A stretch of DNA of 64,000 nucleotides. Origin: Aminobacter ciceronei (GTDB lineage Bacteria > Pseudomonadota > Alphaproteobacteria > Rhizobiales > Rhizobiaceae). The translations under genes and the position numbers were made by a program. Below, one piece after another: positions 1 through 64,000 of this stretch. The notes below the pieces were generated by a model. It was not told the DNA's origin, ran no database searches, and was given only the letters and a program-made list of their open reading frames with translations. Location: assembly GCF_014138625.1 (NCBI RefSeq), contig NZ_JACJHY010000001.1, positions 124,001 to 188,000 of the forward strand, in the 5' to 3' direction. Position 1 is the stretch's first letter; the number at the start of each line of letters is the position of its first letter.

Positions 1-1
1 C

Positions 2-3000
2 GACATCATCCGCGCCGCCTTCCCCGAGCTGTCGGTCTCGATCTCGAGCGAAGTCGTCGCCGAAATGGGCGAGTACCAGCGCATTGTCACCACCTGCGCC
101 AACGCCTTCGTGCAGCCCTTGATGCACCGCTATCTGACCAAGCTCGAGAAATCGCTGCGCGGTGCTGGCTTTGCCGGCGCGCTCAGGCTGATGCATTCGG
201 CCGGCGGCCTGATGTCTCTGGAAACCGCACGCGACTTCCCGATCCGGCTGCTCGAAAGCGGCCCCGCCGGTGGCGGTCTCGCTACCGCCCTGTTCGGCAG
301 GGCTGCCGGCCTGTCCGACGTCATTTCCTTCGACATGGGCGGCACCACCGCCAAGGCCTGCATGATCGAAGACGGCCGCGCCGAAATTTCGCCGATGATG
401 GAGGCCGCGCGCGTCCACCGCTTCGTCAAGGGTTCCGGCCTGCCGATCAAGGCCCCCGTCATCGAGATGATCGAGATCGGCGCCGGCGGCGGTTCGATCG
501 CCGCCATCGACGACGTCGGCCTGCTGAAGGTCGGCCCGCATTCCGCCAGCTCCGATCCGGGCCCGGCCTGCTACGGCATGGGCGGCAAGCAGCCGACGGT
601 CACCGACGCCAACCTCACGCTCGGCTATTACGACCCCAACTTCTTCCTCGGCGGTCGCATGAAGCTCGACCTCGAGGCCGCACGTGCAGCGATTGCGCGG
701 GTGGCTGAACCGTTGAACCTGACCATCGAAGAAGCCGCGCTTGGCATCCACAAGGTGGTGGTCGAAAGCATGGCCTCGGCTGCCCGCGTACACCTTGTCG
801 AACGCGGCAAGGATCCGCGCGAATACTCCATGGTCGGCTTCGGCGGCGCCGGTCCGGCCCATGCGGTCGACGTGGCACGTGCCATGGGCATCAGCTCCGT
901 GCTGATCCCACCGGCATCAGGTGCGGCATCTGCCCTCGGCTTCCTTGCAGCCCCACTGTCCTTCGAGGGTGTGCGGTCGCTGCGTGTCGAGCTGAAGACT
1001 GGCTTTGACACGGACGCCGTCAATGGCGTGCTGACCGCCCTCGAAGACGAGGGACGGCACCAGCTGACCCGCTCCGGCATCGCGGCAGGCGACATTGTTG
1101 TCGAGCGCAGCGCCGACATGCGCCTCGTCGGCCAGATGCACGACATCAGCGTGGCGCTGCCCACGACGACTCTTGGCGAAGCCGATCTGCCGGCCATTCG
1201 CGAAGCCTTCGTCCGCGCCTACTCGGCCCGCTACGCCGAGCCTTTCGAGGGCGCGCGTTTCGAATCCGTCAACTTCCGCGTCCGCGTCGCCGGCCCGACG
1301 CCTCAGTTGTCGCTCACCGGCGCCACCGGCGGCGGCGATACTGCAGCTCGGATCAAGGGCCATCGCGTCTGCTGGTTCGACGAAGGCAAGTTCGAGACGG
1401 CCGTCTACGATCGCTACGCGCTGCGCAGCGGCGACACCATTGCGGGTCCGGCAATCATCGAAGAGCGTGAATCCACAACCGTTGTCGGCCCATCCGACAG
1501 CGTCACGATCGACGCCGGCCAGAACCTCTGCGTCCAGGTCGGCGCGCTCAAGGCCGCCGATGCGTTCGTCACCGACGACATGACCCGCGCCGAGGCTGTC
1601 GCCCGCATCAAGGGCGATCCGATCGGCCTCGAGATCATGTGGTCGCGTCTCGTCAACGTCGTTGAGGAGATGTGGCTTACCGTCTGCCGCACCGCCTTCT
1701 CGCTCGTCATCGCCGAGGCGCAGGATTTTGCCTGCGAGCTGCTCGACAAGGACGGCGAGACGCTGGCCCACAGCCCGCGCGCCATGCCGGTGTTCAACCT
1801 GACGCTGCCGCGCGCGGTCAAGGCCCTGCTGGAGCGCTATCCGGCCGATACGCTGAAGCCCGGCGACGTGCTGATCACCAACGATCCGTGGCTCTGCGCC
1901 GGTCACCTGTTCGACATCGCCATCGTCACGCCGGCCTTCCGCAATGGCAAGCTCGTCGGCCTGATGGGCACAGTCGGCCACGTCTCCGACATCGGCGGCA
2001 CCAAGGACTCGCTGCATGCCCGCGAGATCTATGAAGAAGGCCTGCAGATCCCCCCGATGAAGATCTTCGAGGAGGGACGGCCCAACGAGACCCTGATCCA
2101 GCTCATCCGCCAGAACGTCCGCAACGGCGAACAGGTGCTGGGCGACATCTTCTCCTTCGTCGCAGCCAACAAGCTCGGCGCGGAACGTCTCGATGCCTTC
2201 ATGCATGACTATGGCATGCATGACCTCGGTGCCCTCGCCGAAGTGGTGCAGGGCCTGTCGGAAAAGGCGATGCGCGACGCAATCCGCGCACTGCCCGATG
2301 GCGAGTACCGCTCGGTCATCACCAACAATCCGCTCGGCGAGACCATCACTTACCCCGTCCTGGTCAAGGTCGAAGGCGACAGCATCACTGTCGATTTCGA
2401 CGGCGCCCCGCCGCAGTTGCCACAGGGTGGTCTCAACTCGACGCTGAACTATACCGCAGCCCATGCGACCTACCCGCTGAAGTGCATGCTGACGCCTGCG
2501 GTGCGCGGCAATGCCGGTTGCTATCGCCCGTTCACGGTGACGGCACCAGAAGGTTCGATCCTGAATCCGACATATCCGGCGGCCGTGAACCTGCGCACCC
2601 GCACCGGCTGGTATCTCGCGCCGAACATCTTCGCGGCCCTGTCGTCGGCCTCACCCGAAATGGTCCAATCCTTCACCGGGCTTGCGGTTGCGGCGAACGT
2701 CTACGGCCAGACCAAGGACGGGCAGTTCTATTCGGACATGCTCTTCTGCGGCGGCGGCCAGGGCGGCTCCGAGCGCGGCGACGGCCACTCCTCGCTGTTG
2801 TGGCCGACCTCGGCTGCCAACACCTCCATCGAGTTGATGGAAAGCCGCGTTCCAGTGCTGGTGCTGGAGAAGGCATTCCGCGCCGACAGCGGCGGTGCCG
2901 GCAAGATGCGCGGAGGCCTCGGCCAGGTCGTTCGCTTCCGCAAGCGCGAAGAGGACGGACTGGAGATGCTCGTCTCCGTCTACCCAGAAGGTGTCGACAA

Positions 3001-3310
3001 CCCGATCGACGGCCTGTTCGGCGGCCAGGCCGGCGGTGGTGCCCGCGGCCGGGTGCTCTCCACCGACGGCCGCGTGCTGCGCGACTGCGGTACCGGCGAG
3101 TTGGTGTCGCTGCATCGGACCGACCAGGTGGTCGAGCTCGTGCTCGCCGGCGGCTCCGGCTACGGCAACTCCGCCGAGCGTTCCCCGGCAGCGATCTCCC
3201 GCGACCTCGCGCTTGGCTTCGTCACGCCCGACCACGTCGCGCTCAACTACCGCCACGAACCGGGAACGTCCGGCACCGTGGCACCGCAGGAAAATGTGGC
3301 CTGGGCCTGA
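2..3310 (+). CDS. Hydantoinase/oxoprolinase, HyuA-HyuB fusion (5'-partial)
   Basis: ATP-dependent hydantoinase or 5-oxoprolinase-type enzyme that opens a cyclic imide/amide ring in the cytoplasm. The frame is open from base 2, and residues before the first ATG (SISSEVVAEMGEYQR) match the HyuA family, so the gene starts outside the window. HyuA features are the FDMGGTTAKACMI phosphate-binding motif (around base 332) and the GGAGP stretch (around 843). A HyuB half starts near base 1580 (GDPIGLEIMWSRL) and runs to the end. HyuA and HyuB are often separate genes; here they are one frame, as in eukaryotic oxoprolinase. The following genes are a dipeptide-type importer, which suggests uptake of the substrate. 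Whether the substrate is hydantoin, N-methylhydantoin or 5-oxoproline cannot be told. Confidence 0.92.
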   Translation, partial: DIIRAAFPELSVSISSEVVAEMGEYQRIVTTCANAFVQPLMHRYLTKLEKSLRGAGFAGALRLMHSAGGLMSLETARDFPIRLLESGPAGGGLATALFGRAAGLSDVISFDMGGTTAKACMIEDGRAEISPMMEAARVHRFVKGSGLPIKAPVIEMIEIGAGGGSIAAIDDVGLLKVGPHSASSDPGPACYGMGGKQPTVTDANLTLGYYDPNFFLGGRMKLDLEAARAAIARVAEPLNLTIEEAALGIHKVVVESMASAARVHLVERGKDPREYSMVGFGGAGPAHAVDVARAMGISSVLIPPASGAASALGFLAAPLSFEGVRSLRVELKTGFDTDAVNGVLTALEDEGRHQLTRSGIAAGDIVVERSADMRLVGQMHDISVALPTTTLGEADLPAIREAFVRAYSARYAEPFEGARFESVNFRVRVAGPTPQLSLTGATGGGDTAARIKGHRVCWFDEGKFETAVYDRYALRSGDTIAGPAIIEERESTTVVGPSDSVTIDAGQNLCVQVGALKAADAFVTDDMTRAEAVARIKGDPIGLEIMWSRLVNVVEEMWLTVCRTAFSLVIAEAQDFACELLDKDGETLAHSPRAMPVFNLTLPRAVKALLERYPADTLKPGDVLITNDPWLCAGHLFDIAIVTPAFRNGKLVGLMGTVGHVSDIGGTKDSLHAREIYEEGLQIPPMKIFEEGRPNETLIQLIRQNVRNGEQVLGDIFSFVAANKLGAERLDAFMHDYGMHDLGALAEVVQGLSEKAMRDAIRALPDGEYRSVITNNPLGETITYPVLVKVEGDSITVDFDGAPPQLPQGGLNSTLNYTAAHATYPLKCMLTPAVRGNAGCYRPFTVTAPEGSILNPTYPAAVNLRTRTGWYLAPNIFAALSSASPEMVQSFTGLAVAANVYGQTKDGQFYSDMLFCGGGQGGSERGDGHSSLLWPTSAANTSIELMESRVPVLVLEKAFRADSGGAGKMRGGLGQVVRFRKREEDGLEMLVSVYPEGVDNPIDGLFGGQAGGGARGRVLSTDGRVLRDCGTGELVSLHRTDQVVELVLAGGSGYGNSAERSPAAISRDLALGFVTPDHVALNYRHEPGTSGTVAPQENVAWA

Positions 3311-3327
3311 CTGCCCCATCGAGATCC

Positions 3328-3354
3328 GGCGGCGCCCGGCCAACTGGCGCCGCC
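3328..3354 (+). other. Intercistronic hairpin, hydantoinase/SBP gap
   Basis: GGCGGCGCC (3328-3336) pairs perfectly with GGCGCCGCC (3346-3354) across a 9-base loop. No T-run follows, so it is more likely an mRNA-stabilising or processing hairpin than a strong terminator. It lies in the 84-bp gap before the binding-protein gene. Confidence 0.5.
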
Positions 3355-3394
3355 CATTTGCAATGACGACCAGACATTCGACAGGAGCAATGCA

Positions 3395-4966
3395 ATGACC
3401 TCTGACCAGTTCAACATCTCGCGGCGCGGCCTTCTGGCCCTCGCCGGCGTCGGCCTCGCCACCACGGTGTTCCCGCGTCAGCTCTTCGCCCAGTCCGGCG
3501 GCGTCCTGATCATCGCCGCCGGCCAGGACATCCCCAATTTCGACCCGCACACCGCGACCGGCTATTCCGCCTCGTTCTTCATGCGCAACGTCTATGACCC
3601 GCTGGTGCGCATCTCGGGCAACCCGCCGGTGCCCGCCCCCGGCATCGCCGAGAGCTGGACGGTCAGCCCCGACGGCACGGAATTCACCTTCGTCCTGAAC
3701 AAGGCCGCCAAGTTCCACTCCGGCAATGCCGTTACGGCAGACGACGTCGTCTACTCCTTCGCCCGTGCGCTGAAGCTCGCCAAGGGCAACTCCTGGATGA
3801 TCCGTGATATCGTCACCGCCGAGGGCGTGACGGCCGTCGACGCCGGCACGGTCAAGTTCAAGCTCACCGCCCCCTTCGCGCCGTTCCTGCAGGTTCTGCC
3901 CTGGATCTTCATCGTCGAGAAGGCGGTGGTCGAAGCCAATCTCGGCAGTGATTCAGGCGAAACCTATCTTATGACCAATACTGCCGGCTCCGGCCCATTC
4001 TCGGTTGCCCGCTTCGAGGTCGGCACACTCTATCAACTGGCCCGCGCGCCTGAGGCCTGGCAGGCCGGCGGCGGCAACCTCGAAGGCGTGATCTGGCAGA
4101 TCGTCCGCGAAACCGCTACCCAGCGCCTGATGATCCAGCGCGGCGAAGCCCACATCGCCACCGACCTCACCAGCGAGGATATGGACGCGCTGAAGGACGC
4201 CTCGGGCGTCGTCAGCGTCATCGAGCCGGAATACCGCACCTTCTCGATCAAGATGAACACCCAGCACGGCCCCTGCGCCGACATCAACCTGCGCAAGGCG
4301 ATCTCCTACGCCACCAACTACCAGGCGATCCTCGACGCCGCGGGTTATGCCGACCTGATGAAAGGCCCGCTGCCGATGGGCATCCTCGGCTTCGACGCCA
4401 ACCTTGCCGCCTATGGCACCGACATGGCCAAGGCCAAGGAGTTCATGGCCAAGTCGGCCAAGCCGGAAGGCGGCTTCAAGCTCAAGATGTACCACGTCTC
4501 GGGTCTCGAGCAGCAGCGCCGCTGGGCGCTGATCATGCTCGACAGCCTCAAGCAGCTGAACATCGACCTCGAGATCGTGCCGATGAACTGGCCCGACATG
4601 GTCACCGCCTGCAAGTCGCCGGAGACCTTCCCCGACCTGTTTCCGGTCTACCAGACGGCAAACTACGGCGACCCCGACAACATCGCCTATGCGGCCTACC
4701 ACTCGTCGCGCAACGGCGCATGGCAGAACGCGGTGTACAAGAACCCCGAAGTCGACGCTCTCATCGAGGCCGGCCGCAAGGAAATCGACCAGGCAAAGCG
4801 CGTCGCGATCTATGGCGAATTCCAGAAGAAGGTCGTCGAGGACGCCCCCGACGTCTTCGGTGTGCTGGAGCGCCGCAAGCTCGCCATGCGCGACACCGTG
4901 AAGGACTATCACTTCACCCCGGTCGCCTCCAATGCCATCGAGGCCTGGGGCCTGTCGCTCGGCTAA
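3395..4966 (+). CDS. ABC transporter substrate-binding protein, peptide family 5
   Basis: Periplasmic binding protein (523 aa) of the DppA/OppA family that captures a small substrate for the importer encoded next to it. The N-terminus carries a twin-arginine-type signal (SRRGLLALAG) followed by a hydrophobic stretch and the likely cleavage region LFAQ, so export by Tat is probable. Family features include the early NFDPHTATGY segment and the SWTVSPDGTEFTFVL block. The ATG at 3395 is preceded by AGGAG. It is the first gene of a five-gene importer operon (SBP, two permeases, two ATPases) directly behind the hydantoinase. Family members bind peptides, nickel, glutathione or other solutes, so the substrate is open. 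Confidence 0.93.
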   Translation: MTSDQFNISRRGLLALAGVGLATTVFPRQLFAQSGGVLIIAAGQDIPNFDPHTATGYSASFFMRNVYDPLVRISGNPPVPAPGIAESWTVSPDGTEFTFVLNKAAKFHSGNAVTADDVVYSFARALKLAKGNSWMIRDIVTAEGVTAVDAGTVKFKLTAPFAPFLQVLPWIFIVEKAVVEANLGSDSGETYLMTNTAGSGPFSVARFEVGTLYQLARAPEAWQAGGGNLEGVIWQIVRETATQRLMIQRGEAHIATDLTSEDMDALKDASGVVSVIEPEYRTFSIKMNTQHGPCADINLRKAISYATNYQAILDAAGYADLMKGPLPMGILGFDANLAAYGTDMAKAKEFMAKSAKPEGGFKLKMYHVSGLEQQRRWALIMLDSLKQLNIDLEIVPMNWPDMVTACKSPETFPDLFPVYQTANYGDPDNIAYAAYHSSRNGAWQNAVYKNPEVDALIEAGRKEIDQAKRVAIYGEFQKKVVEDAPDVFGVLERRKLAMRDTVKDYHFTPVASNAIEAWGLSLG

Positions 4967-4974
4967 GTCGAACA

Positions 4975-5000
4975 TTTGGCGGGCCTTCGGGCCCGCCAAA
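4975..5000 (+). other. Intercistronic UUCG hairpin after SBP gene
   Basis: An 11-bp perfect stem, TTTGGCGGGCC (4975-4985) and GGCCCGCCAAA (4990-5000), is closed by a TTCG tetraloop. It sits between the binding-protein stop and the first permease and has no following T-run. Such hairpins usually protect the upstream mRNA and give more binding protein than permease. Confidence 0.7.
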
Positions 5001-5023
5001 GCTCCAACCAAAGGACATCGGCA

Positions 5024-6031
5024 ATGCTGCATTTCATCCTGCGGCGGCTTCTGCTGCTCATACCGGTCATCGTCGGACTGACGATCATCATGTTCGCCAT
5101 CGCTCGCCTCCTCCCGGGCGATCCGGTGGCACTCGCCGCAGGTCCGAACGCAACGCAGGCCGAAATCGCAGCGCTTGCCGTGGAGTATGGCCTGGATAAG
5201 CCGGTCTGGGTGCAGTACGGCACCTATGTCTCCGGCCTGATGCATGGCGACCTCGGCACCTCGCTGCTGACGCGCCGACCCGTCGCTGCCGATATCAAGG
5301 CCTACCTGCCCGCGACCCTCGAACTCGTTTTCGCAGCGATGTTCATCGCGGTTGCCGTTGGCATCCCGCTCGGCCTCATCACCGCCGTCTGGCGCAATCG
5401 CTGGCCCGACTACCTGGCCCAGGTCGGCGCCATCGGCGCGATCTCGATGCCGCGCTTCTTCCTTGGCCTGCTGCTGCAGCTCTGCTTTGCGATGTGGCTG
5501 ATGTGGCTGCCGCTCGGCGGCCGCCTGCCGATCGTCGTCATCCCGCCGCGCTTCGTCACCGGCTTCCTGACCATCGATTCCCTGATCGCCGGCAACTGGA
5601 ACGCCTTCTTCATGTCGCTGCGCCACCTGGCGCTTCCGGCCATCGCCATGTCGCTGTCTCCGCTCGCCACCATCATGCGCATGATGCGTGCCTCGACGAT
5701 CGAGGTGATGCAGCAGGATTACGTGATGACCGCACGCGCGCTCGGCCTGCCGCAGCGCAAGATCATCACCAAATACGTCGCGCGCAACGCCGTCTCGGCG
5801 ACGCTGACCGTGATCGGCCTCTATTTTGGCTGGCTGCTCGGCGGCACCGTGCTGGTTGAAACGGTCTTCGACTGGCCCGGTCTCGGCCTCTACGCCACCA
5901 AGGCCATCGTCTCGCAGGACATGATGCCGGTGATCGGTGTCGCCCTGGTGATCGGCCTGCTCTTCGTATTCGCCAATCTCGTCATCGACCTGCTCTACGG
6001 CGTCATCAACCCCAAGGTCCGCTACTCATGA
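5024..6031 (+). CDS. ABC transporter permease, DppB-like
   Basis: Inner-membrane permease (335 aa) of the dipeptide/oligopeptide family. The start MLHFILRRLLLLIPVIVGL is the typical DppB N-terminus and first membrane span. The GDPVALAAGPNAT stretch is the characteristic periplasmic loop after span 1. The coupling motif region EVMQQDYVMTARALGLPQRK, which contacts the ATPases, is visible near base 5700. An in-frame start further upstream at 4976 would run through the hairpin, whereas the ATG at 5024 has AAGGA nine bases before it. The stop overlaps the next start (ATGA). Confidence 0.93.
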   Translation: MLHFILRRLLLLIPVIVGLTIIMFAIARLLPGDPVALAAGPNATQAEIAALAVEYGLDKPVWVQYGTYVSGLMHGDLGTSLLTRRPVAADIKAYLPATLELVFAAMFIAVAVGIPLGLITAVWRNRWPDYLAQVGAIGAISMPRFFLGLLLQLCFAMWLMWLPLGGRLPIVVIPPRFVTGFLTIDSLIAGNWNAFFMSLRHLALPAIAMSLSPLATIMRMMRASTIEVMQQDYVMTARALGLPQRKIITKYVARNAVSATLTVIGLYFGWLLGGTVLVETVFDWPGLGLYATKAIVSQDMMPVIGVALVIGLLFVFANLVIDLLYGVINPKVRYS

Positions 6032-6924
6032 GCACCACCGAACACAACATTGCGGACGATTTCGCCACGCCGCGCCGCGACAGGCTGCGCCGCGCCTTCT
6101 TCCGCTTTTCACAGAGCAAGCTGTCGATGCTCGGCGCCGTCATGGTCGCGGCGGTGATCTTCTTCACCGTCTTTGGCACCGTGCTCGCCCCCTATCCCGA
6201 ACATGTCGCCGGCGGCGTCGACACCGCTTCGCGCTTCATGCCGCCATCGGTCGCCCATCCCTTCGGCACCAATGAACTCGGCCAGGACGTGCTGTCGCTG
6301 GTCATGGCCGGCACCACCGTGTCGGTGCTCGCCGGCTTCGGCGTCGTGCTCATCGGCTCGGTGATCGGCACGCTGGTCGGTGCGGTCGCCGGCTTTGCCC
6401 GCGGCTGGATCGACGAGGTGCTGATGCGGCTGACCGACCTCACCTTGACCATTCCCGGCCTGATCCTTGCAATGGCGATTGCTGCGGCCCTCGGCTCGGG
6501 TTTCGGCAATATGGTCATCGCCATTGCCCTGTCATGGTGGCCCGGCTATGCGCGGCTGGTGCGTGGCGAGGTGCTGGCAGCGCGCGAGGAGGTCTATGTC
6601 ACCGCCGCCCGCGCCCTCGGCGCAACGCCCAAGCGCATCCTCTTCCGCCATATACTGCCCAATGTCGTCTCGCCGATCATCGTCAAGATGTCGCTCGACA
6701 TGGGGTTCGCCATCCTGACCGTCGCCGGCCTCGGCTTCATCGGCATCGGCGTTCGTCCGCCGACACCCGAATGGGGCACGCTGCTGTCTGTTTCGCGCTC
6801 CTACATGCCCGACTACTGGTGGACGGCGATGGCGCCCGGCTTGGCGATGTTCCTGGCCGTGTTCGGCTTCAACCTGCTCGGCGATGGCCTGCGCGACGTC
6901 CTCGATCCGAAGGCGAGGCGCTGA
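6028..6924 (+). CDS. ABC transporter permease, DppC-like
   Basis: Second membrane subunit (298 aa) of the dipeptide-type importer. After a hydrophilic N-terminus it has a first span at about residues 30-55, then the HPFGTNELGQDVLSLVMAGT segment characteristic of DppC/OppC proteins, then five more hydrophobic segments. The EAA coupling loop reads REEVYVTAARALGATPKR. It starts inside the stop of the first permease (ATGA) and its own stop overlaps the start of the first ATPase (TGATG), so all these subunits should be translationally coupled. Confidence 0.93.
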   Translation: MSTTEHNIADDFATPRRDRLRRAFFRFSQSKLSMLGAVMVAAVIFFTVFGTVLAPYPEHVAGGVDTASRFMPPSVAHPFGTNELGQDVLSLVMAGTTVSVLAGFGVVLIGSVIGTLVGAVAGFARGWIDEVLMRLTDLTLTIPGLILAMAIAAALGSGFGNMVIAIALSWWPGYARLVRGEVLAAREEVYVTAARALGATPKRILFRHILPNVVSPIIVKMSLDMGFAILTVAGLGFIGIGVRPPTPEWGTLLSVSRSYMPDYWWTAMAPGLAMFLAVFGFNLLGDGLRDVLDPKARR

Positions 6925-7961
6925 TGACCCGGCCTCTCCTTTCGATCCGCGACCTGCACCTCAGGATGTCCAGCTTCGACGGCCGGGCGCATGTGCTGAA
7001 CGGCATCAACCTCACAGTCAACCGAGGCGAGATCTGGGGTCTCGTCGGCGAAAGCGGCTGCGGCAAGTCGCTCACCGGCCTGTCGGTCTCGCGCCTGCAG
7101 CCGACGCCGCCGGCGCACTACACCGCCGGCGAAATCCTGCTCGAAGGCAAGGACCTGCTCAAGCTCAGCCAGACTGAGATGCAGCGCCTGCGCGGCAAGC
7201 GCATCGGCATGATCTTCCAGGATCCGACGACCAATCTCAATCCAGCCTTCCGCATCGGCGAGCAGCTCGTCGACGTGGCGCTGGCCGCCGCCGACCGCGA
7301 TCCTGATGTCATCGGCTGTTCGCCCGATGCCGGCCAGCGCGAACGCCGCCAGGCCGCGCGCAAGCTGGCCGGCGAGATGCTCACCCGCGTCGGCATCCCC
7401 AACGCATTGGCCCGGCTCGACGACTATCCGCACCAGTTCTCCGGCGGCATGCGCCAGCGCGTTCTGATCGCCATGGCCCTGATCGGCCGCCCCGACCTTC
7501 TGATCGCCGACGAGCCGACGACGGCGCTTGACGTCTCGGTCCAGGCGCAGATCCTCAAGCTGATCAAGAACAGCGTCAACGACTTCGACATGGGCGTCGT
7601 GCTCATCACCCACAATCTCGGCGTCGTCGCCCAGACCTGCAGCCATGTCGCTGTCATGTATGCCGGAAACATCGTCGAAAGCGGGCCGGTCGCAGCAGTC
7701 ATCGGCAACCCGGTCCATCCCTACACACGCGCCCTGATGTCGGCGATCCCGACCCGTGAAACCAAGCGCGGCGAGCTTCGCGGCCTTGCAGGTTCGGTAC
7801 CGAACCTAATCACGCCGCCGCCGGGCTGCCGCTTCGCGCCGCGTTGCCAGTTTGCCCAACCCGCCTGCACGGCGGCCATGCCGCCCCTAGTGTCGGTGGG
7901 CGACAGCCATGCCGCCGCCTGCATCCGCGTCAACGAAATGGAGGCGCTCGTCGATGACTGA
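6924..7961 (+). CDS. ABC transporter ATP-binding protein, DppD-like
   Basis: ATPase subunit (345 aa) that drives the dipeptide-type importer. Walker A is GESGCGKS, the Q-loop lies in [10 protein letters not shown], the signature is FSGGMRQR and Walker B is [12 protein letters not shown]. The C-terminal extension with [14 protein letters not shown] is the oligopeptide-ABC C-terminal domain, which holds an Fe-S cluster in some relatives. An insertion of about 20 residues after the Q-loop ([13 protein letters not shown]) is longer than usual. The ATG at 6924 overlaps the previous stop; the frame is open further upstream but only over permease sequence. Confidence 0.93.
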
Positions 7962-8766
7962 GATCATGCTTGAGATCGACAACGTCTCGAAGATCTACCC
8001 GGGACGGCGCGGCATATTCGGCACCTCAGCCGAGGTCCATGCGCTGAAAAACGTCTCGCTCAGCGTTCGCAAAGGCGAGAGCTTTGGCCTTGTCGGCGAA
8101 AGCGGCTCGGGCAAGACGACGCTGACCCGTTCGATCCTGCATCTGGAAACGCCGACATCGGGCAGCATCCGCGTGCAGGGCCAGGACCTGGGCAAACTCT
8201 CCGACGCCGAACTGCGTCGCCTGCGCTCGCGCGTCCAGATCGTCTTCCAGGATCCTTACGCCTCGCTCAACCCGCGCATGTCGGTCTACGACATCGTCAC
8301 GGAACCACTTGTCATCCACCACGAGACTCTCGGCCTGACCAACAGGCAGCGCAGCGACCGCGCCGCAGAACTGCTTTCGCTCGTCGGCATGGGCCCGCAG
8401 CACCTGCACCGCTATCCGCACGAATTCTCCGGCGGCCAGCGCCAGCGCATCTGCATCGCACGCGCCCTCGCCTCTGGTCCTGAACTGCTGCTGCTCGACG
8501 AGCCGACGTCGGCGCTCGACGTCTCGGTTCAGGCGCAGGTTCTCAACCTGCTGTGCGAGCTGCAGGACCGCCTCGGCCTGACCTATTTCTTCATCAGCCA
8601 CGATCTCGCCGTCGTGCGTTATCTCTGCGACCGGGTGGCGCTGATCAACCGTGGCGAGCTCGTCGAACAGGGCGACTGCGCCGAGATTTTCGACGCCCCG
8701 AAAAGCGAGTACGCCCGCATGCTGATCGGCGCTATGCCGGAGGTGAAGGTGCCGGAGACTGCCTGA
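7954..8766 (+). CDS. ABC transporter ATP-binding protein, DppF-like
   Basis: Second ATPase subunit (270 aa) of the same importer. Walker A is GESGSGKTT, the signature FSGGQRQR, and Walker [13 protein letters not shown]; the H-loop histidine is in FFISHDLAVV. The protein is shorter than many DppF/OppF proteins (about 320 aa) because it lacks most of the C-terminal oligopeptide domain. The start at 7954 overlaps the DppD-like gene by eight bases and has GGAGG at 7940-7944. This is the last gene of the plus-strand operon; the next gene converges on it. Confidence 0.92.
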   Translation: MTEIMLEIDNVSKIYPGRRGIFGTSAEVHALKNVSLSVRKGESFGLVGESGSGKTTLTRSILHLETPTSGSIRVQGQDLGKLSDAELRRLRSRVQIVFQDPYASLNPRMSVYDIVTEPLVIHHETLGLTNRQRSDRAAELLSLVGMGPQHLHRYPHEFSGGQRQRICIARALASGPELLLLDEPTSALDVSVQAQVLNLLCELQDRLGLTYFFISHDLAVVRYLCDRVALINRGELVEQGDCAEIFDAPKSEYARMLIGAMPEVKVPETA

Positions 8767-8896
8767 GTGATCACGGAATATCCGCAGTTCGAAAGAAATG
8801 CCGACGGTTCGGCCTGACCACGCCCGGCCAATACACGCCAGCGGTGGCCCGTGGGCTCCAATAGGCACCCAATCGAAATATACCGATGTTACAGCT

Positions 8897-9856
8897 TCAC
8901 AGCGCCGGCGATCGACGGGAGGCTTCCGTCGGCGACAGGCCGGTCATCTTACGGAACACCCGGCTGAAGTGCCCGGCATTGGCGAAGCCGGACTGGAACG
9001 CCACCTCGCCGACCGGATTCTTGCCGGAGCTCAACAGGCGGGTGGCCAGGCTAATGCGCAGCTTCAGATAGGCGCGCGCGGGGCTGGTTCCGAGCTGACT
9101 GGCGAAATCGCGGTCGAGCTGCCGGGTGGACACGCCGACCGACCGGGCTACGTCGACGATCGCAAGCGGTTCCTGGAGGTTGCTTTCCATCACCAGCAAG
9201 GCCCTGCGTACCGAAAGCGTCTTCGCCTCGGGGAAAAGCTCGAGATTGGGCTGCACGGCATCGGCATCCCTGACCCTGTCGAGCAGCAAGATGCGCGACG
9301 CCTTGGCGGCCGACTGCTCGCCGATGACCCCTGAGACCAGATGGGCCGCGAGGTCTGCGGCGCCTGCCCCGCCCGAGCATGTCGCCCTGTTGCCATCGAC
9401 GATGAAAAGCCGGTCGCAGGAAGCGTCGACGTCGGGGAAACGGGAGCGGAAATCCTCGATGTGGAACCAGCTCACCGAAGCCCTGTGGCCGTCGAGCAAG
9501 CCCATCTCGGCAAGTACGAAGCTGCCGGTGCACAGGGCACCAACGGGAACGCACTTTCTTGCCGCGCTTTCGACGAAGCGCTCGGCCGATGCCGGCAGCG
9601 AGTTTTTCCGCCCGAGCAGCCCGCCGACCACAAGGATGTTGTCGTAATCCTCAGGCCGGAGGGCCGGTGCGGTCGGCATCAGCTCGATGCCGGAACTCGC
9701 CCGGATGGGCAGCCCCAGCTCGCCGATGATCTGCCAGTCGAAGGCCGCACGTCGGCTGCGGTCACCCTCATCCCCGGCCAGCCGGAGCGTGTCGACGAAC
9801 AACGACAGCGGCGACAGCGTAAAGTCGCGGGCGAGGACAAATGCGAAGCGCTTCAT
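8897..9856 (-). CDS. GlxA family AraC-type transcriptional regulator
   Basis: Transcription factor (319 aa) with an N-terminal DJ-1/PfpI-like domain and a C-terminal AraC helix-turn-helix pair. The first domain shows VVGGLLGRK and the GALCTGSFVLAEMGLLDG elbow. The HTH region (RSVGVSTRQLDRDF, then FQSGFANAGHFSRVFRKMTGLSP) is typical of GlxA proteins, which often control glycine betaine, carnitine, choline or arginine-related catabolism. The start MKRFAFVLARDF is preferred; the frame is open upstream to 9940, which would overlap the MFS gene. It lies 31 bases behind the MFS gene on the same strand and converges on the hydantoinase/ABC operon, which it could control. Confidence 0.88.
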   Translation of the reverse strand: MKRFAFVLARDFTLSPLSLFVDTLRLAGDEGDRSRRAAFDWQIIGELGLPIRASSGIELMPTAPALRPEDYDNILVVGGLLGRKNSLPASAERFVESAARKCVPVGALCTGSFVLAEMGLLDGHRASVSWFHIEDFRSRFPDVDASCDRLFIVDGNRATCSGGAGAADLAAHLVSGVIGEQSAAKASRILLLDRVRDADAVQPNLELFPEAKTLSVRRALLVMESNLQEPLAIVDVARSVGVSTRQLDRDFASQLGTSPARAYLKLRISLATRLLSSGKNPVGEVAFQSGFANAGHFSRVFRKMTGLSPTEASRRSPAL

Positions 9857-9887
9857 GCCGGCATAGTCGACCGAAAATTCCGACTTT

Positions 9888-11054
9888 TCAAACTCCGATG
9901 GCTGGTCTCCCCTGCTTGCTTCCGGCGCGCCAGGAAGCAAGCAGGCTCGCCGCTACGGCAATGGCCGCGAGGATGGCGCCTGTCCACGGCAAGGCCGCTG
10001 TGGAACCTCGATCGAGCGCCAGCCCGCCGATCGCGGTGCCAAGAGCCACGCCGACATGCATCGCCGACAGGTTGAGGCTGACGCCGGCTTCCGCGGTCTC
10101 AGGCCCCGCGCTGATCAGGAAGCTCTGCACCACGGGCGAGATCATCCAGCTGATGCAGGCCCAGACCATCATCAGGCCGAGGAACGCCATCGGCATGGAA
10201 GAGACGGCCGGAATGGCAAGCAGGACGGCCATATAGGCAAGCGGGACGACAAGGATCGCGGCACGCGGCGTGACGACGTCCGTCAGCCAGCCGCCGAGAT
10301 AGCCGCCGCTGACGCCGGCCACGCCAAAGGCCACGAAGATGGGTACGAGCGTGTCGTCGTCGAAGCCGACCGCGTCGACGGCATAAGGTACGAGATAGGC
10401 AAACAGGACGAAGTGACCACCTATCATCAGGATCGACACCAGCTGCCCGGACAAAAGCCGCAGCGACCCGACATGGCGACGATAGCCCGCCATGTCGCGC
10501 GGCCCTCTGCTTGAAACAGGCAGCAATAGCTGGCAGAGCGCAAGAATCGACAAGGCCAGCAACGCCAGCGCCAAGAACACGATGCGCCAGCCAAACAGGC
10601 TGCTGATCAACATTCCGGCGGGCACGCCCAGCACCATCGACCCGCTGATTCCCATGAAGATCAGGCCGATTGCCCGTCCGCGCCTGTCGGGCCCGGCGAG
10701 CTCGGTCGCCAGCATGGTGGCCACGAGACAGGCGGTCGCGCTTGCCGCTGCCATGGCGATGCGTGTTGCAAACAGCACCGCGATGCCAGGACTCAAGGCT
10801 GCAGCCAGATTGCTCAGAACGAACGCCGCCAAGGCGAAAACGAGGATCGTCCTGCGCTCCATGCACCGGGTCAGCACAAGCGCTGCCGGCGCGGCGAGCG
10901 CAAAGGTCAACGAAAAGACGGCCGTCAGCTGACCGGCAAGCCCAAGCGAAACGCCAAGGCCCAAGGCAACATCGGGAAGAATGCCGATGACGATGTTTTC
11001 GGCCGTGCCGGTGGCGAACGTCGCCAAAGCCAGGAGAAAGATGCGAGGGTCCAT
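9888..11054 (-). CDS. MFS transporter, AraJ/drug-efflux type
   Basis: Inner-membrane major facilitator superfamily protein (388 aa) with about 12 hydrophobic spans. It starts MDPRIFLLALATFATGTAENIVIGILPD, of which the TGTAENIVIGILP stretch is typical of the AraJ/YdhP arabinose or drug efflux group. The MERRTILVFAL segment after span 2 is the conserved MFS loop. The frame is open for 72 more codons upstream, but these are hydrophilic and unlike the family, so the ATG at 11054 is chosen. It is followed closely by the GlxA-type regulator and may be co-transcribed. The cargo is unknown. Confidence 0.87.
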   Translation of the reverse strand: MDPRIFLLALATFATGTAENIVIGILPDVALGLGVSLGLAGQLTAVFSLTFALAAPAALVLTRCMERRTILVFALAAFVLSNLAAALSPGIAVLFATRIAMAAASATACLVATMLATELAGPDRRGRAIGLIFMGISGSMVLGVPAGMLISSLFGWRIVFLALALLALSILALCQLLLPVSSRGPRDMAGYRRHVGSLRLLSGQLVSILMIGGHFVLFAYLVPYAVDAVGFDDDTLVPIFVAFGVAGVSGGYLGGWLTDVVTPRAAILVVPLAYMAVLLAIPAVSSMPMAFLGLMMVWACISWMISPVVQSFLISAGPETAEAGVSLNLSAMHVGVALGTAIGGLALDRGSTAALPWTGAILAAIAVAASLLASWRAGSKQGRPAIGV

Positions 11055-11259
11055 ATTCTGCCTTCCGAGACATGGCCGCACCATGCCGGGAAGGAAACAA
11101 CTGTCCCGACACAGCACGTGCTTGTCGGGTTTCGAGGCTGAGCTTCGGTTATCCCTCTGCGAAGTTGATACCACGCGACCGCACCAGAGTGGAAGAGTGG
11201 CTTCGCGGCTGGTCGCCAAACTCAGCCAGTTCTGCGGGAGAAGAGTTCCAAACGGCTGG

Positions 11260-11655
11260 CTACGCCTCAAGAATTCTCAGCATTGCCTCGCGTTCATTGT
11301 CATCAACCTCCCCATCAATGATGTCGCCGATCTCATCGAGCCGCCCGATGACTTCCACGATCAAATTTTCGTCGAGTGCATCGTACTCGATATCGATTGG
11401 GCGCACTGCGCCACGGACACCACCGGCGATGTAGCCACGCCGGGCAAATGAAGCCCACTGCTGGACAACATCGGCACTGCAATGACCGCTGCGCCATGAC
11501 TTCAGCACCTTTGCCAAGGCTGGTCGCGCGATGGTTAGTTGAGGCAGCCTAGCAGCCGCATCGAGCAGATCAGCGTGGCTGGCTGCCTTGAGAACAGGGA
11601 TTCCGCTTAGGTCGCCTGCCACTATGGCCGTAATCGTCATTTCCAGAGTCTTCAT
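11260..11655 (-). CDS. Hypothetical protein, 131 aa
   Basis: I do not recognise this protein. It starts MKTLEMTITAIVAGDLSGIP and reads as a soluble alpha-helical protein with no signal peptide or membrane span. The central part is moderately basic (LAKVLKSWRSGHC) and the C-terminus is strongly acidic (LDENLIVEVIGRLDEIGDIIDGE). Codon use looks like real coding sequence and the frame has no competing frame of similar quality. It stands alone between the MFS gene and the DUF930 gene on the same strand, with no strong ribosome-binding site. The acidic tail would fit a protein-binding or immunity-type role, but that is only a guess. Confidence 0.6.
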   Translation of the reverse strand: MKTLEMTITAIVAGDLSGIPVLKAASHADLLDAAARLPQLTIARPALAKVLKSWRSGHCSADVVQQWASFARRGYIAGGVRGAVRPIDIEYDALDENLIVEVIGRLDEIGDIIDGEVDDNEREAMLRILEA

Positions 11656-11707
11656 TTCGAACCGCCGTTACTCAAGGCCAGTATCGGGAACCGTTTTCCG
11701 GCAAGGC

Positions 11708-12835
11708 CTAGTCGTTTGCCGGGAGCCCCAGCCGCGCCCACTCACCGGGCGGGATCGTCGCTCCGACGCGGAAGGACAAGGACCGGATCGTTGTCGCCTC
11801 GGCATCGACCTCGCATCGGAAGCTCAAGGCGTGCCATGCCGTGCGCGTGCGGAAGGCCGCCTCCGGAACGTCGAGCACATTGCCGCGCCTGAGCGGGACG
11901 AGAGGCACAAGGTCGGGAGAATAGGAAGCGTCGACCAGTCGCCGTTGCAGCGCGCTGGCGCAGAGTTGGGCGGCCCGCTTGTCGCGAGGCAAGCCGGCCA
12001 TCGCCGTCGTGCTCAGTGCAGCACCGGTAGCGCCTTGCGATTGCGGCCTTCGAACCCCCGGCAATCCCGAAAAGGGCTGCGAGGCGGCAGCGTTCGCATT
12101 GCCGGAGGCTGGGGCCCTGGCCTTGCCGCTTCCAGGTTTATGGATCTGCGCAAGACTGGGTTTCGACGTATTGGCGGGCCTGGGCTCAGGCGCCGTGGCC
12201 ATGGCGGGCAGCGCGATCTCGCCGTCAGCGCCGATGGCGCCCAACGGCGCTGGCTCCGACGCTGCCTGCGTGTCGGCACCCTCCGTCAGTCCCTCCTGCT
12301 TGTCTGCTTCCTGCTTGCCATTGTCCTGGTTTGGAGCTGGCTCGCTCTCCGCGTCCTGAACCGCCCCGAAATCCTTTGCAGCCGCCGCCTGCTTTGCGGC
12401 GTCATCGGCTGCATCGGGCCGTTCCTCGGAAGGCGCCTTCACAGTCTCGTCCTTTGCCGGGGACGGCGCGGTGTCCTGCACGCTGCCGCTCTCCGGAGAC
12501 TTGCCGGAACCGGCATCCTTGTCTCCGAACCTGAAGACAGGCTTCAGCACCTCGATTTGCGCCGGCTTGGTCGGCGATGTCTCCGGCGCCGGCGACCGCT
12601 TCGGCTCCGCAGGCTTTTCGGCTTCGGCCTTCGCGGGAGGCGGAGGAGCCGGTTTCGGCTTCGGCTGTGCTGGCGGCGGCACGAGAGTGACGTTTACCGC
12701 CTCCTCCTGCTGCTGTTCAGGAAGCCTCGGCTGACTGTAGGCCAGCATCACCGCGATCAGAAACCCATGCAGAATCAGCGATGCGGGCCAGGCCCACAGC
12801 AAATCCCGACGCAGGTTTCTTGCCTCATCCGACAT
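11708..12835 (-). CDS. DUF930 domain protein, TonB-like architecture
   Basis: Protein of 375 aa anchored in the inner membrane by one N-terminal span (PASLILHGFLIAVMLAY) that follows a short basic cytoplasmic part. A long Pro/Ala/Lys/Glu-rich region follows (PPPAQPKPKPAPPPPAKAEA), as in TonB or TolA. The C-terminal part (LCASALQRRLVDASYSPDLVP through SFRCEVDAEATTIRSLSFRVG) matches the DUF930 domain known from rhizobia. The ATG at 12835 (MSDEARNLRR) is chosen over an in-frame start 12 codons upstream. No ExbB/ExbD genes are nearby. The family has no established function. Confidence 0.83.
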   Translation of the reverse strand: MSDEARNLRRDLLWAWPASLILHGFLIAVMLAYSQPRLPEQQQEEAVNVTLVPPPAQPKPKPAPPPPAKAEAEKPAEPKRSPAPETSPTKPAQIEVLKPVFRFGDKDAGSGKSPESGSVQDTAPSPAKDETVKAPSEERPDAADDAAKQAAAAKDFGAVQDAESEPAPNQDNGKQEADKQEGLTEGADTQAASEPAPLGAIGADGEIALPAMATAPEPRPANTSKPSLAQIHKPGSGKARAPASGNANAAASQPFSGLPGVRRPQSQGATGAALSTTAMAGLPRDKRAAQLCASALQRRLVDASYSPDLVPLVPLRRGNVLDVPEAAFRTRTAWHALSFRCEVDAEATTIRSLSFRVGATIPPGEWARLGLPAND

Positions 12836-13178
12836 GCCGAGCGATGTGCAGTGAAATATTGGCGGCATCAAGCATGATCGTCGGCATCACGCAAAATAAT
12901 GGCTGGACTCCCCGGGTAAGAAAGTGCTTGACGCGGGGACCATTCGTTGCAGTCGCGTTGGCAGATCTGTCTCGATGGGATTGCCGGCTTGGCCATCAGC
13001 TGCTTGACGCGGTCCGCGAATACACGCCATCTCTGATGTCAGCCAGTCGCATGACGGTTGGCTCGCCTTGCCGTGCGGATATTTGCGCACTCGTCCCCAT
13101 CGGCATGAGACGACCATTGGCCGCGACGTCCAGCAGTCGCCAACCAACCCTTTTGCGCCGACCCGCACGACTGAAAAA
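12836..13178. other. Gene-free stretch between DUF930 and hisN-like genes
   Basis: This stretch has no convincing gene. Reading frames of up to about 94 codons exist on both strands but show no family motif and no ribosome-binding site. It is the downstream region of the HisN-like operon and the upstream region of the DUF930 gene, so it should hold the DUF930 promoter. The sequence could be decayed coding DNA, which I cannot identify. Confidence 0.5.
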
Positions 13179-13967
13179 TCAATCGCGACAAAGGATCTGC
13201 AAAGCGGCCCGGTGGAGCTCGGCGTTCGCCGCCATCAGCACCGTGGCGTAGTTTCGGGCATTCCGGAGCGGCTGCCCTTGCCAGTCGGTGACGAGGCCGC
13301 CAGCGGCCTGCACGATGGGCATTTGCGGGAGGATGTCGTAGTCGAAAACATCGCTTTCGACGAGGAGATCGATGCCGCCGAGCGCCAGTAGTCCGGCAGC
13401 ATAGCAGTCGTGCGACAGCCGGGTGAAGCGGACGCTGGCGGCAAGCGCCGAGAACCGATCATGGCGTGGCCGGTCGAACTGTTCGAGCGCCGAGGTGTAG
13501 AGGATCGCCTGATCGAGTGCGGTTCTTTCGCTGGTGCGGATCGGTTTTCCGCCGAGGGTCGCGACACCTGCCGCCCCGACCCAGCGTTCTCCCGTGATCG
13601 GCTGGTTGATGATGCCGAGCACCGGCTCGCCGTGATGGAGCAGTGCGATCTGCGTGCCGAAGGCGAGCGAACCGGAGACGAAGGATTTCGTGCCGTCGAT
13701 CGGATCAAGCACCCAGACCCACTCGGCATCGGTGCGGCAGGCGCCGAGCTCCTCGCCCCTGATGCCGTGATCTGGGAACTCTCTTTCGATCATTCGCCGC
13801 ATCGCGGCTTCGGCGTCCCGGTCGGCAATGGTGACGGGGCTGGCATCGGCCTTGGCGTCGATGGCGATGGGTTGGCGGAAATGCGGTCGGATCACTTGGG
13901 CAGCGGCATCCGCCATCGTATGGGCGAGCGCCAGGTACGCCGGGGGGCAGGCAGGGCCCTGGTTCAT
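13179..13967 (-). CDS. HisN-type histidinol-phosphatase / inositol monophosphatase family
   Basis: Mg2+-dependent phosphomonoesterase (262 aa) of the inositol monophosphatase fold. The metal-binding motifs are visible: GEE (in HGIRGEELG), DPIDGTKSF, and the C-terminal VESDVFDYDILPQMPIVQAAGG block. DPIDGTKSF is the version seen in HisN (histidinol phosphatase). The gene is the last of the ABC operon and its ATG overlaps the stop of the TIM-barrel gene (ATGA). That position suggests a phosphatase acting on the imported compound rather than on histidinol, although a HisN role cannot be excluded because no other his genes are in view. Confidence 0.85.
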   Translation of the reverse strand: MNQGPACPPAYLALAHTMADAAAQVIRPHFRQPIAIDAKADASPVTIADRDAEAAMRRMIEREFPDHGIRGEELGACRTDAEWVWVLDPIDGTKSFVSGSLAFGTQIALLHHGEPVLGIINQPITGERWVGAAGVATLGGKPIRTSERTALDQAILYTSALEQFDRPRHDRFSALAASVRFTRLSHDCYAAGLLALGGIDLLVESDVFDYDILPQMPIVQAAGGLVTDWQGQPLRNARNYATVLMAANAELHRAALQILCRD

Positions 13968-14995
13968 TGTGGCATCCTTTCAGCTTCGGTGGCGATCTCA
14001 TCCAGCATCGCCCTGACGGTTTCGACCTGCCGGTGGGCAGCGTGGACCTCCCGTTGCAACCGCTCTGCAAGCTGGCTGGTCCCAATGTCGGTGAAGCTGG
14101 CTGAACGAGCGGGGATGAAAGGATCGGCCTCCTCAGCGGCGAAACGCAGGGCGGGAGCGAAATAGCCCTCTTCTTCCTCCAGCCCGAAGGCCAGGACCTG
14201 CGGACGGTCATCGCCAAGTAGAAGCAAGTCGACGAACATCGCCTGCATCGGCAGGTGCCCGCCGCCCGACTGACAGGCGAGATGCGCCCAGCCGCCACGA
14301 TCAGGCATGACGAGACAATCCTTGACGTGAACCTCGGTGACATGGGGCGACTGTGCGTCGAGCGCCGGCAGCGGCATTTCATAGGCATTGATCATGTTGC
14401 CGAAATCGAACAGCAGGCTGAGGCGAGGATTGGCCACGGCCTCCAGGATGTCGATCAGCTCATCCGACTTGAGGTCTTCATGCTGCTCGAGCGTAAAACG
14501 CAGCTTCCCTTCGGGGTCGAGGGCGGTCAACCGGCGAAGGTCTGCGATCGTCCAGGCGACGATGTCGGAAACGCGGCCCTCATAGCGCGGATAGCAGCGC
14601 AACGAGGTGGCACCGGTGGCAAGAGCGATCCGCACCGCATCCGCCAGCCCGGCCGCATCTGTCGTGCTGGTCTCGACATGCAGCTCCAGCCCAAGATCGC
14701 TCACCGCCGTTCCGTAGGCACGCAGCGCCGCGTCGGCCATTCGGGCAAGACTTGCGCCTTCGCCATCCTCAACATGGACCTTCACGCCGAAAAGCCGCTG
14801 CTTCCTAGCGAATTCGGCAAGATGCAGCGGCGTCATGCCGCCGAAGCGCATGTTAAGATGAAAGGCATAGGCATGGGCGAAGAGCGGCGCGCTCCTTGCT
14901 CGTGCGGCGAGCCGGGTCCGGCTGTGCGCCGGAAGTTGCGCGATGCGCGCGCGCCAGTCGGCGGACGGCGCCGTGTCCCAAGGCATGTCGATCAA
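13964..14995 (-). CDS. TIM-barrel protein, xylose-isomerase-like / sugar phosphate isomerase family
   Basis: Soluble protein of about 343 aa with features of the AP-endonuclease-2/xylose isomerase-like barrel. These include VKVHVEDGEGAS, LELHVETSTTDAAG, the strand LSLLFDFGNMINAYE and the metal-site-like VTEVHVKDC. Such proteins usually isomerise or epimerise sugars, sugar phosphates or inositol derivatives. The start is uncertain: a TTG at 14995 has GGAGGA nine bases upstream, an ATG lies at 14986, and the frame is open to 15094 inside the ATPase gene. The stop overlaps the phosphatase start. Together with the phosphatase it points to processing of an imported sugar or polyol phosphate. Confidence 0.78.
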   Translation of the reverse strand: MIDMPWDTAPSADWRARIAQLPAHSRTRLAARARSAPLFAHAYAFHLNMRFGGMTPLHLAEFARKQRLFGVKVHVEDGEGASLARMADAALRAYGTAVSDLGLELHVETSTTDAAGLADAVRIALATGATSLRCYPRYEGRVSDIVAWTIADLRRLTALDPEGKLRFTLEQHEDLKSDELIDILEAVANPRLSLLFDFGNMINAYEMPLPALDAQSPHVTEVHVKDCLVMPDRGGWAHLACQSGGGHLPMQAMFVDLLLLGDDRPQVLAFGLEEEEGYFAPALRFAAEEADPFIPARSASFTDIGTSQLAERLQREVHAAHRQVETVRAMLDEIATEAERMPQ

Positions 14996-15038
14996 TATGC
15001 CAGCTCCTCCGCTGGTGATTTCAAAGCTTCGAGCCCCA

Positions 15039-16097
15039 TCAGGCGGCGAGTACCAGAAGGTCGCGATGCGACATGCTGATATCGACCGGCGCACCGATCA
15101 AAGGTGGCAGCCTGTCGGCCTGATTGAACGTGTCGAGCGCGATGGAACCGCCGCCTTCCACCGAGACGCGGACACGGATCACGGGCCCAAGGAAATGCAC
15201 TTCGGCGATCCGCCCCGGCAGGACGATGTCGCCTCCCCCGCGCCCGAGCGTCACCGTCTCAGGCCGCAGCGCCAGGCTGATGCGCTCCCCGGCTCTGCCC
15301 GGCGATGCTCTGTCCAGTGTCACCGGCACACCGGCCAAGCGGATGTGGCCAGCCGCGGCGTCGACCAGATCGGCATCGATGAGGTTCAGCGTGCCGACGA
15401 ATTCGGCAACAAAGCGCGTCGCCGGCCGGTTGTAGATCTCGAACGGCGTACCGATCTGGTCCGCAACGCCCTGATGCATGACAACGACGCGGTCCGACAT
15501 CGACAGCGCCTCCTCCTGGTCATGGGTCACGAAGATCGTGGTGATGCCGAGGTCGCGCTGGATACGGCGGATTTCGTCGCGCAGGCTGACGCGAATCTTC
15601 GCATCGAGCGCCGACAGCGGCTCGTCGAGCAACAGCACCTCAGGCCGCGGCGCGAGCGCGCGGGCGAGCGCCACGCGCTGCTGCTGGCCGCCGGAGAGCT
15701 GGAAAGGATAGCGGCTGCCGAGTTGTGGCAGGCCGATCAGCTCCAGCATTTCGGCAACCCGCCGTGCGATCTCCGCTTTGCCTTGGCCGGCCACCTTGAG
15801 GCCGAAGCCGACGTTCTCCGCCACCGTCAGGTTCGGGAAGAGTGCATAGGACTGAAACACCATGCCGATCTTGCGCCGGTTTGCGGGCAGAGCGGTGACG
15901 TCGCGTCCGTCGATGCTGACGGCGCCCGACGTCGGCGCCTCGAAGCCGCCGACCATGCGCAGCACGGTGGTCTTGCCACAGCCGGAGGGCCCCAAGAAGG
16001 ACACGAACTCGCCCTTGTCGATGCCGAGGGTGAAATCCTTCACGACGCGATGCGCGCCGAAGGACTTTTGCAGATGGCGAATGTCGAGAAAGGACAC
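15039..16097 (-). CDS. ABC transporter ATP-binding protein, PotA/FbpC-like
   Basis: ATPase subunit (352 aa) of a Fbp/Pot-type importer. Walker A is GPSGCGKTT, the Q-loop FQSYALFPNLTV, the signature LSGGQQQR, and Walker B VLLLDEPLSALD, followed by the H-loop THDQEEAL. The C-terminal 110 residues form the TOBE regulatory domain (RISLALRPETVTLG). This family serves polyamine, Fe(III), thiamine, 2-aminoethylphosphonate and hexose-phosphate importers. It begins two bases after the second permease ends, so translation should be coupled. Confidence 0.93.
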   Translation of the reverse strand: MSFLDIRHLQKSFGAHRVVKDFTLGIDKGEFVSFLGPSGCGKTTVLRMVGGFEAPTSGAVSIDGRDVTALPANRRKIGMVFQSYALFPNLTVAENVGFGLKVAGQGKAEIARRVAEMLELIGLPQLGSRYPFQLSGGQQQRVALARALAPRPEVLLLDEPLSALDAKIRVSLRDEIRRIQRDLGITTIFVTHDQEEALSMSDRVVVMHQGVADQIGTPFEIYNRPATRFVAEFVGTLNLIDADLVDAAAGHIRLAGVPVTLDRASPGRAGERISLALRPETVTLGRGGGDIVLPGRIAEVHFLGPVIRVRVSVEGGGSIALDTFNQADRLPPLIGAPVDISMSHRDLLVLAA

Positions 16098-16099
16098 GG

Positions 16100-16888
16100 T
16101 CAGCGCCTCGCTGTCGAGAATTTGGAAAAGCGGGTGAAAAGCTGGATCAGCCCCATGCAGGCCCAGGTGATCGCGAAGGCGACGACGGCGAGCGCCGAGG
16201 GCTCATAGGCCCGGTTGCCGCCCATCCAGACCATGTAGGGGCCGAAGGAATTGACGTTGAGCAAGGCAGCGAAGACGTACTCGCCGATGACGATGGCGAA
16301 GGTCAAGAAGGCCCCTGACAGAACCGAGACGAAGACGTTCGGCAGGATGACGACCGCAAGGATGCGCGCCCAGCCGGCACCGAGCGACTGCGCGGCCTCG
16401 GTGAGACTGGCGATGTCGATGGTGCGCAGGCCCGTGTCCACCGAGCGGTACATGTAGGGCAGCGACAGCACCGCATAGCCACAGAGCAGCAGGATGTTCG
16501 TGCCCCACCAACTCCCCGTCAGTGGCAGCACGGACGAGGTGTTGTAGATGCGGATGTAGCCGAAGACGATGACGATGGGCGGGATGACCAGCGGCAGCAG
16601 CGTGATGAATTCGATGGCCGGCCGAAGACCAGGAAAGCGGAGACGCACGAAATAGGCGGTGGGCACGACGAGCAGGATGCCGAGGATGATGGTCAGCAAG
16701 GCCAGCGCGACCGAGTAGCCGAAAGTCTGCTGGAACTGGGGATCGGCGAGCACGACGCGATACGCTTGGAACGAATAGACGCCACGCTGCATGCGCATGG
16801 AGAAGTCGAACATGCCGACGAGCGGAAGCAGGAAATAGAGCCCGCCTAACGCGACGGCGAGCCAGGACCACAGCTGTCTTCCCGTCAT
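16100..16888 (-). CDS. ABC transporter permease, PotC/FbpB2-like
   Basis: Membrane subunit (262 aa) with about six spans. It starts MTGRQLWSWLAVALGGLYFLLPLVGMF, and has the coupling loop IDIASLTEAAQSLGAGWARI and the C-terminal LLNVNSFGPYMVWMGG. The frame is open for another 106 codons upstream but this part lies over the other permease in a different frame. The ATG at 16888 overlaps that permease's stop (ATGA). It should pair with the neighbouring permease to form a heterodimeric channel. Confidence 0.9.
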   Translation of the reverse strand: MTGRQLWSWLAVALGGLYFLLPLVGMFDFSMRMQRGVYSFQAYRVVLADPQFQQTFGYSVALALLTIILGILLVVPTAYFVRLRFPGLRPAIEFITLLPLVIPPIVIVFGYIRIYNTSSVLPLTGSWWGTNILLLCGYAVLSLPYMYRSVDTGLRTIDIASLTEAAQSLGAGWARILAVVILPNVFVSVLSGAFLTFAIVIGEYVFAALLNVNSFGPYMVWMGGNRAYEPSALAVVAFAITWACMGLIQLFTRFSKFSTARR

Positions 16889-17769
16889 TTGAGCCACCTT
16901 TCGGCACGCATGCGCAGGAGGATGTAGATGCAGTTGGCGATGGCCGTCAGCACGATCATGGCAAAGGCGATGGCGTAGCCGAGGTGGGGATCGTTGAGCA
17001 CGTCGCCGCGGATCTGCGCGAAGAGCACGATGGGCGCGATCGATAGCGAGGAACCTGTCAGCGCAATGGCGGTGGCGACTGCTCCAAAGGCATTGGCGAA
17101 GAGCAGCGCCAGCGTGCCGAGCAGCGAGGGCCACAGCACCGGCAGCGCCACCATCCGCCAATATTGCGCACCGGAAGCCCCGAGGCTCTCCGCCGCCTCC
17201 CGCCACTCACGCCTTAGCCCTTCCAGCGCCGGCGTGATGATCAGCACCATCAACGGGATCTGGAAATAGAGATAGGTGAGCGCGAGGCCGAGGAAGGAAA
17301 CGACGTTGAAGCCGCTGCCATAGAGATTGATGCCGAACCAGTGGCGCAGCAGCATGGTGACGAAGCCAAGGCGTCCGAGCGTCGCGATGAAGGCGAAGGC
17401 AAGCGGTACACCAGCGAAATTGGAGGCGACGCCGGAAAAGGTGAGGATGGCATTGCGCAACGGGCGCGGCAGGCCGCCGAGGGTGATAGCCGCTGCGATG
17501 AGGAAGCCGAACAGACAGCCAAGCACCGCCGTCAGCAGGCTGAGCTCGATCGAGATCCAGAAAGCCGACAGGATGGAGGGCGAGAGCAGCTTTCCGAGGT
17601 TCTCCAGCGTGACCTGCCCCTGCGGGTTGCGGAAGGCGCCGACCACGATATTGAGTGTCGGCAAGATCAGGAACAGCAGGGCGAAGAGGAAGAATGGGGC
17701 AACCCCGAACCAGCTGAGCACCTGCCTCGGCTGCCGCGCCGATGGCAGGGATAGGGTTATTGTCGTCAT
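16885..17769 (-). CDS. ABC transporter permease, PotB-like
   Basis: First membrane subunit (294 aa) of the Fbp/Pot-type importer. It has a hydrophilic N-terminus and then a span from FGVAPFFLFALLFLILPTLN. The coupling loop REAAESLGASGAQYWRMVALP is the classic permease EAA motif. The ATG at 17769 (MTTITLSLPS) has GGAG upstream and is preferred over in-frame codons further up. It follows the binding-protein gene after a gap that contains a strong hairpin. Confidence 0.9.
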   Translation of the reverse strand: MTTITLSLPSARQPRQVLSWFGVAPFFLFALLFLILPTLNIVVGAFRNPQGQVTLENLGKLLSPSILSAFWISIELSLLTAVLGCLFGFLIAAAITLGGLPRPLRNAILTFSGVASNFAGVPLAFAFIATLGRLGFVTMLLRHWFGINLYGSGFNVVSFLGLALTYLYFQIPLMVLIITPALEGLRREWREAAESLGASGAQYWRMVALPVLWPSLLGTLALLFANAFGAVATAIALTGSSLSIAPIVLFAQIRGDVLNDPHLGYAIAFAMIVLTAIANCIYILLRMRAERWLK

Positions 17770-17798
17770 CCGATTGCTCCCAACGGGCGCGATGGCCG

Positions 17799-17821
17799 AA
17801 GGCCTGCCGTGAGCAGGCCTT
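17799..17821 (-). other. Intercistronic hairpin after SBP gene
   Basis: AAGGCCTGC (17799-17807) and GCAGGCCTT (17813-17821) form a perfect 9-bp stem with a 5-base loop between the binding-protein stop (17839) and the permease start (17769). No clear T-run follows on the minus strand. It probably raises the binding-protein level relative to the permeases. Confidence 0.65.
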
Positions 17822-17838
17822 CCCACAGTGTGCGCGGC

Positions 17839-18945
17839 TTACTTGATGTTGGCGCCGACGACCTTGTCCCATCCGCCGGTGATGGCGGTCTTGTTGGCGT
17901 CCAGCTCTTCGACAGCCGGAAAGATCGCCTTTTCGTAGGCTTCGGCCGGCGGCAGCTTGTCGAGCAGTTCTTGCGGAAACTTTCCGGCCTTCAGCATGGC
18001 GGCGAAGCGCGCCGGGTGGCAGTAACCTTTCAGCCAGCCGGTCTGGCCTTCGTCGGAGTAGAGATATTCCATCCAGAGTTTTGCCGCGTTCGGATGGGGC
18101 GCATAGGCGGAGATCGCCTGGACATAGACGCCGGCCACAACGCCGCTCTTGGGCACGACGACGTCCATCGGCGGATTGCCGTTCAGCGCGTCGCGCCAGG
18201 CAAGCAGGTTGTAGTCCCAGGCAGCGACGATCGGCGTCTGGCCCTGCGCGATCGTGCCGGCCTTGCCGAGCACCGGAACGAAGTTGCCGGCCTTGTTCAG
18301 CTCGGCAAAGAGCTCCAGTCCCTTGGAGCCGGATTCGGCGCCGGGCTTGGCACCACGCGAGATGCCGGCTGACATCAGTGCCAGGATCGCCTGCGCCGAG
18401 GAACGCGGATCGCCGGTGAGCGCCACGGCACCGGAATATTCAGGCTTGGAAAGATCCGACCAGTCAGCCGGCGCCGTCGCCAGCAGGTCCTTGTTCACGC
18501 CAAAGGCCATGACGCCGTAATAGTCGCCATACCAGTAGCCGTCCGCATCCTTGATGTTGTCGGGGATCTCGTCCCAGGTGGCCACCTTGTGGGGCTGGAG
18601 CAAGCCCTCCTTGGCAGCGGCCGGCGCAAAGGCGAGGCCGAGATCGACGACGTCGGGGGCCTGCGAGCCGGTGTTGCCCTTGTTGGCGCGGATCGCTTCC
18701 AATTCATCGGCCGTACCGGCATCGGGGTTCAGTTCGTTGACCGTGATACCAGGATATTTCGCCTTGAAGCTGGCGATGACCTCACCGTAGTTGCACCAGT
18801 CATGCGGCAGGGCGATGACCGTCAGCGTGCCCTCCTTGGTGGCGGCGTCGACGAGGTCCTGCACCGGCTCTGCCCGAACAACTGTCGGCAAAGCCGCCGC
18901 GAGGGCGAGCGCGGACACGAATGCGCGCGAGATGAAGCGGTTCAT
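17839..18945 (-). CDS. ABC transporter substrate-binding protein, PotD/Fbp-like
   Basis: Periplasmic binding protein (368 aa) with a Sec signal peptide (MNRFISRAFVSALALAAALP then VVRA). Features such as ASFKAKYPGITVNELNPDAGTADELE, GYWYGDYYGVMAFGVNKD and the YLYSDEGQ segment match the type 2 periplasmic binding fold of Fbp/PotD-like proteins. The ATG at 18945 has AGGAGG just before it; in-frame codons upstream code for unlikely arginine/glycine-rich sequence. It heads the operon SBP-permease-permease-ATPase-TIM barrel-phosphatase and is transcribed away from a MocR regulator. Confidence 0.92.
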   Translation of the reverse strand: MNRFISRAFVSALALAAALPTVVRAEPVQDLVDAATKEGTLTVIALPHDWCNYGEVIASFKAKYPGITVNELNPDAGTADELEAIRANKGNTGSQAPDVVDLGLAFAPAAAKEGLLQPHKVATWDEIPDNIKDADGYWYGDYYGVMAFGVNKDLLATAPADWSDLSKPEYSGAVALTGDPRSSAQAILALMSAGISRGAKPGAESGSKGLELFAELNKAGNFVPVLGKAGTIAQGQTPIVAAWDYNLLAWRDALNGNPPMDVVVPKSGVVAGVYVQAISAYAPHPNAAKLWMEYLYSDEGQTGWLKGYCHPARFAAMLKAGKFPQELLDKLPPAEAYEKAIFPAVEELDANKTAITGGWDKVVGANIK

Positions 18946-19103
18946 GAAGTCCTCCTGTTGACCGTCGGCGACGGTTCGTGGGCGATGCGTTGATCCATGC
19001 GTCCGGTCGTCGGCCCTGCCGTGCGCACCGGTTCCCCTGGCACCCGTCTGCGTCCTCTGGGGCTGCATCGGTGTGTTCTCGTGTAGGCAGAGCATGTAAC
19101 AAT

Positions 19104-19124
19104 TGGACAACAATCAAACGTCCA
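19104..19124. promoter_or_regulatory. Candidate operator for divergent MocR/ABC promoters
   Basis: TGGAC (19104-19108) and GTCCA (19120-19124) form an inverted repeat with an 11-base spacer. A wider pair, AATTGG (19101-19106) and CCAATT (19145-19150), surrounds it. The site lies between the binding-protein gene start (18945) and the MocR gene, where a regulator of both would bind. Confidence 0.4.
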
Positions 19125-19165
19125 TTATCATGCATTCGACTAGACCAATTTGGAGGGACATAAGC

Positions 19166-20638
19166 TTGGCCAAGCAGTTCGAAGGCCCGATCCTGCCCTT
19201 CCTTCGCCTCGAAGGGTCCGCCTCCCTGCCAAAGTTCCGGCAGGTGCAGGACCAGTTGCGCACGGCGATCCTGCGCGGGCATTTGCGGGCGGGCACGCGT
19301 CTGCCGGCGAGCCGCATCCTGGCCCAAGAATTGGGCCTGTCGCGCCAGACACTGGTTCGCGTCCTGGAAAACCTGAAGGCGGAGGGCTATCTGGAGGCGC
19401 GGCAAGGCGCCGGCACATTCGTTTCCATCGCCCTGCCCCGCCAGCCATCGCAGCCGCGCGCCGCGCAGCCGCTTGGCGAAACACCGCCGCGACTGTCGCG
19501 GATCGGCACGCTGGCGGGCGGCGTGTCGGCCGAGATCGATAAGATGGAGCATCGGCCCTTCCTGCCCAACCAGCCGGCGCTCGACCGTTTTCCCTTCGCC
19601 CAGTGGCGGAAATGCTGGAACGCGGTGACGCGCGGCGGCAAGGCCGCCATGGGCTATGGCGATGTCGCGGGGGAACTGGTACTGCGACAGCGGATCGCCG
19701 AGTACCTGGCCCTGCACCGGCGCGATCCCTGCGACCCTGAGCAGATCATTATCACACCGGGAGGACACGCAGCCTTTACGCTTGCGGCGCTGGCGCTCGC
19801 CGATCCCGGCGACGGCATCTGGTTCGAGGACCCAGGGCCCGTTACCACCAGCAACCTGTTCCGTACGCTTGGCCTGGAACTCTGCCCCGTGGATGTCGAT
19901 GCGGATGGCATGGATGTCACAGGTGCCATGGCGCGCCACCCCCATGTGCGCCTCGCCTTCGTCATGCCCTCACGACACCATCCGCTTGGGGTGACGCTTT
20001 CGCTGCCGCGCCGGCTTGCACTGCTGGAATGGGCGCGGACAAACGATGCCTGGATCATCGAGGACGACTATGACAGCGAGTTCCGCTATGACGGCGCGCC
20101 GCTGCCCTCGATGCGCTCCATCGATAGCCACGGCCGGGTGATCTATGCCGGCAGTTTCAGCAAGGCGCTCTATCCCGGCATCCGCATCGGTTATCTCGTG
20201 CTGCCTCCGACACTCGTCGGCGCCTTCCGCAACCTGGCCGGCCTCATTCATCGCAGTGCGCCGGTGGAAACCCAGCTCGTGCTGGCCGAGTTCATCGGCG
20301 GCGGGCATTTCGCCAGCCACCTGCGCCGGATGCGCGGGCTCTATGCCGAGCGTCGCGACGCCTTTAAGGAAGCGGGCCAAGTGGCCCTCGCCGGCCTCGC
20401 CCGCATGGACTGTTCCGAGAGCGGGCTCAATGCGCTCGCCTGGTTGGACGGCGGGCGAGAAGACCGGCTAGCCCACCGCGCGGTGATCGAGGCCGGGCTC
20501 CAAAGTTATCCGCTGTCCGACTATGCGATCGGCCCGGTAGCCCGGGCCGACGCGCTCATTCTCGGCTATGCCGGTGTTCCGGCAGAGCGCATGAAGCCCT
20601 ATCTCGGCCGCCTCGCCGAGGCACTCGTCCGGATGTGA
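19166..20638 (+). CDS. MocR/PdxR family regulator (GntR HTH + aminotransferase domain)
   Basis: Transcription factor of about 490 aa. A GntR winged helix (LPKFRQVQDQLRTAILRG through EGYLEARQGAGTFV) is followed by an aminotransferase class I-like domain with the PLP lysine motif SFSKALYPGIRIGY and the IEDDYDSEFRYDG strand. MocR proteins sense PLP or amino compounds. Start is uncertain: a TTG at 19166 has GGAGGG about nine bases upstream; an ATG at 19130 and a TTG at 19103 are also in frame but lack such a site. It is divergent from the Fbp/Pot-type ABC operon and is its likely regulator. Confidence 0.87.
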   Translation: MAKQFEGPILPFLRLEGSASLPKFRQVQDQLRTAILRGHLRAGTRLPASRILAQELGLSRQTLVRVLENLKAEGYLEARQGAGTFVSIALPRQPSQPRAAQPLGETPPRLSRIGTLAGGVSAEIDKMEHRPFLPNQPALDRFPFAQWRKCWNAVTRGGKAAMGYGDVAGELVLRQRIAEYLALHRRDPCDPEQIIITPGGHAAFTLAALALADPGDGIWFEDPGPVTTSNLFRTLGLELCPVDVDADGMDVTGAMARHPHVRLAFVMPSRHHPLGVTLSLPRRLALLEWARTNDAWIIEDDYDSEFRYDGAPLPSMRSIDSHGRVIYAGSFSKALYPGIRIGYLVLPPTLVGAFRNLAGLIHRSAPVETQLVLAEFIGGGHFASHLRRMRGLYAERRDAFKEAGQVALAGLARMDCSESGLNALAWLDGGREDRLAHRAVIEAGLQSYPLSDYAIGPVARADALILGYAGVPAERMKPYLGRLAEALVRM

Positions 20639-20784
20639 GGCCGCCGCGATAGAGCTGTCACGAACACGCCGGTGAAGCAGGCTCGCAACCGGCGAAAGAA
20701 CGCCTCCACGAAGGCCGCCTGATCGAACTCCTCCGGTCCGCCATCCCGTCGGCAAAGCACATAGCCAATTCCACGTTCGACCAT
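20599..20784 (-). CDS. Small ORF, 61 aa, MxERGxGYV family (copy 1)
   Basis: I do not recognise this protein. It begins MVERGIGYVLCRRDGG, has an acidic linker (PEEFDQAAFVEAFF) and a basic C-terminus with one cysteine (RRLRACFTGVF). A strong GGAGG lies six bases before the ATG. It starts 19 bases after the GMC dehydrogenase stop and overlaps the end of the MocR gene on the other strand. A second ORF with the same opening pattern lies at 40539-40730, also at the end of a catabolic operon. The shared start and ribosome-binding site argue that it is translated. Its function is unknown. Confidence 0.5.
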   Translation of the reverse strand: MVERGIGYVLCRRDGGPEEFDQAAFVEAFFRRLRACFTGVFVTALSRRPHIRTSASARRPR

Positions 20785-20803
20785 GCTGGCCTCCAAAAAC
20801 GGC

Positions 20804-22498
20804 TCAGTGTTGGACGGCACGTACCGGATTGCGGCTGCGCTGGCTGACCCCGACACCGGGGGCGATGCCCACCTGCGCATTGGACGCTGCGAGCAGCGGT
20901 TTTCCACGCACGATGTCGGAAGCCCGTTCGGCGAGCATGATGGTCGGCGCGTTGAGGTTGGCGTTCGGCTCGGACGGGAAGACCGAGCTGTCGATCACCC
21001 TGAGCCCTTCGACGCCACGTACCTTGAGGTTGCTGTCGACGACGGCCATCGCGTCCTCCCCCATGCGGCAGGAGCCGCAAGGGTGGTAGGTGCTCTCCAT
21101 CGTCTCGCGCACCCAGGCGTCGATCTCGTCATTGCTACGAACGTCCTTGCCCGGAGCCATCTCCTCACCACGGAACCTGTCGAAGGCCGGCTGTGCGATG
21201 ATCTCGCGCGTCAACCTCAGACAACGACGGAAACCTTCCCTGTCCTCCTCGCGATCGAGATAGTTGAACAAGATGTCGGGCTGCTCATGCGCTTCGGGTG
21301 ACCGCAATCGGACATAGCCACGGCTCTTGGGCTTGTTGGGGCCGGTCAGCACCATGAAACCGTGCCCCTTGAGCGGCTTCTTGCCGTCATAGCGCATCGC
21401 TGCCGGCAGAAAGTGGAACTGGATGTCGGGCCATTCGAGCGATGCATCGGAACGGATGAAGCCGCCGCTCTCGAAATGGTTGGAGACCGACAACCCCTTC
21501 TTGAACAGGATCCATTCGGCCCCGATCAGCGCCTTGCTCAACAACCCCATCTTGCCGTTGAGCGTAATCGGCTCCTTGCAGGCATACTGTATGTAAACCT
21601 CGGAATGGTCCTGAAGATTTTCACCGACGCCGGGCAGGTCATGCAGCACCGGCACGCCGGCCTTTTGCAGCACCGCCGCAGGCCCGATGCCGGAGCGCTG
21701 AAGGAGATGCGGCGAGCCGATCGGGCCGGAGGAAATGAGCACCTCTCGGCTCGCCTTGGCCACGACGCGTTCGCCGCCGAGTTCATACTCGACACCGATG
21801 GCGCGCTTGCCCTCGAGCAACACGCGACGCGTCATGGCATGGGTGACGACAGTGAGGTTCGGGCGGCTCATCGCCGGCTTGAGATAGGCATTGGCCGTCG
21901 ACCAGCGTACACCGTCCTTGACGGTCATGTGCATGGCGCCGAAGCCCTCCTGCATCTGCCCGTTCGGATCCGCCGTCGTGATGTAACCAGCCTCGTGGCC
22001 GGCATCGACAAAGGCCTTGTAGAGCGGGTTCTGCATCTTGTTGCCGGCATTGGTGGCGAGCGGACCACTGTCGCCGCGATAGGAATCACCGCCCTCTTGC
22101 CAGCTTTCGGCGCGCTGGAAATAGGGCAAGCAATTGGCATAACCCCAGCCGCGCGCGCCGAGCTCGGCCCATTCGTCGAAGTCGCGTGCGTGGCCACGCA
22201 TATAGACCAGTCCGTTGATCGAGGACGAGCCACCGATGACCTTGCCGCGCGGGCAGTGCACCTGCCTGCCGTCGAGGCCGGGCTCCGGCAGGGTCATGTA
22301 TTTCCAGTTGTACTTCGTGCCGTTCATCGGGATCGATAGTGCCGTCGGCATCTGGATGAAGATCGAGTTGTCGCTGCCGCCATATTCCAGCACCAGTACC
22401 TTGCAGGACGGGTCCTCCGTCAGCCGGTTGGCCAGGACGCAGCCGGCCGAACCGGCGCCGATGATGATGTAGTCGAAGGTGGCATCCATGGCGGTCAT
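20804..22498 (-). CDS. GMC family dehydrogenase, choline dehydrogenase-like
   Basis: FAD-dependent alcohol dehydrogenase (564 aa) of the glucose-methanol-choline family, which oxidises an alcohol to an aldehyde. The FAD-binding GAGSAG lies at residues 14-19, the GMC signature is [15 protein letters not shown], and the catalytic histidine motif is [12 protein letters not shown]. The C-terminal FAD/substrate segment [19 protein letters not shown] is present. It resembles BetA, but the neighbours (aldehyde dehydrogenase, ureohydrolase, NCS1 permease) suggest a different amino or guanidino alcohol. An ATG three codons downstream (22489) is an alternative start. It is followed by the 61-aa ORF. 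Confidence 0.9.
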
Positions 22499-22568
22499 CC
22501 CGATGGGTTTCGGATCACTATTGGGTACGGGGTTCGAGGCGGCGCGTGGCCCACCTCGATGTAGGGGC

Positions 22569-24038
22569 TCAGCGTCGGGGGTAGTTGCCCCAGCCGGCGC
22601 CGCGGGCGAACAGCCTGGTGAGCACGTAGTGGACCACGCCGGCCGCCACGCAGGACGGCACTGAGGCGGTCAGGTACTTGAAGGCCGGAATGCTCGCGAG
22701 CGTCTGCGGGTTGAAGATCGCAACGTAGACGATGAAGCCCATGGCAAGTGCCGCGAGCCCGATCGGGTTGAATCCTGCCCAGAAACGGTACGGACCGCTT
22801 TCCTGCGGACCATGCAGGCTACGCATGTCCAGCTTCTGGCCGCGCAGGAAGAAGTAGTCGGCGATGCCGATGCCGGCGAGCGCGGAATTGAGCGCCGACG
22901 TCCAGACGAGGAAGATGAAGAAACCGTCATACATCTGCGGGTAGAAGATCACGAGGCCGAGCGGGATGAGGCAGAACAGGAACAGGATCGTGCTCCAGGA
23001 AATGGCGCGCACCGACGCCGTTCCCACCTGCCTGAGACCGACGATGGAGGTGTAGAGAATGTTGGCCATCGAGGTCATGTTGGCGAAGGCAACAAAGAGC
23101 AGAGCGATGATGCCGATGATTGGACCTGCGATCTTGGTCATCCAGATCGTCGGGTCGCTTTCACCCAGGGCAACGGCGGCGAGCAGGCCGACGATTTCGC
23201 CAAGAGCCGCGGCGCCGAAGATACCCAGAATGTTCGGCCAGAAGGCGGTGCGCTCGTTCTTGGTGAGACGTGCCAGGTTGCCGATATAGGGCCACCAGGA
23301 GAAGCCGGCAGCAAGGTTGACTTCAACGGCGATGATGAAGTTGAGCGTGTTGTCTTCGAAGGGCGGAGCAAGCGCCGGCATCTCAAGCAGCTCAGCAAAG
23401 GATCGTTGCTGGAGGATGAGGTAGAGCATTACGATCATCAGGATCACCAGCGCGGGCGAGACGACCATGTTGAAGAACTTGATCGAAGTCGGCCCCTTGG
23501 CGACGATGAACCAGGTGACGAGGATCGCGCCAATCGCGGCGATGACCATCTTGATGCCGGTCGGATTGGCCGCCTCGCCTGCGCTGAGCGCGGCCAGCCC
23601 ATCAATCGAGCGGCCGAACATCATGGCGAGCACCGCGAGCCAGCCCATGGTGAGCACGACGACAGCGAGCACATAGACGATGCGGCTGCCGTTGTAGCCG
23701 AACTGGCTGCGCAGCGCGACGAACTGCTCGATGCCATAGCGACCGGAGAGCGGTGTTGTGGCGAGCGCCGTCAGCACGACACCGACGATGTTGCCGATGA
23801 CGATGGCCGCGATGCCTTCCTTCGGCCCGACGAAGAGGCCGATGGCACCGCCGATCAGGAATGCCCAGGTGGCAATGGCAAGCGCCGAATTGGCGTAAGT
23901 GAACTCCCAGAAGCCCCAGAGGCGTTCGGAAGGAAGCAAAGGCGCATCGCCTCGTTCGGCGGCAGCGCGATTGCGGGCGGCCTCTTCCTGCTCAGTTTCG
24001 ATGGCGGCAAAGCCGCCGCGGCTGACATGGTCGGTCAT
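22569..24038 (-). CDS. NCS1 family permease (purine-cytosine/allantoin type)
   Basis: Inner-membrane symporter (489 aa) with about 12 spans. It has a hydrophilic start and then [20 protein letters not shown], characteristic of NCS1 proteins, which import cytosine, purines, allantoin, hydantoin or thiamine with H+ or Na+. The central [21 protein letters not shown] is the conserved substrate region. The ATG at 24038 lies one base after the stop of a 55-aa membrane ORF. Placement between an aldehyde dehydrogenase and a GMC dehydrogenase suggests it imports the substrate of this operon. The substrate cannot be named from sequence. Confidence 0.88.
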
Positions 24039-24039
24039 T

Positions 24040-24207
24040 TCACGCCCCCCAGATCCAGAATCCGACGACCAGAACAAGCGTCAGGGCGGCCATGCCGGCG
24101 TAGTCGAGCGTGGTCATCACCCCTTCGAAGCGGCCGCCAGCCTCGATGTCCTCATAGATGCGGGCGCGCCGCTCGAGTTCTTTCTGCCAGGCGATATCTG
24201 TTTCCAT
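24040..24207 (-). CDS. Small single-span membrane protein, 55 aa
   Basis: Short ORF starting METDIAWQKELERRARIYED, a charged helical N-terminal part of about 35 residues, followed by one hydrophobic span (GMAALTLVLVVGFWIWGA) that ends the protein. An AGGGGAA ribosome-binding site precedes the ATG. The stop is one base from the NCS1 permease start, so the two should be translated together. The layout recalls small accessory subunits of other secondary transporters (such as the DUF4212 subunit of SSS symporters), but I know no such subunit with certainty for NCS1. Role inferred: stabilising or regulating the permease. Confidence 0.7.
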   Translation of the reverse strand: METDIAWQKELERRARIYEDIEAGGRFEGVMTTLDYAGMAALTLVLVVGFWIWGA

Positions 24208-24334
24208 TGTTGTTCCCCTTTCGCGTCGCGCCTTCGGCGTCTATCCGCGATGCATGCGGCTCCATCAGCCGCCGATCTTGCCAACCGGCCGCCCATGGGC
24301 GACGGCCGGAGAATTGCTCATCAGGCCGAGCACC

Positions 24335-25843
24335 TCATGGCAGCGTGATCCACACGGCCTTGGTCTCCATCAGGTAGTCGAGCTGCTCGGGACCCAGGTC
24401 CTTGCCAAAACCCGAGGCCTTGAACCCGCCGAAGGGCATGGAAGGATCGATCGTGCTGTGGGCATTGACGTAGATCGAACCCGCATGCAGGCGCGGGATC
24501 AGCCCGTGCACCCGCGACAGGTCATTCGAGTAGATCGCAGCCGCCAGGCCGAACGGCGTGTCGTTGGCCAGGGTAACCGCATCATCGAGATCGTCGAATG
24601 CGTCGGTCACCAGAACGGGGCCAAAGATCTCCTCGCGGACGATCGTCATCTCGGGCTTGCAGCGCGCGAAGATCGCCGGTTCGATGAAGTGGCCCGGCCG
24701 GTCGAGGCTCACGCCGCCATGGATCAGTTCGGCGCCTTCGCGGCGGCCGGCCGCGATATAGGACGAGACGACTTTCTTCTGTTGCGCCGAGACCAGCGGG
24801 CCGATGTAGCAGTCGCGGTCGAGGCCAGGCGCGATCTTGAGCGTCTTGGTGACGGCGACCAGTTCGTCGAGGAAGGCGTCATGCACCGAGCGCTGGACAT
24901 AGACGCGCGTGCCGGCGTCGCAAACCTGCCCGGAGTTGAAGAACACGCCGTTCACCACCGCCTTGGCGGCACTCGCGATGTCGGCATCGTCCAGAACGAG
25001 CACCGGCGACTTGCCGCCGAGTTCCAGCGTGACATGCTTGAGATTGCCGACGGCGGTGCGGCCGACCTCCTGGCCGACCGGTGTCGAACCGGTAAACGTC
25101 ACCTTGTCGATGCCGGGATGCGTCGACATAGCCGCGCCGATCACACTGCCGCGGCCCGTCACGATGTTGACGACGCCATCAGGGATGCCTGCCTCCTGCA
25201 CCAGTTCGGCAAAGCGCAATGTGGAGAGCGAGGTCAGTTCGGCGGGTTTGACGATAACGGTACAGCCGACTGCCAGCGCTGCCGCAAGCTTCCAGGCCAT
25301 GGTCTGGAGTGGAAAGTTCCACGGCACGATGGCCGCGACCACACCCAGCGGTTCCTTACGGGTGTAGGCGAGATAGTTGCCGGGAATGGACGGCTCGACG
25401 GTGCGCCCATGCAGCTTGGAAGGCCAGCCGGCAAAGTAGCGAAACGTATCGACCGTGCCCTGGATGTCGATCTCGCGGGCAAAGGTCACCGACTTGCCCA
25501 TGTCGATCGCCTCGATCTCCGCCAACTCGTCGGCATGGAGCTCGATCAGGTCGGCAAGGCGGTGCAGCAGGCGCTCGCGCTCAAGCGGCTTGAGGCGGCG
25601 CCAGGCACCGCCATCGAACTGGCGGCGGGCGGCATGGACGGCCCGGTCGAGATCCTCGGTCGTGCCGGAAGGCGCGCGGCCGACCAGACCGCCGGTCGAA
25701 GGCTCGAAAATATCGAAGGTCGCGCCGTTGCTGGCATCCACCCAGGCGCCGTCGATGAACATCTTTTGCGGCTTCGCCAGAAACCGCCGGGTCGCGTCGC
25801 TGACACCATAGTGGTCGAGATAATTGCGGACGTTGTCGTCCAT
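24335..25843 (-). CDS. Aldehyde dehydrogenase family protein
   Basis: NAD(P)+-dependent aldehyde dehydrogenase (502 aa) that oxidises an aldehyde to a carboxylate. The motifs are IVPWNFPLQTMAWKLAAAL, the coenzyme loop FTGSTPVGQEVG, the general base VTLELGGKSP and the catalytic cysteine FFNSGQVCDAGTR. The C-terminal MPFGGFKASGFGKDLG is typical of BetB/PuuC-type enzymes. The ATG at 25843 has AAGGAGG just upstream, so an in-frame start at 25921 inside the ureohydrolase gene is rejected. With the GMC dehydrogenase it forms an alcohol to aldehyde to acid pair. Confidence 0.93.
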   Translation of the reverse strand: MDDNVRNYLDHYGVSDATRRFLAKPQKMFIDGAWVDASNGATFDIFEPSTGGLVGRAPSGTTEDLDRAVHAARRQFDGGAWRRLKPLERERLLHRLADLIELHADELAEIEAIDMGKSVTFAREIDIQGTVDTFRYFAGWPSKLHGRTVEPSIPGNYLAYTRKEPLGVVAAIVPWNFPLQTMAWKLAAALAVGCTVIVKPAELTSLSTLRFAELVQEAGIPDGVVNIVTGRGSVIGAAMSTHPGIDKVTFTGSTPVGQEVGRTAVGNLKHVTLELGGKSPVLVLDDADIASAAKAVVNGVFFNSGQVCDAGTRVYVQRSVHDAFLDELVAVTKTLKIAPGLDRDCYIGPLVSAQQKKVVSSYIAAGRREGAELIHGGVSLDRPGHFIEPAIFARCKPEMTIVREEIFGPVLVTDAFDDLDDAVTLANDTPFGLAAAIYSNDLSRVHGLIPRLHAGSIYVNAHSTIDPSMPFGGFKASGFGKDLGPEQLDYLMETKAVWITLP

Positions 25844-25856
25844 GTATTCCTCCTTC

Positions 25857-26876
25857 TCAGCCGAAAACCGCGAGCGGCCGGCTCTCCTCAGTTCCTCGTT
25901 CGGCGTTGGTTTGCCTGGCATGCATGACGCGGCCGATGAGGTTCATCAGCACCTGTGCCGCCAGGATGGCGGTACCGCCTGTTTGGTCGTAGTCGGGGGC
26001 CACCTCGACCAGGTCGATGCCGACGATGGTGCCGCGCTTGGCGAGTGCGGCCAGGATCTCCAGCACCTCGTAATAGATGAAGCCGCCATGCGAGGGCGTG
26101 CCGGTGCCCGGCGCGATCGAGGGGTCGAAACCGTCAATGTCGATGGTGACGTAATAGCGCGCGCCGGCGGGAACACGCTCGGCGACGGCGGCACTTCCCA
26201 GGGCGCGGATCTGGCGCACCGACAGGATGTCGGAGCCCATCTTGCGCGCGTCCTCGTATCCCTCTTTGGCGGTGGACGAGACGTTGCGGATGCCGAGCTG
26301 CGACAGGCCGCTGACATAGGGCTTTTCGGCGGCGCGGCGCATCGGGTTGCCGTGGCCGTAGCGCACGCCGTGGCGCTCGTCGACGAAGTCGAGATGAGCG
26401 TCGATCTGGACGATGTGGATCGGGCCGTTCTCGGCGCAATCGTCGGAGAAGGCGTTGATGCAGGGAATATTGACCGAATGGTCGCCGCCCAGCACCACCG
26501 GCAATGCGCCGGCGGCCAGGATCTTGCGCACGCCGAACTCGATGTTGGCGTGGCTCTTCATCGTGTCGGTATGGACGATGTCGGCGTCGCCGATGTCGAC
26601 GATGGAGACCTCGCCGCTGGGCAGGTAAGTGACATCGTCCTCGTGGTCATAGGCGCCGCCATGGCCGAAGGAGAACAGCGTCGAAGCCTCGCGGATGGAA
26701 CGAGGGCCGAAGCGGGTGCCGGCCCGCCACTGCGTGCCGCAGTCGAAGGGCGCGCCGAGGATGGCGACATCGGCGTCGATGGCGTCCCAGTCGGGCTGGT
26801 AGGGATACTTGCCGAAGGTGCAGATGCCGACGAACGGCAGGTTCAGACGTCCGGTTTCATAGGAATTGCTGGCCAT
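25857..26876 (-). CDS. Agmatinase-family ureohydrolase (copy 1)
   Basis: Binuclear-metal ureohydrolase (339 aa) that cleaves a guanidino group to urea plus amine. Metal ligands are visible in GGDHSV, DAHLD and DIDGFDPSIAPG, followed by TPSHGG. The family covers agmatinase, guanidinobutyrase, guanidinopropionase and guanidine hydrolase, and substrate cannot be called here. It is the first gene of the operon with aldehyde dehydrogenase, NCS1 permease and GMC dehydrogenase, and is divergent from a LysR regulator. The body is almost identical to the gene at 41664-42635; this copy has 18 residues after HAR (QTNAERGTEESRPLAVFG) where the other has two. GGAGG precedes the start. Confidence 0.9.
   Translation of the reverse strand: MASNSYETGRLNLPFVGICTFGKYPYQPDWDAIDADVAILGAPFDCGTQWRAGTRFGPRSIREASTLFSFGHGGAYDHEDDVTYLPSGEVSIVDIGDADIVHTDTMKSHANIEFGVRKILAAGALPVVLGGDHSVNIPCINAFSDDCAENGPIHIVQIDAHLDFVDERHGVRYGHGNPMRRAAEKPYVSGLSQLGIRNVSSTAKEGYEDARKMGSDILSVRQIRALGSAAVAERVPAGARYYVTIDIDGFDPSIAPGTGTPSHGGFIYYEVLEILAALAKRGTIVGIDLVEVAPDYDQTGGTAILAAQVLMNLIGRVMHARQTNAERGTEESRPLAVFG
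25914..26876. repeat. 963-bp direct repeat, copy 1 (ureohydrolase gene)
   Basis: This stretch matches 41673-42635 in the same orientation, offset 15,759 bp, with ten substitutions counted by eye and no gaps (about 99% identity). The match begins exactly at the start codon of the gene and ends in its last shared codons; flanking sequence differs. Two of the substitutions change an amino acid. Confidence 0.92.
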
Positions 26877-26915
26877 ATGCCCTCCTCCAAAGGTCGGAGG
26901 AGTGTGCCAAATGCC

Positions 26916-26933
26916 GATACGTTTAAAAGTATC
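26916..26933. promoter_or_regulatory. LysR-type operator between ureohydrolase and LysR genes
   Basis: GATAC (26916-26920) and GTATC (26929-26933) form an inverted repeat around GTTTAAAA in the divergent promoter region. The spacing fits the T-N11-A pattern bound by LysR regulators. It lies about 40 bases from each start codon. Confidence 0.55.
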
Positions 26934-26968
26934 TATGATTGGATGTTTACTTGTGCATTAATCAATGA

Positions 26969-27901
26969 ATGATCAACAAGGTCCGCCATCGCGTCCTCAA
27001 CCTCTCGCTTGGCGATGCGGAACTCAGGCTGCTGCGCGTCTTCGCCTCCGTCGTGCAGCACGGCGGCTTTTCCGCAGCGCAATCGGCGCTAGGCATGACC
27101 CAGGCGACGATCTCCACCCACATGCGCCACCTCGAGGAACGGCTGGGCTTGCGCCTGTGCAGCCGCGGGCGCGGCGGCTTCGAGCTCACCGACGAGGGGC
27201 GGCTCGTTTATGACGCAGCGCTCGAGCTCTTTGGGTCGCTCGAAAAGTTCCAGAGCCGCATCGGCGAGGCGCAGGGGGAGCTGACGGGCAATCTCAGCTT
27301 CGGCACCGTCGATGCCATGATCACCAACCGCGACCTCGACCTGCAGGGAGCATTGGCCGCCTTTCACCGCGCCGCGCCGCGCGTTCATCTGGAAATCGAC
27401 GTCGCCGCACCCCAGGTGCTGCACCAGGGCCTGTTGAACGGCGCCTATCAGATCGTCCTGATGCCGTCGGTCGGTAGTGTCACGCCGCATTTCCGCACCC
27501 AGGCAGCCTTCTCCGAGGTCCAGAAGCTCTACTGTGCCGAGGGCCACGCGCTCTTTGCCGTCCCCGACGCCGACCTCACCGACGACCACCTCGCCGCCCA
27601 ACCCTTCGCCGGCCGCACCTACATGCTCAACGAGACGATCTGCGGGGTGAGCTTCACCTGGGCAGCTGCGACGCCTCATATGGAAGGCACCCTGTTGCTG
27701 CTGCTCTCCGGTGCCTATATCGGCTTCCTGCCCGACCACTATGCCGACGAATGGGTTCGCACGGGCCGCCTCCGGGTGCTGGCGCCCGAGCGCATGGTTT
27801 TCGAGGATATGTTCCACATAGCCTATCCCCGCAACAAACCTTCGCGCGCGGCCGAAACCCTTGCGCAGACCATCACGGAATCGGTGCGCAAGCCGCATTG
27901 A
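26969..27901 (+). CDS. LysR family transcriptional regulator
   Basis: DNA-binding regulator (310 aa). The winged helix-turn-helix is at residues 15-75 (LRLLRVFASVVQHGGFSAAQSALGMTQATIS has the recognition helix), followed by the linker helix and a substrate-binding-protein-like effector domain. It is transcribed away from the ureohydrolase-ALDH-NCS1-GMC operon with a palindrome between the two, so it very likely controls that operon and itself. The inducer would be the guanidino or related compound handled there. A second ATG four bases upstream is out of frame. Confidence 0.9.
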   Translation: MINKVRHRVLNLSLGDAELRLLRVFASVVQHGGFSAAQSALGMTQATISTHMRHLEERLGLRLCSRGRGGFELTDEGRLVYDAALELFGSLEKFQSRIGEAQGELTGNLSFGTVDAMITNRDLDLQGALAAFHRAAPRVHLEIDVAAPQVLHQGLLNGAYQIVLMPSVGSVTPHFRTQAAFSEVQKLYCAEGHALFAVPDADLTDDHLAAQPFAGRTYMLNETICGVSFTWAAATPHMEGTLLLLLSGAYIGFLPDHYADEWVRTGRLRVLAPERMVFEDMFHIAYPRNKPSRAAETLAQTITESVRKPH

Positions 27902-28019
27902 CATCAATCCGGGTCCCGCCTGTCGGCATACCGCCCTGCCCTTCGACGACTGCGCCCTCGTCCCTCTGATGGCCCTGACTGAAGGCAGCTTGACTCCATT
28001 CGAAACGCCTCATATTAAG

Positions 28020-28068
28020 TTGTAGGCCTAACCCTACAATTGGGTGCCCAACTCTACAATTGGATGCC
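28020..28068 (+). promoter_or_regulatory. Operator boxes overlapping the start of the ABC/GntR operon
   Basis: TTGTAGG (28020-28026) and CCTACAA (28033-28039) are a perfect inverted repeat with a six-base spacer. A third box, TCTACAA (28053-28059), follows 20 bases after the second, so that CTACAATTGG appears twice with a 20-base period. The boxes reach the permease start codon at 28069. The GntR protein encoded in the same operon is the likely ligand. Confidence 0.6.
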
Positions 28069-28995
28069 ATGTCCCAGTCGCTTCCACCTTCAACCGCTGC
28101 ATTGCCGCTGGCCGATCTGCCGGCGCGCGACGTCGCCGTTCGCCACCTCCATCATCCTGGCCGCTGGATAAGCGGTGGCGTCGTGCTTCTGCTGCTCGCC
28201 GTCATCGGCCGTGCCTTTGCCGTCGGGCAGATCCAATGGCCGGTGGTCGGAGAGTTCCTGACGGCAGGCGTCATCGTGACCGGCTTCGGCTGGACTCTGC
28301 TGATCTCCGCAGTAGCATTGGCGCTCGGCGTGGCCCTCGGCTTCGCCTTCGGCATCATGCGGCTGTCGGCAAATCCGATCCTGCGTTTCGCCGCCTGGCT
28401 CTATGTCTGGGTGTTCCGCGGCACGCCGGTGCTGCTGCAGCTGCTCATCTGGTTCAACATCGCTCTGGTCTTCCCGCGCCTCTACATTCCCGGCCTGGTC
28501 GACGCGCGCATGGTCGACGTCGTCACGCCCTTCGTCGCTGCCGTGCTCGGCCTCGGCGTCAACGAAGGTTCCTACCTCACCGAAGTGGTGCGCGGCGGCA
28601 TCGCTTCGGTGGACCGTGGCCAGACCGAAGCCGCCCATACGCTCGGCATGACGCCTGGCCAGACCATGCGTCGCATCATCCTGCCGCAGACGCTGCGGCT
28701 GATCCTGCCGGTCCTTGGCAACAGCGCCATCGGCATGCTGAAGTTCTCCTCGCTCGCCGCCACAATCGCCATGGGCGAGATGCTGAACGCTGCACAGCGT
28801 ATCTACTTCATCAATGGGGCCGTCATCGAGCTGCTGTTCGTCTGCGCCACCTGGTACCTGGCCGGAACCACAGTCCTCTCCATCGGCCAGTATTACCTTG
28901 AACGCCACTTTGGCCGCGATGCCACGGCAGCTGCCGGCCAGCGCAGCTGGTTCAAAGGCTGGACGCGCCGGGCCGTCGCCAGGGGGCAAGCATGA
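28069..28995 (+). CDS. Amino acid-type ABC transporter permease
   Basis: Inner-membrane permease (308 aa) of the HisM/GlnP family. After a long hydrophilic N-terminus it has a first span ([15 protein letters not shown]), then the typical [20 protein letters not shown] and [16 protein letters not shown] segments. The coupling loop reads [24 protein letters not shown]. Only one permease gene is present, so it probably acts as a homodimer. The ATG at 28069 is used; a TTG at 28060 is also in frame. The start is buried in the operator repeats. Its stop overlaps the ATPase start (ATGA). Confidence 0.92.
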
Positions 28996-29756
28996 GTCTC
29001 GCGGTCAAGGCGGTCGGAATCCGCAAGAGTTTCGGCGAACACGAGGTCCTCAAGGGCCTCGACCTGGAAGTCGCCTATGGCGAAGTGCTCTGCATCCTCG
29101 GCCCTTCCGGCAGCGGCAAGAGCACGTTCCTGCGCTGCATCAATCATCTCGAGACACCCAATGGCGGCTATGTCTGGGTCGACGGCGCCATCATGGGCTA
29201 CCGTTACGCCAATGGCGCGCTGCAGGAACTGCCGGTCAAGCACCTGCGCGCCCAGCAAAGCCAGCTCGGCATGGTGTTCCAGCATTTCAACCTGTTCGCC
29301 CACCGCACGGTGCTCGGCAATGTCATCGAAGGGCCGATGGTGGTGCGCGGCCTCAAGCGCGCCGAGGCGGAAAGCCGCGCGATGGAGCTTTTGGAGCAGG
29401 TCGGCATGGCCGGCAAGGCCTCGGCCTATCCTTCCCAGCTTTCCGGCGGCCAGAAGCAGCGCGTGGCAATAGCCAGGGCGCTCGCCATGGAGCCGCGCGT
29501 CATGCTGTTCGACGAGCCGACCAGCGCGCTCGACCCGGAACTGGTCGGTGAAGTGCTGGAGGTGATGCGCACCCTGGCCCGCGGCGGCACCACCATGATC
29601 GTCGTCACCCACGAGATCGGCTTTGCCCGCGAGGTCGCCGACCGCGTCGTGGTGATGATCGACGGCGAAATCCGCGAAATGGGGGTGCCGGGCGACGTGC
29701 TCAGCAACCCTGCCGATCCACGCGTGCGCTCGTTCCTGAGCCGCGTGCTCGCCTGA
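28992..29756 (+). CDS. Amino acid-type ABC transporter ATP-binding protein
   Basis: ATPase (254 aa) of the GlnQ/HisP family. Walker A is GPSGSGKST, the Q-loop [12 protein letters not shown], the signature LSGGQKQR and Walker [15 protein letters not shown], with THEIGFA as H-loop. A short insertion ([17 protein letters not shown]) before the Q-loop is characteristic of HisP-like ATPases. It overlaps the permease by four bases and is followed by the binding protein. Confidence 0.94.
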
Positions 29757-29788
29757 CCCTTTCAGTCCAACACATGGGAGTACGGACA

Positions 29789-30646
29789 GTGAAGAAAATG
29801 CTACCGATGGTTCTGGGGCTCGCCTCGGCCACGTTTATCAGCCTGGCCGGCGCGGCATACGCCGCCGGCGACGAAAAGCTGGCAGCCGCCCTGCCCGAGG
29901 CCGTGCGCTCGGCCGGCAAGCTCAACGTCACGATCAGCCTTGCCTATCCCCCGATGGAATACAGCGATGCCGGCTCGACCGAACTGAAGGGCTTCGACAT
30001 CGATCTCGCCAAGGCGATTGCCGAACGTCTCGGCCTGACGGCGGAATTCCAGAACGTCGAGTTTCCGCAGCTCATCCCGCAGGTCGTCACCGGCCGTTCG
30101 GACCTGATCATGACGGCGTTTTCCGACAAGGTCGAACGCCAGACCCAGCTCGACTTCATCGACTACTTCAAGACTGGCAACGTCTTCTATTCGAGCGCCG
30201 ATCATCAGGGTGAGATCAAGACCGAGACCGACCTTTGCGGCAAGACGGTCGCCGTAGCAACAGGCACGAGCTGGGTCACCTGGGCCGAAGAGCTCGGCAA
30301 GTCGATCTGCCCGGCGGACAAGCTGATCACCGTCATCCAGATCCCAACCCAGGCCGAGCACATCATGCAGATCCGCCAGGGCCGCGCCCAGGCATCGGTT
30401 ATCGGTCTCGAGGGCCTGCTCGACCTGATGAAGCAGGAGCCGGGCAAGTTCTACCAGATCGGCCAGGTCGGCGACGTCAACCACTACGGCATCGCCTTTG
30501 CCAAGGCGAACGGGCAATTGCGCGATGCCGTCCTGGCCACGCTCGACGCGCTCAAGGCCGACGGAACTTATGCACAGATCCTCGACCGTCACGGCTTGAA
30601 AGAGGCCGGCGTGGAAGCGTTCAAGATAAACGGATCCACCAAGTAA
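29789..30646 (+). CDS. Amino acid-type ABC transporter substrate-binding protein
   Basis: Periplasmic binding protein of about 285 aa, type 3 (SBP_bac_3). It has a Sec signal peptide (MVLGLASATFISLAGAAYAA) and the family core: YPPMEYSDAGSTELKGFDIDLAKAIAERLG, then GRSDLIMTAFSDKVERQTQLDFIDY. A GTG at 29789 (GTG AAG AAA ATG) has GGGAG nine bases upstream and is preferred; an ATG at 29774 is in frame. Relatives bind polar amino acids or opine-like compounds. The downstream BtpA, AllA-like and PfkB genes imply a substrate that is not an ordinary amino acid. Confidence 0.92.
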   Translation: MKKMLPMVLGLASATFISLAGAAYAAGDEKLAAALPEAVRSAGKLNVTISLAYPPMEYSDAGSTELKGFDIDLAKAIAERLGLTAEFQNVEFPQLIPQVVTGRSDLIMTAFSDKVERQTQLDFIDYFKTGNVFYSSADHQGEIKTETDLCGKTVAVATGTSWVTWAEELGKSICPADKLITVIQIPTQAEHIMQIRQGRAQASVIGLEGLLDLMKQEPGKFYQIGQVGDVNHYGIAFAKANGQLRDAVLATLDALKADGTYAQILDRHGLKEAGVEAFKINGSTK

Positions 30647-30668
30647 CGGGACCGCACCGGAGCCGCCC

Positions 30669-31451
30669 TTGACCCAACCTTTCGCACCAGATGCCTCCAT
30701 GACTGGGGAGCGCCCCGATGACAGGCTGTCGCGCTTTCGCCTCGATCCCTATTCGAGCGAACAGCTCTACCGGCAGCTCTACAGGGCGTTGCGCGCCGCC
30801 ATATTGAGCGGCGATTTCTCCGAAGGAGAAGCCATTCCTTCGGAGAACCAGATGCGCGACCAGTTCGGCATCGCCCGGACGACAGTGCGCAATGCGATGG
30901 CGCTTCTGGTGTCGGAAGGACTGGTGCAACAGGTGCGAGGCCGGGGCACGATCGTCTCGCACCGCCCGATCAGCCACAACATCTGGAATTTCGGCAGCTT
31001 CACGGAACTGGCACGTCGGCAAGGCCTGCGACCAGTGACGAAGATGCTGGAGCATCGGGTGGACAACGGCGAGCTCCGTCTGGTGCGCGCCCGCGGCCTT
31101 GCCAATGGCGAGACGATCAACTGGCTGAACGTCGACACGTCCCAGCTCGACCTCGCGCTTTATCCCGGCATCGAGGCCTACGATTTCGCGGCGCAATCGC
31201 TCTACGAGGTTTTGCGCCGCGACTATGACCGCCATCCATTGCGCTCGGAACTGCTGCTCACCGTCGTGCCGCCGTCCGATCAGCTGCGGACGGTTTTCGG
31301 CCCGGCACCTGCGGTGCCTGGCTACCTTTGCGCCAGCGGGGACGTGCTCGATGCCGACGACCGATTGGTCGAACGCACGTCGATCGTCTACTCGCCGGCT
31401 GTCCAGATGAAGTTCGCTACCCGCTGGGGACGCGATACCGCGCCTGCCTGA
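30669..31451 (+). CDS. GntR family regulator, HutC/UTRA subfamily
   Basis: Transcription factor (260 aa). The winged helix is at residues 35-95 (RQLYRALRAAILSGDF, SENQMRDQFGIARTTVRNAMALL, VRGRGTIV), and the C-terminal effector domain of UTRA type extends from about residue 105. The TTG at 30669 has GGAG upstream; an ATG ten codons later is the alternative. It lies inside the operon between the binding protein and the BtpA-like gene. It probably represses the operon through the repeats at 28020-28068 until a pathway intermediate binds. Confidence 0.88.
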   Translation: MTQPFAPDASMTGERPDDRLSRFRLDPYSSEQLYRQLYRALRAAILSGDFSEGEAIPSENQMRDQFGIARTTVRNAMALLVSEGLVQQVRGRGTIVSHRPISHNIWNFGSFTELARRQGLRPVTKMLEHRVDNGELRLVRARGLANGETINWLNVDTSQLDLALYPGIEAYDFAAQSLYEVLRRDYDRHPLRSELLLTVVPPSDQLRTVFGPAPAVPGYLCASGDVLDADDRLVERTSIVYSPAVQMKFATRWGRDTAPA

Positions 31452-31474
31452 GGGCGGCGCGCAGGAGAAGAAGC

Positions 31475-32215
31475 ATGAGCCGCCTCAGTCAGACATTCAC
31501 CACCGTAAAGCCGATCCTCGGCATGCTGCACCTTGCCGGTGACGGCGCTGCTGCAAAACTTGTCCAGGCCGAGGAAGAAGCGCGCATCATGGCGGGCGAA
31601 GGCGTCGACGGGCTGGTGGTGGAGAACTATTTCGGCGAAGCCGATGACGTCGAGCGTGTGCTCGATCGCCTGTGCGGCCTCGACCTTGGCGCGAAGATCG
31701 GCGTCAATGTGTTGCGCGACGATGCGCGTGCCTTTGCGCTGGCCAGGCGCTATCCGGTCGCTTTCATCCAGGTCGACTCCGTCGCCGGCCACTTGCCGCC
31801 GGAAGCCGACGGCCCCTTCGCCACGGGCCTCGCAGAAAGACGGGCAAGCGTTCCCGCGCTGCTGCTCGGCGGCGTGCGCTTCAAATACCAGCCCGTCCTT
31901 TCCGGCCGGCCGGAAGAAGAAGACGTGCGCATCGGTGCATCTCGCTGCGACGGTCTGGTCGTAACATCCGATGCCACCGGGCAGCCGACGGACATGGACA
32001 AGGTGGCTCGCTTCCGTGCCGCCACCGGCGGCACCGTGCCGCTCCTCATCGGTGCAGGGCTCACCGAAGCGAATGCCGCCGAACAACTCGCTGCGGCCGA
32101 CGGCGCAGTGGTCGGCAGCTGGTTCAAGCATGATCACAAGGATACCGGCCGCGTCGAGGCCCCTCACGTTGCGCGCCTGATGCGCGCCGTCCGTTCGCTC
32201 AGGAGCGCTGCATGA
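31475..32215 (+). CDS. BtpA/SgcQ family protein
   Basis: Cytoplasmic TIM-barrel-like protein (246 aa). The start KPILGMLHLAG, the GVDGLVVENYFGE strand, GVNVLRDDA and the C-terminal GAGLTEANAAEQLAAADGAVVGSWFKHD are the hallmarks of the BtpA/SgcQ family. Cyanobacterial BtpA affects photosystem I assembly, and E. coli SgcQ sits in a sugar operon; the enzymatic activity is not settled. The neighbours here are a PfkB kinase and an AllA-like enzyme, which fits a role on a phosphorylated or ribosylated metabolite. AGGAG precedes the ATG at 31475 and the stop overlaps the next start. Confidence 0.88.
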   Translation: MSRLSQTFTTVKPILGMLHLAGDGAAAKLVQAEEEARIMAGEGVDGLVVENYFGEADDVERVLDRLCGLDLGAKIGVNVLRDDARAFALARRYPVAFIQVDSVAGHLPPEADGPFATGLAERRASVPALLLGGVRFKYQPVLSGRPEEEDVRIGASRCDGLVVTSDATGQPTDMDKVARFRAATGGTVPLLIGAGLTEANAAEQLAAADGAVVGSWFKHDHKDTGRVEAPHVARLMRAVRSLRSAA

Positions 32216-32724
32216 GCGTGCCGGACGCAATCGTCGCCCAGCCGGTGACGCCGGAAAATTTTGCCCCCTACGGCAGGGTCTACGATCTCATGGGCGACAC
32301 AGATGCCGCCGTGATCTGGACCGCCGGCGACGGCTGGAACGACGGGTTCACCCGCACGCCGTTGATCGCGGGTGCCGGTCATCTCGGCATCACCCGTGGC
32401 GGCGGCGCGCCATGGTCATGTGCGGCGATGGAACGGCATCCCGGAACGGAGGAAGCGATCTTCTGCGCCGCCGAGCCGGTCATTCTCGCCGTGGCCCCGG
32501 CGTCGGAGGCCAGCGCACCGCACCGCGACGACATCGAGGCCTTCGTCATCGCTCCTGGCCAGGCGGTGGTCATGCACCGCAATGTCTGGCACGACGCCTG
32601 TCGGGGTCTTTCTGGCCCCGCACCCTATTACTGGATGGCGATCTGCGGCCTCGCGGAGAGCCCCTGGGTGCCGGTCGAAGGCGGGCCGCGTCAGGTGCAG
32701 GCTGCGCAAGGACTGCACCCATGA
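32212..32724 (+). CDS. AllA-like ureidoglycolate lyase family protein (short type)
   Basis: Cupin-fold protein of 170 aa. The start VAQPVTPENFAPYGRVYDLMG is the opening of the AllA/ureidoglycolate hydrolase family, and the ME[RH]HPGTEE block and the APGQAVVMHRNVWHDAC strand are the metal-site-like cupin motifs. AllA releases urea from ureidoglycolate to give glyoxylate. Similarity to AllA is clear in architecture but this divergent copy may act on another ureido or hydroxyacyl compound. It overlaps the BtpA-like gene before it and the PfkB kinase after it by four bases each. Confidence 0.8.
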   Translation: MSVPDAIVAQPVTPENFAPYGRVYDLMGDTDAAVIWTAGDGWNDGFTRTPLIAGAGHLGITRGGGAPWSCAAMERHPGTEEAIFCAAEPVILAVAPASEASAPHRDDIEAFVIAPGQAVVMHRNVWHDACRGLSGPAPYYWMAICGLAESPWVPVEGGPRQVQAAQGLHP

Positions 32725-33656
32725 CCACCTTCTTCATCGGCGACGTTGCGCTCGACGAATATTACACTGCCGATCGCTGGCCAGGCCGCGCCGACAAGGG
32801 CATGGTCAGGGAACTTCCGGCCGAGATCGGCGGCTCCATCGCCAATGCCGCCGTCGTGCATGCCGCCCTGGGCGGCGAAACCCAGTTCATTTCACTGCTC
32901 AATGACAGCCCGCTGTCACGGCGCCTGATCGACGACCTCGGGCAGAATGGCGTCGGAGCCGATCATATGCTGATCGATCCCGCAATTGCGGAGTCGCGCA
33001 ACCTGATCTTCCTGATCGACGGCGAGCATGTCGTGCTCACAGTGGAAATGGGCGAGCAGCCAATGTGGTTGGCGCAGGCGACATTGGCGGCCCTGCGCCA
33101 GCCGGGCTTCCTCTACACGACGCTCTACCGCGTCCGCCGGCTTCACGTCCAGACGGAACAGGGCCTGCTCAGGCAGGCAGACCTCGTCGCCGACCTGCGG
33201 CACCATGGCCGCCGCGCCATCTTCGACCTTGATGTCGGTGGCTGTACGCCCGAAGACATGCCTTATCTCACCGGCGCAGCCGTCGTGATCTTTAACCAGG
33301 TCGGCTTCCGCGCCGCCTTCGGCCATGACGACATTTCCCGCATCGGCGACTGGATACGCGATCACCAGATCGGATGGGTCGTGCGCACGCTGGCAGCCGA
33401 TGGCGCCGAGGCACATGACGGCCAAACGCGCCTGCAGGCAGCCGGCTACCCTGTCCAAGTGGTCGATGTGACCGGCGCCGGCGATACGTTTGGCGGCGCG
33501 CTGACCTGGTGCCTGACGCAGGGCCGGCCCTTCGCCGATGCCCTGGATTTCTCCATCGCCGCCGCCTCCCGCTCGGTCACCATCCACGGCCCGCGCGGCG
33601 GCAAGGCCGACGCGGTCGCTGTGCAGACATGGCGCGCGGAAAACCGTCGGCCCTAG
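32721..33656 (+). CDS. PfkB family carbohydrate kinase
   Basis: Ribokinase-type kinase (311 aa) that phosphorylates a sugar, nucleoside or similar hydroxyl compound. It starts with the family strand FFIGDVALDEYYTADRWPGRADKG, has the EIGGSIANAAVVHAALGG glycine motif near residue 37 and the second PfkB signature VVDVTGAGDTFGGAL with the catalytic Asp at GAGD. It is the last gene of the operon from 28069. Together with BtpA it suggests that the imported compound carries or becomes joined to a sugar-like alcohol. Confidence 0.88.
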   Translation: MTTFFIGDVALDEYYTADRWPGRADKGMVRELPAEIGGSIANAAVVHAALGGETQFISLLNDSPLSRRLIDDLGQNGVGADHMLIDPAIAESRNLIFLIDGEHVVLTVEMGEQPMWLAQATLAALRQPGFLYTTLYRVRRLHVQTEQGLLRQADLVADLRHHGRRAIFDLDVGGCTPEDMPYLTGAAVVIFNQVGFRAAFGHDDISRIGDWIRDHQIGWVVRTLAADGAEAHDGQTRLQAAGYPVQVVDVTGAGDTFGGALTWCLTQGRPFADALDFSIAAASRSVTIHGPRGGKADAVAVQTWRAENRRP

Positions 33657-34132
33657 CAATGCGAACGCAAAAGACGCCTCCATGGTGTGACGCTTTCGGG
33701 GCCGCTTGCTGTTGTCCGGATTGCGGCGACCGACAGTGACAGATGCCGTTTGACGACGACCTGTAGCCTTCAAAGGGAGAGCAACGAACGTCAGGCACGG
33801 TCCAGCATTACGGGTTCTGGCTGCAATTCGCCCATCGCCAGGGCGAGTTCGACGTCGCCCGTGCCCACCGCATGGTACTCCAGGTCATCGAGGCCCGGAT
33901 CCAGACCGCCTGGCAGAAAAACCTCCACCTCACCGAGCGGACCTCGCTGGTTGGATGAAAGGCCGGGATGTCAGGCGCAGCATGGTTCTTCGCCGCCCGT
34001 GAACCGCGGCGCCTCGGCACTCCTCGTCATTTCTGTTGCAGGCCGGTGACCATCGCGATGATCCCGTTCTGTCGGTCCGGCCTGTCTCGCGCCCCTCGCG
34101 CGGCAGCGACCTTGCCCGGCCGCACCTCTCAC
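33657..34132. other. Gene-poor gap with an unidentified coding remnant
   Basis: There is no complete gene here. A frame from 33767 to 33958 on the plus strand reads like real protein (HYGFWLQFAHRQGEFDVA, then QTAWQKNLHLTERTSL) and ends in TGA, but it has no plausible start codon or ribosome-binding site. It looks like the surviving C-terminus of a deleted gene whose family I cannot name. The remainder is the shared downstream region of two converging operons; I see no clear terminator hairpin. Confidence 0.4.
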
Positions 34133-34855
34133 CTAGGCCGGCACCACCACGTCACGTCGAGAGCACGAACCGGAGATGTCGCACAGAACGAATTGCGAGA
34201 CGATCTCGCGACCCAGCACCGGGTCGCGAAGTTTCATGCAGAAATTTCGCATGTCGGCGCCAGGGGGGCGCAGTGCCGGTATGGTTCCTGAAAAAAGCAG
34301 GATGCCGCCGGTGTCGAAACTGGCCTGGCAGCGGGCGCGTTCGAGCAATCTGTCCGGCTCCAGCAGCATGTCAAGGCAACCCTGTTGCAGCAACTCGTCA
34401 TTGCTCCAGAGCTCCAGCACCAGCCTGTCCCAATGGAGGATCACCTCGTCCACCGGCCACGCCGTGCCGGCGACGATCTTCTGGCACAGGTTCTTGGATT
34501 TCTCGCCCCATCCGTGCCGTTCGACCGCCAGGTCGAACTGGTCGTTGCCAACCGTGACATAGCGGCGCCCGTTCCAGGAAAGCAGCACGAACTCGACTTC
34601 CGGCCGCGTGTCCAAGCCGACGACATCGACACTCCCCGCCTGTGTCAGAAGGCAGGGCATCGCGCGATAGAATACCGGCAGCTCGGCCGGCACCGGAACG
34701 CCCAGGCGGCGCATCTCCAAGATATGAGCCTCGACATCGGCTCGGTTTCGGCCGGCATAGCCGGCAAGCAACAATTGCTCGGCAGCAATCGAAAGCGCGT
34801 TCCCCGCCGGCGTCTGGAATTTGAGAATGGACAAGCCAGACCTCCGCCGTGACAT
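34133..34855 (-). CDS. DUF2848 family protein
   Basis: Soluble protein (240 aa) of the DUF2848 family, which is distantly like fumarylacetoacetate hydrolases. Recognisable segments are LLLAGYAGRNRADVEAHILEM, VPAELPVFYRAMPCLLTQA, VGNDQFDLAVERHGW with the SKNLCQKIVA strand, ILLFSGTIPAL and MKLRDPVLGREI. No function is established. The ATG at 34855 overlaps the deacetylase stop (TGATG); a TTG at 34834 has GGAGG six bases upstream and may be the true start. It is the last gene of the minus-strand tract, after the AllA and PuuE/PgdA-like genes. Confidence 0.83.
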   Translation of the reverse strand: MSRRRSGLSILKFQTPAGNALSIAAEQLLLAGYAGRNRADVEAHILEMRRLGVPVPAELPVFYRAMPCLLTQAGSVDVVGLDTRPEVEFVLLSWNGRRYVTVGNDQFDLAVERHGWGEKSKNLCQKIVAGTAWPVDEVILHWDRLVLELWSNDELLQQGCLDMLLEPDRLLERARCQASFDTGGILLFSGTIPALRPPGADMRNFCMKLRDPVLGREIVSQFVLCDISGSCSRRDVVVPA

Positions 34856-35763
34856 CAACGCCGCGGCAGGACACGGCCGATCGGCCGCTGGTATTGGGGC
34901 AGAAGCTCCACCATCGGCTCGTGGCGGCCGGCTTCGGTCTCCGCGCGCACATGCGCGGCAATCTCCTCCATCGGTGCAAACCAGACGTCACCCTTTGTGA
35001 CGACCTGCTCCAGGAACTCCCGGAAGACGTGCCAGCGCGACAGCCGCCCGGTCACGAACGGATGCAGGACAGGCACCCATAGCGCACCATATGCGTAGGC
35101 CGCCTCAAACTCGCGCAGATAGAGGTCGAAGCCGTTGCGCGCGCTGCGCACCGGCATCATGTAATTCAGGTCGAACGACTGCACATACTGCGGCCAGTCG
35201 TCGAGCCCCCAATGGCTCGGCAACTCGATGAGCTCACGGCCCGTCTTCCGGCTCTTCAGGATGTAGGGAATGTCGGCGCCCATAAGCGAGGCGTCGTAGC
35301 TGAAGCCGCGCTCCAAAAGCAGATCCAGCGACTGGTTGGAGAAGTTGTAGAGCGGAGCGCGCCAGCCACGCGGCGACTGTCCCGTCGCGCGCCTGATCAC
35401 CTCGATACCGGAGTCGAGCCAATGGGCTTCGTCCTCTGCCGTCTGTTCCAGTGGATTCTCGTGGATGTAGCTGTGGTGGGCGATTTCGTGCCCACCGGCC
35501 AGGATCGTCTCGACGGCCTGCGGATACTGCTCGATGCACCACGCGGGAATGAAGAAGGTCTGCCGGATGCCGAGCTGGCGATAGGTTTCGACGATGCGCG
35601 GCACCGCCACCTGGGGTCCGTAGCGCAGCATCGAGATCGCCGAGACCCTGCGGTCGCCGTCGTTGGGATAGTCGACGTGAATCAGACTGTCAGCGTCCAT
35701 GTCGAACGTCAGGCAGCAGGCACATTTGGCACCGTTGGGCCAGGCAATCTGATTGGAAATCAT
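34855..35763 (-). CDS. Polysaccharide deacetylase family protein, PuuE/PgdA-like (paralog 1)
   Basis: Metal-dependent amidohydrolase (302 aa) of the NodB-homology fold, without signal peptide and so cytoplasmic. The metal site is D in TFDMDADS and H-x3-H in HHSYIHENP; other blocks are RGWRAPLYNFS, DASLMGADIPY and LIELPSHWGLDDWP. These resemble H. pylori PgdA-like proteins and the uricolytic allantoinase PuuE, whose relatives also open cyclic imides. Its position between AllA and DUF2848 favours a small ring or amide substrate over peptidoglycan. A paralog lies at 40763-41653. The start overlaps the AllA stop (ATGA). Confidence 0.85.
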   Translation of the reverse strand: MISNQIAWPNGAKCACCLTFDMDADSLIHVDYPNDGDRRVSAISMLRYGPQVAVPRIVETYRQLGIRQTFFIPAWCIEQYPQAVETILAGGHEIAHHSYIHENPLEQTAEDEAHWLDSGIEVIRRATGQSPRGWRAPLYNFSNQSLDLLLERGFSYDASLMGADIPYILKSRKTGRELIELPSHWGLDDWPQYVQSFDLNYMMPVRSARNGFDLYLREFEAAYAYGALWVPVLHPFVTGRLSRWHVFREFLEQVVTKGDVWFAPMEEIAAHVRAETEAGRHEPMVELLPQYQRPIGRVLPRR

Positions 35764-36326
35764 CGGTTCTGCTCCTGCGAAGATGTTGGCGACAGCGTGG
35801 AAAGGGCGGCCTCGACCGCCCGCATGTCGATGAGGACGTCCCCGCTCAGGAACACTTCCTCGTAGTCCTGGTTGAAATCGGGACCTGGGCCGTCGCGGTC
35901 GACGACGAGAAAATCGCCGCCATCCAGGGCCACCAGCGGGTGATGCCAGGTGGCGCGATGGTAGTTCACCCCCTGGCGCCCGTCGGTGACGAAGGCCCGA
36001 AGCATTTCAGGATCGGGACGGCACTGGGCAGGCGCGACAATGACGACGAAGCGCTGGCCGGCGAGCGGTATGAAAGCCTGGCTCGACAGAGGATGACGTT
36101 CCATCATTTTGACACGCAGCGGCAATCCGGCGTGCAGCACGCGAAAGATGCTGAGCAATGCCGCACCACCTTCCGCACCGCAGTCAGCGACACCAAGACG
36201 GTGAAAGCGATGGGCAGCGCCGCCATTTGTGGGGAAAGACTCCGGGCCGCCGGCGTCGATCACGTCGCCATAGGGTGCGAACCCATCCCGGGAGAGTGGC
36301 TGCACGGGGATGAAGCAGCGGGCCAT
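35760..36326 (-). CDS. allA: Ureidoglycolate lyase
   Basis: AllA-type cupin (188 aa) that splits ureidoglycolate into glyoxylate and urea, the last step of ureide breakdown. Family blocks are IPVQPLSRDGFAPYGDVID, FRVLHAGLPLRVKMMERHPLSSQAFIPL, the APAQCRPDPEMLRAFV strand and GVNYHRATWHHPLVAL. The ATG at 36326 is chosen; the frame is open upstream across the epimerase gene, which is not real coding. It precedes and overlaps the PuuE/PgdA-like gene. It is closer to standard AllA than the 170-aa relative at 32212. Confidence 0.88.
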   Translation of the reverse strand: MARCFIPVQPLSRDGFAPYGDVIDAGGPESFPTNGGAAHRFHRLGVADCGAEGGAALLSIFRVLHAGLPLRVKMMERHPLSSQAFIPLAGQRFVVIVAPAQCRPDPEMLRAFVTDGRQGVNYHRATWHHPLVALDGGDFLVVDRDGPGPDFNQDYEEVFLSGDVLIDMRAVEAALSTLSPTSSQEQNR

Positions 36327-36327
36327 C

Positions 36328-37236
36328 TCAGTACTCGTTCGACCGCAGCCATTCGACATAGGCCGCAAGCCCCTGCTCCAGCGTGTAGCCCGGGGCATAG
36401 CCAAGCGCGCGCCTGGCGGCTGACTGGTCCCAGGGTCCCTGGCGGTCGAGGTGGCAATATCCGGGGCCGATTGCGATATCTGCTTGGGGCAAGAGCTTGC
36501 GGATAAGGCCGACTGCTTCGGAAAGCGTCCAGCAACGATCGCCGAAGACGTTGAACACCGAGCCGTCCGGCTTGTCGGCAAAAGCGGCGAGGATGGCCGC
36601 ACGGCCGACGTCCTCTGCATGGATGAAGTGAAACAGATGGTCGGCGCCGTTCTCCATCCGGAAGGCCTGGCTGCGCAGCACCGGCTTGATGATGTCACGC
36701 AAGATCTGCGGCATCCTGTTGCCGGGTCCATAGACCTCGCTGAAGCGCAGGCACAGCGCCTCGAGCCCATAGAGCTCGTTGTAGATGCGGCTGAAGTGCT
36801 CAACCGCCACCTTGGTGACACCGTACGGAGTGGTCGGCACGGTGGCGGAGCGTTCGTCGATCGGCTCGACGTGATTGCCGTAGACGGTTTCCGACGAGAA
36901 GTTGACCAGTCGCCTGATGCCGGCCAGCCGCATCGCCTCCATCAGGTTGACGGTGCCGTCTATGTTGGCCACGACGGTGGTGACAGGCAGTTCGATCGAC
37001 AAGTCGGGATGCGACATTGCCGCGGTGTGGATGACACGGTCGACCTCATGGCGTTCGATCGTCCTGACAAGGCGCGGAATGTCATAGAGCTCCCCCTGGA
37101 CGGGCGTGATCAGGTCGGTTGCCCACTCGGAGTAGTCGCGGTTGTAGTTGACGACCTTGAAGCCTTGCTCGGCGAGCTGGCGAACAATGATGCGGCCGGT
37201 GTAGCCGAGGCCACCGGTAACCAGAATCGAAGTCAT
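36328..37236 (-). CDS. NAD-dependent epimerase/dehydratase (extended SDR)
   Basis: Rossmann-fold enzyme (302 aa). The NAD-binding motif is VTGGLGYTG near the N-terminus, and the catalytic triad is Ser in FSSETVYG with YGVTK (Tyr and Lys). These are typical of extended SDR epimerases acting on nucleotide sugars or related compounds. It lies one base before the AllA gene in transcription order and after the IclR gene, so it belongs to the catabolic operon rather than to a cell-wall cluster. The substrate is unknown. Confidence 0.88.
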   Translation of the reverse strand: MTSILVTGGLGYTGRIIVRQLAEQGFKVVNYNRDYSEWATDLITPVQGELYDIPRLVRTIERHEVDRVIHTAAMSHPDLSIELPVTTVVANIDGTVNLMEAMRLAGIRRLVNFSSETVYGNHVEPIDERSATVPTTPYGVTKVAVEHFSRIYNELYGLEALCLRFSEVYGPGNRMPQILRDIIKPVLRSQAFRMENGADHLFHFIHAEDVGRAAILAAFADKPDGSVFNVFGDRCWTLSEAVGLIRKLLPQADIAIGPGYCHLDRQGPWDQSAARRALGYAPGYTLEQGLAAYVEWLRSNEY

Positions 37237-37272
37237 GCTCTGTTCCTTGGTTGCAACGGGGATTGTGACGGG

Positions 37273-38061
37273 TCAGATCGGCCGTCGCGCGAGGTATCTG
37301 GCGCCGAGCGCCTGCGAGATCTTGGCCGTGTGGGCGAGGATAAGATTGCCCAGGCGGTCCGGGGTCGGGTTGAGAATGCGCGTGGTTGGGCCGGGTACGC
37401 TGACCGCTGCGATCGCCACGCCCTTGCGATCGAGGATGGGAGCCGCGATGCAGCTCACCCCCTCGTCGACCTCCTCGCGTTCGATCGCAAAGCCGCGCTC
37501 CCTGGTGCTTTGCAGATCGGCCCGGAATGCATCGGCCTGCACGATCGTGCGCCTGGTGTAGCGCTTGGCCCTGCCGTCGCCGAAGATCAGCCTCAAGGCC
37601 TGTTCCGGGTTCTGAAATGCCAGGATCGCCTTGGCGGAAGCGGAGGTGTTGGCGGGAAAGGTGCTGCCCACGCGGATCGACATGTGCAGGACGCGCTTGC
37701 CTTCCGCCTGGTCGATATAGACCGAACTGCGGCCGTCCAGCGCCACCAGGTTCGCCGTCTCGCCGCTTTCCTCGGCTATGGCCTCGAGATATGGCCGGAC
37801 GATCACCCTGAGATGCGCCGTACGCAGTTGCGCCGAACCCGCAATCCCGATGATGCGGTGACCAAGCACGTAGGAACTCCGTTCCCTGCCGCGCGTCACA
37901 TAGTCGGCCTCCACGAACGTCGTCAGCAGCCGATGTGCAGTGCTGGGCGACAGGCTGGTCTTCTCCGACAGTTCCTGCAGGGACGCGCCGCGTGTGTCGA
38001 ATTCGGCCAGGGCCTCCAGCAACGAGAGACCGCGCAGGAGCGATTGAACTTCGCTGGTCAT
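37273..38061 (-). CDS. IclR family transcriptional regulator
   Basis: Regulator (262 aa) with an N-terminal winged helix (SLQELSEKTSLSPSTAHRLLTTF) and a C-terminal IclR effector domain (RSSVYIDQAEG, RVGSTFPANTSASAKAILAF, VSCIAAPI). The gene sits within the run of minus-strand catabolic genes between the SDR and epimerase genes, so it is likely to control the operon in which it lies. IclR proteins usually bind a small aromatic, glyoxylate-like or ureide ligand; AllR, the allantoin regulator of E. coli, is an IclR protein that binds glyoxylate, which fits the AllA next door. Confidence 0.9.
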   Translation of the reverse strand: MTSEVQSLLRGLSLLEALAEFDTRGASLQELSEKTSLSPSTAHRLLTTFVEADYVTRGRERSSYVLGHRIIGIAGSAQLRTAHLRVIVRPYLEAIAEESGETANLVALDGRSSVYIDQAEGKRVLHMSIRVGSTFPANTSASAKAILAFQNPEQALRLIFGDGRAKRYTRRTIVQADAFRADLQSTRERGFAIEREEVDEGVSCIAAPILDRKGVAIAAVSVPGPTTRILNPTPDRLGNLILAHTAKISQALGARYLARRPI

Positions 38062-38071
38062 CGGCGTTTCC

Positions 38072-38806
38072 CTAGATGGCCGTGCCGCCGTTGGGGCTCA
38101 CGATCTGGCCGACCATGTAGCTGCCGCCGGGGCCTGCCAGGAACTCGACCATCGCCGCGATCTCGTCCGGCTGCCCGAAACGCCGCAGCGGAATCTGCTC
38201 GCGCGTCTCGTCGTTGTATTCAACGGTGTCGTATTTGAGCATGTCGGTCTCGATCGGACCCGGTGCGACCGAGTTGACCAGCACGCCATGCGGCGCCACC
38301 TCCTTGGCCACCGCCTTGGTCAGCGCGATCACGCCGCCTTTGGAGGCGCAATAGGCGGCATAGGTTGCGAAGCCGATCAGCCCGAGCTCGGACGAGACGT
38401 TGATGATGCGACCGGAGCGGCGCGCGATCATTCCGGGCAGAACGGCATGCAGGCAGTTCCAGGTCCCGGTCAGGTTGATGCCGATCACCCGTGCCCAATC
38501 CTCGGCACTTGTGTCGACGGTCGCCTTGGACAGAAGCACGCCGGCATTGTTGACCAGGACATCGATGCGGCCATGACGGTCCATCGCCGTGGTAACCAGG
38601 GCGGCAACGTCTTCGACCCGCGACACGTCGCCGGTGACGAAGGCGACGTCGCCGCCGCACGACTTTGCCTGCTCGACGATCTCGGCAGCCTCGTCACCAA
38701 ACTGGCGGTCGTTGAGAACCAGAAGGTCGCCCGTCGCCGCGAACCTTCTTGCCACGGCGAGCCCGATACCACGGCCGGCACCGGTTACGATGATCACTCT
38801 CTTCAT
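38072..38806 (-). CDS. SDR family oxidoreductase, FabG-like
   Basis: Classical short-chain dehydrogenase (244 aa). Cofactor site TGAGRGIG, NNAG at NVLVNNAG-type position, catalytic Ser in INVSSELGLIGF and YCASKGG with Tyr and Lys are all visible. The enzyme should oxidise or reduce an alcohol/ketone with NAD(P). It lies between the APC permease and the IclR gene, 10 bases upstream of the latter in transcription order. Its substrate is probably the compound carried by the permease. Confidence 0.9.
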   Translation of the reverse strand: MKRVIIVTGAGRGIGLAVARRFAATGDLLVLNDRQFGDEAAEIVEQAKSCGGDVAFVTGDVSRVEDVAALVTTAMDRHGRIDVLVNNAGVLLSKATVDTSAEDWARVIGINLTGTWNCLHAVLPGMIARRSGRIINVSSELGLIGFATYAAYCASKGGVIALTKAVAKEVAPHGVLVNSVAPGPIETDMLKYDTVEYNDETREQIPLRRFGQPDEIAAMVEFLAGPGGSYMVGQIVSPNGGTAI

Positions 38807-38863
38807 GTTGTGGTCCCTTTTTTGATCTGCTGGAGGGTGGCGGGCTGTGCTGCCCGCCCGTCC

Positions 38864-40264
38864 TCATGCTTTGGTTTGCGACCACATCCTCGACAGGACG
38901 AAGAGGCCGAGCCCGGCAATCGCCAGCACCAGTTCGCCGATCAGGAATTGTGATTCCTGCTGCGCCAGCGCAAAGGCGGTGAACAGGGTGACGGCCAGCG
39001 CCGGCAGTGGCCAGAGCGGCATGCGAAATGGACGGACACCGTCCTTGTCCTTGATCCGGCTCCACAATGCGGCCAGGCCGATGCAGAAATAGACAGCCGC
39101 AATCATCGTGCCGGCGAAGATGATGAGCCAGTCGAGTTGGCTGACGAAGAGCAGCGGAATGGCGGGAACCACCAGCACCACCACACCCCAGCCCGGCACG
39201 CCGTGTTTGTTGAGCGAGCCGAGCTTGTCGCTGACTACGGCCGGCCACAGACGATCGCGACCGGTGGCGAACACGCCGCGGGCGAAATACATGATCAGCG
39301 AAAGCGCGCCATTGAACAAAGCAATGATCACGCCGACGTCGACAATGGCTTTTGCGGAAGGCCCGAGCGCCTGCTCGACCGAGTAGACCACCGGAGCGGG
39401 GCTTGTCAGGAAGGCCAGCAGGTCGGGAGCGGCCACGACCGCAGCCGTGAACGGCACGGTGATCAGAAAGCTGGCGAGGATCGCCGTGATGACGACCGCC
39501 TTGGCGATCTGGCGTCGCCCGTCATGCATTTCTTCGGCGAAACCCAATGTCGCGTCGTAACCGTTGATGATGTTGAAAGCGGGCGCCAATGCCGTGATGG
39601 CAATGGCGAAGGTCACCGGCACGAGATGGCCGTCAACGACATGCACGGGCGCCATCGTCACCGCAACGATGTCCTGGTTCCAGTTGAGCACTGCCGCCAC
39701 CGTTATGATGCCCAGCACGGCCACCTCGACGACGACCATTATGGCTGTCGTCCAGGCGCCGACTTCGACGCGGGTCAGGGCGATCAGCCCCGCCGCCATC
39801 AAGGCAATGAAGGCGACCAGTTCACTGGAAACGGAAAGTCCGGGAACGAGGTCTTTCAGGAAGACGGCGATGCCGAGGACCAGGGCGGCGGGAATGAAGA
39901 CACCCTGCAACAGGTAGTTCAGAAGCGTGATCCAGGCGATCGGTGCCGGCAGCACGTCCTTGACGATCGAATACATGCCGCCGGCGGAGGGGTTGCGCGC
40001 CGCGAGTTCCCCGAGGCACAGCGCGATCAGCACGACCACGGCACTCAGGATGAGGCAGGCGCCGATCGTGAACGTTCCGCTGATGGAGACGACGCCGCCG
40101 GTCAGCAGCAGCACTGCCATTGTCGGCGACACGTCAGCCATCGCCAGTCCGACGACATGCCACACGCCGAGCGATTTTCGAAACTCGTGGGTCTTTGAAC
40201 CATCCGCGAGCGTCGCCGCCCCCCGTGTGCCGCCTTCGAGCGGCGTATCCAAGCCTGTCGACAT
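38864..40264 (-). CDS. APC superfamily amino acid permease
   Basis: Inner-membrane transporter (466 aa) with about 12 spans. The first spans (VWHVVGLAMADVSPTMAVLLL, with GELAARNPSAGGMYSIVKDVL) are typical of APC amino acid/polyamine permeases, and NGYDATLGFAEEMHDGRRQI is the conserved central loop. It is probably the first gene of the second half of the minus-strand tract, with the SDR, IclR, epimerase, AllA, PuuE/PgdA-like and DUF2848 genes behind it. It would supply the operon's substrate. Identity of the substrate is not visible. Confidence 0.9.
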   Translation of the reverse strand: MSTGLDTPLEGGTRGAATLADGSKTHEFRKSLGVWHVVGLAMADVSPTMAVLLLTGGVVSISGTFTIGACLILSAVVVLIALCLGELAARNPSAGGMYSIVKDVLPAPIAWITLLNYLLQGVFIPAALVLGIAVFLKDLVPGLSVSSELVAFIALMAAGLIALTRVEVGAWTTAIMVVVEVAVLGIITVAAVLNWNQDIVAVTMAPVHVVDGHLVPVTFAIAITALAPAFNIINGYDATLGFAEEMHDGRRQIAKAVVITAILASFLITVPFTAAVVAAPDLLAFLTSPAPVVYSVEQALGPSAKAIVDVGVIIALFNGALSLIMYFARGVFATGRDRLWPAVVSDKLGSLNKHGVPGWGVVVLVVPAIPLLFVSQLDWLIIFAGTMIAAVYFCIGLAALWSRIKDKDGVRPFRMPLWPLPALAVTLFTAFALAQQESQFLIGELVLAIAGLGLFVLSRMWSQTKA

Positions 40265-40538
40265 TTTTTCCTCCCAGAAACCAGACTGTCAGTGGCAGGC
40301 AGGATTGCGTGACGCCCAATGTCTCTCAAGATGAGGATTCCACGATGCGGAATTCGCCGACGTTTTTTTCTACCGGCAGGAAGATTGGCCATCGAAGGAA
40401 TCTACGACGACGCGATACGCGCCTGCCAACACCCTTGCCCGGTGTCGGTATCAGGGCCCTCGTGGTGAAATCCGCCCCCCGGGGAGCGTCGAACGCCGAC
40501 GCCTGGGTCGCTGCACTGCCCGGCGCCAAGCCTGGTCG
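40265..40538. other. Promoter region of APC permease operon, no gene seen
   Basis: This stretch lies between the small ORF and the permease gene. Frames of up to 70 codons on both strands show no family motif and no ribosome-binding site. It should contain the promoter for the permease operon; I do not see a clear palindrome. Confidence 0.45.
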
Positions 40539-40730
40539 TCACAGGTCCTGAGAAGGCCGAGGCAAGCGCAGCAATCGCCTGACGAACCGAGGCAGGCATG
40601 CCACCATGCAACGAACGAGCCGCCGCCCCGCAGGCTGGGCGACCGGTTCATCGCAAGGGTCGCCGGCGGGGGCCGCCGCGCCGCCCTTGTTCCGGCCCGC
40701 AACCACGTAGCCCACACCGCGCTCCTGCAT
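40539..40730 (-). CDS. Small ORF, 63 aa, MxERGxGYV family (copy 2)
   Basis: I do not recognise this protein. It begins MQERGVGYVVAGRNKG, has a Gly/Ala/Pro-rich linker and ends in a basic, cysteine-containing amphipathic stretch (RRLVRCMVACLPRFVRR). A GGAGGT ribosome-binding site lies four bases before the ATG. It starts 32 bases after the stop of the deacetylase paralog. The opening matches the ORF at 20599-20784 (M-x-E-R-G-[IV]-G-Y-V), and both have a basic C-terminus with Cys. Function unknown. Confidence 0.5.
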   Translation of the reverse strand: MQERGVGYVVAGRNKGGAAAPAGDPCDEPVAQPAGRRLVRCMVACLPRFVRRLLRLPRPSQDL

Positions 40731-40762
40731 GCTTACCTCCGTCTCCTCGGAGCTCCAGCCCG

Positions 40763-41653
40763 TTACCGAACCTGCACCGGCTCGGCGTAATAGGGCAGCC
40801 GGTCGACGCGTGGCGTCCACGCCCCGTCGGCCGTCACCTTCAGGACGTGTGCCGCGATCTCCTCCATCGGCGCGAACCAGACGTCGCCGCGATCGAGCAC
40901 GCCTTCGAGGAAGCGGTGGACGACGTCCCAGCGCGCCAGGCGACCGGTGGCAAAGGGATGAACGACCGGGATCCACAGGCCGCCATTGCGGTACGCCGCC
41001 TCGAACTCCTGCGCGAAGATCGCAAAACCCTGCTCGGGCGCGCGGATCGGCATCATGTAGTCGAGATCCATCGACTGGACATATTGCGGCCAGTCGTCGA
41101 GTCCCCAGTGCGACGGCAGCTCGACCAGCCGCCCCGCCTCGCAGTCGAGCAGATAGGGGATGTCGTCACCCATCAGCGAGGCGTCATAGCTGAAGCCGCG
41201 CGACACCAGAAGATCGGCAGAGCGATGCGAGAAATTGTAGAGCGGCGCGCGCCAGCCCCTGGGATGCCTGCCGCTCACCCGCTTGATCACTTCGATGCCG
41301 CGGTCGAGCCAGTGGGCCTCCTCCTCTTCCGACAGCTCGCGCGGATGCTCGTGCAGGAAGCCGTGATGGGCGAGCTCGTGCCCGCCCTCGAGCATCGCCT
41401 CGATGGCCTCGGGATATCGTTCGATGCACCAGGCGGGCACGAAGAAGGTCTGTTTGATGCCGAGTTGCCGGTAGCTTTCGACGATGCGCGGAACGGCGAC
41501 CTTGGGGCCGTATTGCAGCATCGAGATCGCCGCCACACGTGAGTGGCCGTCCTTCGGATGGGCGATGTGGACGAGGCTGTCGGCATCCATGTCGAAGGTG
41601 ATGCAGGCAGCGCATTTCGCGCCGTTCGGCCAGGGGATTTGATTGCGGATCAT
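40763..41653 (-). CDS. Polysaccharide deacetylase family protein, PuuE/PgdA-like (paralog 2)
   Basis: Cytoplasmic NodB-fold amidohydrolase (296 aa), closely similar to the protein at 34855-35763. Metal-site motifs are TFDMDADS and HHGFLHEHP; RGWRAPLYNFSHRS, DASLMGDDIPY and LVELPSHWGLDDWP follow. The ATG at 41653 (MIRNQIPWPNG) aligns with the start of the paralog; the frame is open nine codons further. It starts ten bases after the second ureohydrolase gene ends, behind a BMP-type importer. Pairing with a ureohydrolase suggests sequential hydrolysis of one nitrogen-rich substrate. Confidence 0.85.
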   Translation of the reverse strand: MIRNQIPWPNGAKCAACITFDMDADSLVHIAHPKDGHSRVAAISMLQYGPKVAVPRIVESYRQLGIKQTFFVPAWCIERYPEAIEAMLEGGHELAHHGFLHEHPRELSEEEEAHWLDRGIEVIKRVSGRHPRGWRAPLYNFSHRSADLLVSRGFSYDASLMGDDIPYLLDCEAGRLVELPSHWGLDDWPQYVQSMDLDYMMPIRAPEQGFAIFAQEFEAAYRNGGLWIPVVHPFATGRLARWDVVHRFLEGVLDRGDVWFAPMEEIAAHVLKVTADGAWTPRVDRLPYYAEPVQVR

Positions 41654-41663
41654 GATCCTGTCC

Positions 41664-42635
41664 TTATCCCTTCCTGGCATGCATGACGCGGCCGATGAGG
41701 TTCATCAGCACCTGTGCCGCCAGGATGGCGGTACCGCCTGTTTGGTCGTAGTCGGGGGCCACCTCGACCAGGTCGATGCCGACGATGGTGCCGCGCTTGG
41801 CGAGTGCGGCCAGGATCTCCAGCACCTCGTAATAGATGAAGCCGCCATGCGAGGGCGTGCCGGTGCCCGGCGCGATCGACGGGTCGAAACCGTCGATGTC
41901 GATGGTGACGTAATAGCGCGCGCCGGCGGGAACACGCTCGGCGACGGCGGCACTTCCCAGGGCGCGGATCTGGCGCACCGACAGGATGTCGGAGCCCATC
42001 TTGCGCGCGTCCTCGTAGCCTTCCTTGGCGGTGGACGAGACGTTGCGGATGCCGAGCTGCGACAGGCCGCTGACATAGGGCTTTTCGGCGGCGCGGCGCA
42101 TCGGGTTGCCGTGGCCGTAGCGCACGCCGTGGCGCTCGTCGACGAAGTCGAGATGAGCGTCGATCTGGACGATGTGGATCGGGCCGTTCTCGGCGCAATC
42201 GTCGGAGAAGGCGTTGATGCAGGGAATATTGACCGAATGGTCGCCGCCCAGCACCACCGGCAATGCGCCGGCGGCGAGGATCTTGCGCACGCCGAACTCG
42301 ATGTTGGCGTGGCTCTTCATCGTGTCGGTATGGACGATGTCGGCGTCGCCGATGTCGACGATGGAGACCTCGCCGCTGGGCAGGTAAGTGACATCGTCCT
42401 CGTGGTCATAGGCGCCGCCATGGCCGAAAGAGAACAGCGTCGAAGCCTCGCGGATGGAACGAGGGCCGAAGCGGGTGCCGGCCCGCCACTGCGTGCCGCA
42501 GTCGAAGGGCGCGCCGAGGATGGCGACATCGGCGTCGATGGCGTCCCAGTCGGGCTGGTAGGGATACTTGCCGAAGGTGCAGATGCCGACGAACGGCAGG
42601 TTCAGACGTCCGGATTCATACGAATTGCTGGTCAT
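41664..42635 (-). CDS. Agmatinase-family ureohydrolase (copy 2)
   Basis: Ureohydrolase (323 aa) with the same metal motifs (GGDHSV, DAHLD, DIDGFDPSIAPG) as the gene at 25857-26876. Over the shared 321 residues the proteins differ only at two positions near the start (MTSNSYES versus MASNSYET), and this copy ends HARKG. It lies in a different operon, behind the BMP-type importer and before the PuuE/PgdA-like gene. Eight of ten base differences between the copies are silent, so both copies seem to be kept functional. Confidence 0.9.
   Translation of the reverse strand: MTSNSYESGRLNLPFVGICTFGKYPYQPDWDAIDADVAILGAPFDCGTQWRAGTRFGPRSIREASTLFSFGHGGAYDHEDDVTYLPSGEVSIVDIGDADIVHTDTMKSHANIEFGVRKILAAGALPVVLGGDHSVNIPCINAFSDDCAENGPIHIVQIDAHLDFVDERHGVRYGHGNPMRRAAEKPYVSGLSQLGIRNVSSTAKEGYEDARKMGSDILSVRQIRALGSAAVAERVPAGARYYVTIDIDGFDPSIAPGTGTPSHGGFIYYEVLEILAALAKRGTIVGIDLVEVAPDYDQTGGTAILAAQVLMNLIGRVMHARKG
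41673..42635. repeat. 963-bp direct repeat, copy 2 (ureohydrolase gene)
   Basis: This is the partner of 25914-26876, in the same orientation. The upstream sequences before the start codon are unrelated, so each copy has its own ribosome-binding site and promoter context. The pair could recombine to delete or invert-free excise the 15.8 kb between them, or exchange sequence by gene conversion. Confidence 0.92.
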
Positions 42636-42673
42636 TGTCGACCCTTTCAGGACAGTGGGGAAGGAAGGGGCTG

Positions 42674-43612
42674 CTACTTTCCGCCCCTGACATATTTCGT
42701 GCCGATGGCCGCCGGCGGACGCACCCGGCCGGCGAAGGCAACCAGCGCCACGAAGGAAGCGAGGAATGGCACCATCGAGAACAGCTGGTAGGGCACATCG
42801 GGGTTGTTGAACTGCAGGCGCAGCTGCAGGGCCTCGGAGAAGGCGAAGAAGATACAGGCGACGAAGACCAGGGCCGGGTTCCACCGCCCCAGGATCACCG
42901 CCGCAAGCGCGATCCAGCCCTTGCCGGCGCTCATGTTCTCGGTGAAGACGAAAACCTGGCAGAGCACCAGATAGCAGCCGCCGAGGCCACCGAGCACGCA
43001 GCTGGTGATCACGCAGATCGCCCGCACACCGGGAACGCTGACGCCGACGGTGTCGGCCGCGACCGGATAGTCGCCGATGGCGCGCACGTTCAGCCCCCAG
43101 GGCGTCCGGTACAGGAACCAGTAGGACAGCGGCACCGCCAGATACATCAGGTAGGCGAGCGGATCCTGGTTGAACAGGACCGGCCCGATGAGCGGAATGG
43201 AGGACAAGAGCGGTATCGCCACGGGCGCAAAGCCGGGCAAGGTCGAGGTGGCGTCAGCTCCCAGTATGAGCCGCGCGAGATAGGAGGTGAGGCCAAGCAC
43301 CAGGATGTTGATCGCGATGCCGGTGACGAGCTGGTTGATGCCGAGCCCAACGGCCAGGCCGGCAAGGACACAACCAATGGCGGCCGCAAAGAGGATGCCG
43401 AAGACGAGCCCGCCGACCGGCGTGCCGAGCAGATAGGCGCCTGTGGCGGCGCCGAAGGCACCACCGAGAATGCAGCCCTCTAGCGAGACGTTGAACACCC
43501 CTGCCCGCTCTGCCAGCACGCCGCCGAGCGCTGCGAAGACAATCGGCGTCGACAGCCTGAGAACGGTCGAGAAGAAATCCACCAAGCTCGAAACATCGCC
43601 TGCCCAGCTCAT
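42674..43612 (-). CDS. BMP-type ABC transporter permease (second subunit)
   Basis: Inner-membrane permease (312 aa) of the RbsC/YufQ family. It has about nine hydrophobic segments, with LSTPIVFAALGGVLAERAGVFNVSLEGCILGGAFGA, the typical opening of YufQ/NupQ-like subunits, and VRAIGDYPVAADTVGVSV as the cytoplasmic coupling loop. Relatives import purine or other nucleosides. It overlaps the other permease by four bases (ATGA) and is followed by the ureohydrolase gene 38 bases later. Confidence 0.9.
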   Translation of the reverse strand: MSWAGDVSSLVDFFSTVLRLSTPIVFAALGGVLAERAGVFNVSLEGCILGGAFGAATGAYLLGTPVGGLVFGILFAAAIGCVLAGLAVGLGINQLVTGIAINILVLGLTSYLARLILGADATSTLPGFAPVAIPLLSSIPLIGPVLFNQDPLAYLMYLAVPLSYWFLYRTPWGLNVRAIGDYPVAADTVGVSVPGVRAICVITSCVLGGLGGCYLVLCQVFVFTENMSAGKGWIALAAVILGRWNPALVFVACIFFAFSEALQLRLQFNNPDVPYQLFSMVPFLASFVALVAFAGRVRPPAAIGTKYVRGGK

Positions 43613-44715
43613 GACCTGCCTCCGGAATTGTTCGTGATGCCTCCGGCGATGCCGGCATCCAGCAGCCGGCGCCGTTCGAGGAACCGTCGCCAGTTGCCCC
43701 GATCGAACCGGAAGGCGAGACTTGCCGCGACGAAGATGATGACCAGGCCCTGGATTGCCTCGACGACCGTGCTTTCAAGCCCGACGGCGCGCTGCATGAT
43801 GAGGCCGCCGACCTTGAGGCCGCTCAGGAAGAAGGCTGCAACCGGCGCCATCAGCGGCGACAGCTGGGCCAGGAAGGCGACGACGATGCCGTCGAAGCCG
43901 TAGCCCGGCGAAAACAGATGGTAGAGACGGTGCTTGAGGCCCAGCACCTCGAAGGTACCCGCCAGCCCGCCGATGGCGCCAGCGACGAACATCACCGCCA
44001 CGACGTTGCGCCGGACACGGATTCCCGAATAGGTCGCGGCGACAGGGTTCTTGCCGATCATGCCGAGGCCGAAGCCGACAGTGGTGAAGCGGAACACGAA
44101 CCATGCCACGACGCAAAGCACGATGCCGACGACCACGCCGAGATGAGCGTCGGTATGGGGCATGATGTAGGGGAGCCAGAGCCCCTCGCGGATTTCCTCC
44201 GAATAGGGATAAGGCGCGCCCTCCTGCATCATCGGTCCGCCGGCGACATAGCTCACCAGGTTGATGGCGATGAAGTTCAAAAGGATGGTGATGATGACTT
44301 CGTTGATGCCGCGATAAGCCTTCAGATAGCCGGGGATCAAACCCCACAGGCCACCGCCCAGAGCTCCGGCGAGAACGCACAGCGGCACCTGAACGACGGG
44401 CGACATTTCCGGCAGCAGCAGTGCTGCCATCGACGAAAACAGGCCGCCCATGTAGATCTGGCCCTCGGCGCCGATGTTCAGCAGGCCGACCCGGAGTGGG
44501 ATGATGACTGCGAGGCCGGCCAGAAGGATCGGCGACATCTTCGCCAGCGTGCTGGCAAGGCCGTAATAGTCGAGGAACGCGCCGCCGAAGAGCGCCGCGT
44601 AAGCCTCGCCGGGATTGACCCCGGCGATGGCTATGAGACCAGCTCCGGCAAGGAGCGAGAGCAGGACGGCCCAGACCGGCCGCAGCATGTAGATACCTTG
44701 GATGGCTCGTAGCAT
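43609..44715 (-). CDS. BMP-type ABC transporter permease (first subunit)
   Basis: Inner-membrane permease (368 aa) of the YufP/NupP family. Typical blocks are NPGEAYAALFGGAF, PLRVGLLNIGAEGQIYMGGL and the coupling loop MIGKNPVAATYSGIRVRR. The frame is open 90 codons further upstream, but that part overlaps the ATPase gene in another frame; the ATG at 44715 overlaps the ATPase stop (TGATG). It pairs with the second permease to form the channel. Confidence 0.9.
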   Translation of the reverse strand: MLRAIQGIYMLRPVWAVLLSLLAGAGLIAIAGVNPGEAYAALFGGAFLDYYGLASTLAKMSPILLAGLAVIIPLRVGLLNIGAEGQIYMGGLFSSMAALLLPEMSPVVQVPLCVLAGALGGGLWGLIPGYLKAYRGINEVIITILLNFIAINLVSYVAGGPMMQEGAPYPYSEEIREGLWLPYIMPHTDAHLGVVVGIVLCVVAWFVFRFTTVGFGLGMIGKNPVAATYSGIRVRRNVVAVMFVAGAIGGLAGTFEVLGLKHRLYHLFSPGYGFDGIVVAFLAQLSPLMAPVAAFFLSGLKVGGLIMQRAVGLESTVVEAIQGLVIIFVAASLAFRFDRGNWRRFLERRRLLDAGIAGGITNNSGGRS

Positions 44716-46241
44716 CACGCCACCTTTTCCTCTTCGAGCCCGCCGATGAGGGCGCCGATACGCTCTGGCGTCGCCTCTTCGGGAGCAATGATTCCGGTGA
44801 TCCGCCCGGCGCACATGACGGCGACGCGGTCGCAGACGCTCAGGATGTGTTCCAGTTCGGTGGAGATGTAGAGGATCGCCGTGCCGCGCTCGCGCTCGGC
44901 GAGAACAGTCCTGTGCACGGCTTCGATCGCCCCGACATCGAGACCCTTGCAGGGCTGCATGATGACCAGCAGCCGCGGCCGACATTCGACCTCGCGGGCA
45001 AAAATGAGCTTCTGCTGGTTGCCGCCCGACAGGAAGCGGATCGCCTGGTCCACCGACTGCAGGCGGACGTCGTAACGCTTGACCCAGTCTTCCGCGACCT
45101 TGCGGGCGCTTGCCGCGCGCAGCATCGGACCTGAGGAGAACGGGCTTTCCCGGAAGTCGCGGATCATGGCGTTCTGATAGACCGGCAGGTCGAGGACCAG
45201 GCCGGTGCCATGGCGGTCTTCCGGCACGAACGAGATGCCGAGCCGATGGCGACGCTCGTAGACGCCGGCAGCAGACACATCCTCGCCTGACAGCTCGACG
45301 GTGCCGCCCTCTGCCTGGCGCAGCCCGGTCAAGGCCTCGGCAAGTTCTGCCTGGCCATTGCCGTCGACACCGGCGACACCGAGGATTTCACCCGCCCGGA
45401 TGTCGAACGACACGCCCTTCAGGGCCTGGTTGCCACGGTTGTCGCGCGCCTTGAGGTCGCGGATGCGCACCAGAACCTCATCCGACGTCGGCGAGGTCTT
45501 TTCGAGCGTGGTCAGCACGACGTCGCGGCCGACCATCATGCGCGCCATTTCGCTCGGCGGCGTTCCTGCGACGGCAAGATCGGCCGAAACCGTGCCGCGG
45601 CGCAGCACCGTGACCCGGTCGGCAACGGCTGCCACCTCGTCCAGCTTGTGACTGATGAAGATGATTGTCTTTCCCGCGGCCCGAAGCCGCCGCAAGCCTT
45701 CGAGGAACCCCTCGACCTCGCTCGGCGCCAGCACGCTTGTCGGCTCGTCGAGGATGATGAGGTTGGCGTCGCGATAGAGGACCTTCAGGATCTCAACCCG
45801 CTGGCGCATACCCATCGGCAGTTTCCACACCTCCTGATGTGGGTCGATGTCGAAGCCGAAACTTTTGGCGAGTGCCTCGAGCTTGCGGGCATGTTCGGCG
45901 AGCGAAAGCCGCATTCCCTGCCCCGGCAGGCCGAGCACCACGTTTTCGACGACCGTCAGCGTTTCGACGAGCATCAGATGCTGGTGGATCATGCCGATGC
46001 CGAGTTCCATCGCCCGGCGCGGAGACGTGATCCTTTGCGGGGCGCCATCGATGAGGATGCGGCCGCCATCGGGCTGGTAGAGACCGTAAAGTATGTTCAT
46101 CAGTGTCGTCTTGCCGGCACCGTTCTCGCCGAGAATGGCGTGTACGGTTCCCCGGGGAACGGTCATGTCGACACCGTCCAGCGCCTTGAAGTCGCCGAAG
46201 GTTTTGGAGATTTTCTCCAGCCGAAGTCCTTGCGCGGTCAT
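44715..46241 (-). CDS. BMP-type ABC transporter ATP-binding protein (duplicated ATPase)
   Basis: Fused double ATPase (508 aa) of the RbsA/YufO type. The first half has Walker A GENGAGKTT, Q-loop IHQHLMLVETLTV and Walker B LIILDEPTSVL. The second half is degenerate: VAGVDGNGQAEL instead of a standard Walker A and LSGGNQQKLIFAREVECRPRLLVIMQPCKGLDVGA, where MQP replaces the usual DEP. This is normal for the second site of this family. The ATG at 46241 is preferred to one at 46256. Confidence 0.92.
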   Translation of the reverse strand: MTAQGLRLEKISKTFGDFKALDGVDMTVPRGTVHAILGENGAGKTTLMNILYGLYQPDGGRILIDGAPQRITSPRRAMELGIGMIHQHLMLVETLTVVENVVLGLPGQGMRLSLAEHARKLEALAKSFGFDIDPHQEVWKLPMGMRQRVEILKVLYRDANLIILDEPTSVLAPSEVEGFLEGLRRLRAAGKTIIFISHKLDEVAAVADRVTVLRRGTVSADLAVAGTPPSEMARMMVGRDVVLTTLEKTSPTSDEVLVRIRDLKARDNRGNQALKGVSFDIRAGEILGVAGVDGNGQAELAEALTGLRQAEGGTVELSGEDVSAAGVYERRHRLGISFVPEDRHGTGLVLDLPVYQNAMIRDFRESPFSSGPMLRAASARKVAEDWVKRYDVRLQSVDQAIRFLSGGNQQKLIFAREVECRPRLLVIMQPCKGLDVGAIEAVHRTVLAERERGTAILYISTELEHILSVCDRVAVMCAGRITGIIAPEEATPERIGALIGGLEEEKVA

Positions 46242-46277
46242 GGCACAATCCAGCATTCAAACGAGTGGCAAGTGGGT

Positions 46278-46308
46278 GCGCGAGGCAGGCGCCAGACCAT
46301 CCTCGCGC
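46278..46308 (-). other. Intercistronic hairpin after BMP-type SBP gene
   Basis: GCGCGAGG (46278-46285) and CCTCGCGC (46301-46308) form a perfect 8-bp stem with a 15-base loop in the 84-bp gap between the binding-protein stop and the ATPase start. A second small stem, GAGGCC/GGCCTC (46311-46327), overlaps the stop codon. Confidence 0.55.
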
Positions 46309-46325
46309 GAGAGGCCGGCATGGCC

Positions 46326-47291
46326 TCAGTGGACGTCGATTTCGCCGGCCTTTATCTTCTCGATGATGGCCGCGGCATCGCTTTGCACGGCGGCGGGCAC
46401 GGCGGCGGAATAGGTGCCGATGCGGGCCGCCGTCGGCGTTTCCAGTCCGTATATGTAGGCCTTGCCCTCGAGCTTGCCTTGCTTGGCCTCTCCGAGCAGC
46501 GTCAGAAGCGCGCCGCGCATGTCGAAGATCGCCGACTGGATGACAGTGTCGGGCCAGTTGGAAATCGCATCGTAATAGATGCCGATCGCCTTCTTGCCCT
46601 TTTCCTTCACACCCTGGAGGCTGCCGACGACGGCATTGTCCATCGACGGGAAGATGACGTCGGCGCCCTGGCTGATCTCGTTGAGCGCGGCTTCCTTGCC
46701 CTTGGCGACGTCGTCCCAGTCATTCGTCCAGGCAGTCAGCACCTCGCCATCCGGACGGGCGGCCTTGAAACCCTTGGCATAGCCGTTGCCCAGATCGACG
46801 TAGAATTTGAGCTTCTGCGCGCCGATGTAGCCGCCCTTGCCGGTCTCGGACACCTTGCCGGCAACATAACCCATGACATAGCCGAGGGCCCGGAAGTCGA
46901 AGCTCATGATGGCGACATTGCCACCCGGCTCGGTCCCGTTGACGACGACGAACTTGGTATCGGGAAAGCGATTGGCAACCTTGGCCACCGAATCCTGGAA
47001 CTCGCCGCCGTGGCCGATCACCACGGAATATCCACGCCTGGCATAGTCGGCCAGCGCCTCCGGCTGGTCGGGCTGGGCTACCTTTTCACTGTAGGCGAAT
47101 TCCAGCCCCAGCTCCTTGGCGGCATGCTCGACGCCTTCGTAACCGGCCTGATTGAACGACTTGTCGGTCTTCACGCCCGGCAGGACGATCGCGACCTTGA
47201 GATTTTCGGCGAGTGCCGGTGCCGACAGGCCAAAGCCCGTCACGACCGCGGCTGCGGCCAGAATGCAGAAAGAACGTCGGATAATGCCCAT
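46326..47291 (-). CDS. BMP family ABC transporter substrate-binding protein
   Basis: Periplasmic binding protein (321 aa) of the basic-membrane-protein (BmpA/Med) family. A Sec signal peptide (CILAAAAVVTGFGLSAPALA) precedes VAIVLPGVKTDKSFNQAGYEGV, the family opening; VVIGHGGEFQDS, GGYIGAQ and VIFPSMDNAVVGSLQGVKEKGKKAIGIYYD follow. Characterised relatives bind purine nucleosides, and others in alphaproteobacteria sit beside purine-breakdown genes. The ATG at 47291 has GGAGGA eight bases upstream. It heads the operon with ATPase, two permeases, ureohydrolase and PuuE/PgdA-like genes, opposite a TetR regulator. Confidence 0.92.
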   Translation of the reverse strand: MGIIRRSFCILAAAAVVTGFGLSAPALAENLKVAIVLPGVKTDKSFNQAGYEGVEHAAKELGLEFAYSEKVAQPDQPEALADYARRGYSVVIGHGGEFQDSVAKVANRFPDTKFVVVNGTEPGGNVAIMSFDFRALGYVMGYVAGKVSETGKGGYIGAQKLKFYVDLGNGYAKGFKAARPDGEVLTAWTNDWDDVAKGKEAALNEISQGADVIFPSMDNAVVGSLQGVKEKGKKAIGIYYDAISNWPDTVIQSAIFDMRGALLTLLGEAKQGKLEGKAYIYGLETPTAARIGTYSAAVPAAVQSDAAAIIEKIKAGEIDVH

Positions 47292-47307
47292 CGCAAGGTC
47301 TCCTCCC

Positions 47308-47338
47308 TTTAGAGCATCAAAAGTTTTAGTCTCTAAAA
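47308..47338. promoter_or_regulatory. Operator between BMP operon and TetR gene
   Basis: TTTTAG (47324-47329), TCT and CTAAAA (47333-47338) make a 15-base palindrome. A wider pair, TTTAGAG (47308-47314) and CTCTAAA (47331-47337), shares its right arm. The region is AT-rich and lies within 50 bases of the BMP gene start, as expected for a TetR repressor site. Confidence 0.6.
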
Positions 47339-47414
47339 TTTTCGTGTCAACGTGTTTTTTGTTGCACCTAAAGGAAATTGGAGGCAAAAGCCGTTGAAGG
47401 GGGCAGACTGAAGC

Positions 47415-48035
47415 ATGGCGTCGATGGGACTGAGAGAGCGACAGAAGGCAAGCCGCCGCGAGCGCATCCTGGAAATCGCCAAGACCCGCTTCCAGACAGA
47501 TGGTTACACCGCGACGACGATCGAACTGATCGCCAAGGACGCGGATATTTCCGCTGTCACCGTCTACAACTACTTCGACAGCAAGGCCGGCTTGCTCCTC
47601 GCCCTCGTCAGCGAGAGCGACCAGCTGCTGATCCGGCAGCTGAAAACGATGATCGCCCGCAAGCCTGCAAATCTGGTCGATGCGGTGGCGTCCTTCGGCC
47701 AGATCCTCCGTCGCCACGCCATGAGCTACCTGACGAAATCGACGTGGCGCGAGGTCCTGTCAGCCAGCATCAACGAAGGCAGCAGCGACTTCGGGCGCAC
47801 CTATCTCGAGCTCGACAACGTGCTGATCGAGCTGATGCACGCCATGATCGTCGAGTTTCAGGAGCGCGAGCTGATACCGGCATCCGTCGACAGTGCAGCC
47901 CTCGCCGACTGCCTGTTTTCGCTGCAGAACATAAGGTTCTTCCAGTTCATTGCCGACGACAACCGCGATGACGAGGACATCGACCGCCGGCTGCGCCGTG
48001 ATCTCGAGTCGCTGAAGGCAGTCTTTTCCGCCTAG
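47415..48035 (+). CDS. TetR family transcriptional regulator
   Basis: Repressor-type regulator (206 aa). The helix-turn-helix lies at residues 15-60: RRERILEIAKTRFQTDGYTATTIELIA followed by the recognition helix region SAVTVYNYFDSKAGLL. The remaining 145 residues form the ligand-binding helical domain, rich in hydrophobic positions. It is divergent from the BMP-type importer operon with a palindromic operator between the two, so it is the likely local repressor. An ATG three codons later (47424) is an alternative start. Confidence 0.9.
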   Translation: MASMGLRERQKASRRERILEIAKTRFQTDGYTATTIELIAKDADISAVTVYNYFDSKAGLLLALVSESDQLLIRQLKTMIARKPANLVDAVASFGQILRRHAMSYLTKSTWREVLSASINEGSSDFGRTYLELDNVLIELMHAMIVEFQERELIPASVDSAALADCLFSLQNIRFFQFIADDNRDDEDIDRRLRRDLESLKAVFSA

Positions 48036-48154
48036 ACAGTTTCCGCTTTTCTTCGAAGCGGGGAATCTCTCTATGCCTTTGTCTTGCGCAATTCCGGACG
48101 GAAAACCGCTGCACACCTTTCCTGGAATTGCGCTGGCGCCGCATCGGCTGCGGA

Positions 48155-49054
48155 TCAGGCGGAGATCGCCAGCCGTCCCGCCGTCTGGCCGATCTGCTCG
48201 GTGATATAGGTTTCCAGATAGTCTATCGCTTCTTCGGAATGCGCTGCGGCAAGCCGGTGCAGGCGCAGCGCAAGATGCCCAAGCGGCGCGAGCCCATTGT
48301 CCGGGCCGAGACGCCGGACGTCGTCAGGAACGGTGCTTTGCGCCATGGCGGTCACGCCAAGCCCTGCCCTGACCGCCGCCAGGATCGCGCTATGGCTCGA
48401 GCTGAGATAGGCGATCCGGCAGGCTTTTGCCTCCCGCTTCAGTTGCTGCAGGATCCGGTGCCGATAGACGCATGGGGGCGGTGCCAGCACCAATGGCAAT
48501 GGGCTCTGCGTATGGCCGAAGTGGTCGGCGCTGCTGAACCAGACCAGCGGCTCGGTGTGGATGGGCCTGCCACCCCGGCTCTCGCTGTCATCGTGCAGCG
48601 CGACGACGAGATCGAACTCGCCGTTCTCCTGCCGGGCCAGAAGGTTCTTGCTGAGGTCGCTGGTCACTTCCAGCATGACGTTGGGATGGGCCTGGGCGAA
48701 GCGCCCCAACAGATGCGGCAGCAGGGAGTCGGTGTACTCGCTCGGGGCGCCAAGCCGCACCCTGCCCGACACGTCAGGGCTTTGCATCAGTGCCAGGACT
48801 TCGTCGTTCAGGGCCAGGATGCGACGCGCATATTGCGCGAAGCTGCGCCCTTGCGCGGTGAGCTGCAGATTGTGGGCGTCGCGCTGGAACAGCCGCACGC
48901 CGACCACCTCTTCCAGCCGTTTGATCTGCAGGCTGACCGCCGACTGCGTGCGCCCCACCATTTCGGCCGCGCGGGTGAAACTGCCGCCGTCGATCGCCTT
49001 GACGAAGCTGCGCATCAGGTCTGTCGGGATGTTGCGCATGGCCGATCCTATCAT
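48155..49054 (-). CDS. LysR family transcriptional regulator (upstream of glyA)
   Basis: DNA-binding regulator (299 aa). The winged helix spans about residues 8-68 ([21 protein letters not shown], then [19 protein letters not shown]), followed by a LysR effector domain. It is transcribed away from the glyA-gcv-sdaA operon and its own start codon overlaps a set of ATGAG/CTCAT boxes, so it most likely activates that operon and represses itself. The ATG at 49054 or one five codons later may be used. It is not obviously GcvA by sequence, although the role may be similar. Confidence 0.88.
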
Positions 49055-49078
49055 GAGTATCCCTCATCCTAGCATGAG
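49053..49078. promoter_or_regulatory. LysR-type operator boxes upstream of glyA
   Basis: ATGAG (49053-49057), CTCAT (49063-49067) and ATGAG (49074-49078) form two adjoining inverted repeats with spacers of five and six bases. They overlap the start codon of the divergent LysR gene and lie about 90 bases before glyA. Confidence 0.5.
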
Positions 49079-49166
49079 AACTATGAAGTTCAACAATGAT
49101 GGCCGTTCGATATCCTTGGACGAGATCGGGCAGCCTGCGCTGGCCATCGTCACAGGAGGAGAAGAC

Positions 49167-50438
49167 ATGACCGACGGCACATCAGCGCTTGCCACTTTCG
49201 ACCCGGACCTGTGGGCGGCCATCGAGGCCGAGGGACGGCGCCAGGAGGGCGAAATCGAGCTGATCGCGTCGGAAAACCACGCCAGCCCAAGGGTGATGGC
49301 GGCGCAGGGCTCGGTGCTGACCAACAAATACGCCGAAGGCTATCCCGGCAAGCGCTACTATGGCGGCTGCGGCGAGGTTGACGTGGTCGAGCAACTGGCG
49401 ATCGATCGCGTAAGACAGCTGTTCGGCGCGCAATTCGCCAATGTGCAGCCCCACTCCGGCGCCCAGGCCAACGGCGCTGTCATGCTGGCCTTGCTGCAGC
49501 CGGGCGACACCATCCTCGGCATGTCGCTGGATGCCGGCGGCCATCTCACCCACGGTGCGCGTCCGGCGCTTTCAGGCAAGTGGTTCCGCGCCATCACCTA
49601 TGGGCTGACCCCGGAAGGGCTGATCGACTACGATCAGGTAGCTGCCCTGGCTGAGGCCGAGCGCCCGAAGCTGATCATCGCCGGCGCCTCGGCCTATTCC
49701 AGGGTGATCGACTTTGCCCGCTTCCGCGCCATCGCCGACAGCGTCGGCGCCATGCTGATGGTCGACATGGCCCATATTGCGGGGCTGGTCGCCACCGGCC
49801 ATCACCCGAGCCCGATGCTCCATGCCCATGTCGTCACCTCGACCACACACAAGACCCTGCGTGGCCCGCGCGGCGGCATCATCCTGAGCAATGACGAGGC
49901 CATCGCCAAAAAGATCAATGCGGCGGTTTTTCCCGGCCTGCAGGGCGGACCGCTGATGCATGTGATCGCCGCCAAGGCCGTCGCCTTCGCCGAGGCGCTG
50001 GAACCGGATTTCACGGAATATGCCGGACGGGTCGTGGCCAGCGCCAAGGCGCTCGCCGCGGTTCTGGTCGAGCGAGGTGCTGCGATCGTCTCCGGCGGCA
50101 CCGACAACCATCTGATGCTGGTTGATTTGCGTCCCCTTGGCCTCAAGGGCAACGAAGCGGCCGAGGCGCTGGAGCGCGCCGGCATCACCTGCAACAAGAA
50201 CGGCGTGCCAGGCGACCCCGAGAAGCCCACGGTGACCTCGGGCATCCGCCTGGGCACCGCAGCCGGTTGTTCGCGCGGCTTCGGCCCCGAGGAGTTCCGG
50301 CAGATCGGCCATCTGATCGGGGACGTGCTGGACAGCCTGCGCAGCGGCCCGAACGCTGCCGTCGAAGACACAGTCCACCGGAGAGTAACCGCGCTCTGCT
50401 TCGCCTTCCCGATCTACGGGAGCAAGGCCGATGCCTGA
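49167..50438 (+). CDS. glyA: Serine hydroxymethyltransferase
   Basis: PLP enzyme (423 aa) that interconverts serine and glycine with tetrahydrofolate. Clear motifs are [61 protein letters not shown] and the PLP lysine in [13 protein letters not shown]. The ATG at 49167 has AGGAGGA just before it. It leads an operon with glycine cleavage genes and serine dehydratase, so it probably makes serine from glycine and methylene-tetrahydrofolate released by the cleavage system. A separate housekeeping glyA is likely elsewhere in the genome. Confidence 0.95.
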
Positions 50439-51816
50439 TTTCGACCTCGCCGTCATCGGCGCCGGACCGGGAGGCTATGTCGCCGCACTCAGGGCCGCAC
50501 AGGCCGGCATGCGGGTGGCCTGCATCGATGAGCGGTCCACGGCGGGCGGCACCTGCCTGAATGTCGGCTGCATTCCCTCGAAGGCGCTGCTGTCATCGAC
50601 CGAACACTGGGCAGGGCTGAAATCCCTCGCCGACCAAGGCATCGAGACCGAAGCCGCCCGCTTCGACCTTTCGCGCATGATGGCGCGCAAGGACAAGGTG
50701 GTTTCCGACCTGACCAAAGGCATCGCTTTCCTGTTCAAGAAGGCCGGCGTGGAATTCATCCAGGGGCGTGCGAGCATCGCCGCTCCGGGGCGGGTTACGG
50801 TTGGTGAGCGCGAGATCTCCGCACGGCACATTCTGATCGCCACCGGGTCCGCGCCTGCTGCCCTGCCCAATGTCCCCTTTGACGAAAAGCTCGTCCTGTC
50901 GTCGACAGGTGCCTTGTCGCTCGGCAAGGTGCCGGACCGGCTGGTGGTGGTCGGCGCCGGTGTCATCGGCTTGGAGATCGGCCAGATCTGGTCGCGCCTC
51001 GGCGCCAAGGTGACTGTCGTCGAGTATCTCGACCGCATCCTGCCCGGCATCGACGGCGAGCTGGCCAGGAACGCGCAGCGGATCCTCGCCCGCCAAGGCA
51101 TCGGCTTCACCCTGAACGCGGCCGTCAAGACAATCGCCCGCGACGGCGAGGCGGCCAGCGTCGAGATCGAAACCCGCGGATCGGGCGAACTGGAAACGCT
51201 GGCAGCAGATGCCGTGCTCGTCGCTATCGGCAGGCGGCCCCACACCGCAGGCCTTGGGCTTGAGGCGCTGGGGGTCAGGCAGGACGCCAGGGGCTTTGTC
51301 GAAGTCGATGCACAGTTCCGCACCAGCGTGCCCGGCGTCCTGGCCATCGGCGACGTGGTGCCCGGGCCGATGCTCGCCCACAAGGCCGAAGAAGACGCCG
51401 CTGCCTGCATCGATGCTCTGGCGGGCAAGGCGCATGGCGCACCCGACTATCGCCTCGTGCCGGGGGTGGTCTACACGGCGCCCGAAATCGCCGGCGTCGG
51501 CCTCACGGAGGACGATGCCGGCACCTCCGGGCGCGCGTTTCTGGTCGGCAAGGCCAGCTTCCTGGCCAACGGCCGCGCCCGTGCGATCGGCGCCACCGAC
51601 GGCTTCGCCAAGGTCATCGCCTGCGCCGAGACAGGCCGGCTTCTCGGCGCCCATATCCTCGGACATGGCGCGGGGGAACTGTTGCAGGAACTGGTCCTCG
51701 GGCTTCGGCTCGGCACGACGCTAGCCGAAATTGCCGGCACCTCCCATCCGCATCCGGGCATGGGTGAGGCTGTGAAGGAGGCATGCGTGGCGGCCCTTTC
51801 CAGCGCAGCGACCTGA
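50431..51816 (+). CDS. lpdA: Dihydrolipoyl dehydrogenase (glycine cleavage L protein)
   Basis: FAD-dependent disulfide oxidoreductase (461 aa) that reoxidises the lipoyl arm of GcvH. It has the FAD motif GAGPGGY, the redox disulfide Cys42/Cys47 in [13 protein letters not shown], the NAD-binding [27 protein letters not shown] region and the active-site His in [14 protein letters not shown]. Lpd genes normally sit with pyruvate or oxoglutarate dehydrogenase genes; a dedicated copy inside the gcv operon is notable. It overlaps glyA by eight bases and is followed by a hairpin before gcvT. Confidence 0.95.
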
Positions 51817-51821
51817 GATGT

Positions 51822-51859
51822 CAGGCGGCCCTTTCCCGCCCTGACGGGATGGCCGCCTG
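51822..51859 (+). other. Intercistronic hairpin between lpdA and gcvT
   Basis: CAGGCGGCC (51822-51830) pairs with GGCCGCCTG (51851-51859), and a nested CCCG/CGGG pair closes the loop. No T-run follows. It lies in a 98-bp gap and may tune gcvT expression or protect mRNA ends. Confidence 0.55.
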
Positions 51860-51914
51860 TTCCATGCCCGAACAAGTTCGACAGCGCTCTGTTTTCCAGC
51901 CTTGGAGGCTCTTC

Positions 51915-53057
51915 ATGACCTTGCCATTCCAGTTGCGGCAAACCCCGCTGACGGCATTCAACGTTTCACGCGGCGGCAGGATGGTGCCGTTCGCCGGTTA
52001 TGAGATGCCCGTCCAGTTTGCCGACGGCGTCCTGAAGGAACACCTGCACTGCCGCGTCGCCGCCGGGCTTTTTGACGTCAGCCATATGGGACAGGTCATT
52101 CTTCGCCCGAGGACGGGCAGGAGCGAGGATGCGGCGCTGGCGCTCGAACGGCTGGTTCCGGTTGATGTCCTCGGCCTGAAGCCGGGGCGCCAGCGCTACG
52201 GGCTCTTCACCGCGGACGATGGTGGCATCCTCGACGACCTGATGATCGCCAACCGCGGCGATCACCTCTTCCTGGTGGTCAACGCCGCCTGCAAGGCGCA
52301 GGATGTCGCCCATCTTCGGGCTCACCTCGGCAAAGACTGCGAGATCGAGGAGCTCACGGATCGTGCCTTGATCGCGTTGCAGGGCCCTGATGCCGAGGCC
52401 GCGCTCGCGGCACTCGCTCCTGAGGTGGCAGAGATGCATTTCATGGAGGTCGCCGACATCAATCTGCTGGGAACGCCCTGCATCGTGGCGCGGGCGGGCT
52501 ATACTGGCGAAGACGGCTATGAAATTTCGGTTCCCGCCGACCGCGCCGCAGCACTCGCCGAAGCGCTGCTGTCCGATTCCAGGGTTCGCCCTGTCGGCTT
52601 GGGCGCGCGGGACAGCCTGCGGCTGGAATCGGGCCTGTGCCTCTATGGCCATGACATCGATGCCACCACCACCCCTGCCCAGGGCGCGCTGGAATGGGCG
52701 ATCCAGAAGGTGCGGCGGCGAGGCGGAGCACGCGCCGGCGGCTTCCCCGGGGCAGAGATTATCCTCGAAGAACTGGCAACGGGGGCTTCGCGCCGCCGTG
52801 TCGGACTGCGGATCGAGGGCCGTGCGCCGATCCGAGAGGGCACGGAGCTGTTTGCCGCCGAAGTCGGCGGCGAACCGGTCGGACAGGTGACCTCAGGCGG
52901 CTTCGGCCCCTCCGTCAATGCGCCGGTCGCCCTGGCCCATGTTCCGACCGAACTGAGCAGCACGGACACGCCCCTGTTCGCCGAAGTCAGGGGCAAACGC
53001 CTTCGCGTCTTCGTCTCCCCGCTGCCCTTTATCAAGCAACGCTACAAACGGTACTGA
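51915..53057 (+). CDS. gcvT: Aminomethyltransferase (glycine cleavage T protein)
   Basis: Folate-dependent enzyme (380 aa) that releases ammonia and passes the one-carbon unit to tetrahydrofolate. Family blocks are [55 protein letters not shown] and [21 protein letters not shown]. The C-terminal barrel domain starts near [14 protein letters not shown]. The ATG at 51915 has GGAGG upstream; an in-frame start before it would run into the hairpin. It is 11 bases ahead of gcvH. Confidence 0.95.
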
Positions 53058-53068
53058 GGAGCCCCGAT

Positions 53069-53431
53069 ATGCTGAAATTCACCGAAGATCACGAATGGCT
53101 GTCCATCAAGGGTGGCATAGCCACGGTCGGCATCACCCGCTACGCCAGCGAACTGCTGGGGGATCTGGTCTTCGTCGACCTGCCGGCGGTCGGCACCGTG
53201 CTCGAAAAGGGCGAGACGGCAGCCACCGTTGAGTCCGTCAAGGCCGCCTCCGACGTCTATTGCCCGCTGGCGGGCGAGATCATTGCGGTCAATGAATTCC
53301 TCCACAGCGACCCTGCCATGATCAACAGGTCGCCCGAAGGCGAAGGCTGGTTCTTCAGGCTGCGCCTCGCAAACGTGGATGATGCCACAGCGTTGATGGA
53401 TGAAGCCGCCTATCTGGCACTGGTGGGATGA
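53069..53431 (+). CDS. gcvH: Glycine cleavage H protein
   Basis: Lipoyl carrier protein (120 aa). It opens with the standard [20 protein letters not shown], and the lipoylated lysine is Lys58 in VESVKAASD. The family tail [14 protein letters not shown] is complete. It shuttles the aminomethyl group between GcvP and GcvT and is reoxidised by the Lpd of the same operon. GAGGAG precedes the ATG, and it is ten bases from gcvP. Confidence 0.95.
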
Positions 53432-53441
53432 GGAGACTGAG

Positions 53442-56288
53442 ATGAGCTACACCCCGACCGGCTACGCGCCATACGACTTTGCAAATCGCCGCCACATCGG
53501 CCCCTCCCCGCGCGAAATGGCGGAGATGCTGGAAACAGTCGGCGCCGAAAGCCTCGATGCCTTCATCGACGCAATCGTCCCGGCAGACATCCGGCAGACA
53601 CGCCCTCTTGCCTGGGGCAAGGCGCTGTCCGAGCGCGGCGTACTGGAACGGCTGCGCAACGTGGCGATGAAGAACACGGCCAATGCCAGCTTCATCGGAC
53701 AGGGTTACCACGGCACCTTCACCCCGCCGGCGATCCAGCGCAACATCTTCGAGAACCCGGCCTGGTACACCGCCTACACGCCTTATCAGCCTGAGATCAG
53801 CCAGGGCCGGCTCGAGGCGCTGCTCAACTATCAGACCATGATGTGCGACCTGACCGGGCTCGACATCGCCAATGCGTCGCTGCTTGACGAAGGCACCGCC
53901 GCGGCCGAAGCCATGGCCCTGTGCGAGCGTGCGTCACGCTCGAAGGCCCGCGCCTTCTTTGTCGACCATCATTGCCATCCGCAGACAATTGCCGTGGTCG
54001 CGACCCGGGCGGAACCGCTCGGCTGGGACGTGATCATCGGCGATCCTTTCACCGATCTCGATCCGTCGCGCGTTTTCGGCGCGCTGTTCCAGTATCCCGG
54101 CACCTATGGCCATGTGCAGGACTTCACCGCCCCGATCGCAGCGCTCAAGGACGCGGGCGCGCTGGCCGTCGTGGCCGCCGATCCGCTGGCCCTGACCCTG
54201 CTGAAGCCGCCGGGCGAGATGGGCGCCGACATCGCTATCGGCTCCAGCCAGCGTTTCGGCGTGCCCCTGGGCTATGGCGGTCCGCACGCCGCCTACATGG
54301 CCGTGCGCGCCAACCTCGCGCGGTCGATGCCGGGCCGGATCGTCGGCGTCTCCATCGACGCCCGCGGCAACCGCGCCTATCGGCTGTCGCTGCAGACGCG
54401 CGAGCAGCATATCCGCCGCGAAAAGGCGACGTCGAATGTCTGCACCGCACAGGCGCTGCTGGCCGTCATGGCCTCGATGTATGGCGTTTTCCACGGCCCG
54501 GACGGATTGCGGGCGATCGCCGAGCGCATCCACCGCAAGCTGGTTCGGCTGGTCAAGGGACTGGAGACCCTTGGCTTTCCTATCCAGCCGGCAAGCTTCT
54601 TCGACACGGTAACAGTGGAATGCGGCCCCCGCCGCGACGCCATCCTGGCATCGGCCCTGCGTGAAGGGATCAACCTTCGCCCGATCGGCGAGACGCGCAT
54701 TGGCATAACCTTCGACGAGACTGTCCGACGCAGCCACACCGAGGCGATCTGGCGCGCCTTTGGCGGCGGCATGGCGGATGACGACCTGACGCCTGAGTAT
54801 CGCCTGCCCGACGCGCTGCTGCGGACCTCTGTGTTCATGACCCACCCCGTCTTCCACATGAACCGCGCCGAAGCCGAGATGACGCGCTACATGCGCCGCC
54901 TTGCCGATCGCGACCTTGCGCTTGACCGGGCCATGATTCCGCTCGGCAGTTGCACGATGAAGCTCAATGCCACCGCCGAAATGATGGCGCTGAGCTGGCC
55001 GGAATTCGCCAACCTTCACCCCTATGCCCCCGCCGACCAGGCGCAGGGTTATGCCGAGATGCTGAGCGACCTCGAGGCAAAATTGTGCCAGATCACCGGT
55101 TATGACGCATTTTCGATGCAGCCCAATTCGGGTGCCCAGGGTGAATATGCCGGCCTGCTGACGATCCGCCGCTATCACGAGGCGCGCGGCAACGGCCATC
55201 GCAACGTCTGCCTGATCCCGACCTCGGCGCATGGCACCAATCCGGCATCCGCACAGATGGCTGGCATGAAGGTGGTGGTGGTCGGCGTGGCCGCCGACGG
55301 CAACATCGATGTCGCCGACTTCCGCGCCAAGGCGGAAGCCCATGCCGAAAACCTGGCCGCTTGCATGATCACCTACCCCTCGACCCACGGCGTGTTCGAG
55401 ACGACCGTGCGCGAGATCTGCTCACTCACCCATGACAATGGCGGACAGGTCTATATCGACGGCGCCAACATGAACGCCATGGTTGGTCTCGCGCGCCCTG
55501 GCGATATCGGCGGCGACGTCAGCCACCTCAACCTGCACAAGACCTTTGCCATCCCGCATGGCGGCGGCGGGCCGGGCATGGGGCCGATCGGGGTCAAGGC
55601 GCATCTCGTGCCGCATCTGCCGGGCAATCCGGCTGCCGGCGCATTCGCCATATCATCCGCACCATTCGGCTCCGCGTCGATCCTGCTCATCTCCTGGGCC
55701 TATTGCCTGTTGATGGGTGGCGAGGGCCTGACCCAGGCGACCAAGACTGCGATTCTCAGCGCCAACTACATTGCGCGGCGATTGGCGTCCGCCTATCCGA
55801 TCCTCTACAGCTCGGCCGCCGGCCATGTCGCGCATGAGTGCATCCTGGATACGAGAGTGCTGAAGGAACGCGCCGGGGTGACCGTCGACGACATCGCCAA
55901 GCGCCTTGTCGACTGCGGTTTCCACGCGCCGACGATGAGCTGGCCGGTGGCCGGCACGCTGATGGTGGAGCCGACGGAGAGCGAGCCCAAGGCCGAACTC
56001 GACCGCTTCATCGCCGCCATGCTGGGCATTGCCGCCGAAGCGGAGGCCATCGTCGCCGGCACGCTCGATGCCGAGGACAATCCGCTGAAGCGCGCGCCCC
56101 ATACCGTCGAGGATCTCGTCGGCGACTGGGACCGCCCCTACAGCCGCGAGGCCGCCTGCTTCCCGGCGGGCTCGTTCCGGGCCGACAAATATTGGCCGCC
56201 GGTCAACCGGATCGACAATGTGCATGGCGACCGCAACCTCGTCTGCACCTGCCCGCCGCTCGAAAGCTACGCGGAAGCCGCCGAGTGA
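53442..56288 (+). CDS. gcvP: Glycine dehydrogenase, decarboxylating (glycine cleavage P protein)
   Basis: PLP enzyme (948 aa, full-length single-chain form) that decarboxylates glycine. N-terminal half: [53 protein letters not shown]-terminal half: [26 protein letters not shown] and the PLP lysine near residue 700 in [18 protein letters not shown]. The ATG at 53442 follows an AGGAG site. It is the large catalytic subunit of the operon and is separated from sdaA by a hairpin. Confidence 0.96.
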
Positions 56289-56295
56289 GCCTGTC

Positions 56296-56318
56296 GCCCC
56301 CGGTCGCGCGCCGGGGGC
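56296..56318 (+). other. Intercistronic hairpin between gcvP and sdaA
   Basis: GCCCCCGG (56296-56303) and CCGGGGGC (56311-56318) form an 8-bp G+C stem with a 7-base loop, without a T-run, in the 52-bp gap before sdaA. It may reduce but is unlikely to stop transcription into sdaA. Confidence 0.55.
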
Positions 56319-56340
56319 ACACCCCTTCAAGGATCGATCC

Positions 56341-57723
56341 ATGTTCCTGTCCGTCTTCGATATCTTCAAGATCGGCATCGGCCCGTCCTCGTCGCACACG
56401 ATGGGCCCGATGGTCGCCGCTTCGCGCTTCCTCAAGGCCCTCGCCGCCCTGCCCGGGCGGACCGAATGCCGGCGGCTGACGGTCTCCCTGCATGGATCCC
56501 TCGCCTACACCGGCAAAGGCCACGCAACCGACCGGGCAGTGTTTCTGGGGCTCATGGGATTTCTGCCTGATACACTCGACCCCGACCAGGCAGAAGCCTT
56601 GGTCGCAGGCCTCAAGGTCACGCGCAACATCACGGCGCCCGGGATCGGCGCCATCGCCTTCGATCCGGATCACGACCTCGTCTTCGACTACGGACCGCCG
56701 CTGCCGGGCCATGCCAACGGCATGGTCTTCACCGCGCACGGGCTTTCCGGCAATGTCGTTCTGCGTGAGGTCTGGTACTCGATCGGCGGCGGTTTCGTCG
56801 TCAGTGAAGACCAGCTTTCCAGTGTGTCCCCTTCGCGGGACACAGCCGCAGGCGACGTGCCTTATCCCTTCACCTCCGCCGTCGAGATGCTGCGGATGGG
56901 GCGTGAATCGGGACTGCCGATCGCAGCGATGAAGGAAGCGAACGAACGGGTGCGCCATGGCCGCGATCTGGAGCCGGGACTTGAACGACTCCAGGCGGCA
57001 ATGAACGGCTGCATCGATCGCGGCCTCAGCCAGGAAGGTATTCTTCCGGGAGGACTGTCGGTGCGACGCCGCGCTAAGGGCCTGCACCAGCAATTGCTCG
57101 GCGAGCGCGGCAGCAACCGGGCACAGCCGCACGCGGCGACCGACTGGCTGCTCGTCTATGCCATGGCCGTCAACGAGGAGAATGCGGCGGGAGGGCGCGT
57201 CGTGACAGCGCCGACCAATGGTGCTGCCGGCGTCGTACCTGCCGTGCTGCGCTACTACAGCGATCACTGCGTCGGTGCCAATGCGGATGGCGAACGGCAG
57301 TTTCTCCTGACTGCGGCCGCCATTGGCGGGCTGATCAAGCACCGCGCCTCGATCTCCGGCGCGGAATGCGGTTGCCAGGCCGAGATCGGCTCGGCGTCCG
57401 CCATGGCCGCGGCGGGGCTTTGCGCAGCGCTGGGCGGAACCAACGAGCAGATCGAGAACGCGGCCGAAATCGCGCTCGAGCATCATCTCGGCATGACCTG
57501 CGACCCGGCCGGCGGCCTTGTCCAGGTGCCCTGCATCGAACGCAACGGTCTTGGCGCGATCAAGGCGGTCTCGGCGGCCAGCCTGGCGCTCCGCGGCGAT
57601 GGTCAGCACTTCATGCCCCTCGACAACTGCATCGAGACCATGCGCCAGACCGGCCAGGACATGGCGACGAAATATAAGGAAACATCGCTGGGCGGGCTTG
57701 CGGTGAACTTGCCCGAGTGTTGA
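56341..57723 (+). CDS. sdaA: L-serine ammonia-lyase (serine dehydratase)
   Basis: Iron-sulfur L-serine dehydratase (460 aa, single-chain type) giving pyruvate and ammonia. The N-terminal beta-domain block is [13 protein letters not shown], and the Fe-S cysteines are in [21 protein letters not shown] and [36 protein letters not shown] ends the family core. The ATG at 56341 is chosen. As last gene of the operon it turns serine made from glycine into pyruvate, so glycine can serve as carbon and nitrogen source. Confidence 0.94.
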
Positions 57724-57795
57724 CGAGGCCTGGTCATCGACCTTGGAAGCAACACGCCCGCTAGGCATCGTCACAGTCGACATGAGGGCCGCTAG

Positions 57796-58204
57796 TCCAC
57801 CGGGGCCACCGGTGAAGTGGTCAATGCCTTCGTCTCGGGCTTCGGCTACTCCAAGGATTGCGCCATGGCCTCGACCATCGCGCATGACAGCCATCACATC
57901 ATCGTCGCCGGCACCAACAAGGCCGACATGGCCCAGGCAGCCAACAGGCTGCAGAGGTCAGCGGCGGCATCGTGATGATCAGCGAGGGCAAGGAGCTTGC
58001 GCTGGTCGAGCTTCTGGTCGCCGGCCCGATGTCGGACGAGCGGGCCGAGGTGGTCGCCGTGAAGGCCGGCATGTTGGTCGAAGCGACGCCTATATGCAGC
58101 ACTCGCTGCTGGCGCTTGTCGTGATCCGGGAACTGCTCATCTCGGACAAGGGGCTGATCGACGTCACCAAATTCGACAAGGCCGACGTCATCATCAAGGA
58201 CTGA
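57796..58204 (+). pseudogene. Adenine deaminase remnant (C-terminal part, frameshifted)
   Basis: Three pieces in different frames read as the C-terminus of adenine deaminase (Ade): [20 protein letters not shown] with [19 protein letters not shown]; then [36 protein letters not shown]; then YMQHSLLALVVIRELLISDKGLIDVTKFDKADVI. At least two frameshifts (near 57955 and 58085) separate them, and the first two-thirds of the gene are missing. It follows sdaA by about 75 bases and cannot make an active enzyme. The intact gene would convert adenine to hypoxanthine. Confidence 0.8.
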
Positions 58205-58214
58205 CTGGCCGACG

Positions 58215-58720
58215 GTTACGCGCGGAGCGAATGAACTGGCACGTCGTTGCATGCCAGTTCGAGAGGCTGGTTCGATCGACCAAGTCGCGTCCCGATATTG
58301 CGCATGCCGGCCGCGGCGTTGAACTGAGTCGGCAGTCCGCAAGGCCGAACGTGATATGGCACGGGCTGCTTCCGCCTGTCGCACCGCGCTGCAGCGCTGG
58401 TCGAACCCGTCCTTGGCCAGATAGCCGTTGTCGGCGAGCTTGTTGCCGCGGGTGAGGCTCGACTTGAGCTATTCGAGCGATGCCTGGTCACGCTCGATCT
58501 GCGCCTTGGCCTGATCGAGCGCGGCCTGATAGTCCGTGTGCCTGCAGATAGCCTGACGCCTTGGCGCGCAGCGTCACGATGCGGATGGCTTCGGTGCGCG
58601 CGGCATGTTCGAGATGGATCTGTCTTCTTACCACGACAGGCACCGGCATTGCCTTGGGCGCTGGCGCCGAAGGGCGGCATCCGCAGTCGTGCTGCCGACG
58701 TCCCAGCCATGTCAAGCGAG
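58215..58720 (-). pseudogene. RND efflux periplasmic adaptor remnant (HlyD/AcrA-type)
   Basis: On the minus strand a segment near 58670-58544 reads PKAMPVPVVVRRQIHLEHAA and then EAIRIVTLRAKASGYL, the opening of RND membrane-fusion proteins. A second piece at 58533-58470 reads DYQAALDQAKAQIERDQASLE, followed by an in-frame stop and then LKSSLTRGNKLADNGYLAKDGFDQ. The part between the two is deleted, and a later NIGTRLGRSN may be the barrel strand. The gene is dead; no RND pump gene is next to it. Confidence 0.65.
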
Positions 58721-58939
58721 GAGGTAGCCGCGCGCCACATTCCTACCGAAACGTTCAAGATTGCGATGGGAAGATTTCGCCCCTGAGATGACTAACCTCA
58801 ACTTATTCCGATTGGCATCCAAGAATACTTCTTGAGCACTCATGGCCTGACCAAAGATACACGCGTGTTCCAGTGTACGCCGTGGTGTACGCCCGGACTA
58901 AAACGGAGAAAATATAAATAAAATCAAAAACTTAGTTTT

Positions 58940-59015
58940 TGGTGGGCCCGGAGGGACTCGAACCCCCAACCAAGCGGTTATGAGCCGCCGGCTCTGACCA
59001 TTGAGCTACAGGCCC
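58940..59015 (-). tRNA. tRNA-Ile2 (CAT anticodon, lysidine type)
   Basis: A complete 76-base tRNA with encoded CCA. Acceptor GGGCCTG pairs with CGGGCCC (one G-T pair), the D arm is TAGCTCAATGGTCAGAGC, the anticodon loop is CTCATAA and the T arm contains GGTTCGAGTCC. The anticodon stem/loop GGCGGCTCATAACCGC matches the ileX-type tRNA that reads AUA after CAT is modified to lysidine-AT, rather than initiator or elongator tRNA-Met. Confidence 0.88.
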
Positions 59016-59151
59016 CACATGCGGGCTGGATAGTCAGTTTTGCGCGCTGGCACAAGCCATCTTCGCGCATCTGTTGCGCGCTGCCGCAATCCACCCATAA
59101 TCCGCCCCTATCTGACACTCCCGAAGGGCTCAGGACAACGGAGATTATATT

Positions 59152-59865
59152 ATGAATCGCAAATACATGGCGCTTGCACTTGCAGCGGCACTGACACTTC
59201 CCGCCGCTGCCGCCCGCGCCGATAACGAACCGTCGCCACGCATCGTCGTGACGGGGGAAGGCGAAGCCTCGGTGGCACCCGATCTGGCTCTGTTGTCGCT
59301 GTCAGTGATGCGCGAGGCCAAGACCGCCCGCGAGGCGCTGGACGCCAACAACGAAGCAATGGCTGCCGTGATCGCCGCGATGAAGGCAGCGGGTGTCGCC
59401 GAGCGCGACCTGCAGACCGCCGGCATCCAGATCCAGCCGCGCTACAACTACACCAACAAGCCCGATGGCTCGCAGGATGCCGAGCTCGTCGCCTACCAAG
59501 TGATCAACACCTTGTCGGTGCGCGTCCGCGACATCGCCAAGACAGGCGAGGTTCTCGACAAGGCCGTCTCCCTCGGCGTCAACCAGGGCGGCGGCATCAC
59601 CTTTACCAACGAGAAGCCGGAAGGCGTTATCACCGAGGCGCGCAAGCTTGCGGTGGCCGACGCCATCGCCAAGGCGAAGGTGCTGGCCGAGGCCGCCGGC
59701 GTCAAAGTCGGCAAGGTGCTCGAGATCACGGACCAGTCCTATGCCCCGCCGCCAATGCCGATGCAGGCCAAGTCGTTCGACCGCGCAGCCGGCGCAGCAC
59801 CGGTCGAGGCCGGCGAAAACGCCTACCGCGTCCAGGTCAACGTCACCTTCGAACTGAAGAACTGA
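59152..59865 (+). CDS. SIMPL domain-containing exported protein (DUF541)
   Basis: Exported protein of 237 aa. A Sec signal (MALALAAALTLPAAAARA) precedes PRIVVTGEGEASVAPDLALLSLSV, the standard opening of SIMPL/DUF541 proteins. KAAGVAERDLQTAGIQIQPRYNY and VRVRDIAKTGEVLDKAVSLG are further family blocks. Members such as E. coli YggE are periplasmic and linked to oxidative stress; the biochemical role is not established. It is monocistronic and followed by a strong terminator. Confidence 0.9.
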   Translation: MNRKYMALALAAALTLPAAAARADNEPSPRIVVTGEGEASVAPDLALLSLSVMREAKTAREALDANNEAMAAVIAAMKAAGVAERDLQTAGIQIQPRYNYTNKPDGSQDAELVAYQVINTLSVRVRDIAKTGEVLDKAVSLGVNQGGGITFTNEKPEGVITEARKLAVADAIAKAKVLAEAAGVKVGKVLEITDQSYAPPPMPMQAKSFDRAAGAAPVEAGENAYRVQVNVTFELKN

Positions 59866-59970
59866 CGATCTGACATCGGGCGCCCTGCCGCGCGTTCGGA
59901 AGCGCGGCAGGATCGGGCAAACGGATCGCATCCAGGCAGTCCGACACCCCAACAGCTGGAAAGAATATGA

Positions 59971-60003
59971 AAAACCCCGGAGGCAAGGCCTCCGGGGTTT
60001 TGT
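59971..60003 (+). terminator. Rho-independent terminator after SIMPL gene
   Basis: AAAACCCCGGAGGC (59971-59984) and GCCTCCGGGGTTTT (59988-60001) form a perfect 14-bp stem with a three-base loop, and T residues follow. The A/T ends allow it to work on both strands. Confidence 0.92.
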
Positions 60004-60089
60004 TTGGAGCCACCACCCTTCCCCGAGAGGAAAGGGGCTCCCGCTACTGCGATCGGGCTTACCCGACGCTGTTCAGGTCGCGTTTCGAC

Positions 60090-60479
60090 TTACCAGCGGA
60101 CGACCGGGCAGTTCGGGGCGCGGGCGAAGGTGATCGCGACGCGCTCGCCATATTTGCGGCCGCTCACCGTGATCGAGCGACGGTTGACATCGACGATGCG
60201 GGCGCGGCGCAGGCCCATGCGCTCGGCCTTGTCGACAGCACGGTCAGGCGAGCAGGCGCGGTCCCAGCGGCCACCGGGGCGACCCCAGCGATTGTCGTGG
60301 CGGTTGTCCCAGCGGTTGTCGCGGCGGCCGTCGCGGTCCTGGATGTAGACGCCGACATTCGGCGAGCCCTGGCCAAGATTGAGATAAAGGCCGTCGGCCT
60401 GTGCGGTCGCAGGAATGGCGGCCAGCGTGCTGAAGCCGATGACGGCAGAAAGGGCCGCGATCTTGATCTTGTCGAACAT
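60090..60479 (-). CDS. Small exported protein, 129 aa, Arg/Asp-rich
   Basis: I do not recognise a named family. The protein starts MFDKIKIAALSAVIGFSTLA, a Sec signal peptide ending near TAQA. The mature part has a GSPNVGVYIQDRDG stretch, then a low-complexity Arg/Asp/Asn/Trp-rich run (RRDNRWDNRHDNRWGRPG) and a conserved-looking C-terminal domain with two cysteines (RACSPDRAVDKAERMGLRRA; RAPNCPVVRW), so it may form a disulfide. The ATG at 60479 is used, with GGAGA close upstream. Likely periplasmic; similar short exported proteins are common in rhizobia. Confidence 0.75.
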   Translation of the reverse strand: MFDKIKIAALSAVIGFSTLAAIPATAQADGLYLNLGQGSPNVGVYIQDRDGRRDNRWDNRHDNRWGRPGGRWDRACSPDRAVDKAERMGLRRARIVDVNRRSITVSGRKYGERVAITFARAPNCPVVRW

Positions 60480-60593
60480 TGTGTCTTCTCCTTGAACCCG
60501 AGGCGTCAGGCCATCTCTGCCTGAGCGATGACCAGACAATGCGCCACCCAAGCTGAACCGTTTTCGAACCACGCATTCATTTTCGGTTCATGT

Positions 60594-60607
60594 ATCAAAT
60601 ATTTGAT
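60594..60607. promoter_or_regulatory. Palindrome ATCAAATATTTGAT upstream of the small exported-protein gene
   Basis: A perfect 14-base palindrome lies in the most AT-rich part of the 256-bp gap between the exported-protein gene (start 60479) and the YcgN-like gene. The arms are ATCAA and TTGAT, the reverse order of an FNR box. It may be a regulator site or promoter element; the ligand is unknown. Confidence 0.4.
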
Positions 60608-60735
60608 TCTGCTAAGTATTTTTTACGCACTGCAACAATGCGTGAGCCGTCGCGCAGATGGAAGACAGCCACCAGAAGGGCCTTGGCCGTCCACCCGAAG
60701 GGCCTTGACCGTATTGTGTCGGGCGAGTTTGGCGC

Positions 60736-61191
60736 TTACGGCTCTTCGTCCAGCATGTGGTCGAAATAGTCTTCCGGCTCGGCCATATCATCCTCGGAGG
60801 CGGTCAGCTTGCCGCGCACCGATACGCCGGCCTCGTGCACCGTCTCGCGGCTGCCCGAAACAAGATGGTGCCACCAATAGAGATCATGGCCCTCACCGAC
60901 GAGGCGATAGGCGCATGTGCTGGGAAGCCAGGAAATCGTGCGCACGTTCTCAGGCGTCAGCCCGACACAGTCCGGCACGCGCGCAAGGCGATTGGCATAG
61001 TCGGCGCAGCGGCAGGTCGCGCCGTCGAACAGCCGGCAGCCAACGCTGGTCCAATAGATCTCGCCGGTATCCTCGTCCTCGAGCTTGGACAGGCAGCATT
61101 TGCCGCAGCCGTCGCAGAGTTGTTCCCACTGGCTCGGACTCATTGCCTCCAGCGGCGTCGTTTTCCAATAGGCATCGTCCATGGCTGGCAT
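60736..61191 (-). CDS. YcgN family cysteine-cluster protein (UPF0260)
   Basis: Small cytoplasmic protein of 151 aa with the family cysteine pattern: [28 protein letters not shown] and STCAYRLV. The end [23 protein letters not shown] is the standard family tail. The cysteines probably bind a metal or Fe-S cluster, but no function is proven. It is monocistronic. An ATG three codons in (61182) could be the start. Confidence 0.9.
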
Positions 61192-61384
61192 TTGGCCCCG
61201 AAAGGGGGGCGCGTCAAGCCGCCCTTCTCATTCATCGCCAGTTCAGCGAAACCACGATATTGCCATGTTGCCGTCGGGCAATCGCCCCGATGCGATGCGA
61301 CTGCCACGACAAGCGGAACCATTAACGGTTCCATCTGTTTGGGCCGGGACGGGACCAAACTTCACTTCGAGGAGATTTCCAACG

Positions 61385-63418
61385 ATGAAACGCCAACCAC
61401 GGATTCTCGCAGGCACGGCAATCGGCCTGTTCATGGCATCCGCGCCGTTGGGCGCCATGCCGTTGCCGAACGGCGCGCTGAACGAAGCGGGGGCTGCGCT
61501 GCCGCTGATCCGCGTTCAGTCGGACTGCCAGGAAGGCGAATCGGCGGAAGCTTGTGCAGCACGCCAGGGTGGTGGCCAGCAGGCCCCTGCCCCGGAGGCG
61601 CAACCGGAACCGTCCCCGCAGCCTGAGCCTCAGCCCGAACCGCAGCCACAGCCGGAACCCGCGCCGCAGCCGCAGGCAGAGCAGCCGGCACCGCAGGCCG
61701 AAGAACCAGCGCCCGAGCCACGCCGCAAGAAGCGCGAGGCGCCGGCGGAAGAACCAGCACCTCAGCAAGATGTCGCACCGCAGGCTGAACCCGAGCCGCA
61801 GGCAGAGCCTCAGCCGCAGGCGGAAGAACCCGCCCCCAAGCGTAAGAAGCGCGAGCCCGCCGCCGAACAGCAGCAGCCCCAGGCAGAACAGCCTGCCGCC
61901 GAGCCGGAGGCAGCGCCTCAACCGGAACCACAGGCCGAAGAGCCGGCCCAGACGCCTGAGGTGGCACCGCAGCCCGAGGCCCAGCCCGAGCAGAAGCCCC
62001 AGGCCGAACAGCCTGCCGAGCAACCGGCGGAGAAGCCTGCAGAAGCGACCCCGGAACAGGTTCCCACCCCTGCTCCGGCGCCCGAAACCACCGCACCCGC
62101 AGGTGAAGCGCCAGCGCAGGGCGAACAGCCTGCCGCGCAGCAGCCTTCGACCGAGCAGCCCGCGACTGGCGAGCAGCCGGCGACCGGCGAGCAACCGGCA
62201 ACTGGTGAACAGCCACAACAGCCTGCCCAGCAGGGCGAAGCACCTGCAAACCAGCCACCGGTGAACCCCAACGAGGCGCCGATGCTTGACAGCCAGAAGG
62301 AAGCGCCACCCGCCGAGGCTGGTGGCCGGCAGCCGGCTGCCGAAGGCCAGCCCGCTCAGCCCGCGCCCGAGGGCCAGACTGGCGAGCAGGCGGCGCAGCC
62401 GGTACCGGTGCCCGTCGATCCGGGGCCGCCGCCGGTTGACGACAAGACGGCCACCGAGGCAGCCCAGCCTGTCGAGATCCAGGCCGTCACTGCCGAAAAG
62501 GGCACCCGCATCGAAAAGATGCCCGAGGTAGACCTGCGCCGCAGGCCGCGACCTGAAGGCAGCGAGTTCCTGCGCGAGATCGGCGATCGGGTGATCATCC
62601 AGATCAACAATGAGATCATCGTCGAGAGCAACGACCGGCCGCGTATCACGCGTGATGCGCAGGACGTCTATTACGAGGAACTGCCGCGCGGCCGTACTCG
62701 CGAAGTCATCGTTCGCGACAATGGCAACCAGATCATCACCATCCGCAACCGATATGGCGACATCGTGCAGCGCTCGCGCATCACCCCCGATGGCCGCGAA
62801 TATGTGCTGAGCTATGTCGACGACCAGTATTACGAGGGTATGGACGAGTGGCGCGATCCGGGTCTCGACCTGCCGCCCCTACAGCTCAATATTCCGCGCA
62901 ACGAGTACATTCTCGACGCGCAATATGTCGAGGATGACGACGCCTATTACGACTTCCTCGAACGTCCTCCTGTGGAACGCGTCAAGCGGCTCTATTCGGT
63001 CGACGAGGTCAAGCGTTCGGCCCGTGTCCGCGACATCGCCCGGCGCGTCGATCTCGACACGCTGAGCTTCGAGTTCGGCTCGGCCTCGATCCCCGAGAGC
63101 GAGATCGCCAAGCTCGAGGGCGTCGCCAACGCGATGGAGAAGCTGCTCAAGAAGAACCCGGCCGAAACCTTCCTCATCGAGGGCCACACCGACGCCGTCG
63201 GTTCCGATGTCGCCAATCTGGCGCTGTCGGATCGCCGCGCCGAGGCCGTGGCGGACGCGCTTACAAACGTCTTCGGCATCCAGCCGGAGAACCTGTCGAC
63301 GCAGGGTTACGGCGAGCGCTACCTCAAGGTGAAGTCACAGAAGCCGGAGCGTGAGAACCGCCGCGTCGCAATCCGCCGCATCACCCCGCTGGTGGCACCG
63401 ATCGCCAGCGCCAACTAG
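61385..63418 (+). CDS. OmpA family outer-membrane protein with long P/A/E/Q-rich linker
   Basis: Envelope protein of 677 aa. The N-terminus is a signal peptide (GTAIGLFMASAPLGAMPL region). Residues about 65-350 are low complexity, rich in Pro, Ala, Glu and Gln, with three perfect EQPATG repeats at bases 62153-62206. A middle domain (GDRVIIQINNEIIVESNDRPR, then REVIVRDNGNQIITIRNRYGDIVQR) precedes a C-terminal OmpA peptidoglycan-binding domain from about residue 557 (LSFEFGSASIPESE, EGHTDAVGSDVANLALSDRRAEAV). It probably ties the outer membrane to peptidoglycan, the linker spanning the periplasm. GAGGAG precedes the ATG; a terminator follows. Confidence 0.9.
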   Translation: MKRQPRILAGTAIGLFMASAPLGAMPLPNGALNEAGAALPLIRVQSDCQEGESAEACAARQGGGQQAPAPEAQPEPSPQPEPQPEPQPQPEPAPQPQAEQPAPQAEEPAPEPRRKKREAPAEEPAPQQDVAPQAEPEPQAEPQPQAEEPAPKRKKREPAAEQQQPQAEQPAAEPEAAPQPEPQAEEPAQTPEVAPQPEAQPEQKPQAEQPAEQPAEKPAEATPEQVPTPAPAPETTAPAGEAPAQGEQPAAQQPSTEQPATGEQPATGEQPATGEQPQQPAQQGEAPANQPPVNPNEAPMLDSQKEAPPAEAGGRQPAAEGQPAQPAPEGQTGEQAAQPVPVPVDPGPPPVDDKTATEAAQPVEIQAVTAEKGTRIEKMPEVDLRRRPRPEGSEFLREIGDRVIIQINNEIIVESNDRPRITRDAQDVYYEELPRGRTREVIVRDNGNQIITIRNRYGDIVQRSRITPDGREYVLSYVDDQYYEGMDEWRDPGLDLPPLQLNIPRNEYILDAQYVEDDDAYYDFLERPPVERVKRLYSVDEVKRSARVRDIARRVDLDTLSFEFGSASIPESEIAKLEGVANAMEKLLKKNPAETFLIEGHTDAVGSDVANLALSDRRAEAVADALTNVFGIQPENLSTQGYGERYLKVKSQKPERENRRVAIRRITPLVAPIASAN

Positions 63419-63438
63419 CGGCTGAAGACACTGAAACG

Positions 63439-63472
63439 AAACCCGCCCCGCGCACTGCAGGGCGGGTTTTTG
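63439..63472 (+). terminator. Rho-independent terminator after OmpA-family gene
   Basis: AAACCCGCCC (63439-63448) and GGGCGGGTTT (63460-63469) form a 10-bp stem with an 11-base loop, and further T residues follow. It lies 20 bases after the stop codon. Confidence 0.9.
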
Positions 63473-63723
63473 CCGCCAAAGCATCCTTTTCGGACATGAA
63501 ATCGCCGGTAACAATCACGCGATCACCCGGCTTTGGCCATTGAATCGCTGGATTTTGATGCCACCTTGTGGATGACGTGGTTCCCTGCCCCGTCCCATCT
63601 CCGGCGTTCAAGGAGATCAGGCCCGGCCGAATCCCCCTCCAGCGGCCGGGCCTTGTTTTATCCGCCAAGCTGTTGCATTCGTCGGCACCGCCTCATTTTC
63701 CAATCGCCATTTTCGGACGTCTC
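63473..63723. other. Gap with an orphan terminator-like hairpin; possible sRNA
   Basis: There is no convincing gene in this 250-bp gap. AGGCCCGGCC (63619-63628) and GGCCGGGCCT (63644-63653) form a 10-bp stem followed by TGTTTTA, a good terminator shape, although the preceding gene already has its own terminator at 63439. A short RNA between the two hairpins, or a leader for the YqhA-like gene, is possible. No clear promoter was seen. Confidence 0.4.
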
Positions 63724-64000
63724 ATGAAACGCCTCGAACACGCCGTCGAATCCATCATTCTCGCCTCGCGCTGGCTGCTCGTGGTGTTCTACCTCGGCCT
63801 CGCCGTGGCGCTCGGCATCTACGCGCTGTCCTTCGTCAAGAAGCTCTACGAGTTCGTCATGAAGGTGATGGTGCTCGACGACACCGACACCATCCTCAAG
63901 GTGCTCGGCCTGATCGACGCGGCCCTTGTCGCCTCGCTGGTGGTGATGGTCATCATCTCGGGCTACGAGAACTTTGTCAGCCGCTTCGACAATCATGACG
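63724..64000 (+). CDS. YqhA/UPF0114 family membrane protein (3'-partial)
   Basis: Inner-membrane protein whose end lies outside the window (92 codons seen; the family is about 165-180 aa). It starts MKRLEHAVESIILASRWLLVVFYLGL, with spans at about residues 15-37 and 60-80, and ends in view with VVMVIISGYENFVSRFDNHD. This combination is the UPF0114 (YqhA, TIGR00645) pattern. Function is not known. It is preceded by the orphan hairpin and probably has its own promoter. Confidence 0.85.
   Translation, partial: MKRLEHAVESIILASRWLLVVFYLGLAVALGIYALSFVKKLYEFVMKVMVLDDTDTILKVLGLIDAALVASLVVMVIISGYENFVSRFDNHD

Follow-up and report, generated by a model that had tools for sequence, protein, structure and literature searches.

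A conserved one-span small protein encoded before carriers of a divergent NCS1 branch is a candidate transporter subunit

Genome comparisons place a small gene, whose product has one predicted membrane span, directly before the carrier gene in almost every member that we examined of one clade of NCS1 transporters. The example analysed here lies in a 64,000-nucleotide stretch of the genome of Aminobacter ciceronei (the window). We consider it probable (about 0.7) that its small open reading frame encodes an accessory subunit with one span, dedicated to carriers of a divergent branch of NCS1. The NCS1 family, which includes Mhp1 and CodB, serves as a model for secondary transport, and its carriers are usually treated as single polypeptides; the linkage of the small gene argues against the single-polypeptide view for this branch. 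If the branch needs a second gene, then carriers that are cloned alone may seem dead or unstable, substrate screens may mislead, and models of gating must add an extra helix.

The small gene and its neighbours

The original prediction placed a short open reading frame at positions 24040-24207, without giving a strand. These coordinates are correct: the frame is on the minus strand (24207-24040 including the TGA), has 55 codons, and encodes METDIAWQKELERRARIYEDIEAGGRFEGVMTTLDYAGMAALTLVLVVGFWIWGA. (Read on the plus strand, the same positions translate to an unrelated peptide.) The good ribosome-binding site that had been predicted is present as AAAGGGGA upstream of the ATG (24207-24205), with its run of Gs 7 nt from that ATG. 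Similarly, AGGGGA or AGGGGAG precedes the small gene in all 20 of 20 rhizobial loci (L022-L040 and L068). At the other end, we find the predicted stop one base before the permease: the TGA (24042-24040) is followed by one A and then by the permease’s ATG at 24038 (minus strand), a junction that is consistent with coupled translation from the small gene into the permease.

The sequence also agrees with the proposed layout of a charged helix followed by a single C-terminal span, in that residues 1-30 are charged and there is one hydrophobic stretch, at the C terminus (Table 1). By the positive-inside rule, the N terminus would be inside. Among 77 small proteins from the loci described below, all 77 have more lysines and arginines before the span than after it, and the tail is at most 8 residues; their shared C-terminal span is not independent evidence, because the span was a search criterion. 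Among the conserved positions are those of the E-L-x-R-R-x-x-x-Y-E region, one glycine, a D-Y pair that precedes the span, and a terminal W-G. None of seven small proteins that we tested matched a Pfam or NCBIfam family over the cut-off, and we found no relative of the small protein by sequence among the PDB sequences.

Table 1. Features of the small gene and the surrounding cluster, in window coordinates.
Feature	Position	Strand	Basis
GMC oxidoreductase (choline-dehydrogenase-like)	20804..22498	-	domain models
Divergent NCS1 permease, 489 aa	22569..24038	-	PF02133, E 4.2e-24; model of an orthologue matches Mhp1 and CodB
Junction TGA-A-ATG, small-gene stop and permease start	24036..24042	-	sequence; gaps at other loci
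Small protein of 55 aa with a single span (start ATG, stop TGA)	24040..24207	-	orthologues, selection, no family match
Predicted membrane span, about residues 36-54, C-terminal	24046..24102	-	sequence
Charged N-terminal part (residues 1-30), predicted to form an amphipathic helix; contains the motif E-[LI]-x-R-R-x-x-x-Y-[ED]	24118..24207	-	pN/pS, consensus, helix 3-25 in model of an orthologue
Likely ribosome-binding site of the small gene, AAAGGGGA	24214..24221	-	sequence; same motif type in rhizobial loci
Aldehyde dehydrogenase	24335..25846	-	PF00171, E 1.6e-170
Ureohydrolase (agmatinase/guanidinobutyrase type)	25857..26876	-	domain models; PDB matches
LysR-type regulator, divergent	26969..27901	+	PF00126, PF03466; called LysR in orthologous clusters

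The genes of the minus-strand cluster run in the order ureohydrolase, aldehyde dehydrogenase, small gene, NCS1 permease, and GMC oxidoreductase, and we infer that the LysR-type gene (26969-27901) controls them. The permease passes the curated cut-off for PF02133 (85.6 bits versus 23.5). Against the NCBIfam model for an NCS1 subfamily (TIGR00800), it scores 98.8 bits, which is below the cut-off of 353.1 and places it in a divergent branch of NCS1. It has no match by sequence among the PDB sequences. The best PDB matches of the ureohydrolase are an agmatinase (1wog) and a guanidinobutyrase (3nio). Given the ureohydrolase, the dehydrogenases, and the uptake of metformin by the related carrier MetT (see below), the substrate of the window’s carrier is probably a guanidino compound or a related nitrogen compound. 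In five other loci (L113, L115, and L143-L145), a Rhizobium-type carrier and its small gene precede an aldehyde dehydrogenase gene, which in L113 and L115 is followed by a phosphotransferase gene; the substrate of these carriers probably differs from that of the ureohydrolase clusters.

Within related bacteria, the small open reading frame evolves as a coding sequence under purifying selection. The median dN/dS in frame is 0.243 for 17 rhizobial sequences (136 pairs; one sequence is from a record labelled Roseateles) and 0.252 for 11 Pseudomonas sequences (55 pairs). When these alignments are read in either of the other two frames, the median pN/pS is 1.2-2.0. In the rhizobial set, residues 1-30 are under tighter constraint than the remainder (median pN/pS of 0.17 versus 0.47); in the Pseudomonas set, the two parts are alike (0.30 and 0.36). 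The record labelled Roseateles (Betaproteobacteria; L015, NZ_CP084754.1, UNVERIFIED_ORG) has a permease that is 91.6% identical to the window’s and lies near the Rhizobiaceae copies, and its organism label is doubtful.

That the open reading frame is a chance or mis-called one is scarcely credible. It is short and has no family over the cut-off in Pfam or NCBIfam, as a chance frame might, but its conservation, its linkage to the carrier, the carrier tree, and the selection on it speak strongly against this. As a base rate, we considered 409 other long open reading frames in the same loci, some of which are doubtful: just five have a small open reading frame with a C-terminal span within 15 nt of their possible start, and 11 have one within 80 nt, by the same criteria. 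We also rejected a phage origin of the small gene, as there was no match to the carrier in the phage collection. Elsewhere in the window’s genome there is a 27% match to the small protein (L002, E = 1.1), which we took as chance.

Linkage to the carrier and spread across the clade

To survey orthologues of the permease, we scanned one genome per species with the permease as the only seed, so that the presence of the small gene at the resulting 55 loci was not selected for. A profile of the small protein (built from 12 seeds, 10 of which are from these same 55 loci) found the small gene directly upstream of the permease in 54 of the 55 (weakest E = 9.2e-14); at one of the 54 (L076) the permease is only a fragment with a broken frame. 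The remaining locus is from Dongia (L073), whose permease is 34% identical, and it has a 53-aa open reading frame with the same layout that overlaps the permease’s start by 4 nt. When we used the small protein as a tblastn query against a plasmid collection, it matched 13 records, which are the same 13 that have the permeases closest to the window’s. The absence of the small gene before orthologous permeases had been proposed as what would refute the original prediction, and these results are the reverse.

In a sample of 199 genomes from the family, we found no clear copy of the small gene separate from the carrier: there was a clear match to the small protein only in the window’s genome and in L004, which is apparently the same locus as L039; another ten weaker matches (E from 0.003 to 0.07) were taken as chance. 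Judging by these comparisons, the small protein qualifies as a dedicated partner, as it is present with the carrier and was not seen without it, with the exceptions of two plasmids on which the gene is interrupted and one genome in which it is displaced (see below).

We then pooled the carriers into a set of 110 loci, which omits L001-L021, L076, L077, L091, L104, L116, L117, L133, and L137 because they are early, fragmentary, below the cut-off, or duplicates. Of these carriers, 77 have a small open reading frame at no more than 80 nt, and in 75 of the 77 the gap is from -4 to +12 nt. (L134-L136 probably repeat L033, L034, and L024, so the 77 are likely to contain no fewer than three duplicates.) Three rows of this set need comment. 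For L090, the script picked a neighbouring open reading frame. A looser scan had found upstream frames for L090 (119 aa; on inspection, the last part of another membrane protein) and for L102 (44 aa), and both were excluded by the later criteria. L138 is scored as having no small gene owing to its cut carrier frame, and its small gene is intact.

Further carriers, many of them more distant, were examined in four ways. First, 28 plasmid records have carriers that are 26.9-40.6% identical to the window’s; we opened 16 of these, the remainder being 12 Rhizobium phaseoli records (H43-H54). Of the 16 loci, which include Burkholderia, Caballeronia, Rhizobium, and Thioclava, 14 have an intact upstream small open reading frame with a C-terminal span and two have an interrupted one. 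The sole record from Actinomycetota (Arthrobacter) has a 69-aa frame with a gap of -4 nt, and the sole record from Bacillota (Bacillus badius) has a 66-aa frame that is 67 nt from the carrier. Second, a survey with PF02133 of 289 genomes from the class gave 30 places, from which we dropped L091 (a fragment) and L104 (below the cut-off); of the 28 carriers that we kept, five have the small gene (including the window’s) and 23 do not. Third, with the window’s permease as the query, we obtained 12 matches among 398 genomes from the phylum, of which four have the small gene (the window, L117, L118, and L119; L117 is the same place as L099) and eight do not, and five matches among 397 genomes from the order, of which the window and three others have an adjacent small gene and L142 does not. 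Fourth, in 10 genomes of the window’s genus, all nine matched carriers have the small gene (including the window’s; three of the nine probably repeat loci from the 55-locus scan). Some loci are less typical: the gap is 67 nt for L111 and 62 nt for L118, the frame of L119 is only 40 aa, and the position of the carrier’s start is ambiguous for L141. Finally, 31 NCS1-type loci outside of the clade (which do not include the loci of Mhp1 and CodB themselves) had no small gene by the criteria that we used.

In a tree of 65 representative carriers (which omits L090, L138, and near-copies, and to which L139-L142 were not added because they joined the survey later), a branch supported at 100/99 separates the 40 carriers that have a small gene, together with one whose small gene is interrupted, from the 24 carriers without the gene. 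The presence of the small gene requires two changes on this tree, versus a mean of 20 if the labels are shuffled. The exact places of L119, L111, L108, and several of the rows without the gene are uncertain because of long branches. The original prediction of a dedicated partner for the window’s NCS1 permease is thus supported but was too narrow, as the putative partner marks a whole clade.

Profile comparisons link several of the small families to each other. As E-values for single comparisons, these are 1.3e-7 between clades A and B, 1.4e-7 between B and Arthrobacter, and 7e-7 between the MetT type and Thioclava. Only marginal links connect B to the Rhizobium 27% type (1.1e-4 over 25 columns) and connect A to Arthrobacter (2.8e-4), to the MetT type (5.2e-4 over 20 columns), and to Bacillus (8.1e-4). 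The small protein of the gamma locus L118 had no significant profile link to the other small families. Because the similarity is marginal or absent for several families, independent origins for some of them are possible.

The original prediction also suggested that the gene is short enough to be missed by annotation. This is true in part. It is recorded as a “hypothetical protein” in some records; for Caballeronia, it is absent from the PLSDB table, which is incomplete by design. In that case (plasmid L112, 2236-2448) the small gene is present in the DNA.

Metformin carriers, interrupted genes, and a displaced copy

The window’s carrier groups with the metformin importer MetT, apart from other NCS1 carriers (branches of 100/98 and 100/99), and the clade that has the small gene includes MetT. 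This carrier of Aminobacter sp. NyZ550, described in 2026, represents a separate lineage within NCS1, is essential for growth on metformin, and has an apparent Km of 15.9 uM (PMC13390362). In strain MD1, two independent insertions in the NCS1 gene abolish growth on metformin (PMC9699525). On three plasmids of metformin degraders, we took the carrier to be MetT because of its N terminus, its length, and the neighbouring genes for HypA and HypB; the published primer for the start of MetT encodes MASQPN (PMC13390362). One of these copies (L107) is 40.6% identical to the window’s carrier, and the two group together (100/98). The metformin clusters also contain a hydrolase of the ureohydrolase superfamily, and in the window’s genus a small gene of this type accompanies related carriers, but the window’s carrier has other gene neighbours. 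In five of the 10 genomes from the genus, there are MetT-type carriers that are 91-92% identical to the plasmid MetT, each with a small gene that overlaps the carrier’s start. For three genus-mates, the small proteins are identical to those of named Aminobacter loci, in keeping with the genus assignment. A description of the plasmid region that metformin degraders share mentions “a hypothetical protein”, which may be this gene (PMC9800807).

Two of the plasmids, pMET-2 and that of strain KHPS1, have a small gene that a premature stop cuts short immediately ahead of the span, and the carrier’s frame is open, so this carrier may work without the small protein. (The interrupted gene is at 2268-2459 of L107, and L137 has the same gene.) Furthermore, a clone of metT by itself rescued both growth and uptake of the metT deletion strain (PMC13390362). 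Both observations speak against an obligate role for the small protein, with the proviso that the small gene could have remained in the genome of the NyZ550 deletion strain. Two homologues of MetT, with 91.7% and 70.15% identity, failed to restore growth, for which the authors suggest substitutions in the binding site or expression as reasons (PMC13390362). The absence of a small partner is a further candidate reason, and it suggests a control for this complementation experiment. The available portion of that paper’s text names no small partner (PMC13390362). A far-reaching version of our reading would be that obligate two-protein transporters make up the entire branch, which we found in Pseudomonadota, Actinomycetota, and Bacillota and to which the metformin importer belongs: a working carrier would require the one-span subunit, its omission would explain the homologues that failed, and the plasmid carriers with interrupted small genes would have recently escaped from dependence. 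We regard this version as possible but doubtful. The plasmid of strain KHPS2 (L138, 2959-4371) has the opposite arrangement, with an intact small gene and a carrier frame that stops early, near the N terminus; the carrier’s annotated start is further inside the gene.

The carrier without an adjacent small gene in the order (L142, from genome G1171) is 62% identical to L098, and an MFS gene lies directly upstream and overlaps its frame. When we searched G1171 with the small protein of L098, a homologue (E = 1.4e-11) turned up on the opposite strand, at a distance of about 6 kb from the carrier, where it precedes an aldehyde dehydrogenase gene. The window’s permease has one match in G1171 at E of 1e-20 or better. 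The displaced gene (L155, G1171:C5) is at about 8287-8430, and a luciferase-like monooxygenase gene lies between it and the carrier.

The displaced copy bears on whether the small open reading frame is just a translational leader whose peptide has no role. A leader would predict the junctions that we see, which lie between -4 and +3 nt for 70 of the 77 scored loci, but it would not predict the dN/dS of about 0.24 in frame or the conserved motif, and a simple coupling leader would not explain why the gene was kept without adjacency in G1171. Overall, we consider a leader to be very improbable. The displaced copy also lends itself to testing whether the small protein can act in trans, and together with the interrupted genes it provides ready material for experiments.

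A model of the pair and known small partners

In twelve orthologous loci, the small gene and the carrier are in the same frame and 3 nt apart. For the eleven of these with a TGA stop, we read the stop as a residue and folded the pair as a single chain (45 rows). The model for the L052 orthologue pair has a pTM of 0.69 and a mean pLDDT of 72.6, and its small part has helices at 3-25 and 35-62 with a low pLDDT of about 60. In a Foldseek search, the modelled carrier matched Mhp1 (E = 3.4e-11) and CodB (E = 1.3e-9), with which it shares a fold but only about 21-22% identity (2x79, 4d1a, 7qoa, and 2jln). The model supports the fold of the carrier and the two-helix layout of the small part, and not an interface.

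If the small protein is an accessory subunit, then it might be made by coupled translation with the carrier and insert with its N terminus inside and its C-terminal helix in the membrane. The span would pack against helices of the carrier, and the charged N-terminal helix (E-L-x-R-R-x-x-x-Y-E), at the cytoplasmic face, would make the carrier more stable or adjust its inward gate. The pair would import a small compound, of guanidino type or related to it, for breakdown by the ureohydrolase, the aldehyde dehydrogenase, and the GMC oxidoreductase.

Other carriers with the LeuT fold have small or single-span partners, such as YjcH/ActP and the DUF4212-type small partners of SSS symporters, and the 4F2hc-LAT1 heteromers. 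The SSS partners have two spans, however, and the window’s small protein matches no Pfam family over the cut-off.

The small protein could instead be a regulator like AcrZ, the partner of AcrB, which would bind part of the time and alter the activity of the carrier or its range of substrates. We think that this is unlikely: the tight linkage (a gap of -4 to +12 nt in 75 of 77 loci) and the retention across the clade suggest a fixed partnership, and AcrZ is not known to be encoded beside its pump. On the other hand, the interrupted copies on two metformin plasmids would fit a dispensable modulator, and in size and single span the small protein resembles AcrZ, which has 49 aa (PMC10710835). Quite unlikely, in our view, is a factor for assembly or protection that stays outside of the working transporter and aids insertion or shields the carrier from proteolysis, as with MgtU or MgtS. 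These two are precedents (PMC10710835), and a gene just before the carrier suits co-translational help, but the copy in G1171 that is about 6 kb away argues against a strict need for co-translation.

Small accessory membrane proteins of transporters are thus already known, and AcrZ, MgtS, and MgtU, at about 28-55 aa, each act on a transporter (PMC10710835). They belong with other transporter families, and the window’s protein differs by the conserved, charged helix that precedes its span and by the tight linkage of its gene. The text of this review of small membrane regulators does not contain “NCS1” or “nucleobase” (PMC10710835). Among the matches listed in the open-licence PMC literature (subscription journals being outside its scope), there was no small partner of an NCS1 carrier. 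A paper on guanidine in comammox bacteria has no NCS1 in its text (PMC11410670), and the “small subunit” in a Haloferax paper refers to malic enzyme (PMC7746861). In P. aeruginosa, PA1419/PA1420 are a possible orthologous pair; the text matches in two papers proved to be prefixes of PA14 locus tags.

At the 55 loci and beyond, we favour the reading of the small protein as an accessory subunit.
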